This document shows, piece by piece, positions 1 to 64,000 of a stretch of 64,000 nucleotides of DNA. Origin of the DNA: Bradyrhizobium arachidis (GTDB taxonomy: Bacteria > Pseudomonadota > Alphaproteobacteria > Rhizobiales > Xanthobacteraceae); the NCBI RefSeq assembly GCF_024758505.1, contig NZ_CP077970.1:5146001-5210000 (forward strand), read 5' to 3'. The position numbers were made by a program, and so were the translations under genes. The notes under the pieces were generated by a model. The model was given only the letters and a program-made list of their open reading frames with translations. It searched no databases and was not told the origin of the DNA. Position 1 is the stretch's first letter. Every line of letters starts with the position of its first letter.

Positions 1-1177
1 CGTTCTCGGCAGGCCCGACCGTGACGCGCAGCGACCATGGCTTGGCACCCTCTTCGCCAAGGCTCAGGGCCACGCCGCCCTTGCTGGGTCGGCGCAGACT
101 GAGGCTGATGTTCTCGAAGGTCCATTTGCCGCCGCGCTGCTGATCGTCGACGATCAGATTGCCGTTCTTCAGGCCGATCTCGTTGAGGTTCTGGCCGTCG
201 AGGCCGGTCATGCTCAGGCTGTCGAGCCAGTCGAGGCTCGCCAGCAGCCCGCTCTGCGCGCTGGCCGTCGGTGACGCCGCAGGCGTTCCGGTCGCCACAT
301 TGGGAGCATTCGGCGCAGTCGCGGTCGGCGGCATGCCCGGACCAGAGCGCGGGAATGTCGGCGGCAGGCCGGCTTCCTTCTTCGAGGCAACGCCCGTTGC
401 GAGCGGTTTTGCGGTGTCGCCGGCTGATACGGTGACCGTGCCATCGGGCAGAATGCGGATGGCCAGCTCGGCATCGACGAGATTGAGGCTTTCGGCACGC
501 AACCGCCCCATCAGGAGCGCGGTGCCCGATAGCTTCACCTCGGCCTTCGGCGCAACCGCCACGATGGCGTGGTCGCGGTCGCGCACGATGATGTCGCGGA
601 TGCGTACGGCGATGCGGATGCGGCCGGCGCGTTCGATCTGTGTGCCGCCGACCTCGACCGTGTTGCCGTGGCCGATGTTCTCCTCGATCGCCTCGGCAAG
701 CCAGGGTGTTGCGATGTCGAGATTGATCGGACCTGCGCCGAGCCGCCACCACAGCGCGCCGAAGCAGCCGACGAAGATGACGACGACCATCGCAACGCCG
801 ATGGCGAGGCGCTTGACCCACCGATCGGCCGCCAGCCAGCGCCGCAGGGTCCCAAAACCGTCGCCCAGGCGATGAACCCGCGAACTGGAACGGGACAGCA
901 GCCGGCGCGCCCGACGGCCCGCCGCCTCCTCCTGATCCGGATCCCAATCGGGCTCATCCCACTCCGGGGGAGCCTGTTGCGCGGTGCGCCGATCGTAGTC
1001 CCGGTCATACTCCGATCCATGATCGGATCCCTGGGGCGACGTATTCCTAGCCATTGCCTCTCGATACAGGCGCCCATCGTACGATTGACCGCCACCAGGG
1101 CCACAGCCGTCAACAGGGATCGAGCGCCCCTGCACCGGCACCGCAGCCATTCCGTGAATGTTCCTGCTGTTCGTCAT
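1..1177 (-). CDS. AsmA/DUF3971-like envelope protein, N-terminal part (truncated by window edge)
   Basis: The open frame enters from the left edge and reads about 392 codons without a stop, so only the N-terminal part is present. It begins with a charged Asp/Arg/Pro-rich cytoplasmic segment. One hydrophobic helix follows (VAMVVVIFVGCFGALWW), then a periplasmic-type beta-rich region with 'LLMGRLRAESLNLVDAELAI' and 'LDWLDSLSMTGLDG'. This is the usual look of AsmA/DUF3971 proteins, which help move lipids or outer-membrane material across the periplasm. Three in-frame ATGs are possible: 1177 (preceded by GGGGCGAA), 1150 and 1054. I chose 1177 because the frame stays protein-like up to it. The family call rests on architecture and is moderate. 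Confidence 0.7.
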   Translation of the reverse strand, partial: MTNSRNIHGMAAVPVQGRSIPVDGCGPGGGQSYDGRLYREAMARNTSPQGSDHGSEYDRDYDRRTAQQAPPEWDEPDWDPDQEEAAGRRARRLLSRSSSRVHRLGDGFGTLRRWLAADRWVKRLAIGVAMVVVIFVGCFGALWWRLGAGPINLDIATPWLAEAIEENIGHGNTVEVGGTQIERAGRIRIAVRIRDIIVRDRDHAIVAVAPKAEVKLSGTALLMGRLRAESLNLVDAELAIRILPDGTVTVSAGDTAKPLATGVASKKEAGLPPTFPRSGPGMPPTATAPNAPNVATGTPAASPTASAQSGLLASLDWLDSLSMTGLDGQNLNEIGLKNGNLIVDDQQRGGKWTFENISLSLRRPSKGGVALSLGEEGAKPWSLRVTVGPAEN

Positions 1178-1345
1178 TTCGCCCCGGGCGCGCGTTCAAC
1201 GAGCAGTGGGGTGGTGCGTGGAATTCCTTGTAACCATACGCCGGCGTCGCCAGACTTGCCCAGCCGAGGGCCCGAATCCGGCGACCCGGACGGAAGCTGC
1301 AATAGCGTTCTGGTTGACCCGCCGAAAGCGTCGAAAGGAAGGCGT

Positions 1346-2038
1346 ATGTCCAAGAAATCGCAAAAGAAAACGTCCAAGACGGCCTCCGGCAGCCCAACGC
1401 CAAGGAAATCGACAGCCAAAACGACGGCACAGTCCAAAACAAAGTCCGCAAAAACCCAGCGGGCGCCGGCCGGCACATCACGCAAGACCACAGCCAAGGC
1501 AGCATCGCATAACGCCGCATCGAAACGGTTAAAATCTTCCGAATCCGCGCCATCTGCTCAAACGAACGCAAAAGCGGCGCTGTCCGAGGGTCAGAAGGCC
1601 CCTGCCTTCCGCCTGCCCCGCGACGGCGGCGACGTCGCCACGCTGTCGGACTATGCCGGCAAAAAGCTCGTGCTGTTCTTCTATCCCCGTGCCGACACGC
1701 CGGGCTGCACAAGGGAAGCGATCGACTTCACGCGTCTCAAGGACGCGTTCGCCGCGGCCGGTACCGCCGTGCTCGGCATCTCCGCCGACCCGCCCAAGGC
1801 CCAGGAGAAATTTCGCGACAAGCATAAGCTCGGCGTCCCCCTGATCTCGGACGAGCGGCATGAGATGCTGGAGGCTTATGGCGCCTGGGGCGAAAAATCC
1901 ATGTATGGCAAGACTTTCCAAGGGATTCTTCGCACCACGGTCCTGGTCGGTGCTGACGGCAGGGTCGCCAAAATATGGCGCCATGTGCGGGTCGATGGTC
2001 ACGCGGACGCGGTGTTAGCAGTCGCAACAAACCTTTAA
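1346..2038 (+). CDS. Peroxiredoxin, BCP/AhpC-TSA family, with Lys/Ser/Ala-rich N-terminal tail
   Basis: A 230-residue thiol peroxidase that reduces hydrogen peroxide and organic peroxides. The thioredoxin-fold domain starts near residue 75 ('LSEGQKAPAFRLPRDGG'). It carries the peroxidatic motif FFYPRADTPGCT with Cys121, and later 'GISADPPKAQEKFRDKH' and 'LRTTVLVGADGRV'. In E. coli BCP a resolving Cys lies five residues after the peroxidatic one; here that position is Ile, so the enzyme is probably 1-Cys or uses another partner. The first ~75 residues are a basic low-complexity tail that ordinary BCPs (about 155 aa) lack. The start is the ATG at 1346 behind AAAGGAAGG; the same frame stays open far upstream but is not protein-like there. 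Confidence 0.9.
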   Translation: MSKKSQKKTSKTASGSPTPRKSTAKTTAQSKTKSAKTQRAPAGTSRKTTAKAASHNAASKRLKSSESAPSAQTNAKAALSEGQKAPAFRLPRDGGDVATLSDYAGKKLVLFFYPRADTPGCTREAIDFTRLKDAFAAAGTAVLGISADPPKAQEKFRDKHKLGVPLISDERHEMLEAYGAWGEKSMYGKTFQGILRTTVLVGADGRVAKIWRHVRVDGHADAVLAVATNL

Positions 2039-2151
2039 CCAGTCCGACGAATTCGAGCGTTCCCGTTTCCGGAAAATTAACCATGACCGCCCCAGATTGC
2101 TGCGGCAATTGAGGCCGTACGGAGTCCTTTCCGACCGGCGCGGGAGTGCCG

Positions 2152-3513
2152 ATGTCGAAAAGTTCTGCTCAATATTCGCAGTCCCCCCAACATCACCCGC
2201 ATGACCACGGTCGGCCCTTCAACCGCCGGCCGGTGAGCGCCGCAGCCGCGATTCCCGCGCCTGCCGAGAGTGACGGCTACACGATCGTCCATGCCGGCAA
2301 GCAGGTGCGCTTCGCCCCCGTCGTGTTCTGGATCGTGGTGGGCACCGTCGTGCTGCTCGGCCTGTGGTCGGCGGCGACCGCCACCTATTTCGCCTTCCGC
2401 GACGACGTCCTGACCCGGCTGATCGCCCGCCAGGCCGAGATGCAATACGCCTATGAGGATCGCATCGCCGAGCTCAGGGCCAAGGTCGACCGCACCACCA
2501 GCCGCCAACTGCTCGACCAGGAGCAGTTCGACCAGAAGCTCGACCAGATCATGAAGCGCCAGACGGCGCTGGAGTCCCGTGCAACGGCGCTCGGCGCCAT
2601 GCCCGACGTGACCGGATCGATCCCGCGTGCGACGCCGCCGCGCGGCTCGGACGCGGGGACGTCGTCGCAAGGCACGCCAAAACCGTCGCCGATCAGTGAC
2701 ACCGTGATCTTCGTGGCGCCGCCGGATCGCGAGGCGCGGCTCGAATCGCGCACGCCGGCCGCGGCGAGCCCGCAGCCGAACCAGTTCGCCAAGGTTCAGG
2801 GTTTTGACAATGTCCTGGTGCGGCTGACGACCTCGCTCGACAATGTCGAGCGGCGCCAGATCGCCGCGCTCAGCGCCGTCGAGGACGGCATGGAATCGCG
2901 GGTGCGCCGCATGCGCGGCGTGGTCAGCGATCTCGGCCTCAACCTCGCGGATCTCGAAGCTGCCGTGCCGCGCAGCGCGATGGGCGGCCCGTTCGTCCCC
3001 GTCAAGCTGCCGGCAAATGCCGGGCCGTTCGAAAAACAGCTCAATCGCATCAACCTCACGCGCGCCGAGCTGGATCGTTTGAACCGCACGCTGGCGTTGG
3101 TGCCCTATCGCAAGCCTGTTATCGGCGAGGTCGAGTTCACCTCTGGCTTCGGCGTGCGCAGCGATCCCTTCCTCGGAAGGCCCGCGATGCACACCGGTCT
3201 CGACTTCCGCGCCGCGACCGGTGATCCCGTTCGCGTCACCGCCTATGGCAAGGTCGTCTCATCGGGATGGTCGGGCGGTTACGGCCGCATGGTCGAGGTC
3301 GACCACGGCAATGGTCTCTCGACGCGCTACGGCCACCTCTCCGAAATCCACGTCAAGGTCGGCGAGATCGTGAAGATCGGCCAGGTCATCGGCGCGGTCG
3401 GCTCGACCGGCCGCTCCACGGGTCCGCATCTGCACTACGAAACCCGTATCGATGGCGATGCCGTCGATCCGCAGAAGTTTTTGCGCGCCGGCGTACGGCT
3501 CAGCGCGGGCTAA
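2152..3513 (+). CDS. M23 (LytM/NlpD-type) peptidoglycan DD-metallopeptidase
   Basis: A 453-residue membrane-anchored cell-wall peptidase. After a cytoplasmic N-terminus there is one transmembrane helix (about residues 55-75, 'APVVFWIVVGTVVLLGLWS'). A coiled-coil region follows ('IAELRAKVDRTTSRQLLDQEQFDQ'). The C-terminal M23 domain has the zinc-ligand motifs HTGLDFRA and GPHLHYE. Such proteins cleave peptide cross-links or activate amidases during division and growth; the visible zinc ligands suggest this one is catalytically active. A GTG at 2146 is in frame, but GGGAG at 2142-2146 sits five bases before the ATG at 2152, which I prefer. It is followed by the opposite-strand DUF5666 gene. Confidence 0.9.
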   Translation: MSKSSAQYSQSPQHHPHDHGRPFNRRPVSAAAAIPAPAESDGYTIVHAGKQVRFAPVVFWIVVGTVVLLGLWSAATATYFAFRDDVLTRLIARQAEMQYAYEDRIAELRAKVDRTTSRQLLDQEQFDQKLDQIMKRQTALESRATALGAMPDVTGSIPRATPPRGSDAGTSSQGTPKPSPISDTVIFVAPPDREARLESRTPAAASPQPNQFAKVQGFDNVLVRLTTSLDNVERRQIAALSAVEDGMESRVRRMRGVVSDLGLNLADLEAAVPRSAMGGPFVPVKLPANAGPFEKQLNRINLTRAELDRLNRTLALVPYRKPVIGEVEFTSGFGVRSDPFLGRPAMHTGLDFRAATGDPVRVTAYGKVVSSGWSGGYGRMVEVDHGNGLSTRYGHLSEIHVKVGEIVKIGQVIGAVGSTGRSTGPHLHYETRIDGDAVDPQKFLRAGVRLSAG

Positions 3514-3526
3514 GCCCGTCGCGCGA

Positions 3527-4711
3527 TCAGCGCCGCCCGCCGCCGCTCATCCCGCCACCGGGCCCACCGAATCCACCGCCACCGGGTCCGCCCATGCCGC
3601 CACCGGGTCCGAAGGGACCGCCGGCGCCGCCGCCCGGCGGCTCCATCCCGCCGCCGGGAGTGGGACCGGATGGGCCGCCAGATGGCGGGCTTCCGCCGGG
3701 AACAGTGCCTCCCGGTCCACCCGGGCTTCCTCCGGGCGTTCCTCTTGGACCGGGATTGGTGATCGACGAGCCGGGTGAGCGGCCGGGGCTTTGCAGCGAC
3801 GATCCCGGGTATCGATCCACCGATTGCACCGACTCCACCCGCAAGCCGTGCGACGGGTCGAGCACGCCGTTCACCACCACACGCGCCTCGCCCGCGGCAG
3901 GCGCAAAGCGTGACACGTCACGCGCGACGATGCCGGAGCCGAACTGGAGATTGGCGCCGACACGCTGCACATAGGCTTCGACGGACAGCCGGGTCGCACC
4001 AGTGAGATCGGAGAAGTCGTCGACCCTCGCGCGCGAGACCTGCAAGGTGGTCCCCTGCATCACGCTGCCTTCGACCTGCGCACGCTTGCCGACCAGTGCG
4101 GGATCGGCACCGCTGAGCTTCAACCCGCCGATATGCAGCCCCTCGGTGCCGCGCTCGACGAGGCCAGCCACGCGCGCGATGCTGCCGGACCGCTGCTCGA
4201 CATGGCTCGCCACGATCGCGCCGTCGCTGCGGCGCAGCCCGAACACCGCAACATGCGTGCCCGCGCGCCGCCAGCTTTCAGTGCCGCTCGACAGCACCTT
4301 CTGGCCGAGCACCGTCATCTCGCCGCCCTTCACGGCTTCGATGGGTCCGGCGACTTCGCTCGCAATTCCGATGCTGCGGGTTGCCAGCGTGCCATCGGCC
4401 TGACGAATCGCGACCACGCGCGCGAGCTGGCCGATCCGGAGCGCCTTGGTGTTGGCAGGCTCGCCGTCGATCCGCACCGGAACATCGTTCGCATAGGCGA
4501 TCCGCTCGCCGTTGACGTAGATGCTGCCAAAGCGCTGGATGATGCCGACGATACCGGTGCCGCCGATGCCCTGATCGTTGCCGCGCGTGATGCCGGTGCC
4601 GCCAATGCCCTGGTCGGTGCCGCGCTTTGTCTGTGCCCAGGCTACGGCCGTTCCGGCCAGCCAGAAGCCGGTCAGCAACAGACGGCGCGAGATGAGCGGC
4701 GGCTTGCTCAT
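3527..4711 (-). CDS. DUF5666 domain exported protein
   Basis: A 394-residue predicted exported protein of unknown function. The N-terminus 'SRRLLLTGFWLAGTAVAWAQ' is a signal peptide, with a twin-Arg that could make it a Tat substrate. It then shows two near-identical units, RGTDQGIGGTGI and RGNDQGIGGTGI, and several beta-barrel/OB-like segments typical of DUF5666 ('VRIDGEPANTKALRIGQLARVVA', 'LVGKRAQVEGSV'). The last ~80 residues are almost only Gly and Pro. Its ATG overlaps the stop of the upstream DUF6502 gene (ATGA), so the two are probably translated together. DUF5666 and DUF6502 genes are, to my knowledge, repeatedly neighbours in proteobacteria. Function is not known. Confidence 0.85.
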   Translation of the reverse strand: MSKPPLISRRLLLTGFWLAGTAVAWAQTKRGTDQGIGGTGITRGNDQGIGGTGIVGIIQRFGSIYVNGERIAYANDVPVRIDGEPANTKALRIGQLARVVAIRQADGTLATRSIGIASEVAGPIEAVKGGEMTVLGQKVLSSGTESWRRAGTHVAVFGLRRSDGAIVASHVEQRSGSIARVAGLVERGTEGLHIGGLKLSGADPALVGKRAQVEGSVMQGTTLQVSRARVDDFSDLTGATRLSVEAYVQRVGANLQFGSGIVARDVSRFAPAAGEARVVVNGVLDPSHGLRVESVQSVDRYPGSSLQSPGRSPGSSITNPGPRGTPGGSPGGPGGTVPGGSPPSGGPSGPTPGGGMEPPGGGAGGPFGPGGGMGGPGGGGFGGPGGGMSGGGRR

Positions 4712-5589
4712 GATTGACCGCCCTCTCCGCTGCCCTCAGGCGTCTCGGCGTCGCCTTCACTGTAGACATAGATGCCAAAATTCCAGCGGGCATCGCCACC
4801 CTTGTCCTTGGCGAGCGCGCGGTTGGCTTCGCGGTTGGCGGTCTTGAGCGCTTCCATCGCGAGTTCGCGCGAGCGGGCCTCCAGCCGTTTCGCCAGCTTT
4901 GGCGACAAGCCGTTGTAGTGAACCGCGCGCTCGAGGAATCGCGGTGCTGGGCCCGACACGTTCTGCGCCGCCGCCGCGATATGGTCGTGCAGGTTGCGGC
5001 CGAGATAGTGCCACTTGCTGTCGTCCTCGCCGCGCGGGACGAAGGCGGCCTCGACCAGCTCGATCTCGTCGTCGCCGTTGATCCTGACCAGTTCGCGATC
5101 CAGCCATTCGTCGAGCACGGCGCGCGGACGCACGTCCTTGGTGACGGAGGCGACGAGCTGCTCGAACGATGGCGCGTCGCCCTCGGCGGTGCGCGGCAAT
5201 GGCAGCGGCTCGCCCTTGGCGTCGGTGAATTCGGGCGCCGCCAGCCAGCGTGCGATCACCGCACTCGTGAGCGATAGCGTTGCGGGTGTCTCATGCACCG
5301 GCGCGCCGGCACCGCGCAGCCGCGCCACCTCCTTGCGATGGATGCCGGTGAGCAGGCTGACGCGGCTGTCGGTCTGCTCCTTGCCCTCGAGCGCGAAGTC
5401 GTGTTCGGCGACGTTGACGAACAGCTCGCGCAGGAGCTGTGTCAGCGCCGGAAACGTCATGCCGCTGCGGATGCACAGCCGCACCAGCGGGCGCAGCAGG
5501 CGCGCCAGCGGCGCGTGCAGCTTTGCTGCGGCGTTCGGCTCTGACGATGCCGATTTGTTCGCCGCTTTGGACCCGGGTTTGGCGCTCAT
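4708..5589 (-). CDS. DUF6502 family protein, possibly DNA-binding
   Basis: A 293-residue cytoplasmic protein matching DUF6502 in size and composition. The region 'LVRLCIRSGMTFPALTQLLRELFVNVAEHDF' followed by 'SRVSLLTGIHRKEVARLRG' (about residues 35-95) reads like a winged or classical helix-turn-helix, which suggests regulation of its own operon; this is inference. The C-terminal half is charged and helical. The frame is open up to 5826, but the ATG at 5589 (MSAKPGSKAANKS) gives the first protein-like sequence and lies downstream of two dyad repeats at 5614-5669. It is coupled by a 4-base overlap to the DUF5666 gene. Confidence 0.8.
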   Translation of the reverse strand: MSAKPGSKAANKSASSEPNAAAKLHAPLARLLRPLVRLCIRSGMTFPALTQLLRELFVNVAEHDFALEGKEQTDSRVSLLTGIHRKEVARLRGAGAPVHETPATLSLTSAVIARWLAAPEFTDAKGEPLPLPRTAEGDAPSFEQLVASVTKDVRPRAVLDEWLDRELVRINGDDEIELVEAAFVPRGEDDSKWHYLGRNLHDHIAAAAQNVSGPAPRFLERAVHYNGLSPKLAKRLEARSRELAMEALKTANREANRALAKDKGGDARWNFGIYVYSEGDAETPEGSGEGGQS

Positions 5590-5613
5590 GGCGAAACTGT
5601 AGCGATGCCTCGC

Positions 5614-5669
5614 GTGGGACACAATCCCACTTTTTTGGTTTGTTCCGTTGACGTGGTAAATTTTCCCAC
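5614..5669. promoter_or_regulatory. Two 17-bp dyads upstream of the DUF6502 gene (putative operators)
   Basis: Two copies of the pattern GTGGKA-N5-TCCCAC lie at 5614-5630 (GTGGGACACAATCCCAC, perfect half-sites) and 5653-5669 (GTGGTAAATTTTCCCAC, one mismatch). Their centres are 39 bp apart and both lie within 80 bp upstream of the DUF6502 start. Paired dyads in this position suggest an operator, perhaps for autoregulation. A T-run follows the first dyad on the + strand, so a weak terminator is an alternative reading. Confidence 0.4.
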
Positions 5670-5716
5670 ATATACGAGACGCCACTGAGGGCGCGACTTG
5701 AAGGGGATTCGACCCA

Positions 5717-5872
5717 ATGCGTGACCGCCTGGTCTGCAATTCCAGTTTCCAAAATGCCGCCGGCGCGTTCTGCGCGCGCGACGCATTCCCGATGCTGCCG
5801 GCGCTGCTGCGCGGCGTGATCTTCATCTCGGCGCTGGCGAGCCCGTTCGTCGCCGCGCTCCTGGCCGGCTGA
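5717..5872 (+). CDS. Small hydrophobic protein (putative)
   Basis: A 51-codon frame opening with ATG at 5717, preceded by AAGGGG about ten bases upstream, and ending ten bases before the glycosyltransferase-permease gene. The product has a polar start (MRDRLVCNSSF) and one probable transmembrane segment (LLRGVIFISALASPFVAALLAG). Position and spacing fit a leader gene of the glycan operon. No family is recognised and coding status is uncertain. Confidence 0.3.
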   Translation: MRDRLVCNSSFQNAAGAFCARDAFPMLPALLRGVIFISALASPFVAALLAG

Positions 5873-5882
5873 GGGCGCGATC

Positions 5883-7805
5883 ATGATTCCAGTCAGCGAT
5901 TCGGCGCGCAGCCCGTCGGTGCTTCACATCTTCAAGGTCTATTATCCCGACCTGTTCGGCGGCACCCTGTCTGTCATCCGCGACATCTGCGCCAGCCTGA
6001 AGGATGTCTTCAGCTCGGCCGTGCTGGTTGCTTCCAACGCTGCGGAGCGGCGCGACATCGTCGTCAACGACGTGCCGGTCGAGCGTGTCCGCTCGTTCGG
6101 CAACATCCTCTCGCTGCCGGCAGCCCCGACCTATCCCTGGCGGCTGTGGCGGAAGATTCCGAAGCACGATCTGCTCGCGCTGCACGCCCCCTTCCCCCTC
6201 GCCGACCTCGTCTTCGCATTCGGGCTTGGCCGCGGCCGGCCGCTGGTCGTGCACTGGCATGCCGACATCGTCACCCATGCCGGCCTGCGCTGGTTCATCG
6301 AGCCCCTGATGCGCCGGACGCTGCGGCGCGCGGAAGCGATCATCGTCTCCGACAAGGTACTGATCGACAACACGCCGTTGCTGCGGGAATTCGTCGACAA
6401 GTGCCGCGTCGTACGCTTCGGCATCGACGTTGCAAAATACGATTGGCCGCGGCTCACGCCCGACCACGTCAACGATCGTGGACGCCTCGTGCTCGCCTGC
6501 GGACGGCTGGTTCCCTACAAGGGTTTTGACGTCCTGATCCGCGCTGCCGCCGGCCACGACTTCGAGGTCTGGATCGTCGGCGAAGGTGCCGAGCGCGAGC
6601 GACTGGAGCAGTTGATCGCGGAACTCGGCGTCGCCGATCGCGTCCGCCTGCTCGGCTCGGTGCCCGATAGCGAGCGCATCAAGCTGATGTGCATCGCCGA
6701 CGTCTTCGCGATGCCGTCGGTGACCAGCGCCGAGACGTTTGGCCTCGTCCAGTTGGAGGCGATGGCGGCAGGCCGGCCCGTCGTGAACACTGCGCTCGAC
6801 ACGGCGGTGCCGCACGTCGCCCGCCACGGCCTCGAAGCGATCACGGTGCCGCCGGGTGATGCCGAAAAACTCGGCGAAGCCATCGAGACGCTGATCAGGG
6901 ATCCCGACCGCCGTCGCCGCATGGGGCTCGCCGCACGGACCCGGGCCGCCACCAAATATTCGGAGGCAGGATTCAAGGACGGCATCGAGCAGGTCTATCG
7001 CCAGGCATTGGCGGCCAAGGCCGCGAGCGCGGCGACTGACGCCGCGGCCGCGACCGGCTGGATCGACGCGGTGAGGATCGCCGGCGCGCTGGCCTGGTCT
7101 GACATGCGCCACCGCTATGTGCGCTCGCTGCTCGGGCCGTTCTGGATGTCGTTGCAGATGGCGATCGTGGTCGGCGTGCTGGGCTCGGTGATCGGCCAGA
7201 TGTCGAACGGCGGCGTACTGTCGCGGCTGCCGATGCTGGCGCTGTCGATGACGGCCTGGACCTTCCTCAACAGCGTCGTGCTCGACGCGACCACCGCGCT
7301 GCAAAACTCCGGAAGCCTGATCCGCGACCGCGCTCTGCCGCCGGTCATCTTCCTCCTGCAATGCACCTTCCGCCAGGCGCTGTTCGCGCTTCACAATGCC
7401 TGTGTGCCGTTGCTGCTCTGGCTGGTGCTGACGCGGCACGAGACGGGCGGCGCGGTCGCGGCACTGCCAGGACTCGCCTTGTTCGTCGCCTGCACCTTTG
7501 CGCTCAGCCTGGTGCTCGGCGCCCTGGCGACGCGATTTCGCGACCTCAAGCCGATCATCGAATCCACGCTGACACTGGCCTTCCTCGCCTCGCCCGTCAT
7601 CTGGTCGACGGACATGATCAACCACCGCTCGACCGTGATGCAGCTCAATCCGCTGACGCATCTGTTCGCGGTCTGGCGCGAGCCGCTGGCGGGCGGCCAT
7701 GTCGATACCGTCAGCATCGTCTACGTGCTTTCGGCACTAGCCGTACTGACGCTCGCAAGCGTCCTGACGCTCACGCATTTGCGCAAAGCGGCGTTCTGGA
7801 TCTGA
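5883..7805 (+). CDS. Fusion: GT4 glycosyltransferase + ABC-2 type polysaccharide export permease
   Basis: A 640-residue two-part protein. Residues 1 to ~375 form a GT-B glycosyltransferase: 'FKVYYPDLFGGTLSVIRDI' at the start, 'LVLACGRLVPYKGFDVLI' in the nucleotide-binding half, and the EX7E motif ETFGLVQLE. An Ala-rich linker (about 377-395) leads into an ABC-2 permease domain ('ALAWSDMRHRYVRSLLGPFWMSLQ', then about six hydrophobic helices, with the typical 'PVIWSTDMI...LNPLTHLFAVWREPL'). The permease half belongs to the Wzm/KpsM/TagG type that exports lipid-linked glycans with a partner ATPase, which is the next gene four bases downstream. The joined arrangement is unusual; the two activities are normally separate proteins. 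The reading frame is continuous, with no sign of a frameshift. Confidence 0.93.
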   Translation: MIPVSDSARSPSVLHIFKVYYPDLFGGTLSVIRDICASLKDVFSSAVLVASNAAERRDIVVNDVPVERVRSFGNILSLPAAPTYPWRLWRKIPKHDLLALHAPFPLADLVFAFGLGRGRPLVVHWHADIVTHAGLRWFIEPLMRRTLRRAEAIIVSDKVLIDNTPLLREFVDKCRVVRFGIDVAKYDWPRLTPDHVNDRGRLVLACGRLVPYKGFDVLIRAAAGHDFEVWIVGEGAERERLEQLIAELGVADRVRLLGSVPDSERIKLMCIADVFAMPSVTSAETFGLVQLEAMAAGRPVVNTALDTAVPHVARHGLEAITVPPGDAEKLGEAIETLIRDPDRRRRMGLAARTRAATKYSEAGFKDGIEQVYRQALAAKAASAATDAAAATGWIDAVRIAGALAWSDMRHRYVRSLLGPFWMSLQMAIVVGVLGSVIGQMSNGGVLSRLPMLALSMTAWTFLNSVVLDATTALQNSGSLIRDRALPPVIFLLQCTFRQALFALHNACVPLLLWLVLTRHETGGAVAALPGLALFVACTFALSLVLGALATRFRDLKPIIESTLTLAFLASPVIWSTDMINHRSTVMQLNPLTHLFAVWREPLAGGHVDTVSIVYVLSALAVLTLASVLTLTHLRKAAFWI

Positions 7806-7808
7806 CCC

Positions 7809-8549
7809 ATGGCCTCGATCAGCCTGCGCAACGCCTGTCTCGACTATCCGCTCTACGGCGCCTACGACTTCTCGCTCAAGCGCCGCGTGCTCGGCCGCCT
7901 GATCCGCGAGCAGGACGAGATGCGTACCATCCGCGCCGTCGACGATGTCTCGATCGAGGCGGCGGCCGGCGCGCGCATCGGCCTCGCCGGCCCCAACGGT
8001 TCCGGCAAGTCGACGCTGCTGCGGCTGATTGCCGGTGTCTATCCGGCCTCCAGCGGCCAGGTCGAGATATCAGGCAGCGTGATGCCGCTGCTCGGGCTGA
8101 ATGCCGGCGTCAATCTCGACTTCGTGGCCGAGGACAATATCGCGCTTCTCCTGCGCATCAGCGGCCGCAAGCCGACGCGCGCCATCATCGATGACATCTG
8201 GGCCTTCACCGAGCTCGAGGAGCGGATGCAGCGCCTGCCGCTGCGCATGTTCTCCTCGGGCATGCTGATGCGGGTCCTGTTCGCGACTGCCACCGCCTTT
8301 CCCGCCGATATCCTCCTGCTCGACGAATGGCTGAGCGTGGTCGACGAGAATTTTTCGGCCAAGGCCGAGACCCGCCTCCTCAAGATGGTGTCGCAGGCCG
8401 CGATCGTGATCATCGCCTCGCACGACCAGCCGCTGCTGCGGCGGACCTGCAACCGGATCATCAACCTCGATCACGGGCGCATCGCCTCGACCGCGCTGGT
8501 CGAGCAGCCCGTGATCCATCCCTTCGAGTTCCGCGAGAAACGCGCATGA
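7809..8549 (+). CDS. ABC transporter ATP-binding subunit for glycan export (Wzt/KpsT/TagH-like)
   Basis: A 246-residue ATPase that should pair with the permease half of the upstream fusion protein. Visible motifs are Walker A GPNGSGKST, a degenerate signature FSSGMLMRV in place of LSGGQ (usual in this subfamily), Walker B 'ILLLDEWLSVVD' and the H-loop 'IIASHDQPLL'. The N-terminal 'DYPLYGAYDFSLKRRVLG' is typical of polysaccharide exporters. It stops after the nucleotide-binding domain, so it lacks the C-terminal carbohydrate-binding domain of long Wzt proteins; cap recognition, if any, must lie elsewhere. The stop overlaps the next start by ATGA. Confidence 0.93.
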   Translation: MASISLRNACLDYPLYGAYDFSLKRRVLGRLIREQDEMRTIRAVDDVSIEAAAGARIGLAGPNGSGKSTLLRLIAGVYPASSGQVEISGSVMPLLGLNAGVNLDFVAEDNIALLLRISGRKPTRAIIDDIWAFTELEERMQRLPLRMFSSGMLMRVLFATATAFPADILLLDEWLSVVDENFSAKAETRLLKMVSQAAIVIIASHDQPLLRRTCNRIINLDHGRIASTALVEQPVIHPFEFREKRA

Positions 8550-9925
8550 AGAAGAACATTCTTGTCGTATCCGAAGCGCTTGGCGAACCCAACCACAAGC
8601 GCGGCATCTTCCACTTCACGCGCGAGCTGATCCGTTCGCTCGCCGCCGAAGGCCATGAGCTGACGCTGCTGGTCGAGACCACGCGCCGCTACCGGCAGAT
8701 GCGCCGGCGCGAGCGCCGCACCCGGCTGTTCCCGGAGCAGTCGCACAACATCGAGCTCCTGGCGTTGTACCGCTTTCTCGACGAAGTCGACATGAACGAG
8801 CCGATCACGAAGAGCCCGCTGCGGCGCACGATCGACTGGTTCAGGCACCGGCTCTCGCTGTCGACGTCGTTCGAATTCGCGGCCTGCTTTCTGCGCGCGC
8901 TGGGCCTGCTCGGTCTGCGCGCCAACCTGCTCGAAAACAAGACCGCGGCGCTGGAATACATCCCGCCGGATCTGCGTCACCTCGAACTCTTCAGCGACTT
9001 CCATCTGGAGTCCGGATTCTACAGCTATCAGGACACCTCGGCGCTGTTGATGTTGCCTCCGCCGCGGATCGACGCGCGCGACTACGACGTCATTCTCGTG
9101 GATACCCCGACACGGGTGGCGATCAAGCGCAAGCCGGGCGCCAAGGTCATCTGCGTCGTCCACGATCTGTTGCCGCTCACCGACCTGAAGCTGAGCGACG
9201 TCGCGACGCGGCTGTTCCTGTCGCGGCTCCTGACCAGCCTGCGCCAGGCCGACGAACTCGCCTTCGTTTCGAACTACAGCAGGATGCGGTTCAGGGAACT
9301 GTTGCCGCAATTTGCTCACCTGCCGACGCGCGTCGTGTACCCACGTACGCGCTTCGACGCTCCGGACGTCCTGCAACTGCCAGCCCCTGCAGGGCGTCCG
9401 GGGCGGCCGAGCTTCGTCGTCATCGTCTCCAACGAGCCGCGCAAGAACCTCGCGGCCGCCATCCGCGCCTTCCGCACCATGCCGCAGGCCGACCTCGTCG
9501 TGATCGGCTATGCCGGCCTCGCGCACCGCATGAAGAACCTGCCACCCAACATCCGCTTCGCGGGCTATGTCGACGAGCACGAAAAGGCGACGCTGATTGC
9601 GGAGGCCCATGGCCTGATCATGCCAAGCTTTGCCGAAGGTTTTGGCGTGCCGATCATCGAGGCGCTCGCGGCCAACACGCCGGTCCTGTGCTCGGACATT
9701 CCCGTGTTCCGCGAGGTCGCGGGCGAGCTCGCGGACTATTTCGATCCGTTCTCGACGGAGTCGATCTGCGCCTCCGTGACGCGGGTACTGACCCGGCAGG
9801 AGGAATGCCGACGCAAGATCAGGGACCGGCGCGGCGAGCTCGCCGAACGCTTCGGCTACCAGACCCAGGCGCGCGACTTCCTCGGCCATTTTGCTCCGGT
9901 CGAGCGCATGCAGGCCGCGCAATAG
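8546..9925 (+). CDS. GT4-family glycosyltransferase
   Basis: A 459-residue GT-B enzyme expected to add a sugar to the glycan exported by this cluster. The N-terminal Rossmann half opens with 'ILVVSEALGEPNHKRGIFHFTREL'. A long insert (about residues 50-180) of unknown role follows. The C-terminal half has 'FVVIVSNEPRKNLAAAIRAF' and the EX7E motif EGFGVPIIE, then 'NTPVLCSDIPVFREVAGELADYFDP'. Donor and acceptor cannot be told from sequence. The start ATG at 8546 overlaps the ATPase stop; the same frame stays open upstream inside the ATPase gene, but that part is out-of-frame shadow. Confidence 0.92.
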   Translation: MKKNILVVSEALGEPNHKRGIFHFTRELIRSLAAEGHELTLLVETTRRYRQMRRRERRTRLFPEQSHNIELLALYRFLDEVDMNEPITKSPLRRTIDWFRHRLSLSTSFEFAACFLRALGLLGLRANLLENKTAALEYIPPDLRHLELFSDFHLESGFYSYQDTSALLMLPPPRIDARDYDVILVDTPTRVAIKRKPGAKVICVVHDLLPLTDLKLSDVATRLFLSRLLTSLRQADELAFVSNYSRMRFRELLPQFAHLPTRVVYPRTRFDAPDVLQLPAPAGRPGRPSFVVIVSNEPRKNLAAAIRAFRTMPQADLVVIGYAGLAHRMKNLPPNIRFAGYVDEHEKATLIAEAHGLIMPSFAEGFGVPIIEALAANTPVLCSDIPVFREVAGELADYFDPFSTESICASVTRVLTRQEECRRKIRDRRGELAERFGYQTQARDFLGHFAPVERMQAAQ

Positions 9926-10010
9926 GCCGCACTCGCACGCCCGCATCGGCATTGTTGTCCGCGCCCAAGTGTGATTGATGCTCGGATGAACACGCCGGGG
10001 CACTTTTGCA

Positions 10011-12161
10011 TTGGAACTGACAAAACGAATTGGACCGCGACATCCGAGGCTCGGCGCGGCCGGATTCCGCCTTGCGAAGTGGCTCGCCACAAAAGCCTTT
10101 GCGCGCGCGGGTTTTCACCAGATCGGCTCGACCTTCGCACAGAAGCGGTTGGCGCTGGCGCGCGAAAAGCTCGCGCGTGGCGAGACGCTCTACCTCGCGG
10201 GCCTCGGTGCACCCGGCACGCATAATTCCGGCGTGGCGCTGGTCGAAGTGAGCGCGGCGACGGGGCCGCGCCTCATCCTCAACAACGAGGAAGAGCGCTT
10301 TTCCGGCAACAAGCACACCACCGAATATCCGGCGCAGTCGATCGACGCCATGGTGGCGGCATTGCGCGGCATGGGCCGCGACGTCGGTGACATCTTTGCC
10401 TGGCTGACATCCTGGGACTATCCGACGCTATCAGGCACGCTGGCGCGCTCGCTGCTCGAGGAAGCCCCGCAAAGCCTGCGGCTGGCGCGCAACACGGAAG
10501 CCGCAGGCTTTGACGGCCGCCGCCTCGACCAGATGACGCGCACGCCAAAAATCCTGGCGCGCCAGCTCGGGCTCGGCGCACGCGTGCCGCTGATCACGAT
10601 GCCGCATCACGACAACCACGCCTGGTTCTCCTATGCCGCCTCGCCCTTTGCCGATGGCGATGAGAAGGTCGCGATCGCCGTGCTCGACGGCACCGGCGAT
10701 CTCGGCTCGATCTCGCTCTATGTCGTCGAGAACGGCGAGATGAAGCGTCTCTATTGCAACGAGAGCATGTTCGACTCGCTCGGCGCCTTCTACAGCGTGA
10801 TCTCCTCGACGCAAGGCGGCTGGACCTGGCTGTCGAGCGAAGGACGCTACATGGGGGCCGCCGCCTGGGGCGACATGGATCGCGCCAGCAATCCTTACTA
10901 TGCGCGGCTCAAACAGGTCCTGCATTTCGGCGAAGGCGGCGCGGTGCAGATCAACCGCGCCATGGCGAACTGGTACTGCGATCCCTTCGACCATCCCTAC
11001 AAGCAGCCGCTGATCGACATTTTGGGCAAACCGCTGCGCCCCGATCAGCTCTGGAATCCCGACGCGGTCTTGCGCGTCGAGGACATCCAGCACCGGCCCG
11101 ATACGCAGGACCGCCTCGACAAGGCCGCCGCGACGCAGCTCGTGTTCGAGGACGCCATGATCCATGTCGTGGATCATCTGTTGCGTACGACCGGCACCAA
11201 CCGCGTCGTGCTGACCGGCGGCGTCGCGCTCAATGCCGTCGGCAACATGCGGCTGCTTGAACATTTTGATGAGGCCTGGTTCGGCAAGGCGCTGGGGCAG
11301 AAAGCGCGCCTGCACCTCTGGGTGCCGCCGGTCCCCGGCGATCCCGGCGTTACCATCGGCGCCGCCTGGCTGTTCGCGCAGATGGCAGGCAGCCGCCGCG
11401 GCCCGCCAATGCGCCACGCCTTCTATTGCGGCCTGCCGCCGGCACGTAGCGACATCGAGACGGCGCTCGCGACCGACGATGTCGCCTCACAACGCCTCGG
11501 CGATATCTCCACACCAGAGGGCCGCGACGCTATCGCCGATCTCATGGCGTCCATCGTGGCGCAGTCCGGCGTCATCGCGCTCTACCAGGGCGCCGCCGAA
11601 ACCGGCCCGCGCGCGCTCGGCCACCGCTCGATCTTTGCCAACCCCAGCGACGCCGGCGCGCGCGAAAACCTCAACGCGCGCGTGAAATATCGCGAGGCCA
11701 TCCGGCCGCTCGCACCAATGGCGACGCTGGAAGCGGCGCAGCGATATTTCGTGCTGGAGGACGGCGCTTCGGACGCCGGCTACAACGCCTACAATTACAT
11801 GGTGCTGACCGCGCATGCGAAGCCGGGAGCGCACGACAAGATCCCGGCCGTCATCCATGCCGATGGCACCGGCCGTATCCAGATCGTCGGCCCCGACGAC
11901 GATCCCCTCACCTACGCCTACCTGAAGGCACTCGGTCGCCGCATCGGCGTCGAGATGTCGGTCAACACCTCCTTCAACGTCGCCGGTCCCATCGCGCAGA
12001 CGCCGCAACAGGCGGTCGACACGCTGCGCCGGTCAAAAGGGCTCGATGCCGTGATCCTCGTCGCCGACGACGGCAGTGTCTACGCGGCCTGGCACGGCGG
12101 CGAGCGTGACAGCGGGCGATTCAAGGGGTGGCTCACCGAATGGCAGGCGGCGCACCGATGA
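10011..12161 (+). CDS. Carbamoyltransferase, NodU/CmcH/TobZ family
   Basis: A 716-residue enzyme that would transfer a carbamoyl group from carbamoyl phosphate, through carbamoyl-AMP, to a hydroxyl of a sugar. The N-terminal Kae1-like half holds the metal-binding His motif 'MPHHDNHAWFSYAASPF', the nucleotide-site 'AVLDGTGDLGSIS' and 'VLTGGVALNAVGNMRL'. The C-terminal carbamoyl-phosphate half has 'AETGPRALGHRSIFANP', 'KYREAIRPLAPM' and 'SVNTSFNVAGPI'. NodU decorates rhizobial Nod factors, but the neighbours here are glycan-export genes, so a surface polysaccharide is the likelier substrate. The only upstream start codon after the in-frame stop at 9987 is TTG at 10011. Its stop overlaps the next ATG. 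Confidence 0.92.
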   Translation: MELTKRIGPRHPRLGAAGFRLAKWLATKAFARAGFHQIGSTFAQKRLALAREKLARGETLYLAGLGAPGTHNSGVALVEVSAATGPRLILNNEEERFSGNKHTTEYPAQSIDAMVAALRGMGRDVGDIFAWLTSWDYPTLSGTLARSLLEEAPQSLRLARNTEAAGFDGRRLDQMTRTPKILARQLGLGARVPLITMPHHDNHAWFSYAASPFADGDEKVAIAVLDGTGDLGSISLYVVENGEMKRLYCNESMFDSLGAFYSVISSTQGGWTWLSSEGRYMGAAAWGDMDRASNPYYARLKQVLHFGEGGAVQINRAMANWYCDPFDHPYKQPLIDILGKPLRPDQLWNPDAVLRVEDIQHRPDTQDRLDKAAATQLVFEDAMIHVVDHLLRTTGTNRVVLTGGVALNAVGNMRLLEHFDEAWFGKALGQKARLHLWVPPVPGDPGVTIGAAWLFAQMAGSRRGPPMRHAFYCGLPPARSDIETALATDDVASQRLGDISTPEGRDAIADLMASIVAQSGVIALYQGAAETGPRALGHRSIFANPSDAGARENLNARVKYREAIRPLAPMATLEAAQRYFVLEDGASDAGYNAYNYMVLTAHAKPGAHDKIPAVIHADGTGRIQIVGPDDDPLTYAYLKALGRRIGVEMSVNTSFNVAGPIAQTPQQAVDTLRRSKGLDAVILVADDGSVYAAWHGGERDSGRFKGWLTEWQAAHR

Positions 12162-12478
12162 GCGACCTGCCCGTGGTGTATGTTTTCCGACACGCGAATT
12201 TTTCGCCCACGGCTGACACTGCTGTGTGTGCGGCACCGCTTGACCTTGTCGTCTCCGTGTACGGAGGCGGAGGTATCCACGATTCCGAAGGACTAAGCGC
12301 TGCCTTCGGCGGCGCCGCCCTGTTTCGCGACGAAGACACCGGGACGTGCCTCCTCGGCGTTTGGGGCAAACGGAACGCTGCGCGCTTTCGAACGGGCCTA
12401 CGCGCACACCGAGAGCTACGTATCGTCTATGACGCACCTCGAGCGCGTCTGGTTTGGTATGGGATCAAGAATCTCTGA
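12158..12478 (+). CDS. Small protein of unknown function, coupled to the carbamoyltransferase
   Basis: A 106-codon frame whose ATG overlaps the carbamoyltransferase stop (ATGA), which is the main support for it being real. The product (MSDLPVVYVFRHANFSPT...) is mixed alpha/beta with a Gly-rich turn (VVSVYGGGGIHD) and a basic C-terminal third. No family is recognised. If real it belongs to the glycan module; a competing opposite-strand frame covers the same stretch. Confidence 0.4.
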   Translation: MSDLPVVYVFRHANFSPTADTAVCAAPLDLVVSVYGGGGIHDSEGLSAAFGGAALFRDEDTGTCLLGVWGKRNAARFRTGLRAHRELRIVYDAPRARLVWYGIKNL

Positions 12479-12512
12479 CCCCCGTGATCTTCATCGCCAG
12501 CCCGCGGCTGAT

Positions 12513-13418
12513 CTATCGCCGCAACCACGTCAACACCCGCCCGTCGATCACGAGCAGCGCGCTGGCGATGACGACTGCGCCGACGATCTCGCGCGCCGAG
12601 ATCGGCTCACCCAGCACGAGACAGCCGAGCAGGATCGCGGTGACGGGAATGAGCAGCGTCACCAGCATGACGTTGGTCGCGCCGGAGCGCCGCAGGATCT
12701 GGAAGAAGACGAGATAGGCCAGCGCGGTCGACAGGCCGGCCAGGCCGAGCACCGCGAGCCATGTGGTCGGCCCCGGCATCGGCAGGCGCCACGGTTGCTC
12801 GATCGCGCCGGCGACGATCGCCATCATCACGGTCGAGGCCATCAACTGAAACGTCGCCGTGCTGAGCGGCGGCGAGTTTTGCAGCAACCGCCGCGCCACC
12901 AGCGCCGCAAAGCCGTAGCTCAGCGCGCCGCCGAGGCAGAGCAGGATGCCGAGCCCCTGCCCGTTCATCGACGCGACATCCAGGCCTCTGAGGATGATCA
13001 CGCCAATCAGTCCGATGACCACACCGGCGACGCGCCGTCCCTGCAACGCTTCTTCGCCCGCCGCCGCCATCACGATCACCGTGAACAAGGGCGTGGTGGC
13101 GTTCAGGATCGACGCCAACCCGCTCGGAATGAGCGTCTGTCCCAGCACGATCAGCGAAAACGGCACGACATTGTTGAGCAGCGCCATCGCTGCGAATGGC
13201 TTCCAGCCCGCGATGCCCTTGGGAAAGCCCACCTTCTGAAGCCGGAGCAGCGGCAGCAGGATCGCCGCACCGATCGCCACGCGCAGGAATACAAGGGTCA
13301 GGGGCGGCAATCCCCTGAGTGCCGCGCCATTGAAGAAGAACGAGCCACCCCACAGAACGGAGAGGAAGCCAAGCAACAGCCAGTCGCGCGCGTCCATCCT
13401 GTTGTCTTTGGGAAGCAT
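12513..13418 (-). CDS. EamA/DMT-superfamily transporter
   Basis: A 301-residue membrane protein with ten predicted helices arranged as two EamA repeats. 'LGFLSVLWGGSFFFNGAALRGLPPLTLVFLRVAIG' opens the first repeat and 'GILLCLGGALSYGFAALVARRLL' the second. The end 'LLGCLVLGEPISAREIVGAVVIASALLVI' is a family hallmark. Such proteins export amino acids or other small metabolites; the substrate is not predictable. The ATG at 13418 is used; an alternative ATG lies seven codons downstream. Confidence 0.9.
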   Translation of the reverse strand: MLPKDNRMDARDWLLLGFLSVLWGGSFFFNGAALRGLPPLTLVFLRVAIGAAILLPLLRLQKVGFPKGIAGWKPFAAMALLNNVVPFSLIVLGQTLIPSGLASILNATTPLFTVIVMAAAGEEALQGRRVAGVVIGLIGVIILRGLDVASMNGQGLGILLCLGGALSYGFAALVARRLLQNSPPLSTATFQLMASTVMMAIVAGAIEQPWRLPMPGPTTWLAVLGLAGLSTALAYLVFFQILRRSGATNVMLVTLLIPVTAILLGCLVLGEPISAREIVGAVVIASALLVIDGRVLTWLRR

Positions 13419-13501
13419 GGCGTCTCGCTGCTGTCGTCAGACAGCCGCCTAGCGCGAAGCTGTGGGAATAGCCACCCGATTTCCGGAAACGTCTGTGCAG
13501 C

Positions 13502-14374
13502 CTATTTCGGCCGCGAGACGAGCTCAATCATGCGGCCTTCGTCCTCATCGGGCATTGCCGCCTTCGCTTGCGCGTAGGCCTCGACCGCAGCGCGGGCAAC
13601 CAGCGGTTTGCCGGCGAGCAGGCTTTCGGCGAGCTTCACCGCATAGGCGGCATCCTTGTGCCGCAGCGCCGCCGTGAAGGTCGCGCCGGCAAAGTCGCGC
13701 GCGACCATGCGTTTTGAGTGACGCAGCACCTGCGGGCTTGCGGCGACGCCACCCTGGATCGCTTCCAGCACGAGCTTCATGTCGAGCCCGGCCTGCTCGG
13801 CAATCGCAAGCCCCTCGGCGAGGCCCGCGATCTGGATCGCGCCCATGAGGTTGTTGATGAGCTTGTAGACCGTGCCGGAGCCGACCGCGCCGAAATGGCG
13901 GATGGTCGAGCCGATCGGCTCGAGATAGGGCCGCGCGCGTTCGAGATCGGCGGCGTCGGCGCCGACCAGCAGCGTCAGCTTTCCCGCCGCCGCGGCATCC
14001 GGCAATCCCGTCACGGGGCAATCGATGTAGATGAGACCACGCGCGTTCAGCTCGCGGCCGAGCTCGCGTGCGTGATCGTAGGAGACGGTGGAGCACTCGA
14101 TCGCGATGGTGCCGGCCTTCGCGGTCTTCGCCGCGCCTGACGGCCCGAGCCAGACCGCGCGCGAGGCCTCGTCGTCGGCGACCATGGTGACGACGGCGTC
14201 GGCGTCGATCGCGGCGTCCTCGGGCGAGGTCGCCCAACGCGCGCCGCGCGCAATCAAATCCTCCGCCTTCGCCTTGCTGCGATTCCAGATCGCAACGGTG
14301 TGGCCGGCATCGAGATAACGGCCGGCCATGCCATGGCCCATCCGTCCAAGCCCGATGAAGGCAACGCGCGCCAT
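13502..14374 (-). CDS. NAD(P)-dependent beta-hydroxyacid dehydrogenase (3-hydroxyisobutyrate dehydrogenase family)
   Basis: A 290-residue oxidoreductase. The N-terminal Rossmann fold starts with VAFIGLGRMGHGMA. The substrate-binding motif 'YIDCPVTGLPDAAAAGKLTLLVGA' and the catalytic-Lys segment 'GSGTVYKLINNLMGAIQ' are present. Family members oxidise 3-hydroxyisobutyrate, tartronate semialdehyde, glyoxylate-type or related beta-hydroxy acids; which applies here is unclear. It starts two bases after the prfB stop, so it is probably cotranscribed with prfB although the functions are unrelated. Confidence 0.9.
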   Translation of the reverse strand: MARVAFIGLGRMGHGMAGRYLDAGHTVAIWNRSKAKAEDLIARGARWATSPEDAAIDADAVVTMVADDEASRAVWLGPSGAAKTAKAGTIAIECSTVSYDHARELGRELNARGLIYIDCPVTGLPDAAAAGKLTLLVGADAADLERARPYLEPIGSTIRHFGAVGSGTVYKLINNLMGAIQIAGLAEGLAIAEQAGLDMKLVLEAIQGGVAASPQVLRHSKRMVARDFAGATFTAALRHKDAAYAVKLAESLLAGKPLVARAAVEAYAQAKAAMPDEDEGRMIELVSRPK

Positions 14375-14376
14375 GA

Positions 14377-15508
14377 TTAGTCCACGTCCTCGATGTCGGC
14401 ACCGGCGGTGCCAAAAGCGCGCTGCGCCAGCGTTGCCGCCATGAACTCGTCGAGATCGCCGCCGAGGACGCCCGAGGTATCGGAGGTCTGCACCCCCGTG
14501 CGAAGGTCCTTCACCATCTGGTAGGGCTGCAGCACGTAGGAGCGGATCTGATGGCCCCAGCCGATATCGGTCTTGGCGGCCTGGTCGGCAGCGGCCTTCT
14601 CCTCGCGCTTCTTCAGCTCGATCTCATAGAGCCGCGCGCGCAACATGTCCCAGGCCTGCGCCCGGTTCTTGTGCTGGGAGCGGCCGGCCTGGCAGACCAC
14701 CGCAACTCCGGTCGGGATATGAGTGAGACGTACCGCCGACTCGGTCTTGTTGACGTGCTGGCCGCCGGCGCCGCCCGAGCGCATGGTGTCGGTGCGGACG
14801 TCGGATTCCTTGATGTCGATCTTGATGCTGTCGTCGATGACGGGGAAGACCTGCACGCTCGAGAACGAGGTGTGGCGCCGCGCATTGGAGTCGAACGGCG
14901 AGATGCGCACCAGGCGATGCACACCGGCTTCGGTCTTCAGCCAGCCATAGGCGTTGTGACCGGAGATCTGGATGGTTGCCGATTTGATGCCGGCCTCTTC
15001 GCCTTCGGACTCTTCGAGGTATTCGACCTTGAAGCCGTGCGTCTCGGCCCAGCGCGTGTACATGCGCAAGAGCATCTGTGCCCAGTCCTGGCTCTCGGTG
15101 CCGCCGGCGCCGGCATGAACTTCGAGATAGGAATCGAAACGGTCGGCCTCGCCCGAGAGCAGCGCTTCGAGCTCGCGCCGCGCGACCTCCTTCTTGAGGT
15201 TCTTCAGCGCGGTCTCGGCCTCAGTGACGACGCCCTCGTCGCCCTCGGCCTCGCCGAGTTCGATCATGCCGATATTGTCCTCGAGCTCCTGCTCGACCTT
15301 GCCGATGCCGCCAAGCGAATCCTCCAGCGAGGTTCGCTCCTGCATCAGCTTCTGGGCCTTCTGGGGATCGTTCCAGAGGTTGGGATCTTCTGCGAGCTTG
15401 TTCAGCTCAGCGAGGCGCGCCGTCGATTTCTCGACGTCAAAGATGCCTCCTCAGCAGCCCGACTGACTGCTTGATCTCTTCTACCAACCGTTCGATTTCG
15501 GCGCGCAT
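14377..15508 (-). CDS. prfB: Peptide chain release factor 2 (RF2), with programmed +1 frameshift
   Basis: RF2 ends translation at UGA and UAA. The main frame shows the anticodon-like tripeptide SPF ('[14 protein letters not shown]') and the hydrolysis motif GGQ ('[14 protein letters not shown]'). The first 23 codons ([15 protein letters not shown]...) lie in a different frame and end at an in-frame UGA at 15439-15437. The junction reads AGGAGG-CAT-CTT-TGA-C, very close to the classical autoregulatory RF2 site with its internal Shine-Dalgarno. A +1 shift at CUU-UGA gives Leu-Asp and joins '[19 protein letters not shown]', for a total of 376 aa. Low RF2 therefore promotes its own synthesis. This is not a sequencing error. 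Confidence 0.96.
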
Positions 15509-15609
15509 ATCGTTCTCTGATCTCGCGGATTCCCGCGTTCGATTGAGATGGGGATGTAACGGCGGTCGCGCCAAAGCGCAACCGGCCGTGTCACGTCAGA
15601 CTGTCGGCG

Positions 15610-18105
15610 TCAGTACAATCCGCCGGTGCCGGGACGCATGAAGAAGCCGGAATCCGGCGGGGCCTGCTGCGGCGGCCGTCCGTCGGCGTCGGCCACGCCA
15701 ATGACCGAGTAGTTGTCCGGCGGCGCCGTGCCGGGCTTGAACGCTTCGAGGATGGTGCCGCCGGTCTCGCCGGGACCGGCGCGCATGCCGGTCTTGGAAA
15801 CGACGCGGATCAGCTTGATGCCGGCCGGCACCTTGAACGGAACAGCCTGCTTGTCGGCGAGCGCGAGCTTCAGGAAGTCGCGCACGATGGGCGCCGCGAG
15901 ATGGCCACCGGTCGCGGCATTGCCCCGTCCCAGCGGACGCGGCTTGTCAAAACCCATATAGACGCCAACCGCGATGTCGGGCGAGTAGCCGACGAACCAG
16001 GCATCCTTGGCCTCGTTGGTGGTGCCGGTCTTGCCGGCGATGGGCTTGCCGACTTCCTTGATAACGGTGGCCGTACCCGCCTGGACCACGCCTTCCAGCA
16101 GCTCGGTGATCTGATAGGCGGTCATGGCGTCGAGCACCTGCTCGCGCCGGTCGATCAGTTGCGGCTCGGCCTGGTTCTTCCAGCCACCCGGCGCGTCGCA
16201 GCCACGGCATTCGCGCTGGTCGTGCTTGAAGATGGTGTGACCGTAGCGGTCCTGGATGCGGTCGATCAGCGTCGGCTTCACGCGGCGACCGCCATTGGCG
16301 ATCATCGAATAGGCCGTGACCATCCGCATTACCGTGGTCTCACCGGCGCCTAGAGAATAGGACAGGTAGTTGGGCAGCTCGTCATAGACGCCGAAGCGCC
16401 TGGCATATTCGCCGATCAGGGGCATGCCGATGTCCTGGGCGAGCCGCACTGTCACCGTGTTGCGCGATAGCCGCAGCGCATTACGCAAGGTCATCGGACC
16501 ATTGTACTTGCCGGCATCGAAGTTTTCCGGCCGCCAGACGCCGGCGCCCTGCCCCTGGTCGATTTCGATCGGCGCGTCGACCACGACGGTCGACGGCGTG
16601 TAGCCGTTGTCGAGCGCCGCCGAATAGACGATCGGCTTGAACGACGATCCGGGCTGACGATAGGCTTGGGTGGCGCGGTTGAACTGGCTCTGGTCGAAGG
16701 AGAAGCCGCCGACCATGGCAAGCACGCGGCCGGTCCAGGGGTCCATCACCACCATCGCGCCGGACACTTCGGGAATCTGGCGCAGACGGTACTGGCCTTC
16801 GACCGGATTGCCGTCCTTGTAGAGCGGATCGGCGTAGATCACGTCACCGGCCTGGAGCACCTGAGCAACCGACGATGGCTGCCGGCCCTTTGCGTTGCCC
16901 GCGGTCGATCGCGCCCATTTCACGCCGTCGATGGAGATCAGCCCGGTCTCGCGCTGCTTGCTGACCGCGCCGCCGAGTTCGCGGCCCGGCTGGAAGCCGA
17001 TACGCGCCGACTGGTCGCTGGTCTCGAGCACGACCGCCATCCGCCACGGCGAGATGTCGGAGAGCGATTTGACGTCGGCGAGCTTCACGCCCCAGTCGCC
17101 GGAGATGTCGAGCTTGCTGACGGCGCCGCGATAGCCCTGCTGCTCGTCGTAATTGACGAGGCCGGTCACCATGGTCTTGCGCGCCATCACCTGGATCTTC
17201 GGATCGAGCGTGGTGCGGACCGACAGGCCGCCCTCATAAAGCTTCTTCTCGCCATAGCGCTCGAAGATGTCGCGGCGGACTTCTTCCGCGAAATATTCAC
17301 CGGCGAAGGTGTGGGCGCCATTGCCGCGGCCGGCGACGACGAGCTGTTCCTTGCGCGCCTTGTCGGCGTCGGCCTGCTTGATCCAGCCGTTCTCGACCAG
17401 GCGGTCGATCACGTAGTTGCGGCGCTCGATGGCACGGTCGCGGTTGCGGACCGGATGCAGCGTCGCCGGCATCTTCGGCAGCGACGCCAGATAGGCGGCC
17501 TCCGAGATGGTGAGCTCGTTCACCGACTTGTCGAAATAAACCAGCGATGCAGCCGCGATGCCGTAGGCGCCGAGGCCGAGATAGATCTCGTTCAGATACA
17601 GCTCGAGGATCTTGTCCTTGGAATAGGTGCGCTCGATGCGCATCGCCAGCAAGGCTTCCTTGATCTTGCGGGCGAACGAGACCTCGTTGGTCAGGAGGAA
17701 GTTCTTGGCAACCTGCTGGGTGATGGTCGACGCACCCTGCGGACGGCGGTTGGAGCCGTAGTTCTGAATATAGGCGACGCCGGCGCGCGCCATGCCGGTG
17801 TAGTCGATGCCGCCGTGCTCGTAGAAGTTCTTGTCTTCGGCTGCGAGGAAGGCATTGATCACGAGTTTTGGCACGGCCTGGATCGGCAGATAGAGCCGCC
17901 GCTCCTTGGCGTATTCGCCGACCAGCGAACCATCGACCGCGTGCACGCGGGTCATCACGGGCGGCTCGTAATCCTGAAGCTGAGAGTAGTCCGGCAAGTC
18001 CTTGGAGAAATGCCAGATCAGGCCTGCAACGGCGCCGACACCGACCAGGAAGACGACTGTTCCCGCGGCAAAGAGGAAACCGAAAAACCGCACCAGCAAG
18101 CGCAT
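15610..18105 (-). CDS. mrcA: Penicillin-binding protein 1A (bifunctional transglycosylase/transpeptidase)
   Basis: An 831-residue class A PBP that polymerises and cross-links peptidoglycan. An N-terminal transmembrane helix (about residues 5-30) is followed by the GT51 domain with catalytic Glu90 in 'AAEDKNFYEHGGID' and 'GASTITQQVAKN'. An OB-like insert precedes the transpeptidase domain, which has SXXK in 'QPGSSFKPIVYS', SXN in 'LSRNTVTVRL' and KTG in 'IAGKTGTTNEAKDAW'. The C-terminus is Pro/Gly-rich. I chose the ATG at 18105 (MRLLVRFFG); the frame remains open to 18207, but that extension is basic and covers a repetitive stretch. The amiC-mrcA-prfB order is common in related Rhizobiales. 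Confidence 0.95.
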   Translation of the reverse strand: MRLLVRFFGFLFAAGTVVFLVGVGAVAGLIWHFSKDLPDYSQLQDYEPPVMTRVHAVDGSLVGEYAKERRLYLPIQAVPKLVINAFLAAEDKNFYEHGGIDYTGMARAGVAYIQNYGSNRRPQGASTITQQVAKNFLLTNEVSFARKIKEALLAMRIERTYSKDKILELYLNEIYLGLGAYGIAAASLVYFDKSVNELTISEAAYLASLPKMPATLHPVRNRDRAIERRNYVIDRLVENGWIKQADADKARKEQLVVAGRGNGAHTFAGEYFAEEVRRDIFERYGEKKLYEGGLSVRTTLDPKIQVMARKTMVTGLVNYDEQQGYRGAVSKLDISGDWGVKLADVKSLSDISPWRMAVVLETSDQSARIGFQPGRELGGAVSKQRETGLISIDGVKWARSTAGNAKGRQPSSVAQVLQAGDVIYADPLYKDGNPVEGQYRLRQIPEVSGAMVVMDPWTGRVLAMVGGFSFDQSQFNRATQAYRQPGSSFKPIVYSAALDNGYTPSTVVVDAPIEIDQGQGAGVWRPENFDAGKYNGPMTLRNALRLSRNTVTVRLAQDIGMPLIGEYARRFGVYDELPNYLSYSLGAGETTVMRMVTAYSMIANGGRRVKPTLIDRIQDRYGHTIFKHDQRECRGCDAPGGWKNQAEPQLIDRREQVLDAMTAYQITELLEGVVQAGTATVIKEVGKPIAGKTGTTNEAKDAWFVGYSPDIAVGVYMGFDKPRPLGRGNAATGGHLAAPIVRDFLKLALADKQAVPFKVPAGIKLIRVVSKTGMRAGPGETGGTILEAFKPGTAPPDNYSVIGVADADGRPPQQAPPDSGFFMRPGTGGLY

Positions 18106-18160
18106 TATCTGTCTATCCGTCCCAACCCTTGAATAACCTTTGGCGCCGGCAAAAGGCGCT

Positions 18161-18215
18161 TTCCTCAAGAAGCCAAGCCTTCTTCCTGAACAAGCCTTCT
18201 TCCTCAAGAAACCAA
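18161..18215. repeat. Short degenerate direct repeats in the mrcA leader
   Basis: The 12-mer AGCCTTCTTCCT occurs twice in tandem, flanked by CTCAAGAA motifs. It lies in the 268-bp gap between amiC and mrcA. No other gene or clear terminator is seen in this gap. Confidence 0.5.
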
Positions 18216-18373
18216 GTTTTCGGCCTACAAGCCTACGTCATAAGCATAACTGGGCGCCGAGCCCTAACACGCTTGCGCGGGGATCTCACCGATTCCGGGT
18301 CCCCTCATCCCGTTTTTATAAGGCGCCCGCTGTGGCCAAACTAGGGCTTTGGGCGGGTCGCCAAGCTCCCTTT

Positions 18374-19678
18374 TCAGTTGCCGGGACCGACCGTGGCCAG
18401 CCGCTTGGCCAGAAACGCGTCGATCGCCTGCGCCATCGAGGCGACCGTCTTGGAGCGCCAGCTCTCCGAGACGAGATGCTCCAGATCGCTCTTGTTCGAG
18501 ACGTAGCCGAGTTCCACCAGAACGGACGGCACATCGGGCGCCTTCAGCACCCGAAAACCGGCCGACTTGAGGGGATGCTTGTGCATCCGCACGGTGGTCT
18601 TCATCTCGCCCATCAAAAGGCGGGCAAAGCGGTTTGAAAAGGTGCGGGTTTCCCGCTGCGCCAGGTCGATCAGGATATCGGCGACCTCGACAGGCTCATC
18701 CGTGAGGTTGACGCCGCCGATCGCGTCCGCCCGGTTCTCAGCGTCCGCCAGCCGCTCGGCCTCGGCGTCGGACGCCTTGTCCGATAGCGTGTAGATCGTG
18801 GCGCCCTGGGCATCGCCTTCCGAGCGCCGCAGGGCGTCGGCGTGGATCGAGACGAACAGCGCGGCATTGAGACCGCGAGCGACCTTCACCCGGTCGTTCA
18901 GCGGGATGAAGGTGTCGTCGTCGCGGGTCATCACGACCTTGTACTTGCCGTTCTTCTCCAGCCGGTCCCGCAGTGCCAGGCCAAAGGCGAGCACCAGATT
19001 CTTCTCGCTCTCGCCGCTCGACTGCGTGCCGTTATCCAGACCACCATGGCCGGGATCGATGACCACCACGGGCCGCGAGTCAGCCGGCGCTGCAGGCTTC
19101 TGTTGTTGGGAGGGCTCGGGTTTTGCCGCCACCGCAGCCGGCGGCGCGTCCGTGGTCGCGGGCCGCAAGGCCGCGCGGCCTTCGGGGGCCAGCGACTGGG
19201 CGAAGGCGGCGCGATCCACCTCTTCGAGTTCCAGTACCAGCCGCGCCGGCTGCCCGTTGGCCGCTTCGAGCACATAGGACTTGGCGATCTTCGAGGGCCC
19301 GGTCAGGTCCACCACGATTCGCGAGCCGCCGGGCATCACCAGACCGTAGCGGAATGCCTTCACCAGGCCCCGCCCGCTGGCACCGACCCCGGTGGGGAGC
19401 TGGAAGTTGATCTGGGGAATGTCGACCACCACCCGGTAGGGATCCCCTAGTGTGAAGGCACGGAAGGTGATGGTCTGGTCGAGATCGAGGATGAAGCGGG
19501 TCTGCTTGGCATCGCCGGCCAGCCTGGCACCCGTGGCGACCGGGAAATTCGACGCCGCAACAGCAGCTTGCGGCGCGCTTTCGGCGGCATTCAGCGAGCT
19601 CGAATCGGCGCACGGCAATACCGCGGCGCTCAGCAGCGCGCACCCCAGCAAAAGACGTTGATTTGCGCGGCTCGCCAC
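18374..19678 (-). CDS. amiC: N-acetylmuramoyl-L-alanine amidase (AmiC-like)
   Basis: A 434-residue periplasmic amidase that cuts the bond between MurNAc and the stem peptide, mainly at division sites. A signal peptide ('LLLGCALLSAAVLPCADS') is followed by an AMIN localisation domain (about 45-150: 'TRFILDLDQTITFRAFTLGDPYRVVVDIP'), a Pro/Ala/Gln linker and an Amidase_3 domain. The zinc-site motifs are 'VVIDPGHGGLDNG', 'ALFVSIHADA' and 'PSVLVELGYVSN'. The start is GTG at 19678, with GGAGG ten bases upstream. It is divergent from rne and upstream of mrcA. Confidence 0.93.
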   Translation of the reverse strand: MASRANQRLLLGCALLSAAVLPCADSSSLNAAESAPQAAVAASNFPVATGARLAGDAKQTRFILDLDQTITFRAFTLGDPYRVVVDIPQINFQLPTGVGASGRGLVKAFRYGLVMPGGSRIVVDLTGPSKIAKSYVLEAANGQPARLVLELEEVDRAAFAQSLAPEGRAALRPATTDAPPAAVAAKPEPSQQQKPAAPADSRPVVVIDPGHGGLDNGTQSSGESEKNLVLAFGLALRDRLEKNGKYKVVMTRDDDTFIPLNDRVKVARGLNAALFVSIHADALRRSEGDAQGATIYTLSDKASDAEAERLADAENRADAIGGVNLTDEPVEVADILIDLAQRETRTFSNRFARLLMGEMKTTVRMHKHPLKSAGFRVLKAPDVPSVLVELGYVSNKSDLEHLVSESWRSKTVASMAQAIDAFLAKRLATVGPGN

Positions 19679-20399
19679 CGATTCCGTGCCTCCGAGCAGC
19701 CCTTTTATCGCAATAGAACCACAGGGTTAACCCGTCCTTAACAATCGACCACCAAATCTCGGCGAGTGTGACCGCCAAGCGACGCTCCCTTGCACGAAGG
19801 TCGCATTCCACGTATGTACGAGGTGCTGACGGCCAATATTTCCGGTTGTGTCGCAATCAGCCTCCCGGTGCAGCGCCGGAGCTCTCAAGGTTTGAGAATT
19901 CCAGCGTTTTCCGTCTTCCTTCAAGGCCAGCGCGGCGCGCGGCAGCGAGGATTGGATGGGTTCCAGCGTCGGCGGCGACGGTCCCAGGTTACCACTCAAG
20001 GTCCGGGGACGGTTTTGACAGGCGGCGCAGCCCCTAACCCCCAGTCCCGAGCTTGGGGCCGGTTTGTTGATCCTCAGGCGAGCGCTCTGGCGCCACAGCT
20101 TGGTGCCGCACTTGGCCAGCAGCGACTAATTAAGGGGCGGCTCCCTCGCCGCCCAAGTTTTCATACGGGCCGACGCTTGATGCGCCAGACTGTGCCGACG
20201 AAATCTGAAGGACAATTCGCGACGCTGCGGAGCGACATCTCCACGCGTCGTATTGCGCCTTCGGCTTCACGTTCGGAGCGGCGCGAGCGAGGGCGTTTTG
20301 GCCTTCCCCTCACCCCCGAATCAGGTGGACCGTCGCGTCACCCGGCGGCGCGATACGCGCCCACGGTGAACCGCGCCCGCCGCCGCCAAGAGTCAAGAC
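19679..20399. other. Long amiC-rne intergenic region, no gene supported
   Basis: This 721-bp stretch between the divergent amiC and rne genes must hold both promoters and probably a long rne 5' leader, since RNase E is autoregulated through its leader in other bacteria. I see no convincing gene, riboswitch or named repeat. The frame open from 19790 runs into rne out of frame and is not protein-like. Confidence 0.5.
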
Positions 20400-23300
20400 A
20401 TGCCCAACAAGATGTTGATCGATGCCACCCACCCGGAAGAGACCCGGGTCGTCGTGGTCCGCGGCAATCGCGTCGAAGAGTTTGATTTCGAGACCGCGCA
20501 ACGCAAGCAACTGCGCGGCAATATCTACCTCGCCAAGGTCACACGGGTCGAACCGTCCCTCCAGGCCGCCTTCGTCGAGTATGGCGGCAATCGCCACGGC
20601 TTCCTCGCCTTCAGCGAAATCCATCCCGACTACTACCAGATCCCGGTCGCCGACCGGCAGGCGCTGATCGAGGCCGAAGAGCAGGCCCATCGCGAGGCCG
20701 AGGAGGAGAACGAGAACCGGTCCCACAACCGTCGCCGCTCGCGTCACCGCAACGCGCGCCGCCGCGGCCACGGCGATCGCGTCCGCAGCGACATCGTCGA
20801 AGGGCTCGAGGCCGGCGCTGATCCTGCCGCACAGCCGGTCGAAGGCGAATTGCCGGCGGACACCGCTGTCCAGGACGGTGCGCATCAGCACGCCGATGCC
20901 GAGCATCACGAATTCGCGGCCCATGATCACGACGACCATGGCCCCGATCATCACGAACATGATCATGATCATGATCATCACGACCATCACGAGGACCACG
21001 ACCACGCCGTCGAGCCGCAGGCGGCCGAGGCCGTTTCGGTTGCGGAAACCGAGCCCGCGCCCCAGCGCACGGAGGACGCCGCGAGCGAGGTAGCTGCCGC
21101 TCAGCCGCAGGACACCGCCTCGGAAGCGTCCGCGGACGAGGCACACGCCGACGCGCTGGCCGAAGCCGTCACCGCTGCTGTCGAGCCGACAGATGCCGTC
21201 TACGCCGCCGACCACGACGGCGAAGCCCCGCAATTGGAATCGACCGAAGCCGAGACGGAAGCGGACGGCGAGGACGATGACGACGGCGAAGAGGCCGAAG
21301 AGGAAGAAGTCGTCGAGTCAGTCGGCGGCGACGACGTGCTCGAGGAGGTGCCGGAGCGCACCTTCCGGCCGCGCCGCCAGTACAAGATCCAGGAAGTCAT
21401 CAAGCGCCGCCAGGTGATGCTGGTGCAGGTCGTCAAGGAAGAGCGTGGCAACAAGGGCGCGGCGCTCACGACCTATCTGTCGCTCGCCGGCCGCTACGCC
21501 GTCTTGATGCCCAACACCGCGCGCGGCGGCGGCATCAGCCGCAAGATCACGTCAGCCCAGGACCGTTCGCGGCTGAAGGAAGTGGTGCAGGATCTCGACG
21601 TGCCCGAGGGCATGGGCATCATCCTGCGCACGGCCGGCGCCTCCCGCACCAAGCCGGAGATCAAGCGCGACTTCGAATATCTGATCCGGATGTGGGAGAC
21701 GGTGCGCGACCTGACGCTGAAGTCGCAGGCCCCGACCCTCGTCTACGAGGAAGGCTCGCTGATCAAACGCTCGCTGCGCGACCTCTACAACAAGGAGATC
21801 GACGAGATTCAGGTGGCGGGCGAAGCCGGCTACCGCGAAGCGCGCGACTTCATGAAGATGCTGATGCCCGCCAATGTCAGCGCGGTGAGGCAGTATCGCG
21901 ACGGCCAGCCGCTGTTCTCGCGGATGGGCGTCGAAAGCCAGCTCGATGCGATGTTCTCGCCGACCGTGCAATTGCGCTCCGGCGGCTATGTCGTGATCAA
22001 CCAGACCGAGGCGCTGGTCTCGATCGACGTCAACTCCGGACGCTCGACGCGCGAGCACCATATCGAGGACACTGCGCTCAAGACCAATCTGGAGGCCGCC
22101 GAAGAGGTCGCCCGCCAGCTCCGCCTGCGCGACCTCGCCGGCCTCATCGTCATCGACTTCATCGACATGGACGAGAAGCGCAACAACCGTGCGGTCGAGC
22201 GCAAGCTGTCCGACTGCCTGCGGCAGGACCGCGCCCGCATTCAGGTCGGCCGCATCTCGCATTTCGGCCTCTTGGAGATGTCGCGCCAGCGCATCCGCGC
22301 CAGCGTGCTGGAATCGTCGACCGATCCCTGCCCGCATTGCGGCGGCACCGGCCATGTCCGCTCCGTCTCCTCGGTGGCGCTGCAGCTCCTGCGCGGCCTG
22401 GAAGAGATCTTGATGAAGGGCGCGACGCACAATCTCGTCGTCCGCACCCGCACCGACGTCGCGCTGTACGTGCTGAACCACAAGCGCGGCCATCTGCGTG
22501 ACCTCGAGAACAGCTTCAAGGTCACGCTATCCATCATCGCCGATCCCAGCGTCAGCGGACCGCAGGCCTACCTTATCGACCGCGGCGAGCAGGTCCACAC
22601 GCTGGAAGCCGCCAAGGCGCTGCTGGCGGCGCAGGCGGCTGCGAGCCCGCCGCCCTTGCCCGAAGAGGCCTATGACGACGAGGAGTTCGATTCCGAACTC
22701 GAATCCGAGGTCGAGTCCGATGAGACCGAAGGTCTCGCCGACGAGCAGGCCGCGGGCGAAGCGGCCCCCGAGCAGGATGGTCAGCGCCGCAAGCGCCGTC
22801 GCCGCCGTCGCGGCCGCGGTGGTCCGCGTGATGGCGAGCTGCGCGAGGATGCGGTCCCCGCGGTTCCCGAGGCGGCCTTGTCCGCGGCTGAAACCGACGA
22901 GGACGGCGAGTCCGAGCAGGACGGCGAGGAATCCGAGGACCAGGCCAATCTCGCGCGCGGCGAGCAGCAGGGCGGTGGCGAACGCCGTCGCCGGCGTGGA
23001 CGCCGGGGCGGACGCCGCCGGCGCGGCGGACCGGATGAAGGGCTTGCCGGCTCGATCTCCGACGAGTTGACCGCCAATGCACCGCCCGAGGCGACCGACG
23101 CGGTTGCGGATTTCGACGGTTTTGAGCCGCAGGCTTCGCCTTCGATTGCGCAGACCGAGACGATCGCCGAGGTGACCGTTCAACCGCCGCCCGTTGAGCC
23201 GGAGCCGGCCCCGTCCGAACCGGTCGCGGAGGCCGCGACGGAAGAAGCTTCGTCCGAGAATGACAAGGCTGCCCGTCGCCGGTCCACGGTGCGCGAGAAG

Positions 23301-23468
23301 GTGAGCTTCATGACGAGCAGCCAGGCCGAGCCCGGCGCGCCCGTCACGCAGGCACCGACGCAGGTCGAGCCGCCTGTCGCCCCTGCCCCGGCCGTGGAGA
23401 CTCCCGAACCGCCGGCGCAGCCGCGTCGCGCCGGCTGGTGGTCGCGCCGCTTCGGCGGCGGCGAATAG
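20400..23468 (+). CDS. rne: Ribonuclease E, with acidic/His-rich insertion
   Basis: A 1022-residue endoribonuclease and degradosome scaffold. The N-terminal S1 domain ('GNIYLAKVTRVEPSLQAAFVEYG') is split by a ~260-residue insertion that is rich in Glu, Ala and Asp. It includes a His/Asp stretch at residues 162-202. The catalytic core follows, with Asp543 in 'LVSIDVNSGRST' and Asp586 in 'IVIDFIDMD', 43 residues apart as in E. coli (303 and 346). The zinc-link CPHCGGTGH is at 644-652. The C-terminal third is disordered with basic RNA-binding patches (RRKRRRRRRGRGG) and ends WWSRRFGGGE. A strong terminator follows at 23486. Confidence 0.96.
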   Translation: MPNKMLIDATHPEETRVVVVRGNRVEEFDFETAQRKQLRGNIYLAKVTRVEPSLQAAFVEYGGNRHGFLAFSEIHPDYYQIPVADRQALIEAEEQAHREAEEENENRSHNRRRSRHRNARRRGHGDRVRSDIVEGLEAGADPAAQPVEGELPADTAVQDGAHQHADAEHHEFAAHDHDDHGPDHHEHDHDHDHHDHHEDHDHAVEPQAAEAVSVAETEPAPQRTEDAASEVAAAQPQDTASEASADEAHADALAEAVTAAVEPTDAVYAADHDGEAPQLESTEAETEADGEDDDDGEEAEEEEVVESVGGDDVLEEVPERTFRPRRQYKIQEVIKRRQVMLVQVVKEERGNKGAALTTYLSLAGRYAVLMPNTARGGGISRKITSAQDRSRLKEVVQDLDVPEGMGIILRTAGASRTKPEIKRDFEYLIRMWETVRDLTLKSQAPTLVYEEGSLIKRSLRDLYNKEIDEIQVAGEAGYREARDFMKMLMPANVSAVRQYRDGQPLFSRMGVESQLDAMFSPTVQLRSGGYVVINQTEALVSIDVNSGRSTREHHIEDTALKTNLEAAEEVARQLRLRDLAGLIVIDFIDMDEKRNNRAVERKLSDCLRQDRARIQVGRISHFGLLEMSRQRIRASVLESSTDPCPHCGGTGHVRSVSSVALQLLRGLEEILMKGATHNLVVRTRTDVALYVLNHKRGHLRDLENSFKVTLSIIADPSVSGPQAYLIDRGEQVHTLEAAKALLAAQAAASPPPLPEEAYDDEEFDSELESEVESDETEGLADEQAAGEAAPEQDGQRRKRRRRRRGRGGPRDGELREDAVPAVPEAALSAAETDEDGESEQDGEESEDQANLARGEQQGGGERRRRRGRRGGRRRRGGPDEGLAGSISDELTANAPPEATDAVADFDGFEPQASPSIAQTETIAEVTVQPPPVEPEPAPSEPVAEAATEEASSENDKAARRRSTVREKVSFMTSSQAEPGAPVTQAPTQVEPPVAPAPAVETPEPPAQPRRAGWWSRRFGGGE

Positions 23469-23485
23469 GCCAAGCAAGCAATGCC

Positions 23486-23514
23486 AAACCGCCCGGCCCC
23501 GCCGGGCGGTTTTT
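23486..23514 (+). terminator. Rho-independent terminator of rne
   Basis: A perfect 12-bp stem AAACCGCCCGGC / GCCGGGCGGTTT with loop CCC, ending in a T-run (TTTTT). It lies 18 bases after the rne stop and just before the DadA-like gene. Confidence 0.9.
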
Positions 23515-23534
23515 GATTTGGAAGGTCGTCGGCA

Positions 23535-24767
23535 ATGAAGAGCGTCATCGTCCTCGGCGGCGGCATGGTGGGGGTATCAGCGGCGCTGCACCTTCAACGC
23601 AGCGGCTGGTCGGTCACGCTGGTCGACCGCAAGGAGCCCGGCCAGGAAACCAGCTACGGCAATGCCGGCATCGTCCAGAGCGAAGCGGTCCGTCCCTATC
23701 CGATGCCGCGCGATCTCGGCACGCTGTTACGCATCGCGATGGGCCGCACCAATGACGTGCGTTATCGTCTCGCCTCGCTCTCCCAGCATATCGAACCCTT
23801 GCTGCGCTATTGGTGGCACTCCGCGCCGCAGCGCCATCGCGAAGCCACCGCCGCCTGGGCGCGGCTGATTGCCTACGCCACGCCCGAGCACGACGTGCTG
23901 ATCCGCGAGGCGCATGCCGACAATCTCGTCCGCCGCGCCGGCTATCGCCTGCTGCATCGCGATCCCGCGGCGTTCGAGCTTGCGATCAAGGCCGCGGAGG
24001 AGAACCAGCGCGACTACGGCGTCCAATTCCGCGTGCTTGATGGCCGCGAGCTCGCCAAGGCCGAACCGCTGCTGCGCGACGACCTGCCCGGTGCCATCCA
24101 CTGGCTCGAGCCATGGACGGTGTCGGATCCCGGCGGCCTGGTCGCGGCCTATGCGCGCCTGTTCCAGCGTCTCGGCGGCAAGCTATTACGCGGCGACGCG
24201 CAGACGCTGAGCCAGACGTCGTCAGGCTGGTCGGTCGACACGGATGAAGGGCCGATCGACGCGGAAGCCGCCGTGGTTTCGCTCGGCCCCTGGTCGCCCG
24301 ATCTCTTGCAAAAGTTCGGCTACCGCGTGCCGCTGGTGCGCAAGCGCGGCTATCACATGCATTATCAGGGCGGCACCTCGCTCGACCTTCCCCTGGTCGA
24401 CACCGCGCTCGGCTATGCCATGGCGCCGATGGCCAAGGGCATCCGCATCACCACGGGCGCGGAGCTGACGAGCCCGGACGCACCGGCGACGCCGATCCAG
24501 CTCGGCCACGCAGAAGCCGCCGCGCGAACATTGCTCGATCTCGGAACGCGCGTCGAGCCCGAGCCATGGTTCGGCACGCGGCCCTGCACGCCGGACATGT
24601 TGCCGGTACTCGGACCCGCGCCGCGTCACCGCGGTCTCTGGCTCGACTTCGGTCACGGCCACCAGGGCTTTACGCTCGGACCCGCGACCGGCCGCCTGCT
24701 CGCCGAGATGATGAATGGTGGGGCCACCTCGATCGATCCCAAGCCCTATCGGGTGGATCGGTTCTAG
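23535..24767 (+). CDS. FAD-dependent D-amino acid dehydrogenase-like oxidoreductase (DadA family)
   Basis: A 410-residue DAO-family flavoenzyme. The FAD-binding motif is VIVLGGGMVGVSAALHLQ at the N-terminus. 'GQETSYGNAGIVQSEAVRPYPMP' is characteristic of the DadA branch, and 'WFGTRPCTPDMLPVLGP' with 'GHGHQGFTLGPATGRLLAEM' forms the C-terminal flavin-site signature. The likely reaction is oxidative deamination of D-amino acids to keto acids, but glycine/proline-type relatives share these motifs. It has its own start after the rne terminator; a hairpin lies between it and the convergent dctA. Confidence 0.88.
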   Translation: MKSVIVLGGGMVGVSAALHLQRSGWSVTLVDRKEPGQETSYGNAGIVQSEAVRPYPMPRDLGTLLRIAMGRTNDVRYRLASLSQHIEPLLRYWWHSAPQRHREATAAWARLIAYATPEHDVLIREAHADNLVRRAGYRLLHRDPAAFELAIKAAEENQRDYGVQFRVLDGRELAKAEPLLRDDLPGAIHWLEPWTVSDPGGLVAAYARLFQRLGGKLLRGDAQTLSQTSSGWSVDTDEGPIDAEAAVVSLGPWSPDLLQKFGYRVPLVRKRGYHMHYQGGTSLDLPLVDTALGYAMAPMAKGIRITTGAELTSPDAPATPIQLGHAEAAARTLLDLGTRVEPEPWFGTRPCTPDMLPVLGPAPRHRGLWLDFGHGHQGFTLGPATGRLLAEMMNGGATSIDPKPYRVDRF

Positions 24768-24816
24768 GCGTTGATCCTCGCGCGAATCTGAGCGGCCAGG
24801 AAAGTAAAGTAGAAAC

Positions 24817-24841
24817 GGCCGGTCGACGATGTCGACCGGCC
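24817..24841 (-). terminator. Terminator hairpin between the DadA-like gene and dctA
   Basis: A perfect 11-bp inverted repeat GGCCGGTCGAC / GTCGACCGGCC with a 3-base loop. On the minus strand it is followed by the T-rich GTTTCTACTTT, so it most likely ends the dctA transcript. It may also serve the convergent gene. Confidence 0.75.
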
Positions 24842-24870
24842 CTGCTCTCTCCAGTTGCGATGGCGGCGGA

Positions 24871-26208
24871 TCAATCCGTCGTCAGCGCCGTCTCCATGTC
24901 GGTCGGGTCGACCTGCTTGGCGAGGTTGGCGGTGAGCTTGTCGCGGTCGAGCTCGCCCTCCCACCAGGCGACGATCACGCAGGCGACGCCGTTGCCGCAG
25001 AGATTGGTCAGCGCGCGGCATTCGCTCATGAACTTGTCGATGCCGAGCACGATCGCCATGCCCGGCACGAGCCGCGGATCGACCACCGCAAGCGTTGCCG
25101 CGAGCGTGATGAAGCCCGCGCCCGTGATGCCGGAGGCGCCCTTCGAGGTCAGCATCGCCACGACCAGGATGGTCAATTGCTGGCTGAAGGTGAGATCGAC
25201 GCCGAGCGCCTGCGCGATGAACAACGTCGCCAGCGTCATGTAGATGTTGGTGCCGTCGAGATTGAACGAATAGCCCGTGGGCACCACGAGGCCGACCACC
25301 GACTTCGAGCAACCGAGCCGCTCGAGCTTCTCCATCAAGGACGGCAGCGCGCTTTCCGAGGACGAGGTGCCGAGCACGATCAAGAGTTCGTCCTTGATGT
25401 AGGCGAGGAACTTGAAGATCGAGAAGCCTGCCATCCGCGCGATGGTGCCGAGCACGACGAACACGAACAGCGCCGCGGTGACATAGAACGTTGCGATCAG
25501 CCCGATCAGGTTGAGGATTGCGCCGGTGCCGAACTTGCCGATGGTGTAGGCCATCGCACCGAAGGCGCCGATCGGGGCGGCACGCATCACGATGGAGATG
25601 ACGCCGAACACCGCATGCGCGGCGTCGTCGATGAACGAGCGGATGGTGTGTCCGCGCTCGCCGAGGCTCATGATGGCGAAGCCGAACAGCACCGAGAACA
25701 GCAGCACCTGGAGGATTTCGCCCTGCGCAAACGCGCCGACCACGGTGTCGGGAATGATGTGCAGGATGAAGTCGACCGACTTCTGCCCTTCCGCCTGCTT
25801 GGCGTAATTGGCAACGGCCTGCGCGTTCGCCGCAGCACTGCCGAATCCGGAGCCCGGTTTGACGAGATTGCCGACGACGAGCCCGATGAGGAGAGCGAAA
25901 GTGGAGACGACCTCGAAATAGACGAGAGCCTTGACGCCGATGCGCCCGACTTTCTTGGCATCCTGAATATGCGCAATACCGGATACCACGGTGCAGAAGA
26001 TGATCGGCGCGATCACCATCTTGATCAGCTTGATGAAGCCGTCGCCCATCGCCTTGATCCACTCGTTGGTGGCAAGGGTCGGCCACAGCCAGCCGACGAT
26101 GGCGCCGAGGACGATGGCGATCAGAACCTGAACGTAGAGAACCTTGTACCAGGGCTTTGCCGCAGTCTCTCGCACTGCAGGCGCTCCGGTTGCGATCGCT
26201 TCAGCCAT
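24871..26208 (-). CDS. dctA: C4-dicarboxylate/proton symporter (DctA)
   Basis: A 445-residue inner-membrane transporter of the DAACS family that imports succinate, fumarate and malate. Visible family motifs are '[18 protein letters not shown]', the serine-rich re-entrant loop '[14 protein letters not shown]', '[17 protein letters not shown]' and '[25 protein letters not shown]'. I use the ATG at 26208 ([10 protein letters not shown]), which has GGGGAGGAA just upstream; an earlier in-frame GTG-type extension to 26256 is unlikely. In rhizobia DctA feeds bacteroids in nodules. No dctBD sensor pair is nearby. Confidence 0.95.
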
Positions 26209-26324
26209 GAAGTTGTTCCTCCCCGTGAACGGCGTTTGTCCCTTGTGCTCACCCAAATTCCATTAGGCGGACAGAGTCAATGCCGGCTGCGGCTTGAAGT
26301 GGGCCTGCAGTTAGATTGACAGCG

Positions 26325-27512
26325 CTAACGCAGCCAGCGGGCGATGCGCTCGACCGCCTCGCGCATCTCCTCGGCCGAGCGGGCGTAGGAGAAACGGATG
26401 AACGAGCGGCCGTGAACGGGGTCGAAATCGATGCCCGGAGTCGCCGCGACATGAGCCTTCTCCAGCATCTCCTGAGCGAATGCGAAGCTGTCGGAGGTGA
26501 AGTCGGAGACGTCGGCATAGAGGTAGAATGCGCCGTCGGCCGGCAGGAACCTGGTCAGCCCGGCCTTCGGCAAACCCTCGATCAGGATGCGGCGGTTCTC
26601 CTGGTAGCCGTGCTTGATCTCCTCCATCTCGGCCGCGCCCTCGAAGGCGGCTTCGGCCGCGATCTGCGACAGCGCCGGCACCGAGATCGACAGGTTCTGC
26701 TGCAACCGCTCGATCGGCCGGACCAAAATCTCCGGCACCACCATCCAGCCGACGCGCCAGCCCGTCATGCAAAAATATTTCGAGAAGGAGTTGATGACGA
26801 GCGCCTGCTCCGACAGCGCGGCTGCCGTAACGGCCGGGAACGCATAGTCGAGGCCGTGATAGATCTCGTCCGAGATGAAGCGGATGCCGGCGCCTTCCGC
26901 CGCTGCGATCAAGCTCGACAGCGCCTCTTTCGACATCATCGTGCCGGTAGGATTGGCGGGGCTGCCGACCAGCACACCCTTCAGCGGCGTTTTGCGATGG
27001 GCGGCGAGCAAGGCTTCGCCGGTCAGCGCATGGCGGGTCTCGTTCGTGGTCTCGATCAGCACCGGCTCGCAGCCGAGCGCGGTGAGGATGTGGCGATACG
27101 GCGGATAGCCGGGCACCGTGACCGCGACCCGGTCGCCGGGCTCGAACATCGACAGGAAGGCGAGAATGAATCCGCCGGAGGAACCGGTGGTGACGACCAC
27201 CCTGTCGGGGCTCACCGTGCAGCCATAGGCATCGCGGTAATGGCGGGCGATACGCTCGCGCAGACTGGGGATGCCGAGCGCGGAGGTGTAGTCGATCCGC
27301 CCGGCGTCGAGCGCCGCGTGCGCGGCCGCAATCGCCGTCCTCGGGGCCGAGGCTGCCGGCTGTCCCACCTCCATGTGGATGACATGGCCGCCGGCCGCCT
27401 CGATTCGCGCCGCGGCCGCCATCACGTCCATCACCATGAACGGGGGAACATCGCTGCGGCGGGACGGCTCCAGCCATTGTCCCAGCCGGTTTCTCAAGGT
27501 CGCCTCAACCAT
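26325..27512 (-). CDS. PLP-dependent class I/II aminotransferase
   Basis: A 395-residue fold-type I transaminase. 'VIHMEVGQPAASAPRTAI' begins the domain, 'VGSPANPTGTMM' contacts the cofactor, 'FISDEIYHGLDY' holds the Asp/Tyr pair and 'INSFSKYFCMTGWRVGW' contains the Schiff-base Lys. The C-terminal Arg that binds the substrate carboxylate is in 'SFIRFSYARSAEEM'. It probably moves amino groups between an aromatic or aspartate-type amino acid and 2-oxoglutarate; specificity is unclear. The start is ATG at 27512, though a TTG one codon earlier is in frame. It diverges from the M48 protease gene. Confidence 0.9.
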   Translation of the reverse strand: MVEATLRNRLGQWLEPSRRSDVPPFMVMDVMAAAARIEAAGGHVIHMEVGQPAASAPRTAIAAAHAALDAGRIDYTSALGIPSLRERIARHYRDAYGCTVSPDRVVVTTGSSGGFILAFLSMFEPGDRVAVTVPGYPPYRHILTALGCEPVLIETTNETRHALTGEALLAAHRKTPLKGVLVGSPANPTGTMMSKEALSSLIAAAEGAGIRFISDEIYHGLDYAFPAVTAAALSEQALVINSFSKYFCMTGWRVGWMVVPEILVRPIERLQQNLSISVPALSQIAAEAAFEGAAEMEEIKHGYQENRRILIEGLPKAGLTRFLPADGAFYLYADVSDFTSDSFAFAQEMLEKAHVAATPGIDFDPVHGRSFIRFSYARSAEEMREAVERIARWLR

Positions 27513-27675
27513 CAATATCTGCTATTTCGCTCTCCGCCGGCCCCCTCCGGGACCGGGAACCGAGGCCAATGCGCCCCAGACTGGCCGCATTGTGCGGCTC
27601 ATTAGGGCATATCCCGTATCCGGTCCGCCGCCAATCGCCAAAACCAAACACGAAACTGCATTTCAAGACCGATCG

Positions 27676-29076
27676 ATGTTGCTTCAGCTCGTTTCGCGCA
27701 AGACGGCCTCCGCCCTGACCGCCCTGGTAACGGCGGTGAGCCTCGTGCTGTCGCCGCTGCCTGCGGCGCGGGCGCAGCAGGCCAAGGGACCGCCCGTCCT
27801 GCGCGATACCGAGACCGAGCAATTGCTGCGCGAATATACGCGCCCGATCCTGCGCGCTGCGGGGATGGAGAAGCAGAACATCCAGATGGTCATCCTCAAC
27901 GACAGCTCGTTCAACGCGTTTGTCGCTGACGGCCGCCGCATCTTCGTCAATTACGGCGCGATCATGCAATCGGAGACCCCGAACCAGTTGATCGGCGTGC
28001 TCGCGCACGAGACCGGGCATCTGGCCGGCGGCCATCTCGCCAAGCTGCGCGAGCAGCTCGCCAGCGCGCAGACCCAGATGATCATCGCCATGCTGCTCGG
28101 CGCCGGCGCGATGGTTGCGGGCGCCCGCAGCGGCAACCCGAACAACGGCCTTGCCAATGCCGGTGCTGCGGCAGTCGCCGGCCCCCAGGAGATGATCCGC
28201 CGCTCGCTGCTGTCCTACCAGCGCCAGCAGGAAGAGAATGCCGACCGCGCCGGCGTGAAGTTTCTCAACGCCACTGGCCAGTCGCCGCGCGGCATGTACG
28301 AGACCTTCAAGCGCTTCACCGGCGAAAGCCTGTTTGCCGCCCGCGGCGCCGACCCCTATCTGCAGTCGCATCCGATGCCCGCCGAGCGCGTCGAGGCGCT
28401 GGCGCAATTCGCCCGTTCGAGCCCCTATTGGGACAAGAAGGACGATCCGGCGCTGCAAATGCGCCACGACATGGCGCGCGCCAAGATCTCGGCCTTCATG
28501 GAGCGACCCGAAACCGTCTACCGCCGCTATCCCCAGTCCAATGACGGCGTGCCGGCGCGTTATGCCCGCGCCATCAGCACCTATCTGCACGGCGATCTGC
28601 GCAGCGCGCTGACGCAGATCGACGCGCTGATCCAGCTCCAGCCGAACAACCCGTACTTCTACGAGGTGCGCGGTCAGGCGCTGTTGGAAAGCGGCAAGCC
28701 CGCGGAAGCCATCCCCCCGCTGCAAAAGGCGGTTCACCTCTCCGGCAACGCGCCGCTCATCGAGATGTTACTTGGGCAGGCGCTGGTCGGAACCGATAAT
28801 AAGGCCTACACGGACGAGGCCATCCGGATTCTCCGTGCGGCAGTCGCACGCGAGCCGGAGGCGCCGATCGGTTACACGCAGCTCGCGATGGCCTATGGCC
28901 GCAAGGGCGACTATGCGGAGGCGGACCTCGCCTCGGCGCAGGCCGCTTATCTACGCGGCGACAACAAGACCGCGCGCGAGCTTGCCACCCGCGCAAAGAC
29001 CCGCTTCGCCGTTGGGACACCCGGATGGGTCAAGGCTGACGACATCGTGACGGCGAAGTCGCCGCGCGGTAACTAG
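27676..29076 (+). CDS. M48 family zinc metalloprotease with TPR C-terminus (BepA-like)
   Basis: A 466-residue periplasmic protease/chaperone. A signal peptide ends near residue 33 (PAARAQQ). The M48 domain has HETGH at residues 111-115, and the downstream Glu ligand is likely in 'RQQEENADRAGVKFL'. The last ~170 residues form tetratricopeptide repeats ('NPYFYEVRGQALLESGKPAEAIPPLQKAV'). This is the layout of E. coli BepA, which assembles or degrades outer-membrane beta-barrel proteins. The start is ATG at 27676. A DsbA-like gene follows 72 bases on, which suits a shared envelope-quality role. Confidence 0.92.
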   Translation: MLLQLVSRKTASALTALVTAVSLVLSPLPAARAQQAKGPPVLRDTETEQLLREYTRPILRAAGMEKQNIQMVILNDSSFNAFVADGRRIFVNYGAIMQSETPNQLIGVLAHETGHLAGGHLAKLREQLASAQTQMIIAMLLGAGAMVAGARSGNPNNGLANAGAAAVAGPQEMIRRSLLSYQRQQEENADRAGVKFLNATGQSPRGMYETFKRFTGESLFAARGADPYLQSHPMPAERVEALAQFARSSPYWDKKDDPALQMRHDMARAKISAFMERPETVYRRYPQSNDGVPARYARAISTYLHGDLRSALTQIDALIQLQPNNPYFYEVRGQALLESGKPAEAIPPLQKAVHLSGNAPLIEMLLGQALVGTDNKAYTDEAIRILRAAVAREPEAPIGYTQLAMAYGRKGDYAEADLASAQAAYLRGDNKTARELATRAKTRFAVGTPGWVKADDIVTAKSPRGN

Positions 29077-29148
29077 ACTTAAACTGAACATCACTACGTC
29101 CCCCACAGGGCGTTTTTCCGAAACCGCTTTCGACAAGAGGATTTGCCA

Positions 29149-29916
29149 ATGCCTTCGCTGCGCCTGCTCGTTCCCGCGCTGTTTGCGCTCGCCGTGTTCG
29201 GCGCCACGGGCCCCGCCTCGGCCGACAGCTTCTCCGACACTCAGCGCTCGGACATCGAAGCCATCGTCAGGAACTATCTCGTCACCCATCCCGAGGTGCT
29301 CGAGGAAGCCATGGCCGAGCTCACCAAGCGCCAGGCCGCGGCCGAAGCCCAGAAGCACGAGGCGAGCATCGCCATGAACGCGGATGCGATCTTCAACTCG
29401 CCGCGCCAGGTCACGCTCGGCAACAAGGACGGCGACGTCACCTTCGTGGAGTTCTTCGACTACAATTGCGGCTACTGCAAGCGCGCGATGACCGACATGC
29501 TCGAGATCATGAAGGGCGACTCCAAGCTCAAGGTCGTGTTGAAGGAGTTTCCGGTGCTGAGCCAGGGCTCGGTGGAAGCCGCGCAAGTAGCGGTCGCCGT
29601 GCGCATGCAGGATCCGACCGGCAAGAAGTATCTCGACTTCCACCAGAAGCTGCTGGGCGGCCGCGGCCAGGCCGACAAGGCGCACGCGATGGCTGCCGCC
29701 AAGGAAGCGGGCCTCGACACCGCGAAGATCGAGAAGGATCTTTCGAGCGCCGAAGTGCGCGCCACCATCGAAGAGAATTTCAAGCTCGCCGAAGCGATGG
29801 GCATGAACGGCACGCCGAGCTATGTGATCGGCAAGCAGATCGTGGTTGGCGCAATCGGCGTCGAAGCTCTCAAGGAAAAGATCGGCCTCGCACGCTGCGG
29901 CAAGGCGACCTGCTGA
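29149..29916 (+). CDS. DsbA-family thiol:disulfide oxidoreductase (ScsC/Com1-like)
   Basis: A 255-residue periplasmic thioredoxin-fold protein with a signal peptide (residues 1-26, ending ASA-D). An N-terminal helical segment (about 30-80, 'IEAIVRNYLVTHPEVLEEAMAEL') resembles the oligomerisation stalk of ScsC/BdbD-type proteins. The active site is C107-G-Y-C110 and the cis-Pro loop is 'NGTPSYVIG'. It forms or isomerises disulfides in exported proteins. The ATG at 29149 lies eight bases after AAGAGG; a TTG at 29143 is also in frame. A terminator follows at 29943. Confidence 0.93.
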   Translation: MPSLRLLVPALFALAVFGATGPASADSFSDTQRSDIEAIVRNYLVTHPEVLEEAMAELTKRQAAAEAQKHEASIAMNADAIFNSPRQVTLGNKDGDVTFVEFFDYNCGYCKRAMTDMLEIMKGDSKLKVVLKEFPVLSQGSVEAAQVAVAVRMQDPTGKKYLDFHQKLLGGRGQADKAHAMAAAKEAGLDTAKIEKDLSSAEVRATIEENFKLAEAMGMNGTPSYVIGKQIVVGAIGVEALKEKIGLARCGKATC

Positions 29917-29942
29917 TCCCACGCACGATCGCAAGCGTTTTC

Positions 29943-29975
29943 AAGAGGCCGGCTGAAACGCCGGCCTCTTTGTTT
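29943..29975 (+). terminator. Rho-independent terminator after the DsbA-like gene
   Basis: An 11-bp perfect stem AAGAGGCCGGC / GCCGGCCTCTT with loop TGAAAC, followed by TGTTTT. It lies 26 bases after the stop. Confidence 0.88.
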
Positions 29976-30139
29976 TCAGCGCCGCTCGTGCTGCCTGATG
30001 TGTCGCGAACGCGGCCGCTCTGTTCATCTGGCGTTCAACAAACAAATGCCGCGGAACAGGGGAAGTTCCGGAACAACCGATATCTCCTTTCGTTGTCGGC
30101 GCGGGCAATGACGCATGTGAACACGTGAGGAGGACTTCA

Positions 30140-30955
30140 ATGATTAATCGCTTCATGATCTCGGTTGCCGCGCTAGCGCTCGTCGCCGGAACCGGACTGG
30201 CGAACGCACAGGACAAGATGGGCCGCGACAGCGGTTCGACTGGCGCGCAGCCGACGCAGCAGCAGTCGCAACCTGCTGAACGTGGCGGCGCCATGAATAA
30301 GGAAATGAACAGGGATAAGGATGCGACGAAGGACAAGGGCACCGTCGGACAGGCTGGTGGCGCCATGAAGTCCGAGGACAAGTCCGGCGCCATGAAGGAC
30401 GACAAGTCCGGCACGATGCACAAGAGCCAGTCGGCTGACGACAAGGCCGGCGCCACCAAGGGCCAGCGCACCGACGAACGTGCCCAGGACAAGTCCCAGC
30501 ATCAGGACAAGTCGAAGAGCATGAGCTCGGAGTCCCAGACCAAGCCCGGCACCAAGGACATGAAGGCTGAGGACAGCAAGAGCGGCGCGCCGAGCAAGAG
30601 CAGCGCCGAGACCCGCCCCGGCACCAGCACGGACATGAAGGCCCAGGGGCAGACCGGTACCTCGTCCTCGACCACCGTCGGCCAGGCCGGCGCTGGCGCC
30701 AAGCTCTCGACCGAGCAGCGCACGCAGATCACCTCGGTGATCCGCGAGGAGAAGGTGGCGCCCGCGACCAACGTGAACTTCAACATTTCGGTCGGCACCC
30801 GCGTGCCGCGCGAGGGCATCACGCTTCACGTCCTGCCGCCCCGGGTCGTGACGATCTATCCGGAATGGCGGAGCTACAAGTATATCGTGGTCCGCGAGGA
30901 GATCGTGATCATCGACCCGAATACCTATGAGATCGTGGCCGTCCTGAACGTCTAG
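30140..30955 (+). CDS. DUF1236 domain exported protein with Lys/Ser/Asp-rich repeat region
   Basis: A 271-residue predicted periplasmic protein. The signal peptide ends at ANAQ (about residue 23). The middle (30-190) is low-complexity and rich in K, S, D, G, T and M, with repeated KSGAMK/KSGTMH-type units. It is hydrophilic and probably unfolded, as in desiccation- or stress-related proteins. The C-terminal ~80 residues are the DUF1236 domain ('VPREGITLHVLPPRVVTIYPEWRSYKYIVVREEIVIIDP'), found in many Rhizobiales; its function is unknown. The ATG at 30140 follows GAGGAGGA. Confidence 0.88.
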   Translation: MINRFMISVAALALVAGTGLANAQDKMGRDSGSTGAQPTQQQSQPAERGGAMNKEMNRDKDATKDKGTVGQAGGAMKSEDKSGAMKDDKSGTMHKSQSADDKAGATKGQRTDERAQDKSQHQDKSKSMSSESQTKPGTKDMKAEDSKSGAPSKSSAETRPGTSTDMKAQGQTGTSSSTTVGQAGAGAKLSTEQRTQITSVIREEKVAPATNVNFNISVGTRVPREGITLHVLPPRVVTIYPEWRSYKYIVVREEIVIIDPNTYEIVAVLNV

Positions 30956-30969
30956 ACTCTTGGTTTGAC

Positions 30970-31013
30970 GCGTTTTCCTTACGCGAACCGGTACCCACTT
31001 CGCTCGAAAACGC
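30970..31013. repeat. Dispersed palindromic repeat (GCGTTTTC...GAAAACGC type)
   Basis: A 44-bp element bounded by the inverted termini GCGTTTTC and GAAAACGC, with the core 'ACGCGAACCGGTACCCACTT'. From general knowledge this resembles a very common intergenic repeat of Bradyrhizobium genomes. Only one copy was noticed in this window. Confidence 0.6.
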
Positions 31014-31041
31014 TTTCAGGCACGGCGGACGAGACGCTTCG

Positions 31042-31065
31042 GGGGCGGGCAGCAATGCCCGCCCC
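31042..31065 (+). terminator. Strong hairpin after the DUF1236 gene
   Basis: A 10-bp perfect stem GGGGCGGGCA / TGCCCGCCCC closed by the tetraloop GCAA. Only TT follows, so termination is plausible but not typical. It lies in the 290-bp gap before aroQ, which otherwise shows only the palindromic repeat at 30970. Confidence 0.55.
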
Positions 31066-31245
31066 TTGGCATGGGGCCGACAGCCATGCTTTGGACTGGT
31101 TAACAAGCAATTTCCGTAGCTTCCGCACAGGTTTTTGCAAGCCGGATGAGCTGTTTGAAGCCCCTTCCGAGGTCCTTCAAGGCTTCCCCTGAGGCGCTTT
31201 GTTACCTATAACCCCCGCCACCCAAGCGCCTTTTGCGGGATAGAA

Positions 31246-31713
<468 letters not shown>

Positions 31714-31748
31714 CGCACCCCTTCAACAAAAGGTTCGGATTAGAAATC

Positions 31749-32237
31749 ATGGCGCGCCAGCCAGACGACAAATCAGCCGCAAAATTTTCCAGCGACGACT
31801 CGGCCCTCATCCGCGAGCTCGCGCTGCTGCTCGATGAGACGAGCCTCACCGAGATCGAGATCGAGCGCGCTGGCCTGCGCCTGCGCGTTGCCCGCAACAT
31901 CAGCGTCGCCGCGACGATGCCCATGCCGGTTCATGCCGTCAGCGCAGCGCCCGTCGCCGGCGCCGCGGTTGCCGCTCCGGCTCCCGCCGACCTATCGAAG
32001 CATCCGGGCGCAGTGACCTCGCCAATGGTCGGCACCGCCTACTGGGCGCCCGAGCCCGGCGCAAAACCGTTCATCGACGTCGGCTCAAAGGTCTCGGTCG
32101 GCCAGACGCTGCTGATCATCGAAGCCATGAAGACGATGAACCAGATCCCCTCGCCCCGCGCCGGCACCGTGACGCAGATCCTGATCGACGACGGCCAGCC
32201 GGTCGAATTCGGCGAAGCTCTGGTCATCATTGAATGA
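31749..32237 (+). CDS. accB: Biotin carboxyl carrier protein of acetyl-CoA carboxylase
   Basis: A 162-residue carrier whose biotin is carboxylated by AccC and passed to acetyl-CoA, the first committed step of fatty-acid synthesis. The biotinyl domain covers about residues 85-162, with Lys128 in the motif EAMKTM. The N-terminal ~50 residues are the helical domain, joined by an Ala/Pro linker. The ATG at 31749 gives the normal length; upstream open frame inside aroQ is ignored. A large inverted repeat separates it from accC. Confidence 0.96.
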
Positions 32238-32300
32238 GCGAGTGGCGAATGGCGAATGGCGAATGGTGCCCGTTGGACCCATTCGCCATTCGCTACTCGC
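32238..32300 (+). repeat. 22-bp inverted repeat in the accB-accC gap
   Basis: The arm at 32238-32259 (GCGAGTGGCGAATGGCGAATGG) is built from tandem GGCGAAT units. It pairs with 32279-32300 over 22 positions with a single G-U wobble and a 19-base loop. It starts at the base after the accB stop and ends 20 bases before the accC start, so the operon mRNA would carry a long hairpin there. It may protect the accB end, tune accC expression or simply be an inserted repeat. Confidence 0.8.
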
Positions 32301-32320
32301 TATTCGCCCGCTGAGGCACC

Positions 32321-33679
32321 ATGTTCGACAAGATCCTCATAGCCAATCGCGGCGAGATCGCCCTTCGCATCCTGCGGGCCTGCAAGGAGCTCGGGATTGC
32401 GACCGTCGCCGTGCACTCCACCGCCGACGCCGACGCCATGCATGTACGCCTGTCGGACGAGAGCGTCTGCATCGGCCCGCCGCCGTCGAAGGACAGCTAT
32501 CTCAACGTGCCCGCGCTGCTCGCGGCCTGCGAGATCACCGGTGCGGATGCGGTGCATCCGGGCTACGGCTTCCTGTCGGAGAACGCGCGCTTCGCCGAAA
32601 TTCTCGGCGAGCACAATCTGCATTTCATCGGCCCCAAGGCCGAGCACATCCGCCTGATGGGCGACAAGATCGAGGCCAAGAAGACCGCCAAGCGCCTCGG
32701 CATCCCCGTGGTGCCCGGCTCCGACGGCGGCGTCGGTCCCGAGGACGACGCGATGGCGATCGCGAAGGAGATCGGTTTTCCGGTCCTCGTGAAGGCGGCT
32801 GCCGGCGGTGGCGGCCGCGGCATGAAGGTCGCACACAGCGAGGCGGACCTGCAGGTGGCGCTCTCGACCGCCGCCAACGAGGCCAGGTCCGCCTTCGGCG
32901 ACGCCTCCGTCTATCTGGAAAAATACCTCCAGAAGCCGCGCCACATCGAAATCCAGATCCTCGGCGACGGCCGCGGCGGCGCGATCCATCTCGGCGAACG
33001 CGACTGCTCGCTGCAACGCCGCCACCAGAAGGTCTGGGAAGAAGGCCCCTCGCCCGTGCTCACCGCCGCCGCGCGCGCAAAAATCGGCGAGACCTGCGCC
33101 AAGGCGATGCGCGAGATGAAATATCTCGGCGTCGGCACCATCGAATTCCTCTACGAGGACGGTGAGTTCTACTTCATCGAGATGAACACCCGCATCCAGG
33201 TCGAGCATCCCGTCACCGAGAGCATCACCGACATCGACCTCGTGCTGGAGCAGATCCGCATCGCCGCCGGCGGCGACCTGCCGGCGAAACAGGAAGAGAT
33301 CGCGATCATCGGCCATGCGATCGAGTGCCGCATCAACGCGGAGAATCCGCAGACCTTCCGCCCCTCGCCCGGCCGCATCCTGCAATACCATCCGCCCGGC
33401 GGTCTGGGCGTGCGGATCGATTCCGCCGTCTACCAGGGCTACACCATCCCGCCCTATTACGATTCCCTGGTCGGCAAGCTGATCGTGCACGGCAAGACCC
33501 GCGCCGAGTGCCTGATGCGGCTGCGTCGCGCGCTGGACGAGATGGTGGTGGACGGCATCGAGACCACGCTGCCCCTGTTCCGGGCGCTGGTGCGCGAAGA
33601 CGCCATCATCAACGGCGACTATCACATCCACTGGCTGGAGCAGTATCTGGCCGGCCAGTCCGGCAACTCGCCCGGATAG
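32321..33679 (+). CDS. accC: Biotin carboxylase subunit of acetyl-CoA carboxylase
   Basis: A 452-residue ATP-grasp enzyme that carboxylates the biotin on AccB using bicarbonate. It has the standard length. '[22 protein letters not shown]' opens the N-terminal domain, '[13 protein letters not shown]' is the glycine-rich lid, '[17 protein letters not shown]' and '[16 protein letters not shown]' form the metal/ATP and catalytic sites, and '[12 protein letters not shown]' starts the C-terminal domain. It follows accB after an 83-base gap filled by an inverted repeat. Confidence 0.97.
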
Positions 33680-33745
33680 AATCCCTCGACGAATGGAACC
33701 GAACGCCCTCGCCGGCGTTATCGGACGTTTTGTACGCTCGGGGGA

Positions 33746-35305
33746 GTGGAAATTCTTAAACGTCGAACGGAGTTGGCCGCAACGCCCGATCTCAGGCGGC
33801 GGCGCGCATTTTGGCAGGTCCTGCTGTTCGCGGCGGGACTTTTGGTGCTGACTGTGATCAGCGCCGGCTCGGTCTACCTCGTCAACAAGGCCCGCGAGGA
33901 CAACAAATGGGTCCTGCATACGATCGAGGTCGAGAACCAGGTCAATGCCCTGCTGCTGGAGGTCCGGCGGGCCGAGAGCGCTGCCCGCGGCTACCTCCTG
34001 ACGCGGGGGCCTGAGTTTCGCACCGACCACGAGGAGGCCGTTGCCGCGATCCCGCTGGCCCTCGACAAGCTGACCCGGCAGATCGGGGACAATCCGGCGC
34101 AACGCAACGGCATCACCCGACTGCGTGCGGCCATCGAGACCCGGCTGGAGCAGTTCTCCGCTGAGATCGATACGATCACGCGCGGCGAAACGGATAAGGC
34201 AACGGCCCTTGTCCGCACGGCCGCCTCCGGCAACAGCACGGCCACGATCCGCGATACCGCCGAAGCGATGCTGCGCGAGGAGGAGCGGCTGTTCACCGAG
34301 CGCTCCATCAACGCCGACCGCAGCCAGACGCTTGCAGCGTCCCTCACCGGCATCGGCTCGGGCCTGGTCGTTGTGCTCGCGATACTCTCGGCCTGGCTGG
34401 TGCGGCGTTCCGCAGCGATGCGCGATCAGGCCGAGGCGCGCCTGCGCGATGCCAATGCCAACCTGGAGACGACCGTCGACGAGCGTACGGCCGATTTGCG
34501 AGAGGCCAACGACGAGATCCAGCGCTTTGCCTATATCGTCAGCCACGATTTGCGCTCGCCGCTCGTCAACATCATGGGCTTCACCAGCGAGCTCGAGGAA
34601 ATGGGCCGCGACATCTTCCGCCGCATCGGAAGTCTCACCCATGTCGCCGCCGGCGGACCGCAGGTTGCCGCTTCCGATGCCGGCGAGATTGCCCTGGAGG
34701 GACCGGACGAGAAGCTCTCGGAGGACTTTTCAGAAGCGCTCGGCTTCATCAAATCGTCGATCGCCAAGATGGACCGCCTGATCTCGGCGATCCTCAATCT
34801 GACCCGCGAAGGGCGGCGCGAGTTCGAGCCCGTTCGCATCGACGTGCGCGAACTGATGGAGGCCATCGCGGCGACTGTGGCCCATCAGGCCTCAGAGGCG
34901 AACGCCGAAATCCGCATCGGCGAATTGCCCGACGTCACCAGCGACCGCCTGGCGCTGGAGCAGATCTTCTCCAACCTGATCGACAACGCCGTCAAATATC
35001 TGAGGAACAGCGAAGCGGGAAAGATCACCGTCCGCGGCCGCACCAAGCTCGGCTACGCGATCTATGAGGTTGCCGACAATGGCCGCGGCATCGACGCCAA
35101 GGACCATCAGCGCATTTTCGACCTGTTCCGCCGCGCCGGAACCCAGGACAAGCCGGGTCAGGGCATCGGTCTTGCCCATGTGCGTGCACTGGTACGCCGA
35201 CTGGGCGGTACTATGTCCGTATCGTCAGAGCTCAACCAAGGCAGTACATTCACCATCACGCTGCCGATCAACTGGAACGCCAGCAAGCGGACTTCAGACC
35301 GATGA
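33746..35305 (+). CDS. CHASE3-domain membrane sensor histidine kinase
   Basis: A 519-residue sensor kinase. TM1 is about residues 24-46; then a CHASE3 extracellular domain ('LLLEVRRAESAARGYLLTRGPEFRTDHEEA'), TM2 about 200-220 and a coiled coil. HisKA has His267 in 'FAYIVSHDLRSPLVNIMGF' and the ATPase domain has 'NLIDNAVKYL', 'VADNGRGID' and 'GQGIGLAHV'. The dimerisation helix has an unusually long insert after the His box (about 285-340). The stop overlaps the next receiver gene by ATGA, marking that protein as its likely target. The start is GTG at 33746, which is uncertain because the ribosome site GGGGAG touches it. Confidence 0.9.
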   Translation: MEILKRRTELAATPDLRRRRAFWQVLLFAAGLLVLTVISAGSVYLVNKAREDNKWVLHTIEVENQVNALLLEVRRAESAARGYLLTRGPEFRTDHEEAVAAIPLALDKLTRQIGDNPAQRNGITRLRAAIETRLEQFSAEIDTITRGETDKATALVRTAASGNSTATIRDTAEAMLREEERLFTERSINADRSQTLAASLTGIGSGLVVVLAILSAWLVRRSAAMRDQAEARLRDANANLETTVDERTADLREANDEIQRFAYIVSHDLRSPLVNIMGFTSELEEMGRDIFRRIGSLTHVAAGGPQVAASDAGEIALEGPDEKLSEDFSEALGFIKSSIAKMDRLISAILNLTREGRREFEPVRIDVRELMEAIAATVAHQASEANAEIRIGELPDVTSDRLALEQIFSNLIDNAVKYLRNSEAGKITVRGRTKLGYAIYEVADNGRGIDAKDHQRIFDLFRRAGTQDKPGQGIGLAHVRALVRRLGGTMSVSSELNQGSTFTITLPINWNASKRTSDR

Positions 35306-35742
35306 CCCAACCCGTGACCATCATCATGATCGAGGACGACGAGGGACATGCGCGCCTGATCGAGCGCAACATCCGTCGTTCCGGCGTGAACAACGAAATC
35401 GTGCCCTTTGCCAACGGCACGGACGCGGTGAAATATCTGTTTGGCGCCGACGGCAGCGGGCTCGTGCAGAAGGGCCACGCGCTTCTGATCCTCCTCGACC
35501 TCAACCTGCCCGACATGAGCGGCATCGACATCCTGCGACGGATCAAGGAGAACAAATATCTGAGGGCCTCGCCGGTGGTGGTCCTGACCACCACCGACGA
35601 CTCCCAGGAGATCAAGCGTTGCTATGAGCTCGGCTGCAACGTCTACATCACCAAGCCCGTCAACTACGAGAATTTTGCCAATGCCATTCGGCAACTTGGC
35701 CTGTTCTTCTCCGTGATCCAGGTCCCGCCGGCCGCCACATGA
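35302..35742 (+). CDS. Single-domain response regulator (Rcp1/CheY-like)
   Basis: A 146-residue stand-alone receiver with no output domain. Acidic pocket EDDE (11-14), phospho-acceptor Asp66 in 'LLILLDLNLPDMSG', Thr in 'VVVLTTTDD' and Lys in 'VYITKPVNY' are all present. The LNLPD type resembles receivers paired with phytochrome-like kinases. It sits between two kinases with 4-base overlaps on both sides, so it probably shuttles phosphate from the CHASE3 kinase. Confidence 0.92.
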   Translation: MTQPVTIIMIEDDEGHARLIERNIRRSGVNNEIVPFANGTDAVKYLFGADGSGLVQKGHALLILLDLNLPDMSGIDILRRIKENKYLRASPVVVLTTTDDSQEIKRCYELGCNVYITKPVNYENFANAIRQLGLFFSVIQVPPAAT

Positions 35743-36830
35743 ACCAGATCACCCCGACGCTGCTCTATATCGACGACGACGACGCGCTTGCGCGCCTGGT
35801 CGAGCGCGGCCTGACGCGCCGCGGCTACAAGGTGCTGCTTGCATCGAGCGGCGAGGAAGGCCTGGCTCGCATCCGTGAAGGCGGCATCGACGTCGTGGCG
35901 CTCGACCAGTACATGCCGGGCCTCGACGGGCTGGAGACGCTCGAGCAGATCATGGCGATCCCGGAGGCGCCGCCGATCGTCTTCGTCACGGCGTCGCAGG
36001 ATTCCAACATCGCGGTCACCGCGCTGAAGGCGGGCGCGGCCGACTATCTCGTCAAGGACGTCAAGGGCGACTTCATTCCCCTTCTGCATGTCGCGGCCGA
36101 CGGTGCGCTGCGCCAGGCCGAGCTGCAGAAGGCGCGCGAAGAGGCGGAGGCCGAAATCCACGCCTCGCGCGACCGCTACGCGGCGCTCGCCGCCGAACGC
36201 GAGATGTTGCTGCGCGAGGTGAACCACCGTGTCGGCAACTCGCTCCAGATCATCGCTTCGCTCCTGCATCTGCAGGCGAGTTCTGCCGGCCAGGAAGAGG
36301 TCAAGGCCGCCCTCACCAACGCGATGGGCCGCGTCGCCGCGGTCGCGCAGGTGCACCGCCGCCTCTACACCTCGCAGGACCTGAAGAGCGTGGTTCTGAA
36401 CCAGTATCTGGATTCCCTGCTGGAGGATCTCCGCCGCTCCGCCGAAGGCAACCGGATGTCGCGCCTGACCCTGAAGGCCGAGCCGATCGAGATCGATCCG
36501 GACCGCGCCGTCGCTGTCGGCATCATCGTCAACGAGCTGGTGATGAACGCGGTCAAATACGCCTATCCCGACGGCGCCGGGCCCATTCATGTCGAGCTCG
36601 TCTCGCAGGACGACGATGTCCTGCTGTCGATCGCCGACAATGGCGTCGGCGACGCCGTCAAGGCCGATCCGCGCTCGACCGGCATGGGCCAGCGCATCGT
36701 CGCGGCAATGGCCTCCAAGCTCGATGCCTGCGTCGAGCGCGATCCCGATCATGCAGGGACCCGGATCGTGCTGAAGTTCCGCCGCGTGCCCGCGCCTGCG
36801 CCTACGGCGAGCAGCGCCGCCGCGAGCTGA
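35739..36830 (+). CDS. Receiver-HisKA_2 histidine kinase (response regulator/kinase hybrid)
   Basis: A 363-residue soluble protein with the receiver first: '[18 protein letters not shown]', acceptor Asp56 in '[13 protein letters not shown]' and Lys in '[10 protein letters not shown]'. A coiled coil (about 120-155) links it to a HisKA_2 domain with His163 in '[21 protein letters not shown]', followed by the ATPase domain ('[18 protein letters not shown]', 'IADNGVGD', 'STGMGQRIV'). The kinase output could be set by phosphorylation of its own receiver. HisKA_2/HWE kinases in alphaproteobacteria often act in general stress signalling, but no phyR or ecfG is in the window. Confidence 0.92.
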
Positions 36831-36877
36831 CGCGCGACCCCATCGCAAGCGCGATGCGATCCTGCTATTCTCCGGCA

Positions 36878-37558
36878 ATGACCTCGCGCGACTCCGCCTC
36901 GTCTGAAATCACCCCCGCCGTGCTGTTGCGCGCCTATGCCTGCGGCATCTTTCCGATGGCGGAGAGCGCCGACGACCCGACCCTGTTCTGGGTCGAGCCC
37001 GAGCTGCGCGGCGTGATCCCGCTCGATGGTTTTCGCATCGCCTCGCGGCTCGCGCGGACCGTGCGTTCGGACGCGTTTCGCGTCACCGTCAACACCGCAT
37101 TCAAGGCGACGATATCGGGCTGCGCCGCGCCGCAGGCCGGGCGCGAGGATACCTGGATCAACAAGCGCATCCGCGACCTCTATGGCGGGCTGCACGCGCT
37201 CGGCCATTGCCACTCGGTCGAAGTCTGGCAGGACGACGATCTCGTCGGCGGGCTCTATGGCGTCAGCCTGGGGCGCGCCTTCTTCGGGGAAAGCATGTTT
37301 CACCGCGTGCGCGACGCCTCCAAGGTTGCGCTGGTGCATCTCGTGGCGCGCCTGATCGCGGGCGGATTCGAGCTCCTGGACACGCAATATGTCACCGAGC
37401 ATCTGAAGAGCTTTGGCGCGGTCGAGATTTCCCGGCGGCGTTACACCGCCCTGCTCGACAAGTCGCTCGCCGGCGAGCCTGCCGATTTCCTGCGCCTGCC
37501 GGCGGAGCAGCCGATCGCGGGCACCCGCGCGCTCGAGATCATCGCCACACGACAATAA
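36878..37558 (+). CDS. aat: Leucyl/phenylalanyl-tRNA-protein transferase
   Basis: A 226-residue enzyme that adds Leu or Phe to N-terminal Arg/Lys of proteins, marking them for ClpAP (N-end rule). Family motifs are '[10 protein letters not shown]', '[22 protein letters not shown]', '[26 protein letters not shown]', '[18 protein letters not shown]' and '[24 protein letters not shown]'. The ATG at 36878 is preferred over one eight codons upstream because family members start close to it. Confidence 0.95.
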
Positions 37559-37575
37559 CTGCTCAGGCGTCGTGC

Positions 37576-38598
37576 TTACCGGCCAAAACCCGGGAACGGG
37601 AACAGGCCCGGCTGCTGCTGGGGCGGCGGAGGCGGAGGTGGCGGCTGCTGCTGGGGCAGCGGCTGCGGCGGGCGCTGCTGCTGCACCGTCTGCTTCGGCG
37701 GCGAGGATTTCTTCTGAGCCGGAGGCGGCGCCGGCGGCTTGGTGCCTGGATCGGGCGCAGCGGTCGCGATCGTCGTCTGCGGCTCCTTACAGTCGGTCAG
37801 CCAGATGTCGTAGATCGGATGCTCGACGCCGTGCAGGCCGGGGCTTGCCGCATACATCCATCCCGAAAAGATCCGCTTCACCTCGCCTTGGAGCGTGATC
37901 TCGTCGACCTCGACGAAAGCGTCGGTGTTGGCGGCTTCCGTCGCCGGGCGCGTGTAGCAGGCGTTGGTTTTGACGCGCAGCGCACCGAACTGCACGGTCT
38001 CGCCGATCTCCTCGTCGAAATTGATGATACGGCCGGTGATCTTGTCGAGCCCGGAGAAAGTCGCCTTCTTGTTCACGATCTTCTGCGCCGGCGGCTCGGT
38101 GACGACCTCGTCGCCCGGCTGCAGGCTTGCCGGCGTCTGCGGTACGGCGCCCGGCGCGCCCGCCGGTCCACCCTTGGGCTGGCGCTGGCCGGGCGGCAGG
38201 CCCGGCAGCGGATTGGCGCCCGGCTGGGGTGCTGCCTGCGGATTGGGTGGCGCAACCGCAACCGACGGCGGCTGGTTCTGGGGTACCACGGTCGAGCCCG
38301 GCGGCGGCGCCAATGGCTGCGACTGCACGGGACCCGGGAGCGCATTGCCCTGCTGGGCCGGCGGCGGCGCCGGACGCGTCGGCAGCACGCGGCCCTGCCG
38401 CGGCAGCTCTGGCACCACCTCTTCGTCGTCGTCAGGCATCTGCTGGGGCGGCTGATTGCCGCGGGGAATGGCCCCCGGCGGCCGCGGCGGCGGATCGGAG
38501 AAAATGGTGCCGATCTGCGCCTGCGCAGGTGGGGCAAGCGTCATCGCTGTGGCGGCGAGCAGAGCCGCAAGACCGGTCAGGACAAGGTTTCGAGACAT
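37576..38598 (-). CDS. DUF2155 domain exported protein
   Basis: A 340-residue predicted periplasmic protein. The signal peptide ends near APPAQAQ (residue 27). A long Pro/Gln-rich spacer follows (30-165). The DUF2155 domain is about 180-275: 'KATFSGLDKITGRIINFDEEIGETVQFGALRVKTNACYTRP' and 'RIFSGWMYAASPGLHGVEHPIYDIWLTDCK', with two conserved Cys that could form a disulfide. The C-terminus is a Pro/Gln tail. DUF2155 genes often sit near aat, accBC and NDUFA12 in alphaproteobacteria; the function is unknown. ATG at 38598 starts the signal peptide. Confidence 0.88.
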   Translation of the reverse strand: MSRNLVLTGLAALLAATAMTLAPPAQAQIGTIFSDPPPRPPGAIPRGNQPPQQMPDDDEEVVPELPRQGRVLPTRPAPPPAQQGNALPGPVQSQPLAPPPGSTVVPQNQPPSVAVAPPNPQAAPQPGANPLPGLPPGQRQPKGGPAGAPGAVPQTPASLQPGDEVVTEPPAQKIVNKKATFSGLDKITGRIINFDEEIGETVQFGALRVKTNACYTRPATEAANTDAFVEVDEITLQGEVKRIFSGWMYAASPGLHGVEHPIYDIWLTDCKEPQTTIATAAPDPGTKPPAPPPAQKKSSPPKQTVQQQRPPQPLPQQQPPPPPPPPQQQPGLFPFPGFGR

Positions 38599-38827
38599 CT
38601 CGCGCGGCTTCAACAGCGAATCGGGTTTCGGGACATTGTACAGGGGGTTACCGCCGCTCGCAGACCTTCCGGTTAACACGGCGAATACGGCGGGGAAAGG
38701 GCGGCAACCCTGCCCCGCCCGCCGGCCGTCTGGCCAGGACGCCCCGCAGATGGAATAGTTGCACCAGGGTCCGCGCCACGGGCCCCGGGCGTCTCCGGGC
38801 CAACCGGAGCAATATCAAGGGGGGAAC

Positions 38828-39607
38828 ATGCCCGATCGCATTCGTCTCGATGGCCGGGTCGCCGTCGTCACGGGCGCCGCCGGCTTCATCGGCCGCGCCA
38901 CCGCAAAACTGCTCGCCGACCGCGGCGCCCGCATCGTCGCCGTCGACCGTCGCGAAGCCGACCTCAAGACCGCGATCGTCGACCTGCCCGCTTCCGCCGA
39001 GGCACTCGCGATCGCCGCCGACGTCACCAGCGAGGACGAGGTCAAGGACTACGTCCGCGCCAGTGTCGACCGCTTCGGCAAGATCGACGTGTTCTACAAC
39101 AATGCCGGCATCGAGGGTGACGTCAGGAAGATCACCGACTATCCGCTCGAAAGCTTTCGCCGCGTGCTCGACGTCAACGTGATCGGCGTGTTCCTGGGGA
39201 TGAAGCACGTGCTGCCGGTCATGCTCGCGCGTAACAAGGGCAGCATCATCAACACCGCATCCATCGCCGGCCTGCTCGGCACGCCAGAGGTTGCGGTCTA
39301 CAGCGCCTCCAAGCACGCGGTCATCGGGCTCACCAAGAGTGCCGCGATCGAATGCTCCGGCACCGGCGTGCGCGTCAATTGCGTCTGCCCAGGACTGATC
39401 GAGAGCCGGATGCTGAGCGCCATCGTCAACGGCCGCAATGGCGGCAAGGCGCCGATCCCAAACGAGAAGCTCGCCGAGCGCATCCCCGCGCGCCGACTCG
39501 GCGATCCCTCGGAGGTCGCCTCGATCGTCGCGTTCCTTGCGTCGGATGAAGCGAGCTACGTGTCCGGCTCCGCCTACACCGTCGATGGCGGCCGCGTCGC
39601 GTCCTAG
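38828..39607 (+). CDS. Short-chain dehydrogenase/reductase (SDR)
   Basis: A 259-residue classical SDR. The cofactor motif is VVTGAAGFIGRATA with Asp (VAVDRRE) suggesting NAD preference. 'NNAGIEG', catalytic Ser in 'IINTASIAGLLG' and YSASK (Tyr/Lys) are present, plus the C-terminal 'SYVSGSAYTVDGGR'. The substrate is unknown. ATG at 38828 has GGGG-AAC upstream. It is followed by a palindromic repeat and an esterase gene. Confidence 0.93.
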   Translation: MPDRIRLDGRVAVVTGAAGFIGRATAKLLADRGARIVAVDRREADLKTAIVDLPASAEALAIAADVTSEDEVKDYVRASVDRFGKIDVFYNNAGIEGDVRKITDYPLESFRRVLDVNVIGVFLGMKHVLPVMLARNKGSIINTASIAGLLGTPEVAVYSASKHAVIGLTKSAAIECSGTGVRVNCVCPGLIESRMLSAIVNGRNGGKAPIPNEKLAERIPARRLGDPSEVASIVAFLASDEASYVSGSAYTVDGGRVAS

Positions 39608-39616
39608 TCCCGCGCC

Positions 39617-39737
39617 GTCATCCCGGGGCGTCTCGAAGAGGCGAACCCCAATTCGCGATTGCGAATTGTGGGATCTCGAGATTCTCTGGTGCGCAATTGC
39701 GCACTAAAGTTCGATGCTTCGCATCGCCCCGGAATGA
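39617..39737. repeat. Palindromic intergenic repeat element, about 120 bp
   Basis: Bounded by GTCATCCCGGGGCG and CGCCCCGGAATGAC, which are inverted with one mismatch, and containing further short dyads (AATTCGCGATTGCGAATT, GTGCGCAATTGCGCAC, ATCTCGAGAT). It fills the gap between the SDR and esterase genes. From general knowledge, elements with 'GTCATTCCGGGGCG' ends are abundant in Bradyrhizobium; none of the other repeats in this window matches it. Confidence 0.75.
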
Positions 39738-39765
39738 CTCCTCAAATCACAGGTCTCCTGCCCCA

Positions 39766-40713
39766 ATGCCCGTCGTCCTCGATCCCGATGCCGCCGCCGT
39801 CTACAAGGCTTTCCTGGAAGCCGGCCGGCCGCCTTATGAAACGCTGACCGCTCCCGAAGCGCGCGAGTCCTATCTTCAGGCCCACCTCGTCGTCAGTCCG
39901 GAGCCGCCCGAGCTTGCGCGGGTCGAGCAACTCGAAATCCCCTCGCCGCACGGCGCGATCCCGGCGCGCCTCTACGTGCCAAAACGCCTGCGGAAGCAGA
40001 ACGGCCTGTCGGCGGCGCTGGTGTTCTTCCACGGCGGCGGCTGGGTGATCGGCAATCTCGACACCCATGACGTCGCCTGCCGCAAACTCGCCGACGAGGG
40101 CGAGCTGATCGCGATCTCCGTCGACTATCGCCTCGCACCCGAGCACAAGTTTCCGGCCGCCGTCGACGACGCCATTACCGCAACCAAATGGGTGGGCGAC
40201 AACGCGAGGCAGCTCGGCATCGATGCTTCGCGCTTGTGTGTTGGCGGCGATAGTGCCGGCGGAAATCTCGCAGCCGTGGTCGCGATCGCCGCGCGCGACG
40301 GCAATGGTCCGGCCATCGCCGGACAGGTGCTGATCTACCCCGCCGTCGATTTCGCGATGACCACACCATCGCACAGCGAGCCCGAGACCAGCGTGCTGCT
40401 CACGCATTCCGTTATCCGCTGGTTCCGCGACCATTATCTGAACGGCACCGCCGACACCCACGACTGGCGCGCCTCGCCCGCACGCGTGTCGACGCTTGTC
40501 GGCCTGCCGCCCGCCTATGTGCTGACCGCCGGCGCCGATCCCCTGCGCGACGAGGGCGACGAATATGCCGCGCGCCTGAAGGCGGCCGGCGTGCCCGTCG
40601 CCTATAGGCACTTCCCGGGCCAATTCCACGGCTTCTTCACAATGGGCAAGCTGCTGCGGCAGGCCGATATCGCAGCACGCGAGATCGGGGCGTGGATGAA
40701 GGAATTGAATTGA
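39766..40713 (+). CDS. Alpha/beta hydrolase, hormone-sensitive-lipase (HSL) family esterase
   Basis: A 315-residue esterase. The oxyanion-hole motif HGGGW ('VFFHGGGWVIG') and nucleophile elbow GDSAGG ('LCVGGDSAGGNLAA') define the HSL family; the Asp and His are in 'TAGADPLRDEGDEYA' and 'FPGQFHGFFTM'. 'DYRLAPEHKFPAAVDD' is the conserved block after the oxyanion loop. It cleaves short acyl esters; the natural substrate is unknown. Its stop overlaps the likely TTG start of the next gene. Confidence 0.93.
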   Translation: MPVVLDPDAAAVYKAFLEAGRPPYETLTAPEARESYLQAHLVVSPEPPELARVEQLEIPSPHGAIPARLYVPKRLRKQNGLSAALVFFHGGGWVIGNLDTHDVACRKLADEGELIAISVDYRLAPEHKFPAAVDDAITATKWVGDNARQLGIDASRLCVGGDSAGGNLAAVVAIAARDGNGPAIAGQVLIYPAVDFAMTTPSHSEPETSVLLTHSVIRWFRDHYLNGTADTHDWRASPARVSTLVGLPPAYVLTAGADPLRDEGDEYAARLKAAGVPVAYRHFPGQFHGFFTMGKLLRQADIAAREIGAWMKELN

Positions 40714-41720
40714 CGATCAGTGTAGCCCGGACGGCCATCTCCATCCCCGTGCGTGGGCTGTCATGGCTCGGCGACCAGGGCACGCGTGCGATCGCAGCGC
40801 TGGTGGTGTTCGGGATCGCGATTCCGCCGCTCGGTGCGATGTTGCGGCCCTACGTCACCGAGGCGATCTTTCTTTTGCTCTGCATCTCCTTCATGCGCGT
40901 CGATCTGATCGCGCTGCGCGATCATTTGCGCCGGCCGGGACTGATCGTGGCGGCCACCGCGTGGACGACGATCGGCGTGCCCCTGATCTTCGGCCTGATC
41001 GCACATCTCACGGGCTTCGACACCCGCGCGCCCGGCCTGTTCCTGGCCCTGATGCTGCAGGCGATCGCATCGCCGATGATGGCCTCGCCCGCGATTGCTG
41101 CGCTGATGGGGCTCGACGCTACGCTCGTGCTCGTCACGCTGGTGACCAGCACGGCGCTCGTTCCCTTCACGGCCTCGCTGTTCGCGGCCCTCTTCCTGTC
41201 GGGAACACTCGACATTTCGCCGCTCGCGCTTGGGCTGAAGCTGCTTGCGATATTGGCGGGCTCGCTGTTGGTTGCCACCGCCATCCGCTGGATTTTTGGC
41301 GCTGACGCAATCCAGCGCCACCGCCGTCCCATCGACGGCGTCAACATCCTCATCCTGTTCGTGTTCGTCGCAGCCGTCATGGGCCATGTGATTGCGGATT
41401 TCCTCGCCAATCCCGTGTTGTCGATCGCGGTCGCCGCACTCTCCTTCGCCGTCTTCTTTGCCCTCCTGATCGTCACGACGCTGCTGTTCCGCCGCATCGG
41501 CTATGAACAGGCGCTCGCCCTCGGGCTGATGGTGTCGCAGCGGAACCTGGGCCTCATGCTGGCCGCGACCTCGGGCGCGCTGCCGGCCTTCACCTGGCTC
41601 TATTTCGCGCTGACCCAGTTTCCCTATTACGTGGCGCCGCAGATGCTCACGCCGATCGCACGGCGGCTGACGGCGAAGACCGAGACATCGCGCACGGCGA
41701 GCGCGACGAGCACGTCTTAG
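40710..41720 (+). CDS. SBF-like (bile acid:sodium symporter fold) membrane protein
   Basis: A 336-residue membrane protein with about nine to ten hydrophobic helices. Segments such as 'LGAMLRPYVTEAIFLLLCISFMRVDL', 'LMLQAIASPMMASPAIAALMGLD' and 'ALGLMVSQRNLGLMLAATSG' resemble SBF/arsenite-permease-like transporters; the substrate is unknown. Start choice: TTG at 40710 overlaps the esterase stop and has AAGGAA five bases upstream; GTG at 40692 is also in frame. The end overlaps the convergent regulator gene by four bases. Confidence 0.75.
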   Translation: MTISVARTAISIPVRGLSWLGDQGTRAIAALVVFGIAIPPLGAMLRPYVTEAIFLLLCISFMRVDLIALRDHLRRPGLIVAATAWTTIGVPLIFGLIAHLTGFDTRAPGLFLALMLQAIASPMMASPAIAALMGLDATLVLVTLVTSTALVPFTASLFAALFLSGTLDISPLALGLKLLAILAGSLLVATAIRWIFGADAIQRHRRPIDGVNILILFVFVAAVMGHVIADFLANPVLSIAVAALSFAVFFALLIVTTLLFRRIGYEQALALGLMVSQRNLGLMLAATSGALPAFTWLYFALTQFPYYVAPQMLTPIARRLTAKTETSRTASATSTS

Positions 41721-42655
41721 ACGGCGCGCGCCGCGCGACGCAGCGATTGCGGCGGCTGGCCGAAGGCGCGGATGAAGGCGCGCCGCATCCGCTCCGGATC
41801 GCGAAAGCCGGTGGACTGCGCCACGAGCTCGATCGCTTCGCTCGACGACTGCACGCGCTCGCGCGCCACCTCGATGCGCAACCGCTCGACCGCTTTCGAC
41901 GGCGTCGTGCCGGTCTCGGCGGTGAAGGCGCGGGCGAAATGCCGCGAGCTCATGCCGGCGCGCTCGGCGAGATCCTCGACGGTCAGCGGCGCGTCGAGAT
42001 TCTCCCGCGCCCAGGCGAGCAGCGGGCCGAACCGGCCGTTCGGCGTCTTCAATTCGAGCAGCGACGAGAATTGCGATTGCCCGCCGCTGCGGCGATGGTA
42101 GAGCACGAGCTGGCGCGCGGTGTCCTGCGCGACCGCTTCGCCGTAATCCTCAGTGACCATGGCAAGCGCGAGGTCGATCCCGGCGGTAATGCCGGCCGAC
42201 GTCCACACATTGTCGTCTCGCGTGAAGATCTGGTCGGGCTCGAGCTTGATCCTGGGATAGCGCGTGACGAAATCGCGGGTGCGGCCCCAATGCGTGGTCG
42301 CACGCTTGCCGTCCAGCAGGCCCGCCTCGGCGAGCACATAGGCGCCGGAGCAGACGCTTGCGACCCGCACGCCGCGTTTGGCCATCCGCTGCACGAAGGC
42401 GAGCGTCAGCGGGCAGCGCGACGCGGTCGCAATACCCTCACCGCCCGCCACGATCAACGTTGTGATGGCGCCGGCTGATTTGAGATCGCGCGCCATCATC
42501 TCCGCGCCGGAAGAGCTGCGTACTGGACCTGCCTTCACCGCAAGCACGCGGATCGCAGGCACCTTCCGCGTATAGCGCGTGGCGATCTCGAACACCGAGA
42601 TCGGGCCGGCCGCATCGAGCAATTGGAAATCCGGAAAGATCAGGACGCCGATCAT
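41717..42655 (-). CDS. GlxA-type transcriptional regulator (DJ-1/PfpI + AraC HTH)
   Basis: A 312-residue regulator. Residues 1-170 form a DJ-1/PfpI domain ('MIGVLIFPDFQLLDAAGPISVFEIA', nucleophile-type Cys in 'VASVCSGAYVLAEAG'). The C-terminal ~100 residues form an AraC/XylS double helix-turn-helix ('LTVEDLAERAGMSSRHFARAFTAETG', 'ELVAQSTGFRDPERMRRAFIRAFGQPP'). It probably senses a small molecule and controls the divergent DJ-1-family gene 134 bases away; that link is inferred. ATG at 42655 is chosen; GTG at 42667 is in frame. Confidence 0.9.
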   Translation of the reverse strand: MIGVLIFPDFQLLDAAGPISVFEIATRYTRKVPAIRVLAVKAGPVRSSSGAEMMARDLKSAGAITTLIVAGGEGIATASRCPLTLAFVQRMAKRGVRVASVCSGAYVLAEAGLLDGKRATTHWGRTRDFVTRYPRIKLEPDQIFTRDDNVWTSAGITAGIDLALAMVTEDYGEAVAQDTARQLVLYHRRSGGQSQFSSLLELKTPNGRFGPLLAWARENLDAPLTVEDLAERAGMSSRHFARAFTAETGTTPSKAVERLRIEVARERVQSSSEAIELVAQSTGFRDPERMRRAFIRAFGQPPQSLRRAARAV

Positions 42656-42789
42656 GATGAGGTCCACCGTATCAGAAAGTGATGTGTCCTAAAATGAGGG
42701 AATTATGCCATTTCGGACGGAAGGGCAGCATGGCATCGTGGTTCCGTCAAGCCAATTCTCTTCAAGCCAGTTTTCTGGAGGCCTTCCCG

Positions 42790-43476
42790 ATGTCGCAGCC
42801 GCTTCAGATCGGACTTCTCGTGTTTCCGCGCGTCACCCAGCTCGATCTCACCGGTCCCGTGCAGGTGTTTTCGAGCGTGCCCGGCGCAAAAGTGCATCTG
42901 ATCTGGAAACGCATCGAGCCGGTGCCGAGCGATTCCGTGCTGACGCTGACGCCGACCACGACCTTCGCCGACTGCCCGCAGCTCGACGTCATCTGCGTGC
43001 CCGGCGGTTTTGGCACCGACGAGCTCGTCAATGACGAGGAGACGCTCAACTTCCTGCGCAAGCAGGCCGACGGCGCGCAATACGTCACCTCGGTCTGCAC
43101 GGGATCGCTGGTGCTGGGCGCGGCCGGCCTGTTGAAGGGCTACCGCGCCGCCACCCATTGGAGCGCGACGGAGGTGCTGGCACTGTTCGGTGCGACACCG
43201 ACGCGCAACCGCGTCTGCATCGACCGCAACCGCGTCACCGGCGGAGGCGTCACCGCAGGCATCGACTTTGCACTGACACTGGTGTCGATCCTGGTCAACC
43301 GCACGCTTGCCGAGGCGATCCAGCTCCGGCTCGAATACAACCCCGCCCCGCCCTTCAACGCGGGCTCACCGGAGACTGCGCCTGCCGAGGTGCTCGCACT
43401 CATGAAGGAGAAGATTGCACCGTCGCAGGCCCGCCGCATCGAAGCCGCCAAGCGCGCGGCGGCACGCGTGATGTGA
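42790..43476 (+). CDS. inhA: DJ-1/PfpI family protein, isonitrile hydratase-like
   Basis: A 228-residue protein with the same length and order of motifs as Pseudomonas isonitrile hydratase InhA, which hydrates isonitriles to N-formamides. It has 'QIGLLVFPRVTQLDLTGPVQVF', 'PLQ/PTTTFADCPQLDVICVPGG'-type segments, Cys103 in '[19 protein letters not shown]', 'ATHWSATEVL', 'VTGGGVTAGIDFALTL' and 'LRLEYNPAPPFNAGSPETAP'. From memory these blocks match InhA closely, but I could not align them. The ATG at 42790 is used although the frame is open upstream. It is divergent from the GlxA-type regulator and followed by a terminator. Confidence 0.82.
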   Translation: MSQPLQIGLLVFPRVTQLDLTGPVQVFSSVPGAKVHLIWKRIEPVPSDSVLTLTPTTTFADCPQLDVICVPGGFGTDELVNDEETLNFLRKQADGAQYVTSVCTGSLVLGAAGLLKGYRAATHWSATEVLALFGATPTRNRVCIDRNRVTGGGVTAGIDFALTLVSILVNRTLAEAIQLRLEYNPAPPFNAGSPETAPAEVLALMKEKIAPSQARRIEAAKRAAARVM

Positions 43477-43496
43477 AACAGCGGATCACGACAGAA

Positions 43497-43526
43497 AAAG
43501 GCCGCTCGGTTTCCCAAGCGGCCTTT
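43497..43526 (+). terminator. Terminator-like hairpin after the isonitrile hydratase-like gene
   Basis: A 10-bp perfect stem AAAGGCCGCT / AGCGGCCTTT with a 10-base loop, 20 bases after the stop. The rest of the 331-bp gap up to the NDUFA12 gene shows nothing else I can name. Confidence 0.75.
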
Positions 43527-43807
43527 CCTGTCTCACGATGGCTGCACATATCACCGGGCGATTTCGGATCTTCTAGACCGGGGGCCTATCTCCCGATCGA
43601 GTCCTGCTCGGCAGCCGCTGCATTTCGGGACAGTCGCGATCTGTTGCCCGAACCGACGCGATGGTCTCCCATCTCCGTAAGATGGGTTTATTAGGCCGCA
43701 CGGCGCGTGCGAGCGCAATGGCTGCGCAAGCGGCGTCCCCGCTGATCCCGTTGTTCACAGGGTCAAGCGACGATGCGAATGCATCCAATGGAACGAGATC
43801 GAGAAAA

Positions 43808-44218
43808 TTAGCTGCCGGGCGTCCAGGCCTGGTAGTCGCCGGTGGCCTTCGGGCGCTTGCCGCTCGCGAGCGTCGAGCCGGACGGCCTGTACGCAGCGGG
43901 CGTGCCGGTCAGGTTCGGCTGATGCGGCTTTTCCCACTCGCGCGGCTTGTAACCGTCCTCGGTCGGCGGCACGTCGACGACGTGATGCAGCCAGCCGTGC
44001 CAGGACGGCGGCACGCGGCTCGCCTCCGCATAGCCATTATAGATCACCCAGCGCCGTTCGAATCCGAGCGTCGGATCGATCTGGCCGCCACGGGTGCGGT
44101 AGTAGCGGTTGCCCTGCTCGTCCGCGCCGACCAGTTCGCCGAAGCGCCAGGTCCAGAGCTGCGTGCCAAAAGTCTGGCTACTCCACCAGGTGAAGAGTTT
44201 CAGGAAGAACTGTTTCAT
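43808..44218 (-). CDS. NDUFA12 family complex I accessory subunit
   Basis: A 136-residue homologue of the mitochondrial complex I subunit NDUFA12/B17.2, retained in alphaproteobacteria. Visible family blocks are 'FLKLFTWWSSQTFGTQLWTWRFGELVGADEQGNRYY', 'RRWVIYNGYAEASRVPPSWHGWLHH' and 'YKPREWEKPHQPNLTGTPAAY'. It binds the peripheral arm of NADH:ubiquinone oxidoreductase. The ATG at 44218 gives the family start; a longer frame to 44365 is not conserved-looking. In many relatives this gene neighbours DUF2155; here they are about 5 kb apart. Confidence 0.94.
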   Translation of the reverse strand: MKQFFLKLFTWWSSQTFGTQLWTWRFGELVGADEQGNRYYRTRGGQIDPTLGFERRWVIYNGYAEASRVPPSWHGWLHHVVDVPPTEDGYKPREWEKPHQPNLTGTPAAYRPSGSTLASGKRPKATGDYQAWTPGS

Positions 44219-44431
44219 GCGGCGCGGGCCCTGCTTTCTGGCGCCCTGATGCCATCCGGCAGCCGAATTGTCCAGTTGGGCCCTAGGCGGATCTTGCCGC
44301 AAAGCGGTCGCGATCCGTTCATGCCGGGTACAGTCGTCGAGTGAAAGGCTGCCTCGTGCGCGCAATCCTGTGCGCGGCCCGGGAACCAGGGCCCCGTTAC
44401 TGGGTTTGTCCTCCGGGAAAAGGAGCCGAAC

Positions 44432-45148
44432 ATGAACAGTCTCAGAGTTTTAAGCGCCACAGCGGCTTTGGCGCTGGTGTTACCGTTGGTCACGTCGACC
44501 GCCAGCTTCGCGCAGGGTCCCGCTGGTGGAGGCCGCGGCCCCGGTGGCGGTGGTGGCGGACATGCCGCGATGGGTGGTGGCGGAGGTGGTGGTGGCCACG
44601 CCGCGATCGGTGGTGGCGGGGGCGCCCGGATGGGCGGTGGCCCTGGCGCCGGTGCGGCCTTTAGTGGCGGTGGCGGTAACTTCGCCGCAGGCGCCGCAAT
44701 GTCGCGGCCGAGCGTTGGTGCGGGGCCAGCCTTTGGCGGCGGCGGGCGCAGTTTCGCAGCAGGTGCCCCAGTCGCGCGGCCGAGCGTCGGCGCGGGACCG
44801 GCCTTTGCCGGCGGCAGTGTCGCAGCGGCCTCCCCGGGTTCGACCTGGCGCGGCAGTGGCGGCACCTGGCAAGGCGGCCGCTGGCACCATCGCGGTGGCG
44901 GATTCTGGCCGGGCGTCGCGGCCGGGGCTGCGATCGGAGCGCTTGGTTCGTACGCCTATTACGGCGGCGGGCCCTACTACGATGACTCCTACTACTATAA
45001 TGACGGCTATTACGATGACGGCGCGAGCGTCGCAGTCGTGCCTGACGGCGGCGATTCCGTTGCCTACTGCCAGCAGCGCTACCGGTCCTATGACCCGGCG
45101 TCAGGCACCTATCTTGGCTATGACGGCCTGCGGCATCCGTGCCCGTAG
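44432..45148 (+). CDS. BA14K family exported Gly-rich protein
   Basis: A 238-residue exported protein. The signal peptide ends at SFAQG (about residue 28). Residues 30-150 are Gly/Ala-rich with repeated 'RPSVGAGPAF' units. A hydrophobic stretch 'FWPGVAAGAAIGALGSYAYYGG' and a Tyr/Asp-rich part lead to the BA14K motif 'YCQQRYRSYDPASGTYLGYDG' with two conserved Cys (YCQQ... and HPCP). BA14K proteins of Brucella are lectin-like and immunoreactive; the role here is unknown. The ATG at 44432 follows AAAGGAG. Confidence 0.9.
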   Translation: MNSLRVLSATAALALVLPLVTSTASFAQGPAGGGRGPGGGGGGHAAMGGGGGGGGHAAIGGGGGARMGGGPGAGAAFSGGGGNFAAGAAMSRPSVGAGPAFGGGGRSFAAGAPVARPSVGAGPAFAGGSVAAASPGSTWRGSGGTWQGGRWHHRGGGFWPGVAAGAAIGALGSYAYYGGGPYYDDSYYYNDGYYDDGASVAVVPDGGDSVAYCQQRYRSYDPASGTYLGYDGLRHPCP

Positions 45149-45182
45149 TGGGCCTTGCGCCACGCGCATTCGACACGTGATG

Positions 45183-45215
45183 AAAAAGGCGTCGCTGTTC
45201 GGCGGCGCCTTTTTT
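45183..45215 (+). terminator. Rho-independent terminator after the BA14K gene
   Basis: A 13-bp stem AAAAAGGCGTCGC / GCGGCGCCTTTTT with one G-U pair, and a final T-run. It starts 34 bases after the stop. Confidence 0.9.
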
Positions 45216-45360
45216 CTGTGCGGCGCGCAGGCTCCATCTGGAACAGGCATCTGTGCACCCCACCGTGCATATCTGTACTGATCCAATCCAAAATTGACCC
45301 GATGCGCGATTCGCCTATATCAGCAATCGCTGTGGGGACTTCGATTGGTTAGGCAATGTC

Positions 45361-45780
45361 ATGCCGCGTATACTCGTGGTTGATGACGATCCGATGGTCG
45401 GCGCGACTATCGAGGTCCTCCTGCTACGCCAGGGCTTCGACGTCACGTTGACGGACGGCGGAGAGTCGGGGCTGGCTGCGCTCGAGACGCAGACGTTCGA
45501 CGTGATGCTGGTCGACATCTTCATGCCGCACATGCGCGGCTACGAATCCATCCGCATCTTTCATGAGCGCGCGCCGAACGTTCCGTTGATCGCGATGTCC
45601 GGCTATGCTTTCGCATCGTCAGCCTCGCCCTCCCCCGATTTCCTGCGCATGGCGCTCGAGCTTGGCGCGACGCGCTGCCTGCGCAAGCCGTTCACGCCGG
45701 ATACGCTCTTGACCACCATTCAGGAATGCCTCGGACGGCCGAACGAGAGCGCACCGACGAAGGACAAGTCATCCCCTTGA
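45361..45780 (+). CDS. Single-domain response regulator (CheY-like)
   Basis: A 139-residue receiver without output domain. The acidic pocket is VVDDDP (residues 6-11), the acceptor Asp52 lies in 'VMLVDIFMPHMRG', Ser in 'PLIAMSGYAF' and Lys in 'RCLRKPFTPD'. It overlaps the following hybrid kinase gene, so it is its probable phospho-partner. Confidence 0.92.
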   Translation: MPRILVVDDDPMVGATIEVLLLRQGFDVTLTDGGESGLAALETQTFDVMLVDIFMPHMRGYESIRIFHERAPNVPLIAMSGYAFASSASPSPDFLRMALELGATRCLRKPFTPDTLLTTIQECLGRPNESAPTKDKSSP

Positions 45781-48041
45781 TTCCCTCGCAGCGCGTCATT
45801 CTTGCAGCCGGACTCGCGATCCTCCTGATCATTACCGCAGCCTCGATCGGGCTCGATCTCAAGTCGCGCGCCGATACAGCCTGGACCAACCACGCGGTCG
45901 AGGTGCTGAAGAAGATCTCCGACCTGCGCCTGCTCGTCCGCCGCGCCGAAAGTGCTGCGCGCGGCTACGAACTCTATCGCAGCCAGACCTTCAACGACGA
46001 GTTCGCGACCGCGCGCGCGCAGATCGCGCCCTCGCTCGGCGATCTCAAGCGCGCCGTGCGCGACAATCCCGACCAGGTCGCGCTCGTCGAGGCGACCGAG
46101 CCGCTGATCAAGCGCCGCATCGACATCGCCGCCGAAGCGATGCGGCTGCGCGCCGACCGCGACGAGGCTGGCATCGCCGCGCTCCAGGGCAAGGCTGAGG
46201 GCCGCGGCCTGATGGAGACGGTCACATCGAATCTCGACCGGCTGACCGCTGATGAGGAAGAGCTGCTCGCCGCGCGCGCGGCCGACTCGCGCCGGACCGG
46301 CATCGTCCTGCTCGGGATCGACGTCGCCGGCGTAGTGCTGATCCTGCTGCTGGTGGGGCTCTTGCTGCGCGAGACCGGGCGCGCCAGGGTCGCGCTGCAA
46401 AGCACGCTGCACGAGACCAAGGCCGCCAACGAAGCGCTGGAGGCCGCCGTTGCCGAGCGCACCGCGCATCTCGTCACCGCCCATGACGAGCTCCGTCTGT
46501 CGGTCAACGTGCTCCAGAGCACCTTCCACAGCATGGCGGAGGCCGTCCTCGTCATCGACGAAAAGGGCGAGGTCTTGCTGTCGAACCCGGCTGCCGAGCG
46601 CACGCTGGTCCATCGCACCGGCATGAACCTCCAGACGATGCGCGAGCGCGCCACCGTCGTCACCAAGGAGGACGGCACGGTGCTCAACTTCGACGAGCTG
46701 CCGTCAGCGCGCGTGCTGCGCGGCGAGGAATTCGACGAGCACGAGATCGTCATCCTGCCGAACAGCGGCAGCCCGACCCGTCATCTCGTCGTCAGCGGCC
46801 GCCCGATGCGCGATGGGCAGGGCGCGATCAGCGGCGCGGTGCTGGTCTATCACGACGCCACCGCCTCGCGCGAAACCGAGCGGCAACTGCACCAGTCGCA
46901 AAAGCTCGATGCCATTGGCAAGCTCACCGGCGGCGTGGCGCATGATTTCAACAACATGCTCACCGTCATCTCCGGCAATACCGAGACGCTGGTTTCCGAG
47001 CTGAAGGAACAGCCGGAGCCGCAGCGCGTCGCAAAGCTGATCCTCGAAGCCGCCGACCGCTGCGCCGAGCTGATCCAGCATCTGCTCGCCTTCGCCCGCA
47101 AGCAGCCGCTGCGTCCGCGCAATGTCGAGATCAACGCCGCGCTGACGGACATCGCAAAGCTGCTGCGCCCGACGCTCGGCGAGCAGATCCAGATCGAGAC
47201 CGCGCTGGAACAGGGCGCGGTCACCTCGCATATCGATCCCTCGCGCCTCACCAACGCGGTGCTCAACATGGCGATCAATGCGCGCGATGCGATGCCGGGT
47301 GGCGGCAAGCTGCTGCTCGAGACCCACAAGGTCGAGCTCGACGAGGCCTATGCGCAGGCCAATCCGGGCGTCGTGCCCGGCCCTTACGTGATGGTGGCGG
47401 TGTCCGACACCGGCACCGGCATGTCCAAGGAGATCCAGGAGCAGGCGTTTGAGCCCTTCTTCACCACCAAGGAGGTCGGCAAGGGTTCCGGGCTCGGTCT
47501 CTCCATGGTCTACGGCTTCGTCAGGCAGTCCGGCGGCCACATCAAGATCTACAGCGAGCTGGGCCACGGCACGACCATCAAGCTCTATCTGCCGCCGGGC
47601 CAGGGCGAGATGGAAGCCGCAGGTCCAGTCGCCGCGCCGTCCGGCGGCGGCGTCGAGACGATTTTCGTCGTCGAGGACGACAACCTCGTGCGCACCTTCG
47701 TCACCGCGCAGCTCGAGAGCCTCGGCTACAAGACGATCGCCGCCGCCGACAGCCGCGCCGCGCTGGCGCTGGTCGACCGCGGCGCGGCGTTCGACCTGCT
47801 GTTCACCGACATCGTCATTCCCGGCGGCATGAGCGGGCGCGAACTTGCAGAGGTCATCACCAAACGCCGTCCGGGGCTGAAGGTGCTGTTCACATCAGGC
47901 TATACGGACGACGCGGTCGTGCAGCAGGGCAAGCTTGGCGAGGGCGTGCGGCTGCTGACAAAGCCCTACCGCCGCAACCAGCTCGCCGACATGATCCGCC
48001 TCGCGCTGAACGGCGGCAGCGCCGACGCGGCGGCGTCCTAG
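45726..48041 (+). CDS. CHASE3-PAS hybrid sensor histidine kinase with C-terminal receiver
   Basis: A kinase of up to 771 residues. TM1 is about residues 22-42, then CHASE3 ('LRLLVRRAESAARGYELYRSQTFNDEF'), TM2 about 195-215, and a PAS domain ('FHSMAEAVLVIDEKGEVLLSNPAAERTL'). HisKA has the His in 'LTGGVAHDFNNMLTVISGN'; the ATPase has 'LNMAINARDAMPGGG', 'VSDTGTGMSKE' and 'GSGLGLSMVYGFV'. The C-terminal receiver has Asp in 'LLFTDIVIPGGMSG'. The ATG at 45726 overlaps the receiver gene by 55 bases; a TTG at 45777, overlapping its stop, is the alternative. Its sensor half resembles that of the 33746 kinase. Confidence 0.92.
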   Translation: MPRTAERERTDEGQVIPLIPSQRVILAAGLAILLIITAASIGLDLKSRADTAWTNHAVEVLKKISDLRLLVRRAESAARGYELYRSQTFNDEFATARAQIAPSLGDLKRAVRDNPDQVALVEATEPLIKRRIDIAAEAMRLRADRDEAGIAALQGKAEGRGLMETVTSNLDRLTADEEELLAARAADSRRTGIVLLGIDVAGVVLILLLVGLLLRETGRARVALQSTLHETKAANEALEAAVAERTAHLVTAHDELRLSVNVLQSTFHSMAEAVLVIDEKGEVLLSNPAAERTLVHRTGMNLQTMRERATVVTKEDGTVLNFDELPSARVLRGEEFDEHEIVILPNSGSPTRHLVVSGRPMRDGQGAISGAVLVYHDATASRETERQLHQSQKLDAIGKLTGGVAHDFNNMLTVISGNTETLVSELKEQPEPQRVAKLILEAADRCAELIQHLLAFARKQPLRPRNVEINAALTDIAKLLRPTLGEQIQIETALEQGAVTSHIDPSRLTNAVLNMAINARDAMPGGGKLLLETHKVELDEAYAQANPGVVPGPYVMVAVSDTGTGMSKEIQEQAFEPFFTTKEVGKGSGLGLSMVYGFVRQSGGHIKIYSELGHGTTIKLYLPPGQGEMEAAGPVAAPSGGGVETIFVVEDDNLVRTFVTAQLESLGYKTIAAADSRAALALVDRGAAFDLLFTDIVIPGGMSGRELAEVITKRRPGLKVLFTSGYTDDAVVQQGKLGEGVRLLTKPYRRNQLADMIRLALNGGSADAAAS

Positions 48042-48937
48042 CCCCGCGTCGCCAGCACCACGGCCGCAAGCGTGAAGATCAGCGCGGCGATCTGCCCTGG
48101 TCCGAGCGGTTCGTGCAGCGCGATCGCCGAGGCCAGCACGCCGATGACGGGCACCGCCATGGTGCCGATCGCCGCGACGGAAGCCGGCAGGCGCGACAGC
48201 GCGGCAAACCAGCTCACATAGGCGATGCAGAACTGCACGACGGTGGAATAGACCACCAGCACCCAGCCGACCGTCGTCATCCGGTCCAGATGCGTGGTCT
48301 CGAGCAGGAGACCTGCGAGCGCCACCGGCAGGCAGCCGGCGCCGATCTGCCAGGCGGCCGCCGTGATCGGCGGCAGATGGATCGGCAGCTTCTTCGACAG
48401 CACGGTGCCGACCGCAAAGCCGATCGAGCCCGCGAGCGCCATGATGATGCCGGGGAGTTTCTCCTCGCTCGCGGCGATGCCATTACCGCCCATGATGGCG
48501 GCGAGCCCGGCAAACGCCATCACCAGCGCGATGGTGCGCAATAACGTCGGCCGCTCGCCGAGCACGGGCCAGGCGATGATCGAGGCCCAGACCGGCATGG
48601 TGTAGGCGATCAGCGCCGCCTCGCTCGCCGGCAGCCAGAGCAGCGCGAGCCCCATCAGCACCATCCAGCCGGTGACGTTGAGGAGCCCGGCCAGCAACAG
48701 CCGCGGCCAGATCTCGGGTGCAACCTTCAGACTCTGGCTGCGCAAAATCGCAAAGGCGGCGAGCAAGAGCGCGCCCAGCACGCCCGTGACCCCGCGCAAG
48801 GTCAGCGGCGGCAGCTCGGACAGCAGGAATTTCGTCACCGGCCAGTTGAAGCCCCAGCCGACCGAGGTAATGGCGAGGAACATCAGGCCCGCGGGGGCGA
48901 TGCGTGGGCGCATCCCCCGTCGCGTCGAATCATGCAT
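48038..48937 (-). CDS. EamA/DMT-superfamily transporter
   Basis: A 299-residue ten-helix exporter with two EamA repeats: 'FLAITSVGWGFNWPVTKFLLSELPPLTLRGVTGV' at the start and 'GSIGFAVGTVLSKKLPIHLPPITAAAWQIGAG' in the second half, ending 'LHEPLGPGQIAALIFTLAAVVLA'. The substrate is unknown. It converges on the hybrid kinase gene with a four-base overlap and faces away from nrdJ. Confidence 0.9.
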   Translation of the reverse strand: MHDSTRRGMRPRIAPAGLMFLAITSVGWGFNWPVTKFLLSELPPLTLRGVTGVLGALLLAAFAILRSQSLKVAPEIWPRLLLAGLLNVTGWMVLMGLALLWLPASEAALIAYTMPVWASIIAWPVLGERPTLLRTIALVMAFAGLAAIMGGNGIAASEEKLPGIIMALAGSIGFAVGTVLSKKLPIHLPPITAAAWQIGAGCLPVALAGLLLETTHLDRMTTVGWVLVVYSTVVQFCIAYVSWFAALSRLPASVAAIGTMAVPVIGVLASAIALHEPLGPGQIAALIFTLAAVVLATRG

Positions 48938-49056
48938 GCAAAAAACCCGGCAAGATTTTTCCTACCTTGGCGCGAATTCGACGCCTCCGCCACCACCTCA
49001 ACGGGCATGTCTGTCGCTTTATTCCGTAGCGCTACGTGAGTCTCACTGACGCAATC

Positions 49057-49107
49057 CCGGAGGCCAAAAATATACCCCGCCTGTGAACAGCGGGACGAAG
49101 CCTCCGG
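49057..49107. other. Compound hairpin in the region upstream of nrdJ
   Basis: An 8-bp outer stem CCGGAGGC / GCCTCCGG encloses a 5-bp inner stem CCCGC / GCGGG. It lies about 120 bases from the EamA gene start and far upstream of the putative nrdJ promoter. It may belong to an untranslated RNA or be a repeat; no neighbouring gene ends here. Confidence 0.4.
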
Positions 49108-49209
49108 AGCGGTGCGGGAAACAAATTTTTTCGGTTTCGAATCTCTGAGGACTCACTGATACTTGCCTCCACAACAGGCGCGGCACTGACCCCTGTTATC
49201 CCCGTCATT

Positions 49210-49225
49210 CCACCATATTTAGTAT
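49210..49225. promoter_or_regulatory. Possible NrdR box upstream of nrdJ
   Basis: CCACCATATTTAGTAT matches 12 of 16 positions of the NrdR operator type ACACTATATCTAGTGT. NrdR represses ribonucleotide reductase genes when dATP is high. True NrdR sites usually come in pairs about 31 bp apart, and I see no clear second copy, so this is tentative. Confidence 0.4.
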
Positions 49226-49250
49226 TTGATTCAGGAACTCGTACTAGTTC

Positions 49251-49279
49251 TTGACGGGCGCAACGGAGAGTCCTAGCTT
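49251..49279 (+). promoter_or_regulatory. Candidate sigma-70 type promoter for nrdJ
   Basis: TTGACG (49251-49256) and TAGCTT (49274-49279) are separated by 17 bases. Transcription from here would give a leader of about 400 bases before the nrdJ ATG. The -35 match is good and the -10 match is weak. Confidence 0.35.
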
Positions 49280-49285
49280 TCGATC

Positions 49286-49688
49286 CGTTCGGCGCGAGTG
49301 TGTTTGCGTCCCGCCGGTCACTCCCCAAAAGGGTCCGCAAAAACCACTCCGCCGGCCGGTCCAAGGCAGCGGATGAAGGGCTTGTCTGCCCTGAATTGGC
49401 GGATTTTCGGGGCGCTCGAACGGGTCGACACAGACCCGAAAGAGCCTGGTTGAACAAAGTGGCGTGGGGCGTTGAACGCATGGCCCTTCATCCGGGGGTG
49501 GATGAGGTGACATGCCGACGGTTGGGCCGGTGCCAAGCACCGGTTCGGCGGCGAGAGAAACTGGGCCGGGTCCACCGGCAGCAACTGCGAAGCCTGAAGG
49601 CCGAAAGGCCGGGAGGAATTCGCGCAAGAGAAATAACCGGCACGCCCCAACGAAGGCGGTCCGGTCAAATAAAAAGGACGGGGCAACT
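49286..49688 (+). other. Long structured 5' leader of nrdJ (candidate cis-regulatory RNA)
   Basis: About 400 bases with no convincing coding frame but several stable helices. CCGGTGC-CAA-GCACCGG at 49527-49543 sits inside an outer GCCGA/TCGGC stem. GGCC-GAAA-GGCC at 49599-49610 is flanked by CCT/AGG. The segment GGCAGCAACTGCGAAGCC recalls the core of cobalamin riboswitches, but the B12 box and the CCACTG element are missing. A cobalamin-dependent reductase is a natural target for such control, and a separate nrdJ leader motif has been proposed from comparative genomics; identity with it is not established here. Confidence 0.45.
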
Positions 49689-52600
49689 ATGCGGATTGAG
49701 CGGCGCCACACCACGGCAGGACAATCACCTTACGCCGGGATCGATTTCCGGCTGACCACGTCGGAGATCCGGAATCCCGACGGCTCGGTCGTGTTCAGGC
49801 TCGAGAACGTCGAAGTGCCCGGCGCCTGGTCGCAGGTCGCCTCCGACGTGCTCGCCCAGAAGTACTTTCGGAAAGCGGGCGTCGCCGCGCGCCTGAAGAA
49901 GGTCGAGGAGGAATCCGTCCCCTCCTTCCTGTGGCGCTCGGTGCCCGACACCGAGGCCCTCGCCGCCCTGCCTGAGAAAGAGCGCTTCGTCAGCGAGCTC
50001 TCGGCCAAGCAGGTGTTCGACCGACTCGCCGGCTGCTGGACCTATTGGGGCTGGAAGGGCAAGTACTTCTCCACCGACGAGGACGCGCAGGCCTTCTATG
50101 ACGAGCTCCGCTACATGCTCGCTATGCAGATGGTCGCACCGAACTCGCCGCAATGGTTCAACACCGGCCTGCACTGGGCCTATGGCATCGACGGCCCCGG
50201 CCAGGGCCATTATTACGTCGACCCCTTCACCGGCAAGCTGACCAAGTCCAAGTCGGCCTATGAGCATCCGCAGCCGCATGCCTGCTTCATCCAGGGCGTC
50301 GGTGACGACCTCGTCAACGAGGGCGGCATCATGGACCTCTGGGTGCGCGAGGCGCGCCTGTTCAAATACGGCTCCGGCACCGGCTCCAACTTCTCGCGCC
50401 TGCGCGGCGAGGGTGAAAAGCTCTCCGGCGGCGGCCGCTCCTCGGGCCTGATGAGCTTCCTGAAGATCGGCGACCGCGCCGCGGGCGCGATCAAGTCGGG
50501 CGGCACCACGCGCCGCGCGGCCAAGATGGTCGTGGTCGACGTCGATCACCCCGATATCGAGACCTATATCGACTGGAAGGTGAAGGAGGAGCAGAAGGTC
50601 GCCGCCCTCGTCACCGGCTCAAAAATCAACCAGAAGCATCTCAAGGCCGTGCTCAAGGCCTGCGTGAACTGCGAAGGTTCGGGCGACGATTGTTTTGACC
50701 CCGAGAAGAACCCTGCCCTGCGCCGCGAGATCAAGCTCGCGCGCCGCAGCCTCGTGCCTGACAACTACATCAAGCGCGTCATCCAGTTCGCCAAGCAGGG
50801 CTACAAGGACATCCAGTTCGACGTCTACGACACCGACTGGGATTCGGAAGCCTATCTCACCGTTTCGGGGCAGAACTCCAACAACTCGGTCTCGCTGAAG
50901 GACGACTTCCTCCGCTCGGTCGAAACCGACGGCGACTGGAATCTCGTGGGCCGCACGACCAAGAAGGTCACGAAGACCCTGAAGGCGCGCGACCTCTGGG
51001 AGAAGATCGGCCACGCCGCCTGGGCCTCGGCCGATCCGGGTCTGCACTTCAACACCACGATGAACGACTGGCACACCTGCAAGGCGTCCGGCGACATCCG
51101 CGCGTCCAATCCGTGCTCGGAATACATGTTTTTGGACGACACGGCGTGCAACCTCGCCTCCGCCAATTTGCTGACGTTCTACAACACGACGACGAAGCAC
51201 TTTGACGTCGAGTCCTACGAGCATCTCTGCCAGCTCTGGACGCTGGTGCTCGAAATCTCCGTGATGATGGCGCAGTTCCCGTCGAAGGCGATCGCCGAGC
51301 TCTCCTACGAGTTCCGCACGCTCGGCCTCGGCTATGCCAATATCGGCGGCCTGTTGATGACCATGGGCCTGTCCTACGACAGCAAGGAAGGCCGTGCGCT
51401 CTGCGGCGCGCTGACCGCTGTCATGACCGGCATCACCTACAAGACCTCGGCCGAGATCGCGGCCGAGCTCGGCACCTTCCCCGGCTACAAGAAGAACGCG
51501 GCGCACATGCTGCGCGTCATCCGTAACCATCGCCTCGCCGCGCACGGCCGTGCATCCGGCTATGAAGGGCTGAACACCAATCCGGTGCCGCTCGATCACG
51601 CCTCCTGCCCGCAGGCCGACATCGTCACCCACGCGCAGGCCGCCTGGGATGCCGCGCTGTCGCTCGGCGAGCAGCACGGCTACCGCAACGCCCAGACCAC
51701 CGTCATCGCGCCGACCGGCACGATTGGCCTGGTCATGGATTGCGACACGACGGGCATCGAACCGGACTTCGCGCTGGTAAAATTCAAGAAACTCGCCGGC
51801 GGCGGCTACTTCAAGATCATCAACCGCGCGGTCCCCGAGGCGCTGCGCGCGCTCGGCTATCGCGAGAGCGAGATTGCGGAGATCGAGGCCTACGCCGTCG
51901 GCCACGGCTCGCTGGCGAACGCCCCCGGCATCAACGTCTCGACGCTGAAGACCAAGGGCTTTACCGATGAAGCGATCGCCAAGGTCGAAAAGGCCCTGCC
52001 GACCGCCTTCGACATCAAGTTCGCCTTCAACAAGTGGACTTTTGGCGAAGACTTCATCCGCGACCAGCTCGGCATCGGCGCCGAGGCGATCGCGGCCCCC
52101 GGCTTCGACCTGCTCCAGGCCGTCGGCTTCACCAAGCGCGAGATCGAGGCGGCCAACGTCCACATCTGCGGCGCGATGACGGTGGAGGGAGCTCCCCACC
52201 TCAAGGCAGAACATTACGCGGTGTTCGACTGCGCCAACCCCTGCGGCAAGATCGGCAAGCGCTATCTGTCGGTCGAAAGCCACATCCGCATGATGGCCGC
52301 GGCGCAGCCCTTCATCTCGGGCGCGATCTCCAAGACCATCAACATGCCGAACGACGCCACGGTGGAGGACTGCAAGTCCGCCTACATGCTGTCGTGGAAG
52401 CTCGCGCTCAAGGCCAACGCGCTCTATCGCGACGGCTCGAAGCTCTCCCAGCCGCTCAACTCGCAGCTCATCTCTGACGATGAGGACGAGGATGATGCGG
52501 TCGAGGCGCTCTACGAGAAGCCGATGGCGGCGCGTGCGGCGCAGATCTCCGAGAAGGTGGTCGAAAAGCTCGTCGAGCGCATCATCGTCATGCGCGAGCG

Positions 52601-53444
52601 CGAGAAGATGCCGGACCGTCGCAAGGGCTACACCCAGAAGGCGGTCGTCGGTGGACATAAAGTCTATCTCCGCACCGGCGAGTATGACGATGGCCGTCTC
52701 GGCGAGATCTTCATCGACATGCACAAGGAAGGCGCGGCGCTCCGCTCCTTCATCAACAACTTCGCCATCGCCGTGTCGCTCGGCCTGCAATACGGCGTGC
52801 CGCTCGACGAATATGTCGACGCCTTCACCTTCACCCGCTTCGAGCCGGCGGGCCCCGTGCAGGGCAACGACAGCATCAAGTACGCGACCTCGATCCTGGA
52901 CTACGTCTTCCGCGAGCTCGCGGTGTCGTATTTGTCCCGCTTCGACCTCGCCCATGTCGATCCCAACGAGACGGGCTTCGACGCACTCGGCAAGGGCGTC
53001 GAGGAAGGCAAGGAGCCGGACGAGGACCGCGGCCACCACGCGACCAAACTCGTGTCGCGCGGCCTCACCCGCTCCCGCACCGACAACCTCGTCGTGATGC
53101 GCGGCGGCACGATGCCGGCGAGCGACGGCGGCGGCAGCAAGGTCACGGCGCTGGCCTCGCACGGCACCTCGGCCCGTGCCGGTGACGCCGTCGAAGGCGC
53201 CGTCGCGCTGAAGCAGGAAGCCCAGCACGACCTCTCGCCCACCGAGAAGCTCGAGCAGCTTCAGTGGAGCAAGGCCGGCACCGCCGCGCAAACGGTCGTC
53301 CCCACCAAGGCCGAACGCCGCGCGGAAGCAAAGGCCAAGGGCTACGAAGGCGAGATGTGCTCGGAGTGCGGCAACTTCACCCTGGTGCGGAACGGCACGT
53401 GCATGAAGTGCGATACGTGCGGCAGCACGACGGGGTGTTCGTGA
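49689..53444 (+). CDS. nrdJ: Vitamin B12-dependent (class II) ribonucleoside-diphosphate reductase
   Basis: A 1251-residue enzyme that makes deoxyribonucleotides with adenosylcobalamin, without needing oxygen or a small subunit. Visible are '[16 protein letters not shown]', '[10 protein letters not shown]', '[23 protein letters not shown]' (active-site Cys and Asn/Glu region) and '[22 protein letters not shown]'. The C-terminal zinc-ribbon-like tail, '[14 protein letters not shown]' followed by CMKCDTCG, is typical of the long alphaproteobacterial form. The ATG at 49689 begins [18 protein letters not shown] terminator follows at 53496. No nrdR is in the window. Confidence 0.97.
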
Positions 53445-53495
53445 GGCGGTAGCGCGCGACGATCGTTGGGACCGGGCGAGACCCAGGCATCTACA

Positions 53496-53524
53496 AAGGG
53501 CGGCCGAAAGGCCGCCTTTCCCTT
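53496..53524 (+). terminator. Rho-independent terminator of nrdJ
   Basis: A 10-bp stem AAGGGCGGCC / GGCCGCCTTT with a GAAA tetraloop, followed by CCCTTAG. It lies 51 bases after the stop and separates nrdJ from the AT-richer ATPase gene. Confidence 0.85.
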
Positions 53525-53584
53525 AGACACGGCCCCCCGAAAACCGTGCGACGGCGCATACTCGCCTAAAGAGGACAGGATAGT

Positions 53585-55369
53585 ATGTATTTCTCTAGCG
53601 GCTTAATCCTGAACAGCGGCCCGATAGCAAGTCTGCAGCTCACCCCATCCTTCACTGACGATGGGCTACCTAAACCGCTCGTCCTTGTGGGCACAAACGG
53701 CTCGGGAAAAACCGGAGCATTGTCGACTATTGCTGATGCACTAGCCGAAATCGCGGCTCAGTACTTCATCAATGCACTTCCGGCGCACGGAGCTGGTCAC
53801 AAATACTTTCGGATGCTCGGCGGAAGAAGTCTGCGAATTAACCAGTCGTTTGAACTTAGCGCGCTGAAGTTTGTCCATGGCAATACCGATTTCCTCATTA
53901 GGGCAAAATCGGGCTCCGTTCCATCCGATGCGATTCCTCGAAGCTTCACTCAGTTCGATCCTCTGGCTGGACTAGCAGGTGGAGGTAGCGAGAAGGTCTT
54001 CTCCGGCGATACCGGAAAGCTTCATGAAATCTTCGCTGGAGGCGCATATGCGTTCTTTCCTTCGAGCCGCTATGAAATTCCACACTGGGCTAATACTCAA
54101 GTTCTTGAACGCAATCCCGAGTGGGATTTCACCCCAAGCGTGTCCGACCGTCTCGAAAACCCGATTATCGTTGAATCTTCCTTTCAAGAGCTCAAGTCTT
54201 GGCTCTTAGATGTCGTCTCCGCACGCACGATTGATTTTCATCATGTACTCGCCGCGACCGACCTCGACTTACTCAAGAGATCCTACCGTGGAGGTCACTA
54301 CATAAATGTATCAAACAGTCTTGGTTTGGATGAGATATTCTCGACGATACTTGGACGAAGGGTGCGAATTGCGCGGCTAATGGGAGGTAGCAAGGACCGA
54401 AGAGTGTGCATAGCTGAGGGCAATGAAATTGTGCTGAATTCCATTGACCACCTATCAGCAGGACAATCTTCTCTTCTTTCCATATTTGGCACCGTGGCGA
54501 GGTACGGCAATGTTCCTCGGTTACCTTTGGACCAACTACAAGGATTGGTTTTAGTCGACGAGATCGATGATCATCTGCATGCGGACTTACAGCACGACGC
54601 GCTCCCTAAGCTGATGAAATTGTTTCCCCGCATACAGTTTATTGTGAGTTCTCATGCTCCACTCTTCTTACTCGGAATGCAGAAAGCCTTCGGTGAAGAT
54701 GGATTCTCAATTGTTGATTTGCCGTCTGGCCTAACAATTGGGCCTGAACGGTTCTCTGAATTTGAATCTTCGTTGTCCTATTTTCGTGCAACGCTTTCAT
54801 TCGAGAACCTTCTTCAGGCAAGGATCGGAGCCGCTGGGCCGCCGTTGGTCTTAACAGAAGGGCAAACCGATCCCACATATTTGAAGGCAGCATCCGAGCT
54901 CCTGGGCTTCGCCGATCTGACCACCGGTGTCGAATTTGACTGGGTTGGCGCTCCCGATGTCCGAGGCGCCCAGGGTGGCGGAAAGAGCCATCTCGATGAT
55001 GCTGTTAAATTCCTTGTCAACAATCCGCAATTTCAGATCAGAAAAGTGCTCTTTTTGTACGACCCCGAGACGAGGAAGTCGTCGTTCGACTCTGGAAACT
55101 TGCATGTTAGGACCTTGACTCAAATTCCTACAGCGAAGCGAAAGAACGGGATCGAGAACCTTCTGCCCGATCATGTGTTCGAGCCCCGCTTCTTCCAAAA
55201 TACGGTTATGGGCAAGGGTGACGACAAGGGTCCCGTACCCATGCTGCAGAAAACCCAACTCGCCGAGTATCTCTGCAACGCAAAACGCGATCCCGCGGAC
55301 TTTTCTGCTTTCCGGGACGCCCTTGAAGTGATCCGAGAGTTATTGCTTCCCGTTCAACAAGAAGCGTAG
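53585..55369 (+). CDS. AAA ATPase with TOPRIM-like C-terminal domain (OLD-nuclease-like), probably acquired
   Basis: A 594-residue protein. The SMC/ABC-type ATPase has Walker A GTNGSGKT (36-43), a signature-like 'DHLSAGQSSLLSIFG', Walker B 'LVLVDEID' (Asp325-Glu326) and the H-loop 'FIVSSHAPLFLLGM'. The C-terminal ~175 residues look like a divergent TOPRIM: Glu425 and Asp429 in 'LVLTEGQTDPTYL', and Asp493 in 'VLFLYDPET'. This is the architecture of OLD-family nucleases, many of which defend against phage. Base composition is clearly AT-richer than its neighbours, with many A/T third positions, which suggests transfer. It stands alone between a terminator and a repeat; no helicase or methylase partner is adjacent. 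Defence is inference. Confidence 0.85.
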   Translation: MYFSSGLILNSGPIASLQLTPSFTDDGLPKPLVLVGTNGSGKTGALSTIADALAEIAAQYFINALPAHGAGHKYFRMLGGRSLRINQSFELSALKFVHGNTDFLIRAKSGSVPSDAIPRSFTQFDPLAGLAGGGSEKVFSGDTGKLHEIFAGGAYAFFPSSRYEIPHWANTQVLERNPEWDFTPSVSDRLENPIIVESSFQELKSWLLDVVSARTIDFHHVLAATDLDLLKRSYRGGHYINVSNSLGLDEIFSTILGRRVRIARLMGGSKDRRVCIAEGNEIVLNSIDHLSAGQSSLLSIFGTVARYGNVPRLPLDQLQGLVLVDEIDDHLHADLQHDALPKLMKLFPRIQFIVSSHAPLFLLGMQKAFGEDGFSIVDLPSGLTIGPERFSEFESSLSYFRATLSFENLLQARIGAAGPPLVLTEGQTDPTYLKAASELLGFADLTTGVEFDWVGAPDVRGAQGGGKSHLDDAVKFLVNNPQFQIRKVLFLYDPETRKSSFDSGNLHVRTLTQIPTAKRKNGIENLLPDHVFEPRFFQNTVMGKGDDKGPVPMLQKTQLAEYLCNAKRDPADFSAFRDALEVIRELLLPVQQEA

Positions 55370-55462
55370 CCCGTAGCGAACCTGATTGTTCCGGCAACCA
55401 TCCGGGTCCGATGAAGGTGCTGGCGCGATCACACTACGGGCAGCCACAAACTGCTCAGCACG

Positions 55463-55543
55463 CGTAGGGTAGATTAGCCGAAGGCGTAATCCACCAATTC
55501 GCACAATGCGGCGGCGGGTTACGCTTCGCTAACCCGCCCTACG
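55463..55543. repeat. CGTAGGG...CCCTACG dispersed repeat, copy 1
   Basis: Inverted ends CGTAGGGTAGATTAGCCGAAGGCGTAA and the reverse of 'TTACGCTTCGCTAACC' form a long imperfect hairpin. It is the same family as copies at 56784, 59225 and 63056. It fills part of the 216-bp gap after the ATPase gene. Confidence 0.8.
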
Positions 55544-55585
55544 CGCTCAATTCGGATAGATCGTTGCAGTAATGTCGGACGAAGC

Positions 55586-56266
55586 CTACACCGTCCTGCC
55601 GCGGCGCAAGGCCGCGTAAAGACCGACGAGGGTCCCGATCGCGACGAGCGCTGCCGCGAGCAATAGTTGCAATTCGCCGTCATCGGTGGAGCCTACGGAC
55701 GACAACAATCTCGTCACCACGACGAACAGGATGCCGACCGAGACCGCGGCACCCAGGCAGAGATGGACGAACTCGCCGGTCAGGTTGCGGTCGAGAAGTC
55801 CGAGCGCCGTGAAGTACATCGCGCCGGCGTTGGGGTGAACGAACACGGCGATCCGCGCATAAGGCCCGTAGGCGTCGAGGAGGGATTCGCATTTACTCAT
55901 CGCGGCTTTCGAGGCTATCAGCTTCAGGAACGGCCTGAAGAACCGGGCCTGTCCATAGCTGAGGACGGCGCCCACGATGATGGCCAGCCATGCCAGGATG
56001 AAGACGAACGCATCCGCGGGCTTGGGATTGAGCGCGACGGACATCAGGATCAGAGCGGTTCCTGGAAAATAGCCGAAGTACGGGAAGACCGACTCCAGGA
56101 GCACACACACGAATATGAAAACCGGAAACCATGACGAGGCGGCCGCCTCGAGCACGATCGCGTTCATGTCCAGGATATCAGTCTTGTAGAGCAGCAGGTA
56201 CACGCACATGGCTAGTCCAGCCAGCGCGTAAAACGGCAACGCCCCCGTCAGGAATCGCTTCGTCAC
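55586..56266 (-). CDS. DedA/VTT-like integral membrane protein
   Basis: A 226-residue membrane protein with about five hydrophobic helices. 'LLESVFPYFGYFPGTALILMSVAL' and 'YGQARFFRPFLKLIASKAAMSKCESLLDAYGPYARIAVFVHPNAGAMYFTALG' recall the DedA re-entrant loop with its glycine-rich F-PG motif; DedA proteins act as lipid scramblases or flippases. The usual Arg-containing motif is not obvious, so the family call is tentative. The start GTG at 56266 (VTKRFLTGALPF) is chosen because the longer frame to 56338 is polar and basic. Confidence 0.65.
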   Translation of the reverse strand: MTKRFLTGALPFYALAGLAMCVYLLLYKTDILDMNAIVLEAAASSWFPVFIFVCVLLESVFPYFGYFPGTALILMSVALNPKPADAFVFILAWLAIIVGAVLSYGQARFFRPFLKLIASKAAMSKCESLLDAYGPYARIAVFVHPNAGAMYFTALGLLDRNLTGEFVHLCLGAAVSVGILFVVVTRLLSSVGSTDDGELQLLLAAALVAIGTLVGLYAALRRGRTV

Positions 56267-56477
56267 TGCCGAACAGCCCGGCAGGCAAGTTTGCGCATGT
56301 GCACGGCGATTCCTTCGATGACCCGATCCCGACCCCACGCCAGCCCGCGTGAAGTCCCCCAGCGAGGTTCTACCGCGTCTGAGTTCTACGCGCTAGGCTC
56401 GCCAGCTTGCGCCCTGCCATAGTCATCGGATTTGTGCTAAAGTTCTACCGGTTTCCATCGGCGGAAGAGTATCGACC

Positions 56478-56732
56478 ATGACCCCGAAAGAAACTTCTTC
56501 CCTCGTCCTCGAGAGAGCGAAGCACGGCGCGCTCATAGATCGGTGTGGCCGGATCTTTTTCTACATTGCCCTTTGGGCTGCAGCTGTATGCTCCGCCTTT
56601 CCAATTCCAATTCCAATTCAGTTGCCGTTTTTTCCGCACGATTATTTTGGGGTCGGCGCTTTGATTTTCCCAATCGGGCTATCGCTACTCGCATGGGCTA
56701 TTTTCGAGTGGCTCAAGTGGCGGATTCTCTAG
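56478..56732 (+). CDS. Small two-helix membrane protein, unknown
   Basis: An 84-residue frame with a polar N-terminus (MTPKETSSLVLERAKHG) and two hydrophobic helices ('IFFYIALWAAAVCSAFPIPIPI' and 'ALIFPIGLSLLAWAIFEWLKW'). Like the ATPase gene it is AT-richer than its surroundings. The Ile-Pro repeat between the helices is notable. No family is recognised. Confidence 0.55.
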   Translation: MTPKETSSLVLERAKHGALIDRCGRIFFYIALWAAAVCSAFPIPIPIQLPFFPHDYFGVGALIFPIGLSLLAWAIFEWLKWRIL

Positions 56733-56783
56733 GCCCCACTCACCGCCTTTTCCAGCAGGGCTACGTTTGTGTAGTGATTGGTT

Positions 56784-56901
56784 CGTAGGGTGGGTTAGCC
56801 CCGTGAATTGCGCGAAGCGCAATTCACTAGGCGTAACCCACCTCTTTTATCTCCGCGTTAACAGAAGTGGTGGGTTACGCCTACGGCTAACCCACCCTAC
56901 G
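56784..56901. repeat. CGTAGGG...CCCTACG dispersed repeat, copy 2 (118 bp)
   Basis: The longest copy of the family. Ends CGTAGGGTGGGTTAGCC and GGCTAACCCACCCTACG are perfectly inverted. Inside is an 11-bp perfect stem GTGAATTGCGC / GCGCAATTCAC with loop GAA at 56803-56827. Confidence 0.9.
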
Positions 56902-56908
56902 CACCGCC

Positions 56909-57829
56909 CTACCCCTGCCTTTGCGCCAGCCAGAACCCGCACAGCACCGTCGCCAGTCCCGCCATCTGGAGTGACGTCGGATGCTCGCCGAGCAGCAGCC
57001 AGGCGACGAGCAGCGTAAGCGCCGGCACGCAGGCCGGAAACACCGCGGCGCGGGCGACGCCGAGGCGCTGGACGGAGACGGCGAACAGGTAAAGCGCGGC
57101 GGGGCCGGCCAGAATGCCTTGCGCGAGCGCCTGGAGCGCATTCTCGGTGAGCCCAAGTGCAGCGACGCGCGCGAGGCCGCCAGTGACGAGGTAGATCGGC
57201 AGCAGCGCGAGCGACAGCACGTTGATGACGATGGCGGCGGAATAGGCCGAGACGTGCCAGCGGCGCAACAGCATGCCGAAGCTCGCGAACATGAAGCCGG
57301 TCAGCACGAAGATCAGGTCACCCTGCACGCCGTCGGCGCCGATATGGCCGATTGACTCCGCGCCGATCACGCAGAGGCCGCCGACGATGACGATGGCGCC
57401 CGCGAGGCGCGAGGCCGTGATCTTTTCCTTCAGCACGAGCGCCGCGAGCAGGAGGCCGCCGAGCGTGGCCGACGATGGCTGGATGACGCTGCCGTGGCCG
57501 AGCGGCACGAACAGGAAGCCGGTATAGGAGATCAGCGACATCACGGGGCCGCCGAGCACCATCAGCACGAGGCCCCTTCCCCATCCGATGCCGCAGAGAT
57601 CCGTGATGCCCGCGCGCAGCACCAGCGGGATGAACGCGATGCCGGACCAGACGTAGCGGTGCACCAGGAGATCGACCGGCGTGAAGCCGGCCTTCAGCCC
57701 GTGCCGCGTGGCCGCAAAGCCGAGCGCCCAGAACAGCGCGGCTGCGAGGCCGCAGACGATGCCGAGCAGCGCCGGTGTCGCATCGGGCTTTTGGGTGAGC
57801 GCGTCGGTGCCGCGCGTGCGTTGGTCCAT
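56909..57829 (-). CDS. EamA/DMT-superfamily transporter
   Basis: A 306-residue ten-helix transporter with two EamA repeats. 'GLAAALFWALGFAATRHGLKAGFTPVDLLVHRYVWSG' opens the first repeat, 'GDLIFVLTGFMFASFGMLLRRWHV' the second, and the end reads 'PALTLLVAWLLLGEHPTSLQMAGLATVLCGFWLA'. It is the third EamA protein in the window and is not closely similar to the other two. The substrate is unknown. Confidence 0.9.
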   Translation of the reverse strand: MDQRTRGTDALTQKPDATPALLGIVCGLAAALFWALGFAATRHGLKAGFTPVDLLVHRYVWSGIAFIPLVLRAGITDLCGIGWGRGLVLMVLGGPVMSLISYTGFLFVPLGHGSVIQPSSATLGGLLLAALVLKEKITASRLAGAIVIVGGLCVIGAESIGHIGADGVQGDLIFVLTGFMFASFGMLLRRWHVSAYSAAIVINVLSLALLPIYLVTGGLARVAALGLTENALQALAQGILAGPAALYLFAVSVQRLGVARAAVFPACVPALTLLVAWLLLGEHPTSLQMAGLATVLCGFWLAQRQG

Positions 57830-57915
57830 GGTTTGGAGTTACGTCGACGCAGCCACGCGCTCAACCCACGCGCCTGCACGGCTGGCACGCGCGGCGACAC
57901 ACGGGTGTAGCAAGC

Positions 57916-58004
57916 GTAGCCCGGACGAGCGAAGGCGGAAGCGAAACCCATCGATTGCGACCCACGACGATGATGGGTTTCGCAAGAGTTCAACCCCATC
58001 CTGC
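57916..58004. repeat. GAAACCCATC...GATGGGTTTCGC dispersed repeat, copy 1
   Basis: GCGAAACCCATC and GATGGGTTTCGC form a 12-bp inverted pair, preceded by CGAGCGAAGGCGGAA and followed by AAGAGTTCAACCCCATCCTG. Related copies are at 62166 and, degenerate, at 63709. It lies between the EamA and SLT genes. Confidence 0.8.
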
Positions 58005-58102
58005 GGGCTTCCAATTAAGGCGACCTTGGCGACGCGGCCGAGACTGGCCGCACCTGCGCCGCAGATGCGCCCCATTGTCTCCCCCTCGCCTCCTTAATCG
58101 GC

Positions 58103-59215
58103 GTGCCTAGTCGGAGCCATGAACGGGGGGACCGCGGCCGCGCGGCGGCGACATTGAAGATTTGGCAAGCAAGCTGTATTGCCGGCGCGCTGACAGCGAC
58201 TTCGCTTGTCGCGATTGGTCAGATCGCGGTACCGCGCCCGAGCATCGCAACGCCGAATGCAAGAGTTGCCGATGCATTCAGCGGCATCGCGCTGAACGTG
58301 ACGACGGCGCTGACAAATGCCAGCGCGGCGTATCCGACCCCGGCCATCGCGGCGAAATTCGATACGGGGTTATCGGCGAATGCGATCGTGGCGGAGGGAT
58401 TTGGCGCCGCGGCGCGGGACTCGGTGCCGCCGTCCGATGTAACCAGTTCGCAAGGGCCAGAGTTGCAGCTCGCCAGCCTGGAGGCAGCGTCGCCGGAGAA
58501 CGAGGCAACGCAACAGCAGGATCGTGCGCCCGCAGCGTCGCCCGATCCGGGTGAAGGCAAACAATCGTATCTCAAGTACTACGTCTATTCGGAAATTCCG
58601 CCGCCGGAGAAGCCCGCGAAGATCGCCTTGTCGGCGTTGAGCGGCGTTCCGCTCGGAACGCCCGTCCAGGAGATCGAACGCGCCGCCGAAGCGTTCGGTA
58701 TCGACGCCAATTTCATGAAGGCAGTCGCCAAGATCGAATCCGATTTCAATCCGAAGCAACGCACCGGCTCCTATATCGGCCTGTTCCAGCTGAGCAAGTA
58801 CGAGTTCGGCAAATTCGGATCGGGCGACATCCTCAATCCGCGCGACAACGCGATGGGTGCCGCCTACAAGTTCCTCACCGAGGCTGCGCTATTCGAAATA
58901 TTAACGCAGAAGAAGCCGACCCTTTCCGATCTCTACCTGATCCACCAGCAGGGTTGGCAAGGAGCCGCCCAACACATCAGCCATCCGCAGCGGATTGCCT
59001 GGAAGTCCATGTGCGCAACCCAGGAGGGCACGGAGAAGGGCGAACGATGGTGCAAGCGCGCCATCTGGGGCAACACGCTGCCGGCGGTCAAACGCGAATG
59101 GAAGTCGGTCGATGGTCTCACCTCGGCCGCGTTCGTGGCGATGTGGCGGGACCGCGTCGACACGTTCTACGCCCGCTATCCAGTGCTGACTGCGGCGGCC
59201 GAACGCTCGAGATAG
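58103..59215 (+). CDS. SLT-domain lytic transglycosylase-like protein
   Basis: A protein of up to 370 residues. An N-terminal hydrophobic segment ('ASCIAGALTATSLVAIGQIAV') acts as signal or anchor. A disordered Ala/Pro-rich region runs to about residue 190. The SLT domain follows: 'AAEAFGIDANFMKAVAKIESDFNPKQRTGSYIGLFQLSKYEFGKFG' holds the catalytic Glu and the usual G-L-F-Q-L motif, then 'LYLIHQQGWQGAAQHI'. It likely cleaves peptidoglycan glycan strands. The start is GTG at 58103, with TTG at 58154 as alternative; no strong ribosome site decides. Confidence 0.85.
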   Translation: MPSRSHERGDRGRAAATLKIWQASCIAGALTATSLVAIGQIAVPRPSIATPNARVADAFSGIALNVTTALTNASAAYPTPAIAAKFDTGLSANAIVAEGFGAAARDSVPPSDVTSSQGPELQLASLEAASPENEATQQQDRAPAASPDPGEGKQSYLKYYVYSEIPPPEKPAKIALSALSGVPLGTPVQEIERAAEAFGIDANFMKAVAKIESDFNPKQRTGSYIGLFQLSKYEFGKFGSGDILNPRDNAMGAAYKFLTEAALFEILTQKKPTLSDLYLIHQQGWQGAAQHISHPQRIAWKSMCATQEGTEKGERWCKRAIWGNTLPAVKREWKSVDGLTSAAFVAMWRDRVDTFYARYPVLTAAAERSR

Positions 59216-59224
59216 AACAGCAAG

Positions 59225-59273
59225 CGTAGGGCGGATTAGCCGACTGCGTCCGCCGTAGCTGACCCGTCCTACG
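59225..59273. repeat. CGTAGGG...CCTACG dispersed repeat, copy 3 (short)
   Basis: CGTAGGGCGGATTAGCCGACTGCG and its degenerate inverted partner ending GTCCTACG form a 49-bp copy, ten bases after the SLT gene stop. Confidence 0.7.
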
Positions 59274-59286
59274 CACTCCCTTCTCC

Positions 59287-59490
59287 TCATCGCTCATCAT
59301 TCGCCGGCGCATTGCGGCGTGCCTGTCTCGCGGCTTGCCTCGCCGCCCTCCTCGCAACCCACCGCGCGCGAAACCGCTTCGCGGCACGAAAAGTCCGCGG
59401 CGCCACCACCTGAAATGCCATTGAGGCAACTCCGGCGACCACCCCCTTCACCACGTCGAAAGCGAAATCGGGTCCAAAATACTCCCACAT
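59287..59490 (-). CDS. Small basic protein, unknown
   Basis: A 67-residue frame starting at ATG 59490 with AAGGA about twelve bases upstream. 'FDVVKGVVAGVASMAFQVVAP' is a possible amphipathic or membrane helix; the rest is strongly basic (RFRARWVARRAARQAARQARR). The end NAPANDER is polar. No family is recognised and coding status is moderate. Confidence 0.45.
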   Translation of the reverse strand: MWEYFGPDFAFDVVKGVVAGVASMAFQVVAPRTFRAAKRFRARWVARRAARQAARQARRNAPANDER

Positions 59491-59549
59491 GACCCTGCAT
59501 CCTTCTCGCGAAGGCTCCGCCGGGCGGTCGTGGGCAAATTGCAAACATG

Positions 59550-59579
59550 AAAAAGGCCCCGTCCGTCACCGGCGGGGCC
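59550..59579 (-). terminator. Orphan minus-strand terminator
   Basis: Stem GGCCCCG-(T)-CCG / CGG-CGGGGCC with loop TCAC; on the minus strand it is followed by TTTTT. No convincing minus-strand gene lies between here and 59957, so it may end a small RNA. The ~410-bp gap 59545-59957 holds nothing else I can name apart from the small hairpin GTGCG/CGCAC at 59594-59613. Confidence 0.6.
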
Positions 59580-59957
59580 TCAAGAAAAATCCCTGTGCGC
59601 GTTGTTCAACGCACGCGAAATCTCCCGGTACACCCGCTCATGGTGGACACGATGAAAGAGCTGCAAAGCATGCTCGTGCGATTGAAAACGCCCATAGCGA
59701 TCATCCCAAAATCAGCGAATGCGAGAAGCCCGGTGCGCAATGCCAAATGCACGCACGAGAGGCCAATGGCGGCAGAGAAGCAGACTGAAGGGCTGCCGTC
59801 TGTGTGGCAATTCACAATTGCCGGGTGAATTTTCCAGCCTATGGAATGGTCGCCATAAATTCTCCGTCACGCTCGCGTTGTCTTGATCGCGACGGCGGCG
59901 GGACCTATTCTTCCACATCCGCGGACCGCCGCACTCATTCCGTTGACGCCAGACTGA

Positions 59958-60905
59958 ATGGAAAGCGCATCGGTGCCTCAGACGCACGACCCCAAGCCCG
60001 ACGACCCCAAGCCGGACGACCTCAAGCCGGATCCACAAGGCCCGCAGCGCGCCGATGTCGAGCTGGCGCGGGCCCATGAACGGATCAAGAGCGCCAATGA
60101 GGAACTTGCGCGGTTGGATCGATTGGTCTCCGGATTGGAGCGCGGCAGCGACAGCCCGCCGATCCGGCAGATCAAAGCTGCTGCGGAACGAGGCGACGCT
60201 CCCCAGGCGCCAGCGCCGGAGCGCAAGGCTCGCCATCAAGGCCTGAAAGGGGACCGGCCCATGCTGCGAGCCTTCGTTGGCCTGCTGCTGGCGATAGGCC
60301 TTCTTGGTGCTGCGTTCGCTTCGCAATACCGCGATGAGGCCAAAGCGATCATGGCGCGATGGGCCCCGCCGGTCGCGAGCCCGTCCCCGGAGGTATCAGA
60401 GGATCGCAGTCCTCCGACGCCGCCAACAGTCCAGCTGGCTGCTGCGGATGAGCAGACGCCCCTGCCCGCGCCGCCGGTCCGCAAGGAGGCGGAAAGCGCT
60501 CCGCCAGCCGGCGCCACATCGCCCTATCCGGCATCCGCTGAGCTTGTGCAATCGCTCAAGACCATCACCGAGGCACTTGCAAGCATCAACGAAAAGCTCG
60601 AGCAACAGAAGAGCCGCAACGAGCAAACGCTTCGCGAGCAGGCCGACGCCATTCAACAACTCAAGACGGCGCAGGAGAAAGGTGCTGATGACAATGCGCG
60701 CCTCGCCGCACAGGTCCAGGCGCTGCAAACGCAGCTTACGACCTTATCCGCGAAACCCGCCGGGCAGAGCGTGATGAAGCAGACCGAGATGGCTGTGCGT
60801 CGGCACATTCCCGCAGCCGCACCTCGGCGGCCCAGGCCGCCGCGCGGACCCTGGACGCCCCCGCCATACATGGTCGACCCTTATTACGGCGATCCGGATT
60901 GGTGA
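59958..60905 (+). CDS. Membrane-anchored coiled-coil protein, unknown
   Basis: A 315-residue protein. It opens with a short repeat of PKPDD-type units (about residues 12-26) and a helical segment (35-60). One transmembrane helix is at about 103-122 ('AFVGLLLAIGLLGAAFASQ'). A Pro-rich spacer, a coiled coil (about 195-265, 'LKTITEALASINEKLEQQKSRNEQTLREQ') and a basic/Pro C-terminus ending PYYGDPDW follow. This resembles uncharacterised Bradyrhizobium proteins; no enzymatic motif is visible. ATG at 59958 begins MESASVPQTHD. Confidence 0.8.
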   Translation: MESASVPQTHDPKPDDPKPDDLKPDPQGPQRADVELARAHERIKSANEELARLDRLVSGLERGSDSPPIRQIKAAAERGDAPQAPAPERKARHQGLKGDRPMLRAFVGLLLAIGLLGAAFASQYRDEAKAIMARWAPPVASPSPEVSEDRSPPTPPTVQLAAADEQTPLPAPPVRKEAESAPPAGATSPYPASAELVQSLKTITEALASINEKLEQQKSRNEQTLREQADAIQQLKTAQEKGADDNARLAAQVQALQTQLTTLSAKPAGQSVMKQTEMAVRRHIPAAAPRRPRPPRGPWTPPPYMVDPYYGDPDW

Positions 60906-60971
60906 GGTGCACCATCGTTCCGATGGGTCGGCCCCGAGCAGCGCACTGGGGTCGTGCTATAACCTGCCGCC

Positions 60972-61604
60972 ATGCGCACGGCTGAAGATTTCAATCGCTA
61001 CTATGAAACACCTGATCCGTGGGGCTACGCGCGCGCGACATTCAGGGACAAGGTGCTGCGCCGACGCCTGACGCGATCCATTCGCAAAAAATCGGTTCTT
61101 GAGCTTGGCTGCGGCGAAGGCCACCTCACCCAGGTGATTTTTCACAGGGCGCGATCGGTGACTGCCGTCGATATCAGCGATGTCGCGATTGCCCGTGCGA
61201 AGTCGCGGAATCTGGGAAATGCTGGGTTCGAGACCGCGGACCTCCTGGAAACGTCGTTTGGGGGTTACGACGTGATCGCAGCCATCGAATGTATCTATTA
61301 TTTGTCCCATCAGGAGCAGGGAGCATTTCTGGCGAAGGTTGCCAGGGAACACCCCGGCAAGCTGCTCTGGCTTTCGGGTCCCATCATCGATTATCAGAGA
61401 TACTTCAGCCACCGGCGATTGATGCTCGAATTCAAGACGCTCGGATTCACTGTCATCAGATTCTATAATCTGTCGGTCTATTGGCACCCGCTTTCATCTC
61501 GGATTGTCGGCAACCTCCTCAAGCTGCCGCTTGGCTACAGGCTGCTGGATCGGCTCCCCGAGCGGATGATCTACCAAAGACTGTACGCCGTGCGAGCACC
61601 GTAA
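60972..61604 (+). CDS. Class I SAM-dependent methyltransferase (NodS-like group)
   Basis: A 210-residue methyltransferase. The N-terminal 'YYETPDPWGYARATFRD' resembles the DPW block of NodS-type enzymes. Motif I is 'VLELGCGEGHLTQVIF', the acidic ribose-binding residue is in 'VTAVDISDVAIARAK', and 'YDVIAAIECIYYLS' is motif II/IV. NodS methylates the amino group of Nod-factor precursors, but the wider family includes many sugar-biosynthesis enzymes, so the substrate is open. Codon use is slightly AT-richer than average for the window. Confidence 0.88.
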   Translation: MRTAEDFNRYYETPDPWGYARATFRDKVLRRRLTRSIRKKSVLELGCGEGHLTQVIFHRARSVTAVDISDVAIARAKSRNLGNAGFETADLLETSFGGYDVIAAIECIYYLSHQEQGAFLAKVAREHPGKLLWLSGPIIDYQRYFSHRRLMLEFKTLGFTVIRFYNLSVYWHPLSSRIVGNLLKLPLGYRLLDRLPERMIYQRLYAVRAP

Positions 61605-61640
61605 GCTCACTCACATGCCCATGCAGATAAATTCGTTCTG

Positions 61641-61681
61641 CATCTGAAGCCGCTTCGTTCTCAAAGAACGAATCGGAATCG
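61641..61681. repeat. Repeat with TTCGTTCT-CAA-AGAACGAA hairpin, copy 1
   Basis: The block GTTCTGCATCTGA ... GCTTCGTTCTCAAAGAACGA ... ATCGGAATCG is repeated nearly identically at 63493-63540. The core is an 8-bp perfect stem with loop CAA. It lies in the gap between the methyltransferase and gapR. Confidence 0.8.
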
Positions 61682-61795
61682 TACAAAAAGAAAAGAAATG
61701 GGCAGGTTACGCCGAGCCTTGAACCGGGCCGCGCGAAGCGCGGACCGGCTCGCCAACTCAAGCTACGCGCACGTCACTTGATTTGATTAATTGCA

Positions 61796-62065
61796 TCACG
61801 CCGCCTTGGCGGCACCTTCCGGCTGCGCCGTGTCCATCGCGCGCATATAGAGATCAAGCAGGGTTTCGCGCTCGTCGCGCTCGTCCTGGTCCTGCTTCCT
61901 CAACTTGATGATCTCCTTGAGGATCTTCACATCGAAACCCTCGGCCTTGGCTTCCGAGAAGACCTCCTTCTTCTGCTCGTTCAACTCCAGCAATTCGGTA
62001 TCCAGGTTCTCGATCCGCTCGACGAACGAACGAATTTTTCCGCCGGGAATGGTGATGTCAGTCAT
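61796..62065 (-). CDS. gapR: GapR family nucleoid-associated protein (DUF2312)
   Basis: An 89-residue DNA-binding protein. 'GKIRSFVERIENLDTELLELNEQKKEVFSEAKAEGFDVKILKEIIKLRKQDQDERDERETLLDLYMRAM' is the complete DUF2312 helical domain. In Caulobacter GapR binds overtwisted DNA ahead of replication and helps topoisomerases. The ATG at 62065 follows AGAGG and gives the family length; the longer frame to 62197 is not conserved-looking. Confidence 0.95.
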   Translation of the reverse strand: MTDITIPGGKIRSFVERIENLDTELLELNEQKKEVFSEAKAEGFDVKILKEIIKLRKQDQDERDERETLLDLYMRAMDTAQPEGAAKAA

Positions 62066-62165
62066 GGTGCCTCTTTGTTGAATGAGGCCATGAAAATGAC
62101 CGCAAACGAATGACCAATGTGTTAACCGACGGGTCCCGCACAGCATGTGGGAACCCGGCGCGCCG

Positions 62166-62240
62166 AGACGAGCGAGGGCGGAAGCGATACTCATCAAATT
62201 CGGTCAGGTGATGGGTTTCGCAAGGGCTCAACCCACCCTG
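62166..62240. repeat. Dispersed repeat, copy 2 (GATACTCATC...GATGGGTTTCGC type)
   Basis: Shares CGAGCGAGGGCGGAAGCGA and GATGGGTTTCGCAAGGGCTC with the 57916 copy. It lies directly upstream of the SLT gene at 62259, so the open frame extending into it is not taken as coding. Confidence 0.75.
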
Positions 62241-62258
62241 CCCACTCGCACACGCCGC

Positions 62259-63053
62259 ATGCCAAGAAAAAGCAAGCTCCTCCCTCGCCTTCGCAGCTTC
62301 CGGCGGGTCGCGCGGTGGGCGCGAAAAAAGCTCGCGCGGGCACCGCGGATGGTTCGGATCGTCGGCAGCGTGGCGATCCTGCTTGCGGTCGCAGCGCTTC
62401 TGAACATCGTCTATCAAGTGATCCGCAAGCCGACTGAGCTGTTTGTCCTTGTCGGCAACGCCCTCGACAAGGAGCCGGCCGAGAACTGGCGGCATTACGG
62501 GCCGCTCTTCCGCAAGCTTTCCACCGCTACGATCACGCCCGAATTGCTGGCCGCGCTGGCGCAGGTCGAGAGTTCAGGCAATCCGGTCGCGCGCACCTAC
62601 TGGCGCTGGCGATTGAGCCTCAATCCCTTCGCGATCTACCGGCCCGCCTCCAGCGCCGTCGGCCTCTACCAGATGACCGATCCAGCCTACGCCGAGGCCG
62701 CGCGGTTCTGTGTCCGCAGCAACACGGTCACGGAGACCGGCTGCGGATTCACCAGTCTCTACATCCGCGCGATCCCGAGCCACGCCATCGAGCTGGCATC
62801 GGTGTACCTGGACCGCAATGTGGCTGATGTTCTCACCCGCGCGGGCGACCTAAAGGCAAGCGCGCAGCAGAAGCAGGATCTGGCCGCGTTCATCCATCTC
62901 TGCGGCGCGGGTCCCGCCACAGCCTACGCACGCCGTCACTTTCAGATGATGGCCGGCGAGCGGTGCGGCGATCACCTCGTCGCAAGCTATGTCTTCAGGG
63001 TCAACGCGATGAAGCGGCAATTTCAGCGCCTTGCCGCGGATGACGGCAATTAG
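62259..63053 (+). CDS. SLT-domain transglycosylase-like inner-membrane protein
   Basis: A 264-residue protein with a very basic cytoplasmic start, one transmembrane helix (about residues 35-55, 'IVGSVAILLAVAALLNIVY') and an SLT-like domain. 'LLAALAQVESSGNPVARTYWRWR' carries the catalytic-type Glu and 'ASSAVGLYQMTDPAYAEAARF' the G-L-Y-Q-M motif. Two Cys pairs (FCVRS...GCGF and HLCGAG...ERCGD) may form disulfides. It likely acts on peptidoglycan in the periplasm. The ATG at 62259 comes right after a repeat element. Confidence 0.85.
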   Translation: MPRKSKLLPRLRSFRRVARWARKKLARAPRMVRIVGSVAILLAVAALLNIVYQVIRKPTELFVLVGNALDKEPAENWRHYGPLFRKLSTATITPELLAALAQVESSGNPVARTYWRWRLSLNPFAIYRPASSAVGLYQMTDPAYAEAARFCVRSNTVTETGCGFTSLYIRAIPSHAIELASVYLDRNVADVLTRAGDLKASAQQKQDLAAFIHLCGAGPATAYARRHFQMMAGERCGDHLVASYVFRVNAMKRQFQRLAADDGN

Positions 63054-63055
63054 CT

Positions 63056-63117
63056 CGTAGGGTGGGTTACCCCGCGGCTGCGCGAAGCGCAGTCCGCTCG
63101 GCGCAACCCACCCTACG
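63056..63117. repeat. CGTAGGG...CCCTACG dispersed repeat, copy 4
   Basis: Inverted ends CGTAGGGTGGGTT and AACCCACCCTACG, with an inner GCGCGAAGCGC dyad. It lies exactly between the stops of two convergent genes and may act as their shared terminator. Confidence 0.85.
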
Positions 63118-63121
63118 GACT

Positions 63122-63418
63122 TCAGTACCCTGACTTCGTGCTCGAGCCGGTGGTCGGCTTCGTGCTCGCGCCGGTGGTTTGACCTGGAGCGTAACCGGAC
63201 GCGCCGGGGCTGGTCTTCTTCGACGCCTTCGCGTGCTGCTTCTTATGTCCGGGAGCGTAGCTGGAAGCTCCCGGCTCGCCTTTCTTGGAACCCGTTTGCT
63301 GCATGTCCTGACGCTGCATCTCCTGACCTGGCGCCTTGCTCGACACACCCTGAGCGAACACGGCTGGTGCTGTAGCCATGACGACGGCAGCAGAGAGCGC
63401 AATGACCATTGCTTTCAT
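63122..63418 (-). CDS. Small exported repeat protein, unknown
   Basis: A 98-residue protein with a signal peptide ending at VFAQG (about residue 21). The mature part is Gln/Lys/Gly/Ser/Thr-rich with two 'GASSYAPGHKK/GASGYAPGQTT' units and ends STKSGY. It is probably unstructured and periplasmic. ATG at 63418 is preferred over a longer frame to 63523. The family is not recognised, though similar short proteins occur in Bradyrhizobium. Confidence 0.65.
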   Translation of the reverse strand: MKAMVIALSAAVVMATAPAVFAQGVSSKAPGQEMQRQDMQQTGSKKGEPGASSYAPGHKKQHAKASKKTSPGASGYAPGQTTGASTKPTTGSSTKSGY

Positions 63419-63492
63419 GTCGTCCTCCGATGAGCCCCTCATTGCAACGAAGTGAACCCAACGCCCGTTCCTCGGGGGCCCATGCGGAAAAC

Positions 63493-63540
63493 CGTTCTGC
63501 ATCTGACTCTGCTTCGTTCTCAAAGAACGAATCGGAATCG
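63493..63540. repeat. Repeat with TTCGTTCT-CAA-AGAACGAA hairpin, copy 2
   Basis: Nearly identical to the element at 61641: GTTCTGCATCTGA, then GCTTCGTTCTCAAAGAACGA and ATCGGAATCG. The rest of the 63419-63832 gap holds only a degenerate repeat at 63709-63763 related to the GATGGGTTTCGC family. Confidence 0.8.
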
Positions 63541-63832
63541 CGCAAATCAGCCATGGACACGTCTTAACGTTCCATTTCTCGCTGAGGATTTGAATGAGCT
63601 TGGCCGTATCCGCCCACGCGAATATTGGCGGGTCACACCTTCGGCTGATTAGCGCAGCCTAACCCACCTCTTTCGCTTCCGCGTACAGACAGCGCGTGGA
63701 ATGGGTGGCGCGATGCCCATCAGCGCTGTGCACGCCGATGGGTTTCGCGACAGATCACCCTTCCCACAAGCTGTCATTCCCCAAGAGACCCGACCAAGAG
63801 ACCCGACCGTCTTGGGGCTGCAGTTCCCGATA

Positions 63833-64000
63833 CTATGCGCGTTCTATCTCGAGCGCGCGTTCTACCTCTATCTCTTGCTCCGCAAACTCCGGGCTGGGAG
63901 TCTCGCCTACCGAGACTTCCGCCATTCGGCGCTTGACCTCTTCACATGTCTTGCGGACGTCTTCGGTGAATACCGCGCATTCTTCGATGCGCTTGAAGAT
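63833..64000 (-). CDS. C-terminal end of an unknown helical protein (cut by window edge)
   Basis: Read on the minus strand from the right edge, 55 codons continue without a stop to TAG at 63835-63833. The product (IFKRIEECAVFTEDVRKTCEEV...) is charged and helical, and ends in a short ERA-LEIERA repeat. Amphipathic spacing supports a real coding end, but the family cannot be told from this fragment. Confidence 0.5.
   Translation of the reverse strand: MFKRIEECAVFTEDVRKTCEEVKRRMAEVSVGETPSPEFAEQEIEVERALEIERA

Follow-up and report, generated by a model that had tools for sequence, protein, structure and literature searches.

In a 64,000-nucleotide stretch of the Bradyrhizobium arachidis genome (hereafter the window), a single gene encoding 594 amino acids (53585..55369, + strand, ATG start) joins an SMC-like ATPase to a TOPRIM-like tail, and is best explained, with a probability of roughly 0.6, as a horizontally acquired, stand-alone, one-protein anti-phage system made of an ATPase and an Eco2/Ec67-type TOPRIM RNase. 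As a defence candidate, the single gene is real and probably functional, and it falls into a broad class already known, the ATPase-TOPRIM proteins; the case for it draws on domains and folds, conserved active sites, a solitary gene, foreign base composition, and mobile or defence-rich contexts. The two-part architecture had been proposed from the DNA letters of the window, and profiles, fold and conserved residues bear it out.

Domain organization and conserved residues

A search of 5.8 billion proteins, with 7998 candidates scored and an E limit of 0.001, returned 262 relatives. From the 120 listed, 62 sequences, the query among them, were chosen for an alignment, in which identity to the query ranges between 69% and 35%. 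The N-terminal ABC/SMC-like ATPase, PtuA-like in fold, spans residues 1-393 (53585..54763, + strand) and carries, on the same strand, a Walker A motif (residues 36-43, 53690..53713), an ABC signature (residues 290-294, 54452..54466) and a Walker B motif (residues 321-326, 54545..54562). G36, N38, G41 and K42 of the first, S291, G293 and Q294 of the second, and D325 and E326 of the third are present in 62/62 sequences, as is H332, and H357 in 61/62. Pfam models matched the query as AAA_21 (E 1e-10, above the cut-off) and SMC_N (5.7e-7, below it), and the NCBIfam PtuA model reached 65.6 bits, far under its 500-bit cut-off. Each of the 50 Foldseek matches listed for the whole model was a chain of PtuA, Septu or a retron I-A complex, and the TOPRIM half was therefore modelled separately.

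Folded alone, this C-terminal domain (about residues 416-594, 54830..55366, + strand) gave a pLDDT of 90.3, with TOPRIM nucleases as its best solved matches, so that the fold is present in the structure prediction, as originally proposed. Motif 1 is formed by E425 and D429 (54857..54871, + strand), taken by analogy as ligands of metal A and metal B, followed by D493 and E495 of a DxD/E motif (55061..55069, + strand). Glu425, Asp429 and Asp493, singled out as TOPRIM residues before any alignment, are identical in all 62 homologues (query included), as is G426, and position 495 is D in 53 and E in 9. Further downstream, on the + strand, G522 and E524 (55148..55156), both invariant, occupy the position of the second metal B motif, and K556 (55250..55252), invariant in 62/62, is a candidate transition-state lysine. 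According to the accessible parts of the two reports, the corresponding sets are E377, D381, D431, D433, S478, E480 and R487 in Ts OLD (PMC7049728), and E374, D378, D460, D462, S513, E515 and K562 in Eco2 (PMC12405507). The class 1 OLD arrangement, a metal A triad E..DxD with a second-metal acid four residues past the E, is also found in the query family. The metal B motif differs: (S/T/D)xE elsewhere, with S in Ts OLD and Eco2, T in the Burkholderia enzyme and D in P2 Old, it has a glycine here. G522 cannot bind metal through its side chain, which counts against the proposed anti-phage RNase system.

The retron I-C TOPRIM profile matched the query at 1.6e-7, over short stretches only, and a homologue from another locus (L080) at 1.1e-25, over residues 414-644, while the RT-Toprim model was absent from the best 25 of 77, 67 and 62 PADLOC matches of the homologues L001, L005 and L042, respectively. 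The kinship of the query TOPRIM to retron I-C is modest, and leans on L080. As for the OLD-type families proposed for a profile search, OLD-like_TOPRIM (PF20469) matched 5/62 members weakly (best E 0.041), but not the query, and DUF4435 gave no match to the query at E up to 10. The AriB model was likewise missing from the 6 PADLOC matches of the TOPRIM half, and the resemblance to AriB/DUF4435 TOPRIM domains lies at fold level only.

Genomic context, distribution and mobility

Base content of the gene is 50.9% GC and 52.9% GC3. The claim that its base use is unlike that of all neighbours stands for GC, the lowest of 43 ORFs (0/42 other non-overlapping window ORFs of at least 150 aa lie below it); in GC3, 1/42 is lower. 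Upstream lies nrdJ, encoding a vitamin B12-dependent ribonucleotide reductase (49689..53444, + strand; NF005736, 2360.8 bits, from ORF residue 60), which is a conserved landing site, outside the system; downstream, the next gene (55586-56338) is on the opposite strand and has a weak VTT-domain match. The gene had also been placed between a terminator and a repeat, and of these boundaries the repeat is real, but the terminator is a hairpin recognized by eye (a GC hairpin with a short T tail, 53499..53519, + strand, with a 7-bp GC stem at 53499-53516 followed by TTT) that the terminator scan did not call. A scan of 53200-55700 for sigma-70-like promoters gave 0 sites, with a chance mean of 1.4. 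The repeat is a dispersed palindromic element (55461..55545, with an inverted pair at 55461-55478/55528-55545), whose 16-base core has 84 copies genome-wide vs 0 for a reversed control. It also occurs in the window at 56780-56905, and its genomic copies are often close inverted pairs.

The distribution of the gene is very sparse. A scan of genome contigs with the single protein returned one locus, and its own genome was the only one with the gene among 265 of the genus (E up to 1e-20) and among 385 sampled from the class; in the phylum sample it was found in 4/398, own genome included (E up to 1e-30 in both samples, with three candidates scored for each genome listed). Two others of 60 relatives matched the ATPase in part, over about 90-115 residues. 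Among the 120 relatives listed, several of the named homologues come from cyanobacteria, and full-length relatives are carried by plasmids of Leptolyngbya (37.5%), Acinetobacter lwoffii (32.4%) and Acetobacter vaccinii (27.7%). On the Acetobacter plasmid, the homologue is near genes for a DUF262 protein, a RelA/SpoT-domain protein and dynamin-family proteins, and several insertion sequences.

Another homologue is on a viral contig (L005), among phage-like genes and a resolvase recognized by eye. Contigs L005-L039 were searched for P2 genes, with close inspection of the L005-L009 loci, and three P2-like phage contigs (L006, L007 and L009) bear more distant relatives at the old/tin site, flanked on one side by a gpA-like gene (36-45% identity to that of P2) and on the other by a gpQ-like gene (68-70%). 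The L009 relative aligned with our gene in hhalign at 100% probability (E 8.6e-56, single-sequence target, as were all hhalign targets). In P2 itself, the gpA-gpQ interval holds orf91, tin and old, and the old/tin interval is described in the available text of PMC9122126 as a defence hotspot. Vertical inheritance in ordinary genomic surroundings would have spoken against the original prediction; presence in 1/265 genus genomes and homologues on plasmids and viral contigs argue for mobility, but, judged by eye, three homologue loci (L001, L080 and L081) resemble ordinary chromosome. The gene is best taken as a recent, horizontal acquisition.

Does the protein act with a neighbour? Eight loci were compared (the window, a Dehalococcoidia MAG, a viral contig, three plasmids and two phylum genomes, some of which, as L081, end close to the gene) using ORFs of at least 60 aa, and the only protein common to any two of them, at E up to 1e-4, was the ATPase-TOPRIM protein itself. 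No PtuB-like HNH, GajB-like or antitoxin-like partner recurred across the eight, in agreement with the earlier view that the usual partners are missing.

A variable slot behind nrdJ

Genes turn over behind nrdJ in Bradyrhizobium, which makes this region a variable slot, and the turnover is notable in itself. The nrdJ C-terminus is present in 249/257 genus genomes, and the stretches behind it were compared at 53 sites (L063, L064, L070-L079 and L114-L153, 52 relatives in all, plus the window), revealing 42 distinct contents. In the window, the slot extends over 53520..55542, as judged from one relative (G007) in which the nrdJ end is 92% and the downstream genes are about 94% identical, and a trypsin-like peptidase gene replaces ours; the hairpin marks its upstream edge and the palindromic repeat its downstream edge. 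With BLAST pieces under 100 bases dropped, the first 1.5 kb was shared over half its length by 2/380 ordered pairs among 20 genomes, and the first 3 kb by 4/380, against 368/380 for the 3.3 kb upstream of nrdJ, a control that may include about 100-300 bases of nrdJ. Median GC was 54.6% over 1.2 kb of slot (53 sites) vs 65.4% upstream (20 genomes), and the palindromic repeat was found within 4 kb behind nrdJ at 8/53 sites, window included, vs 0/20 of the upstream 3.3-kb stretches. One content common to 7/53 sites is perhaps the unoccupied state. A 171-aa gene, ParB-like by eye, recurs downstream in L139, L122, L114, L120, L126, L130 and L131; in L139 it begins about 316 bases after nrdJ, and the site looks nearly empty. 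A literature search, mostly outside subscription journals, listed no report of the nrdJ slot.

Slot contents were sampled as 24 occupants, long ORFs near nrdJ picked by eye from 23/52 relatives' sites; those that most resembled defence genes made up the first ten scans, which biases the defence rate upwards. With this bias, 7/24 had a PADLOC match of 1e-50 or better: RT-Toprim_I-C (L120, 9.2e-220), HEC-07 (L150, 4.5e-209), a fused AriAB (L132, 2.1e-157), HEC-01A (L128, 8e-134, and the similar L147, 4.4e-135), PD-T7-1 (L074, 6.9e-97) and the candidate PDC-S20 (L116, 2e-76). Best matches were weaker in 8/24: an NsnB/AriA-type ATPase (L135, 9e-30), PDC-S25 (L152, 1e-21, also Pfam SIR2_2), PDC-S45 (L078, 1.7e-19, and L063, 2.9e-18), a helicase (L149, 2.7e-17), a short ATPase (L070, 1.1e-13), AbiTii (the second gene of L071, 1.1e-12) and a TIR effector model (L077, 4e-12). 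The first gene of L071 had weak protease-type matches (8.6e-6). PADLOC gave no match for 8/24, among them a Schlafen AlbA_2 domain protein (L123) and a DUF4238 protein (L118); a DUF4238-type single protein from the P2 hotspot tested positive, according to the accessible part of PMC9122126. With no strong PADLOC match for 17/24 occupants, and none at all for 8 of these, known defence genes are only part of what the slot contains. Ten other window proteins, a control set unmatched for composition, gave one marginal hit (9.4e-4).

Two further observations concern the slot. Trypsin-like peptidases may recur in it: L063 (Trypsin_2) and L078 both match the candidate defence family PDC-S45, and the first gene of L071, with its weak protease-type matches, adjoins the AbiTii-like one. 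The L135 occupant (L135:649-2364) is an AAA_15 ATPase of 572 aa with a long C-terminal half, for which NsnB, AriA, Old and GajA are among the best PADLOC models, matching the first 320 or so residues; it is possibly another solitary ATPase-nuclease.

Proposed mechanism and alternative explanations

In the proposed mechanism, the PtuA/SMC-like ABC ATPase would serve as sensor and switch, probably as an oligomer, and would keep the TOPRIM inactive, presumably through ATP gating, until an infection provides the trigger. The ATPase would then free the TOPRIM active site, which would cleave RNA (most likely tRNA of the host or another RNA), halting phage production by abortive infection. Several precedents bear on the substrate. 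The available text of PMC12405507 presents the isolated Eco2 TOPRIM as a toxic RNase, with activity dramatically reduced by E or D changes, and tRNA is cleaved by AriB (accessible part of PMC12409363); Septu cleaves tRNA-Tyr. Two precedents count against the proposal. The Retron-Eco8 OLD effector, inactive alone, cuts double-stranded DNA once in its complex, as stated in the available part of PMC12887533, and DNA is thus possible as substrate. And in the stand-alone OLD protein YbjD, the TOPRIM domain is dispensable for the anti-phage phenotype. A more specific proposal, for which the odds fall slightly short of even, is that of a retron-like immune enzyme family without the retron: a PtuA-type ATPase may have taken over the sensing and locking performed by RT and msDNA for an Eco2-type TOPRIM RNase, and the fusion may spread as one gene between defence slots, including the P2 old/tin site and the new nrdJ slot.

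Other explanations have to be weighed against the anti-phage RNase. An OLD-like DNA nuclease, in which the TOPRIM of a single gene attacks DNA of phages or plasmids by nicking or degradation, as in class 1/2 OLD, would suit the one-gene architecture, but both sequence and fold score better against the Eco2 TOPRIM, and P2 Old reached an hhalign probability of only 17.8% (one sequence), making this reading unlikely. The presence of homologues on viral contigs and three plasmids, one of them adjoining a RelE/ParE-type toxin gene and its partner, would fit a selfish or plasmid/phage-borne exclusion or addiction gene without net benefit to the chromosome; this appears improbable, as the gene is chromosomal here, defence genes occur in its slot as well, and no antitoxin-like partner recurs.

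A housekeeping ATPase-nuclease with a repair or cell-cycle role has a precedent in the archaeal OLD-class Cran1 (accessible text of PMC12796447), but occurrence in a single genus genome, rarity in the class and phylum samples and foreign base composition render it very improbable. The least probable reading is an effector acting in trans for a retron encoded elsewhere: both halves resemble retron effectors, and six RT-domain matches exist in its own genome, but the nearest is 0.93 Mb from the gene, an Rfam scan of 5.5 kb gave no match above gathering score (one below), and on a 12-kb plasmid no RT is annotated next to the homologue. The RT distance and the Rfam scan also led us to drop a retron in cis, and types I-B and I-C are ruled out. 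AbiTii and PF20469 were not found in this genome.

Should the RNase reading be right, the protein joins in one stand-alone chain two modules known from different retrons, and would allow a direct test of an ABC ATPase as a substitute for msDNA in locking a TOPRIM nuclease. In a genus important to soils and legumes, the nrdJ slot would offer a small, well-defined target for the discovery of more defence genes.

Comparison with known systems

Assignment to a described system fails in several cases. Gabija is ruled out, with no GajB helicase, an opposite-strand VTT-like gene next to ours and no recurring neighbour. PARIS is ruled out by the DUF4435 and AriB results given above. Septu and retron I-A PtuA are alike in ATPase fold and sequence, but PtuA lacks a TOPRIM half of this kind and has the HNH protein PtuB as its partner, of which no counterpart recurs across the eight loci; Septu, too, is ruled out. 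Retron type I-C RT-TOPRIM proteins (Eco2/Ec67) have the nearest TOPRIM in sequence and fold, joined to an RT where ours carries an ABC ATPase, and no RT or ncRNA was found nearby.

Fused PARIS AriAB is also a one-gene ATPase plus TOPRIM and sits behind nrdJ in one relative (L132), but has a DUF4435-type TOPRIM and an AriA-type ATPase, unlike the query; hhalign aligned the two at 59% probability, from the ATPase end to a point early in the TOPRIM half (single sequence). HEC-04/IbfA, a stand-alone ATPase-TOPRIM reported to interfere with phages in the available part of PMC12111858, is likened here by description; its model was not among the best 25 of 80 PADLOC matches of the protein, nor among the 6 of the TOPRIM half. 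Class 1 OLD (P2 Old, Ts OLD and YbjD) shares the single gene, the ABC ATPase plus TOPRIM and the acidic plan, and distant homologues of our gene occupy the P2 old/tin site; sequence kinship is weak and the metal B position differs. The original description as an OLD-related single-gene nuclease thus holds for architecture, acidic plan and solitary state, but the nearest TOPRIM is that of Eco2, and on sequence and metal B grounds OLD is a likeness, not a class assignment. A literature search, conducted mostly without subscription journals, returned no PtuA-type ATPase-TOPRIM fusion; as far as such searches show, the combination of a PtuA-type ATPase with an Eco2-type TOPRIM appears to be new.
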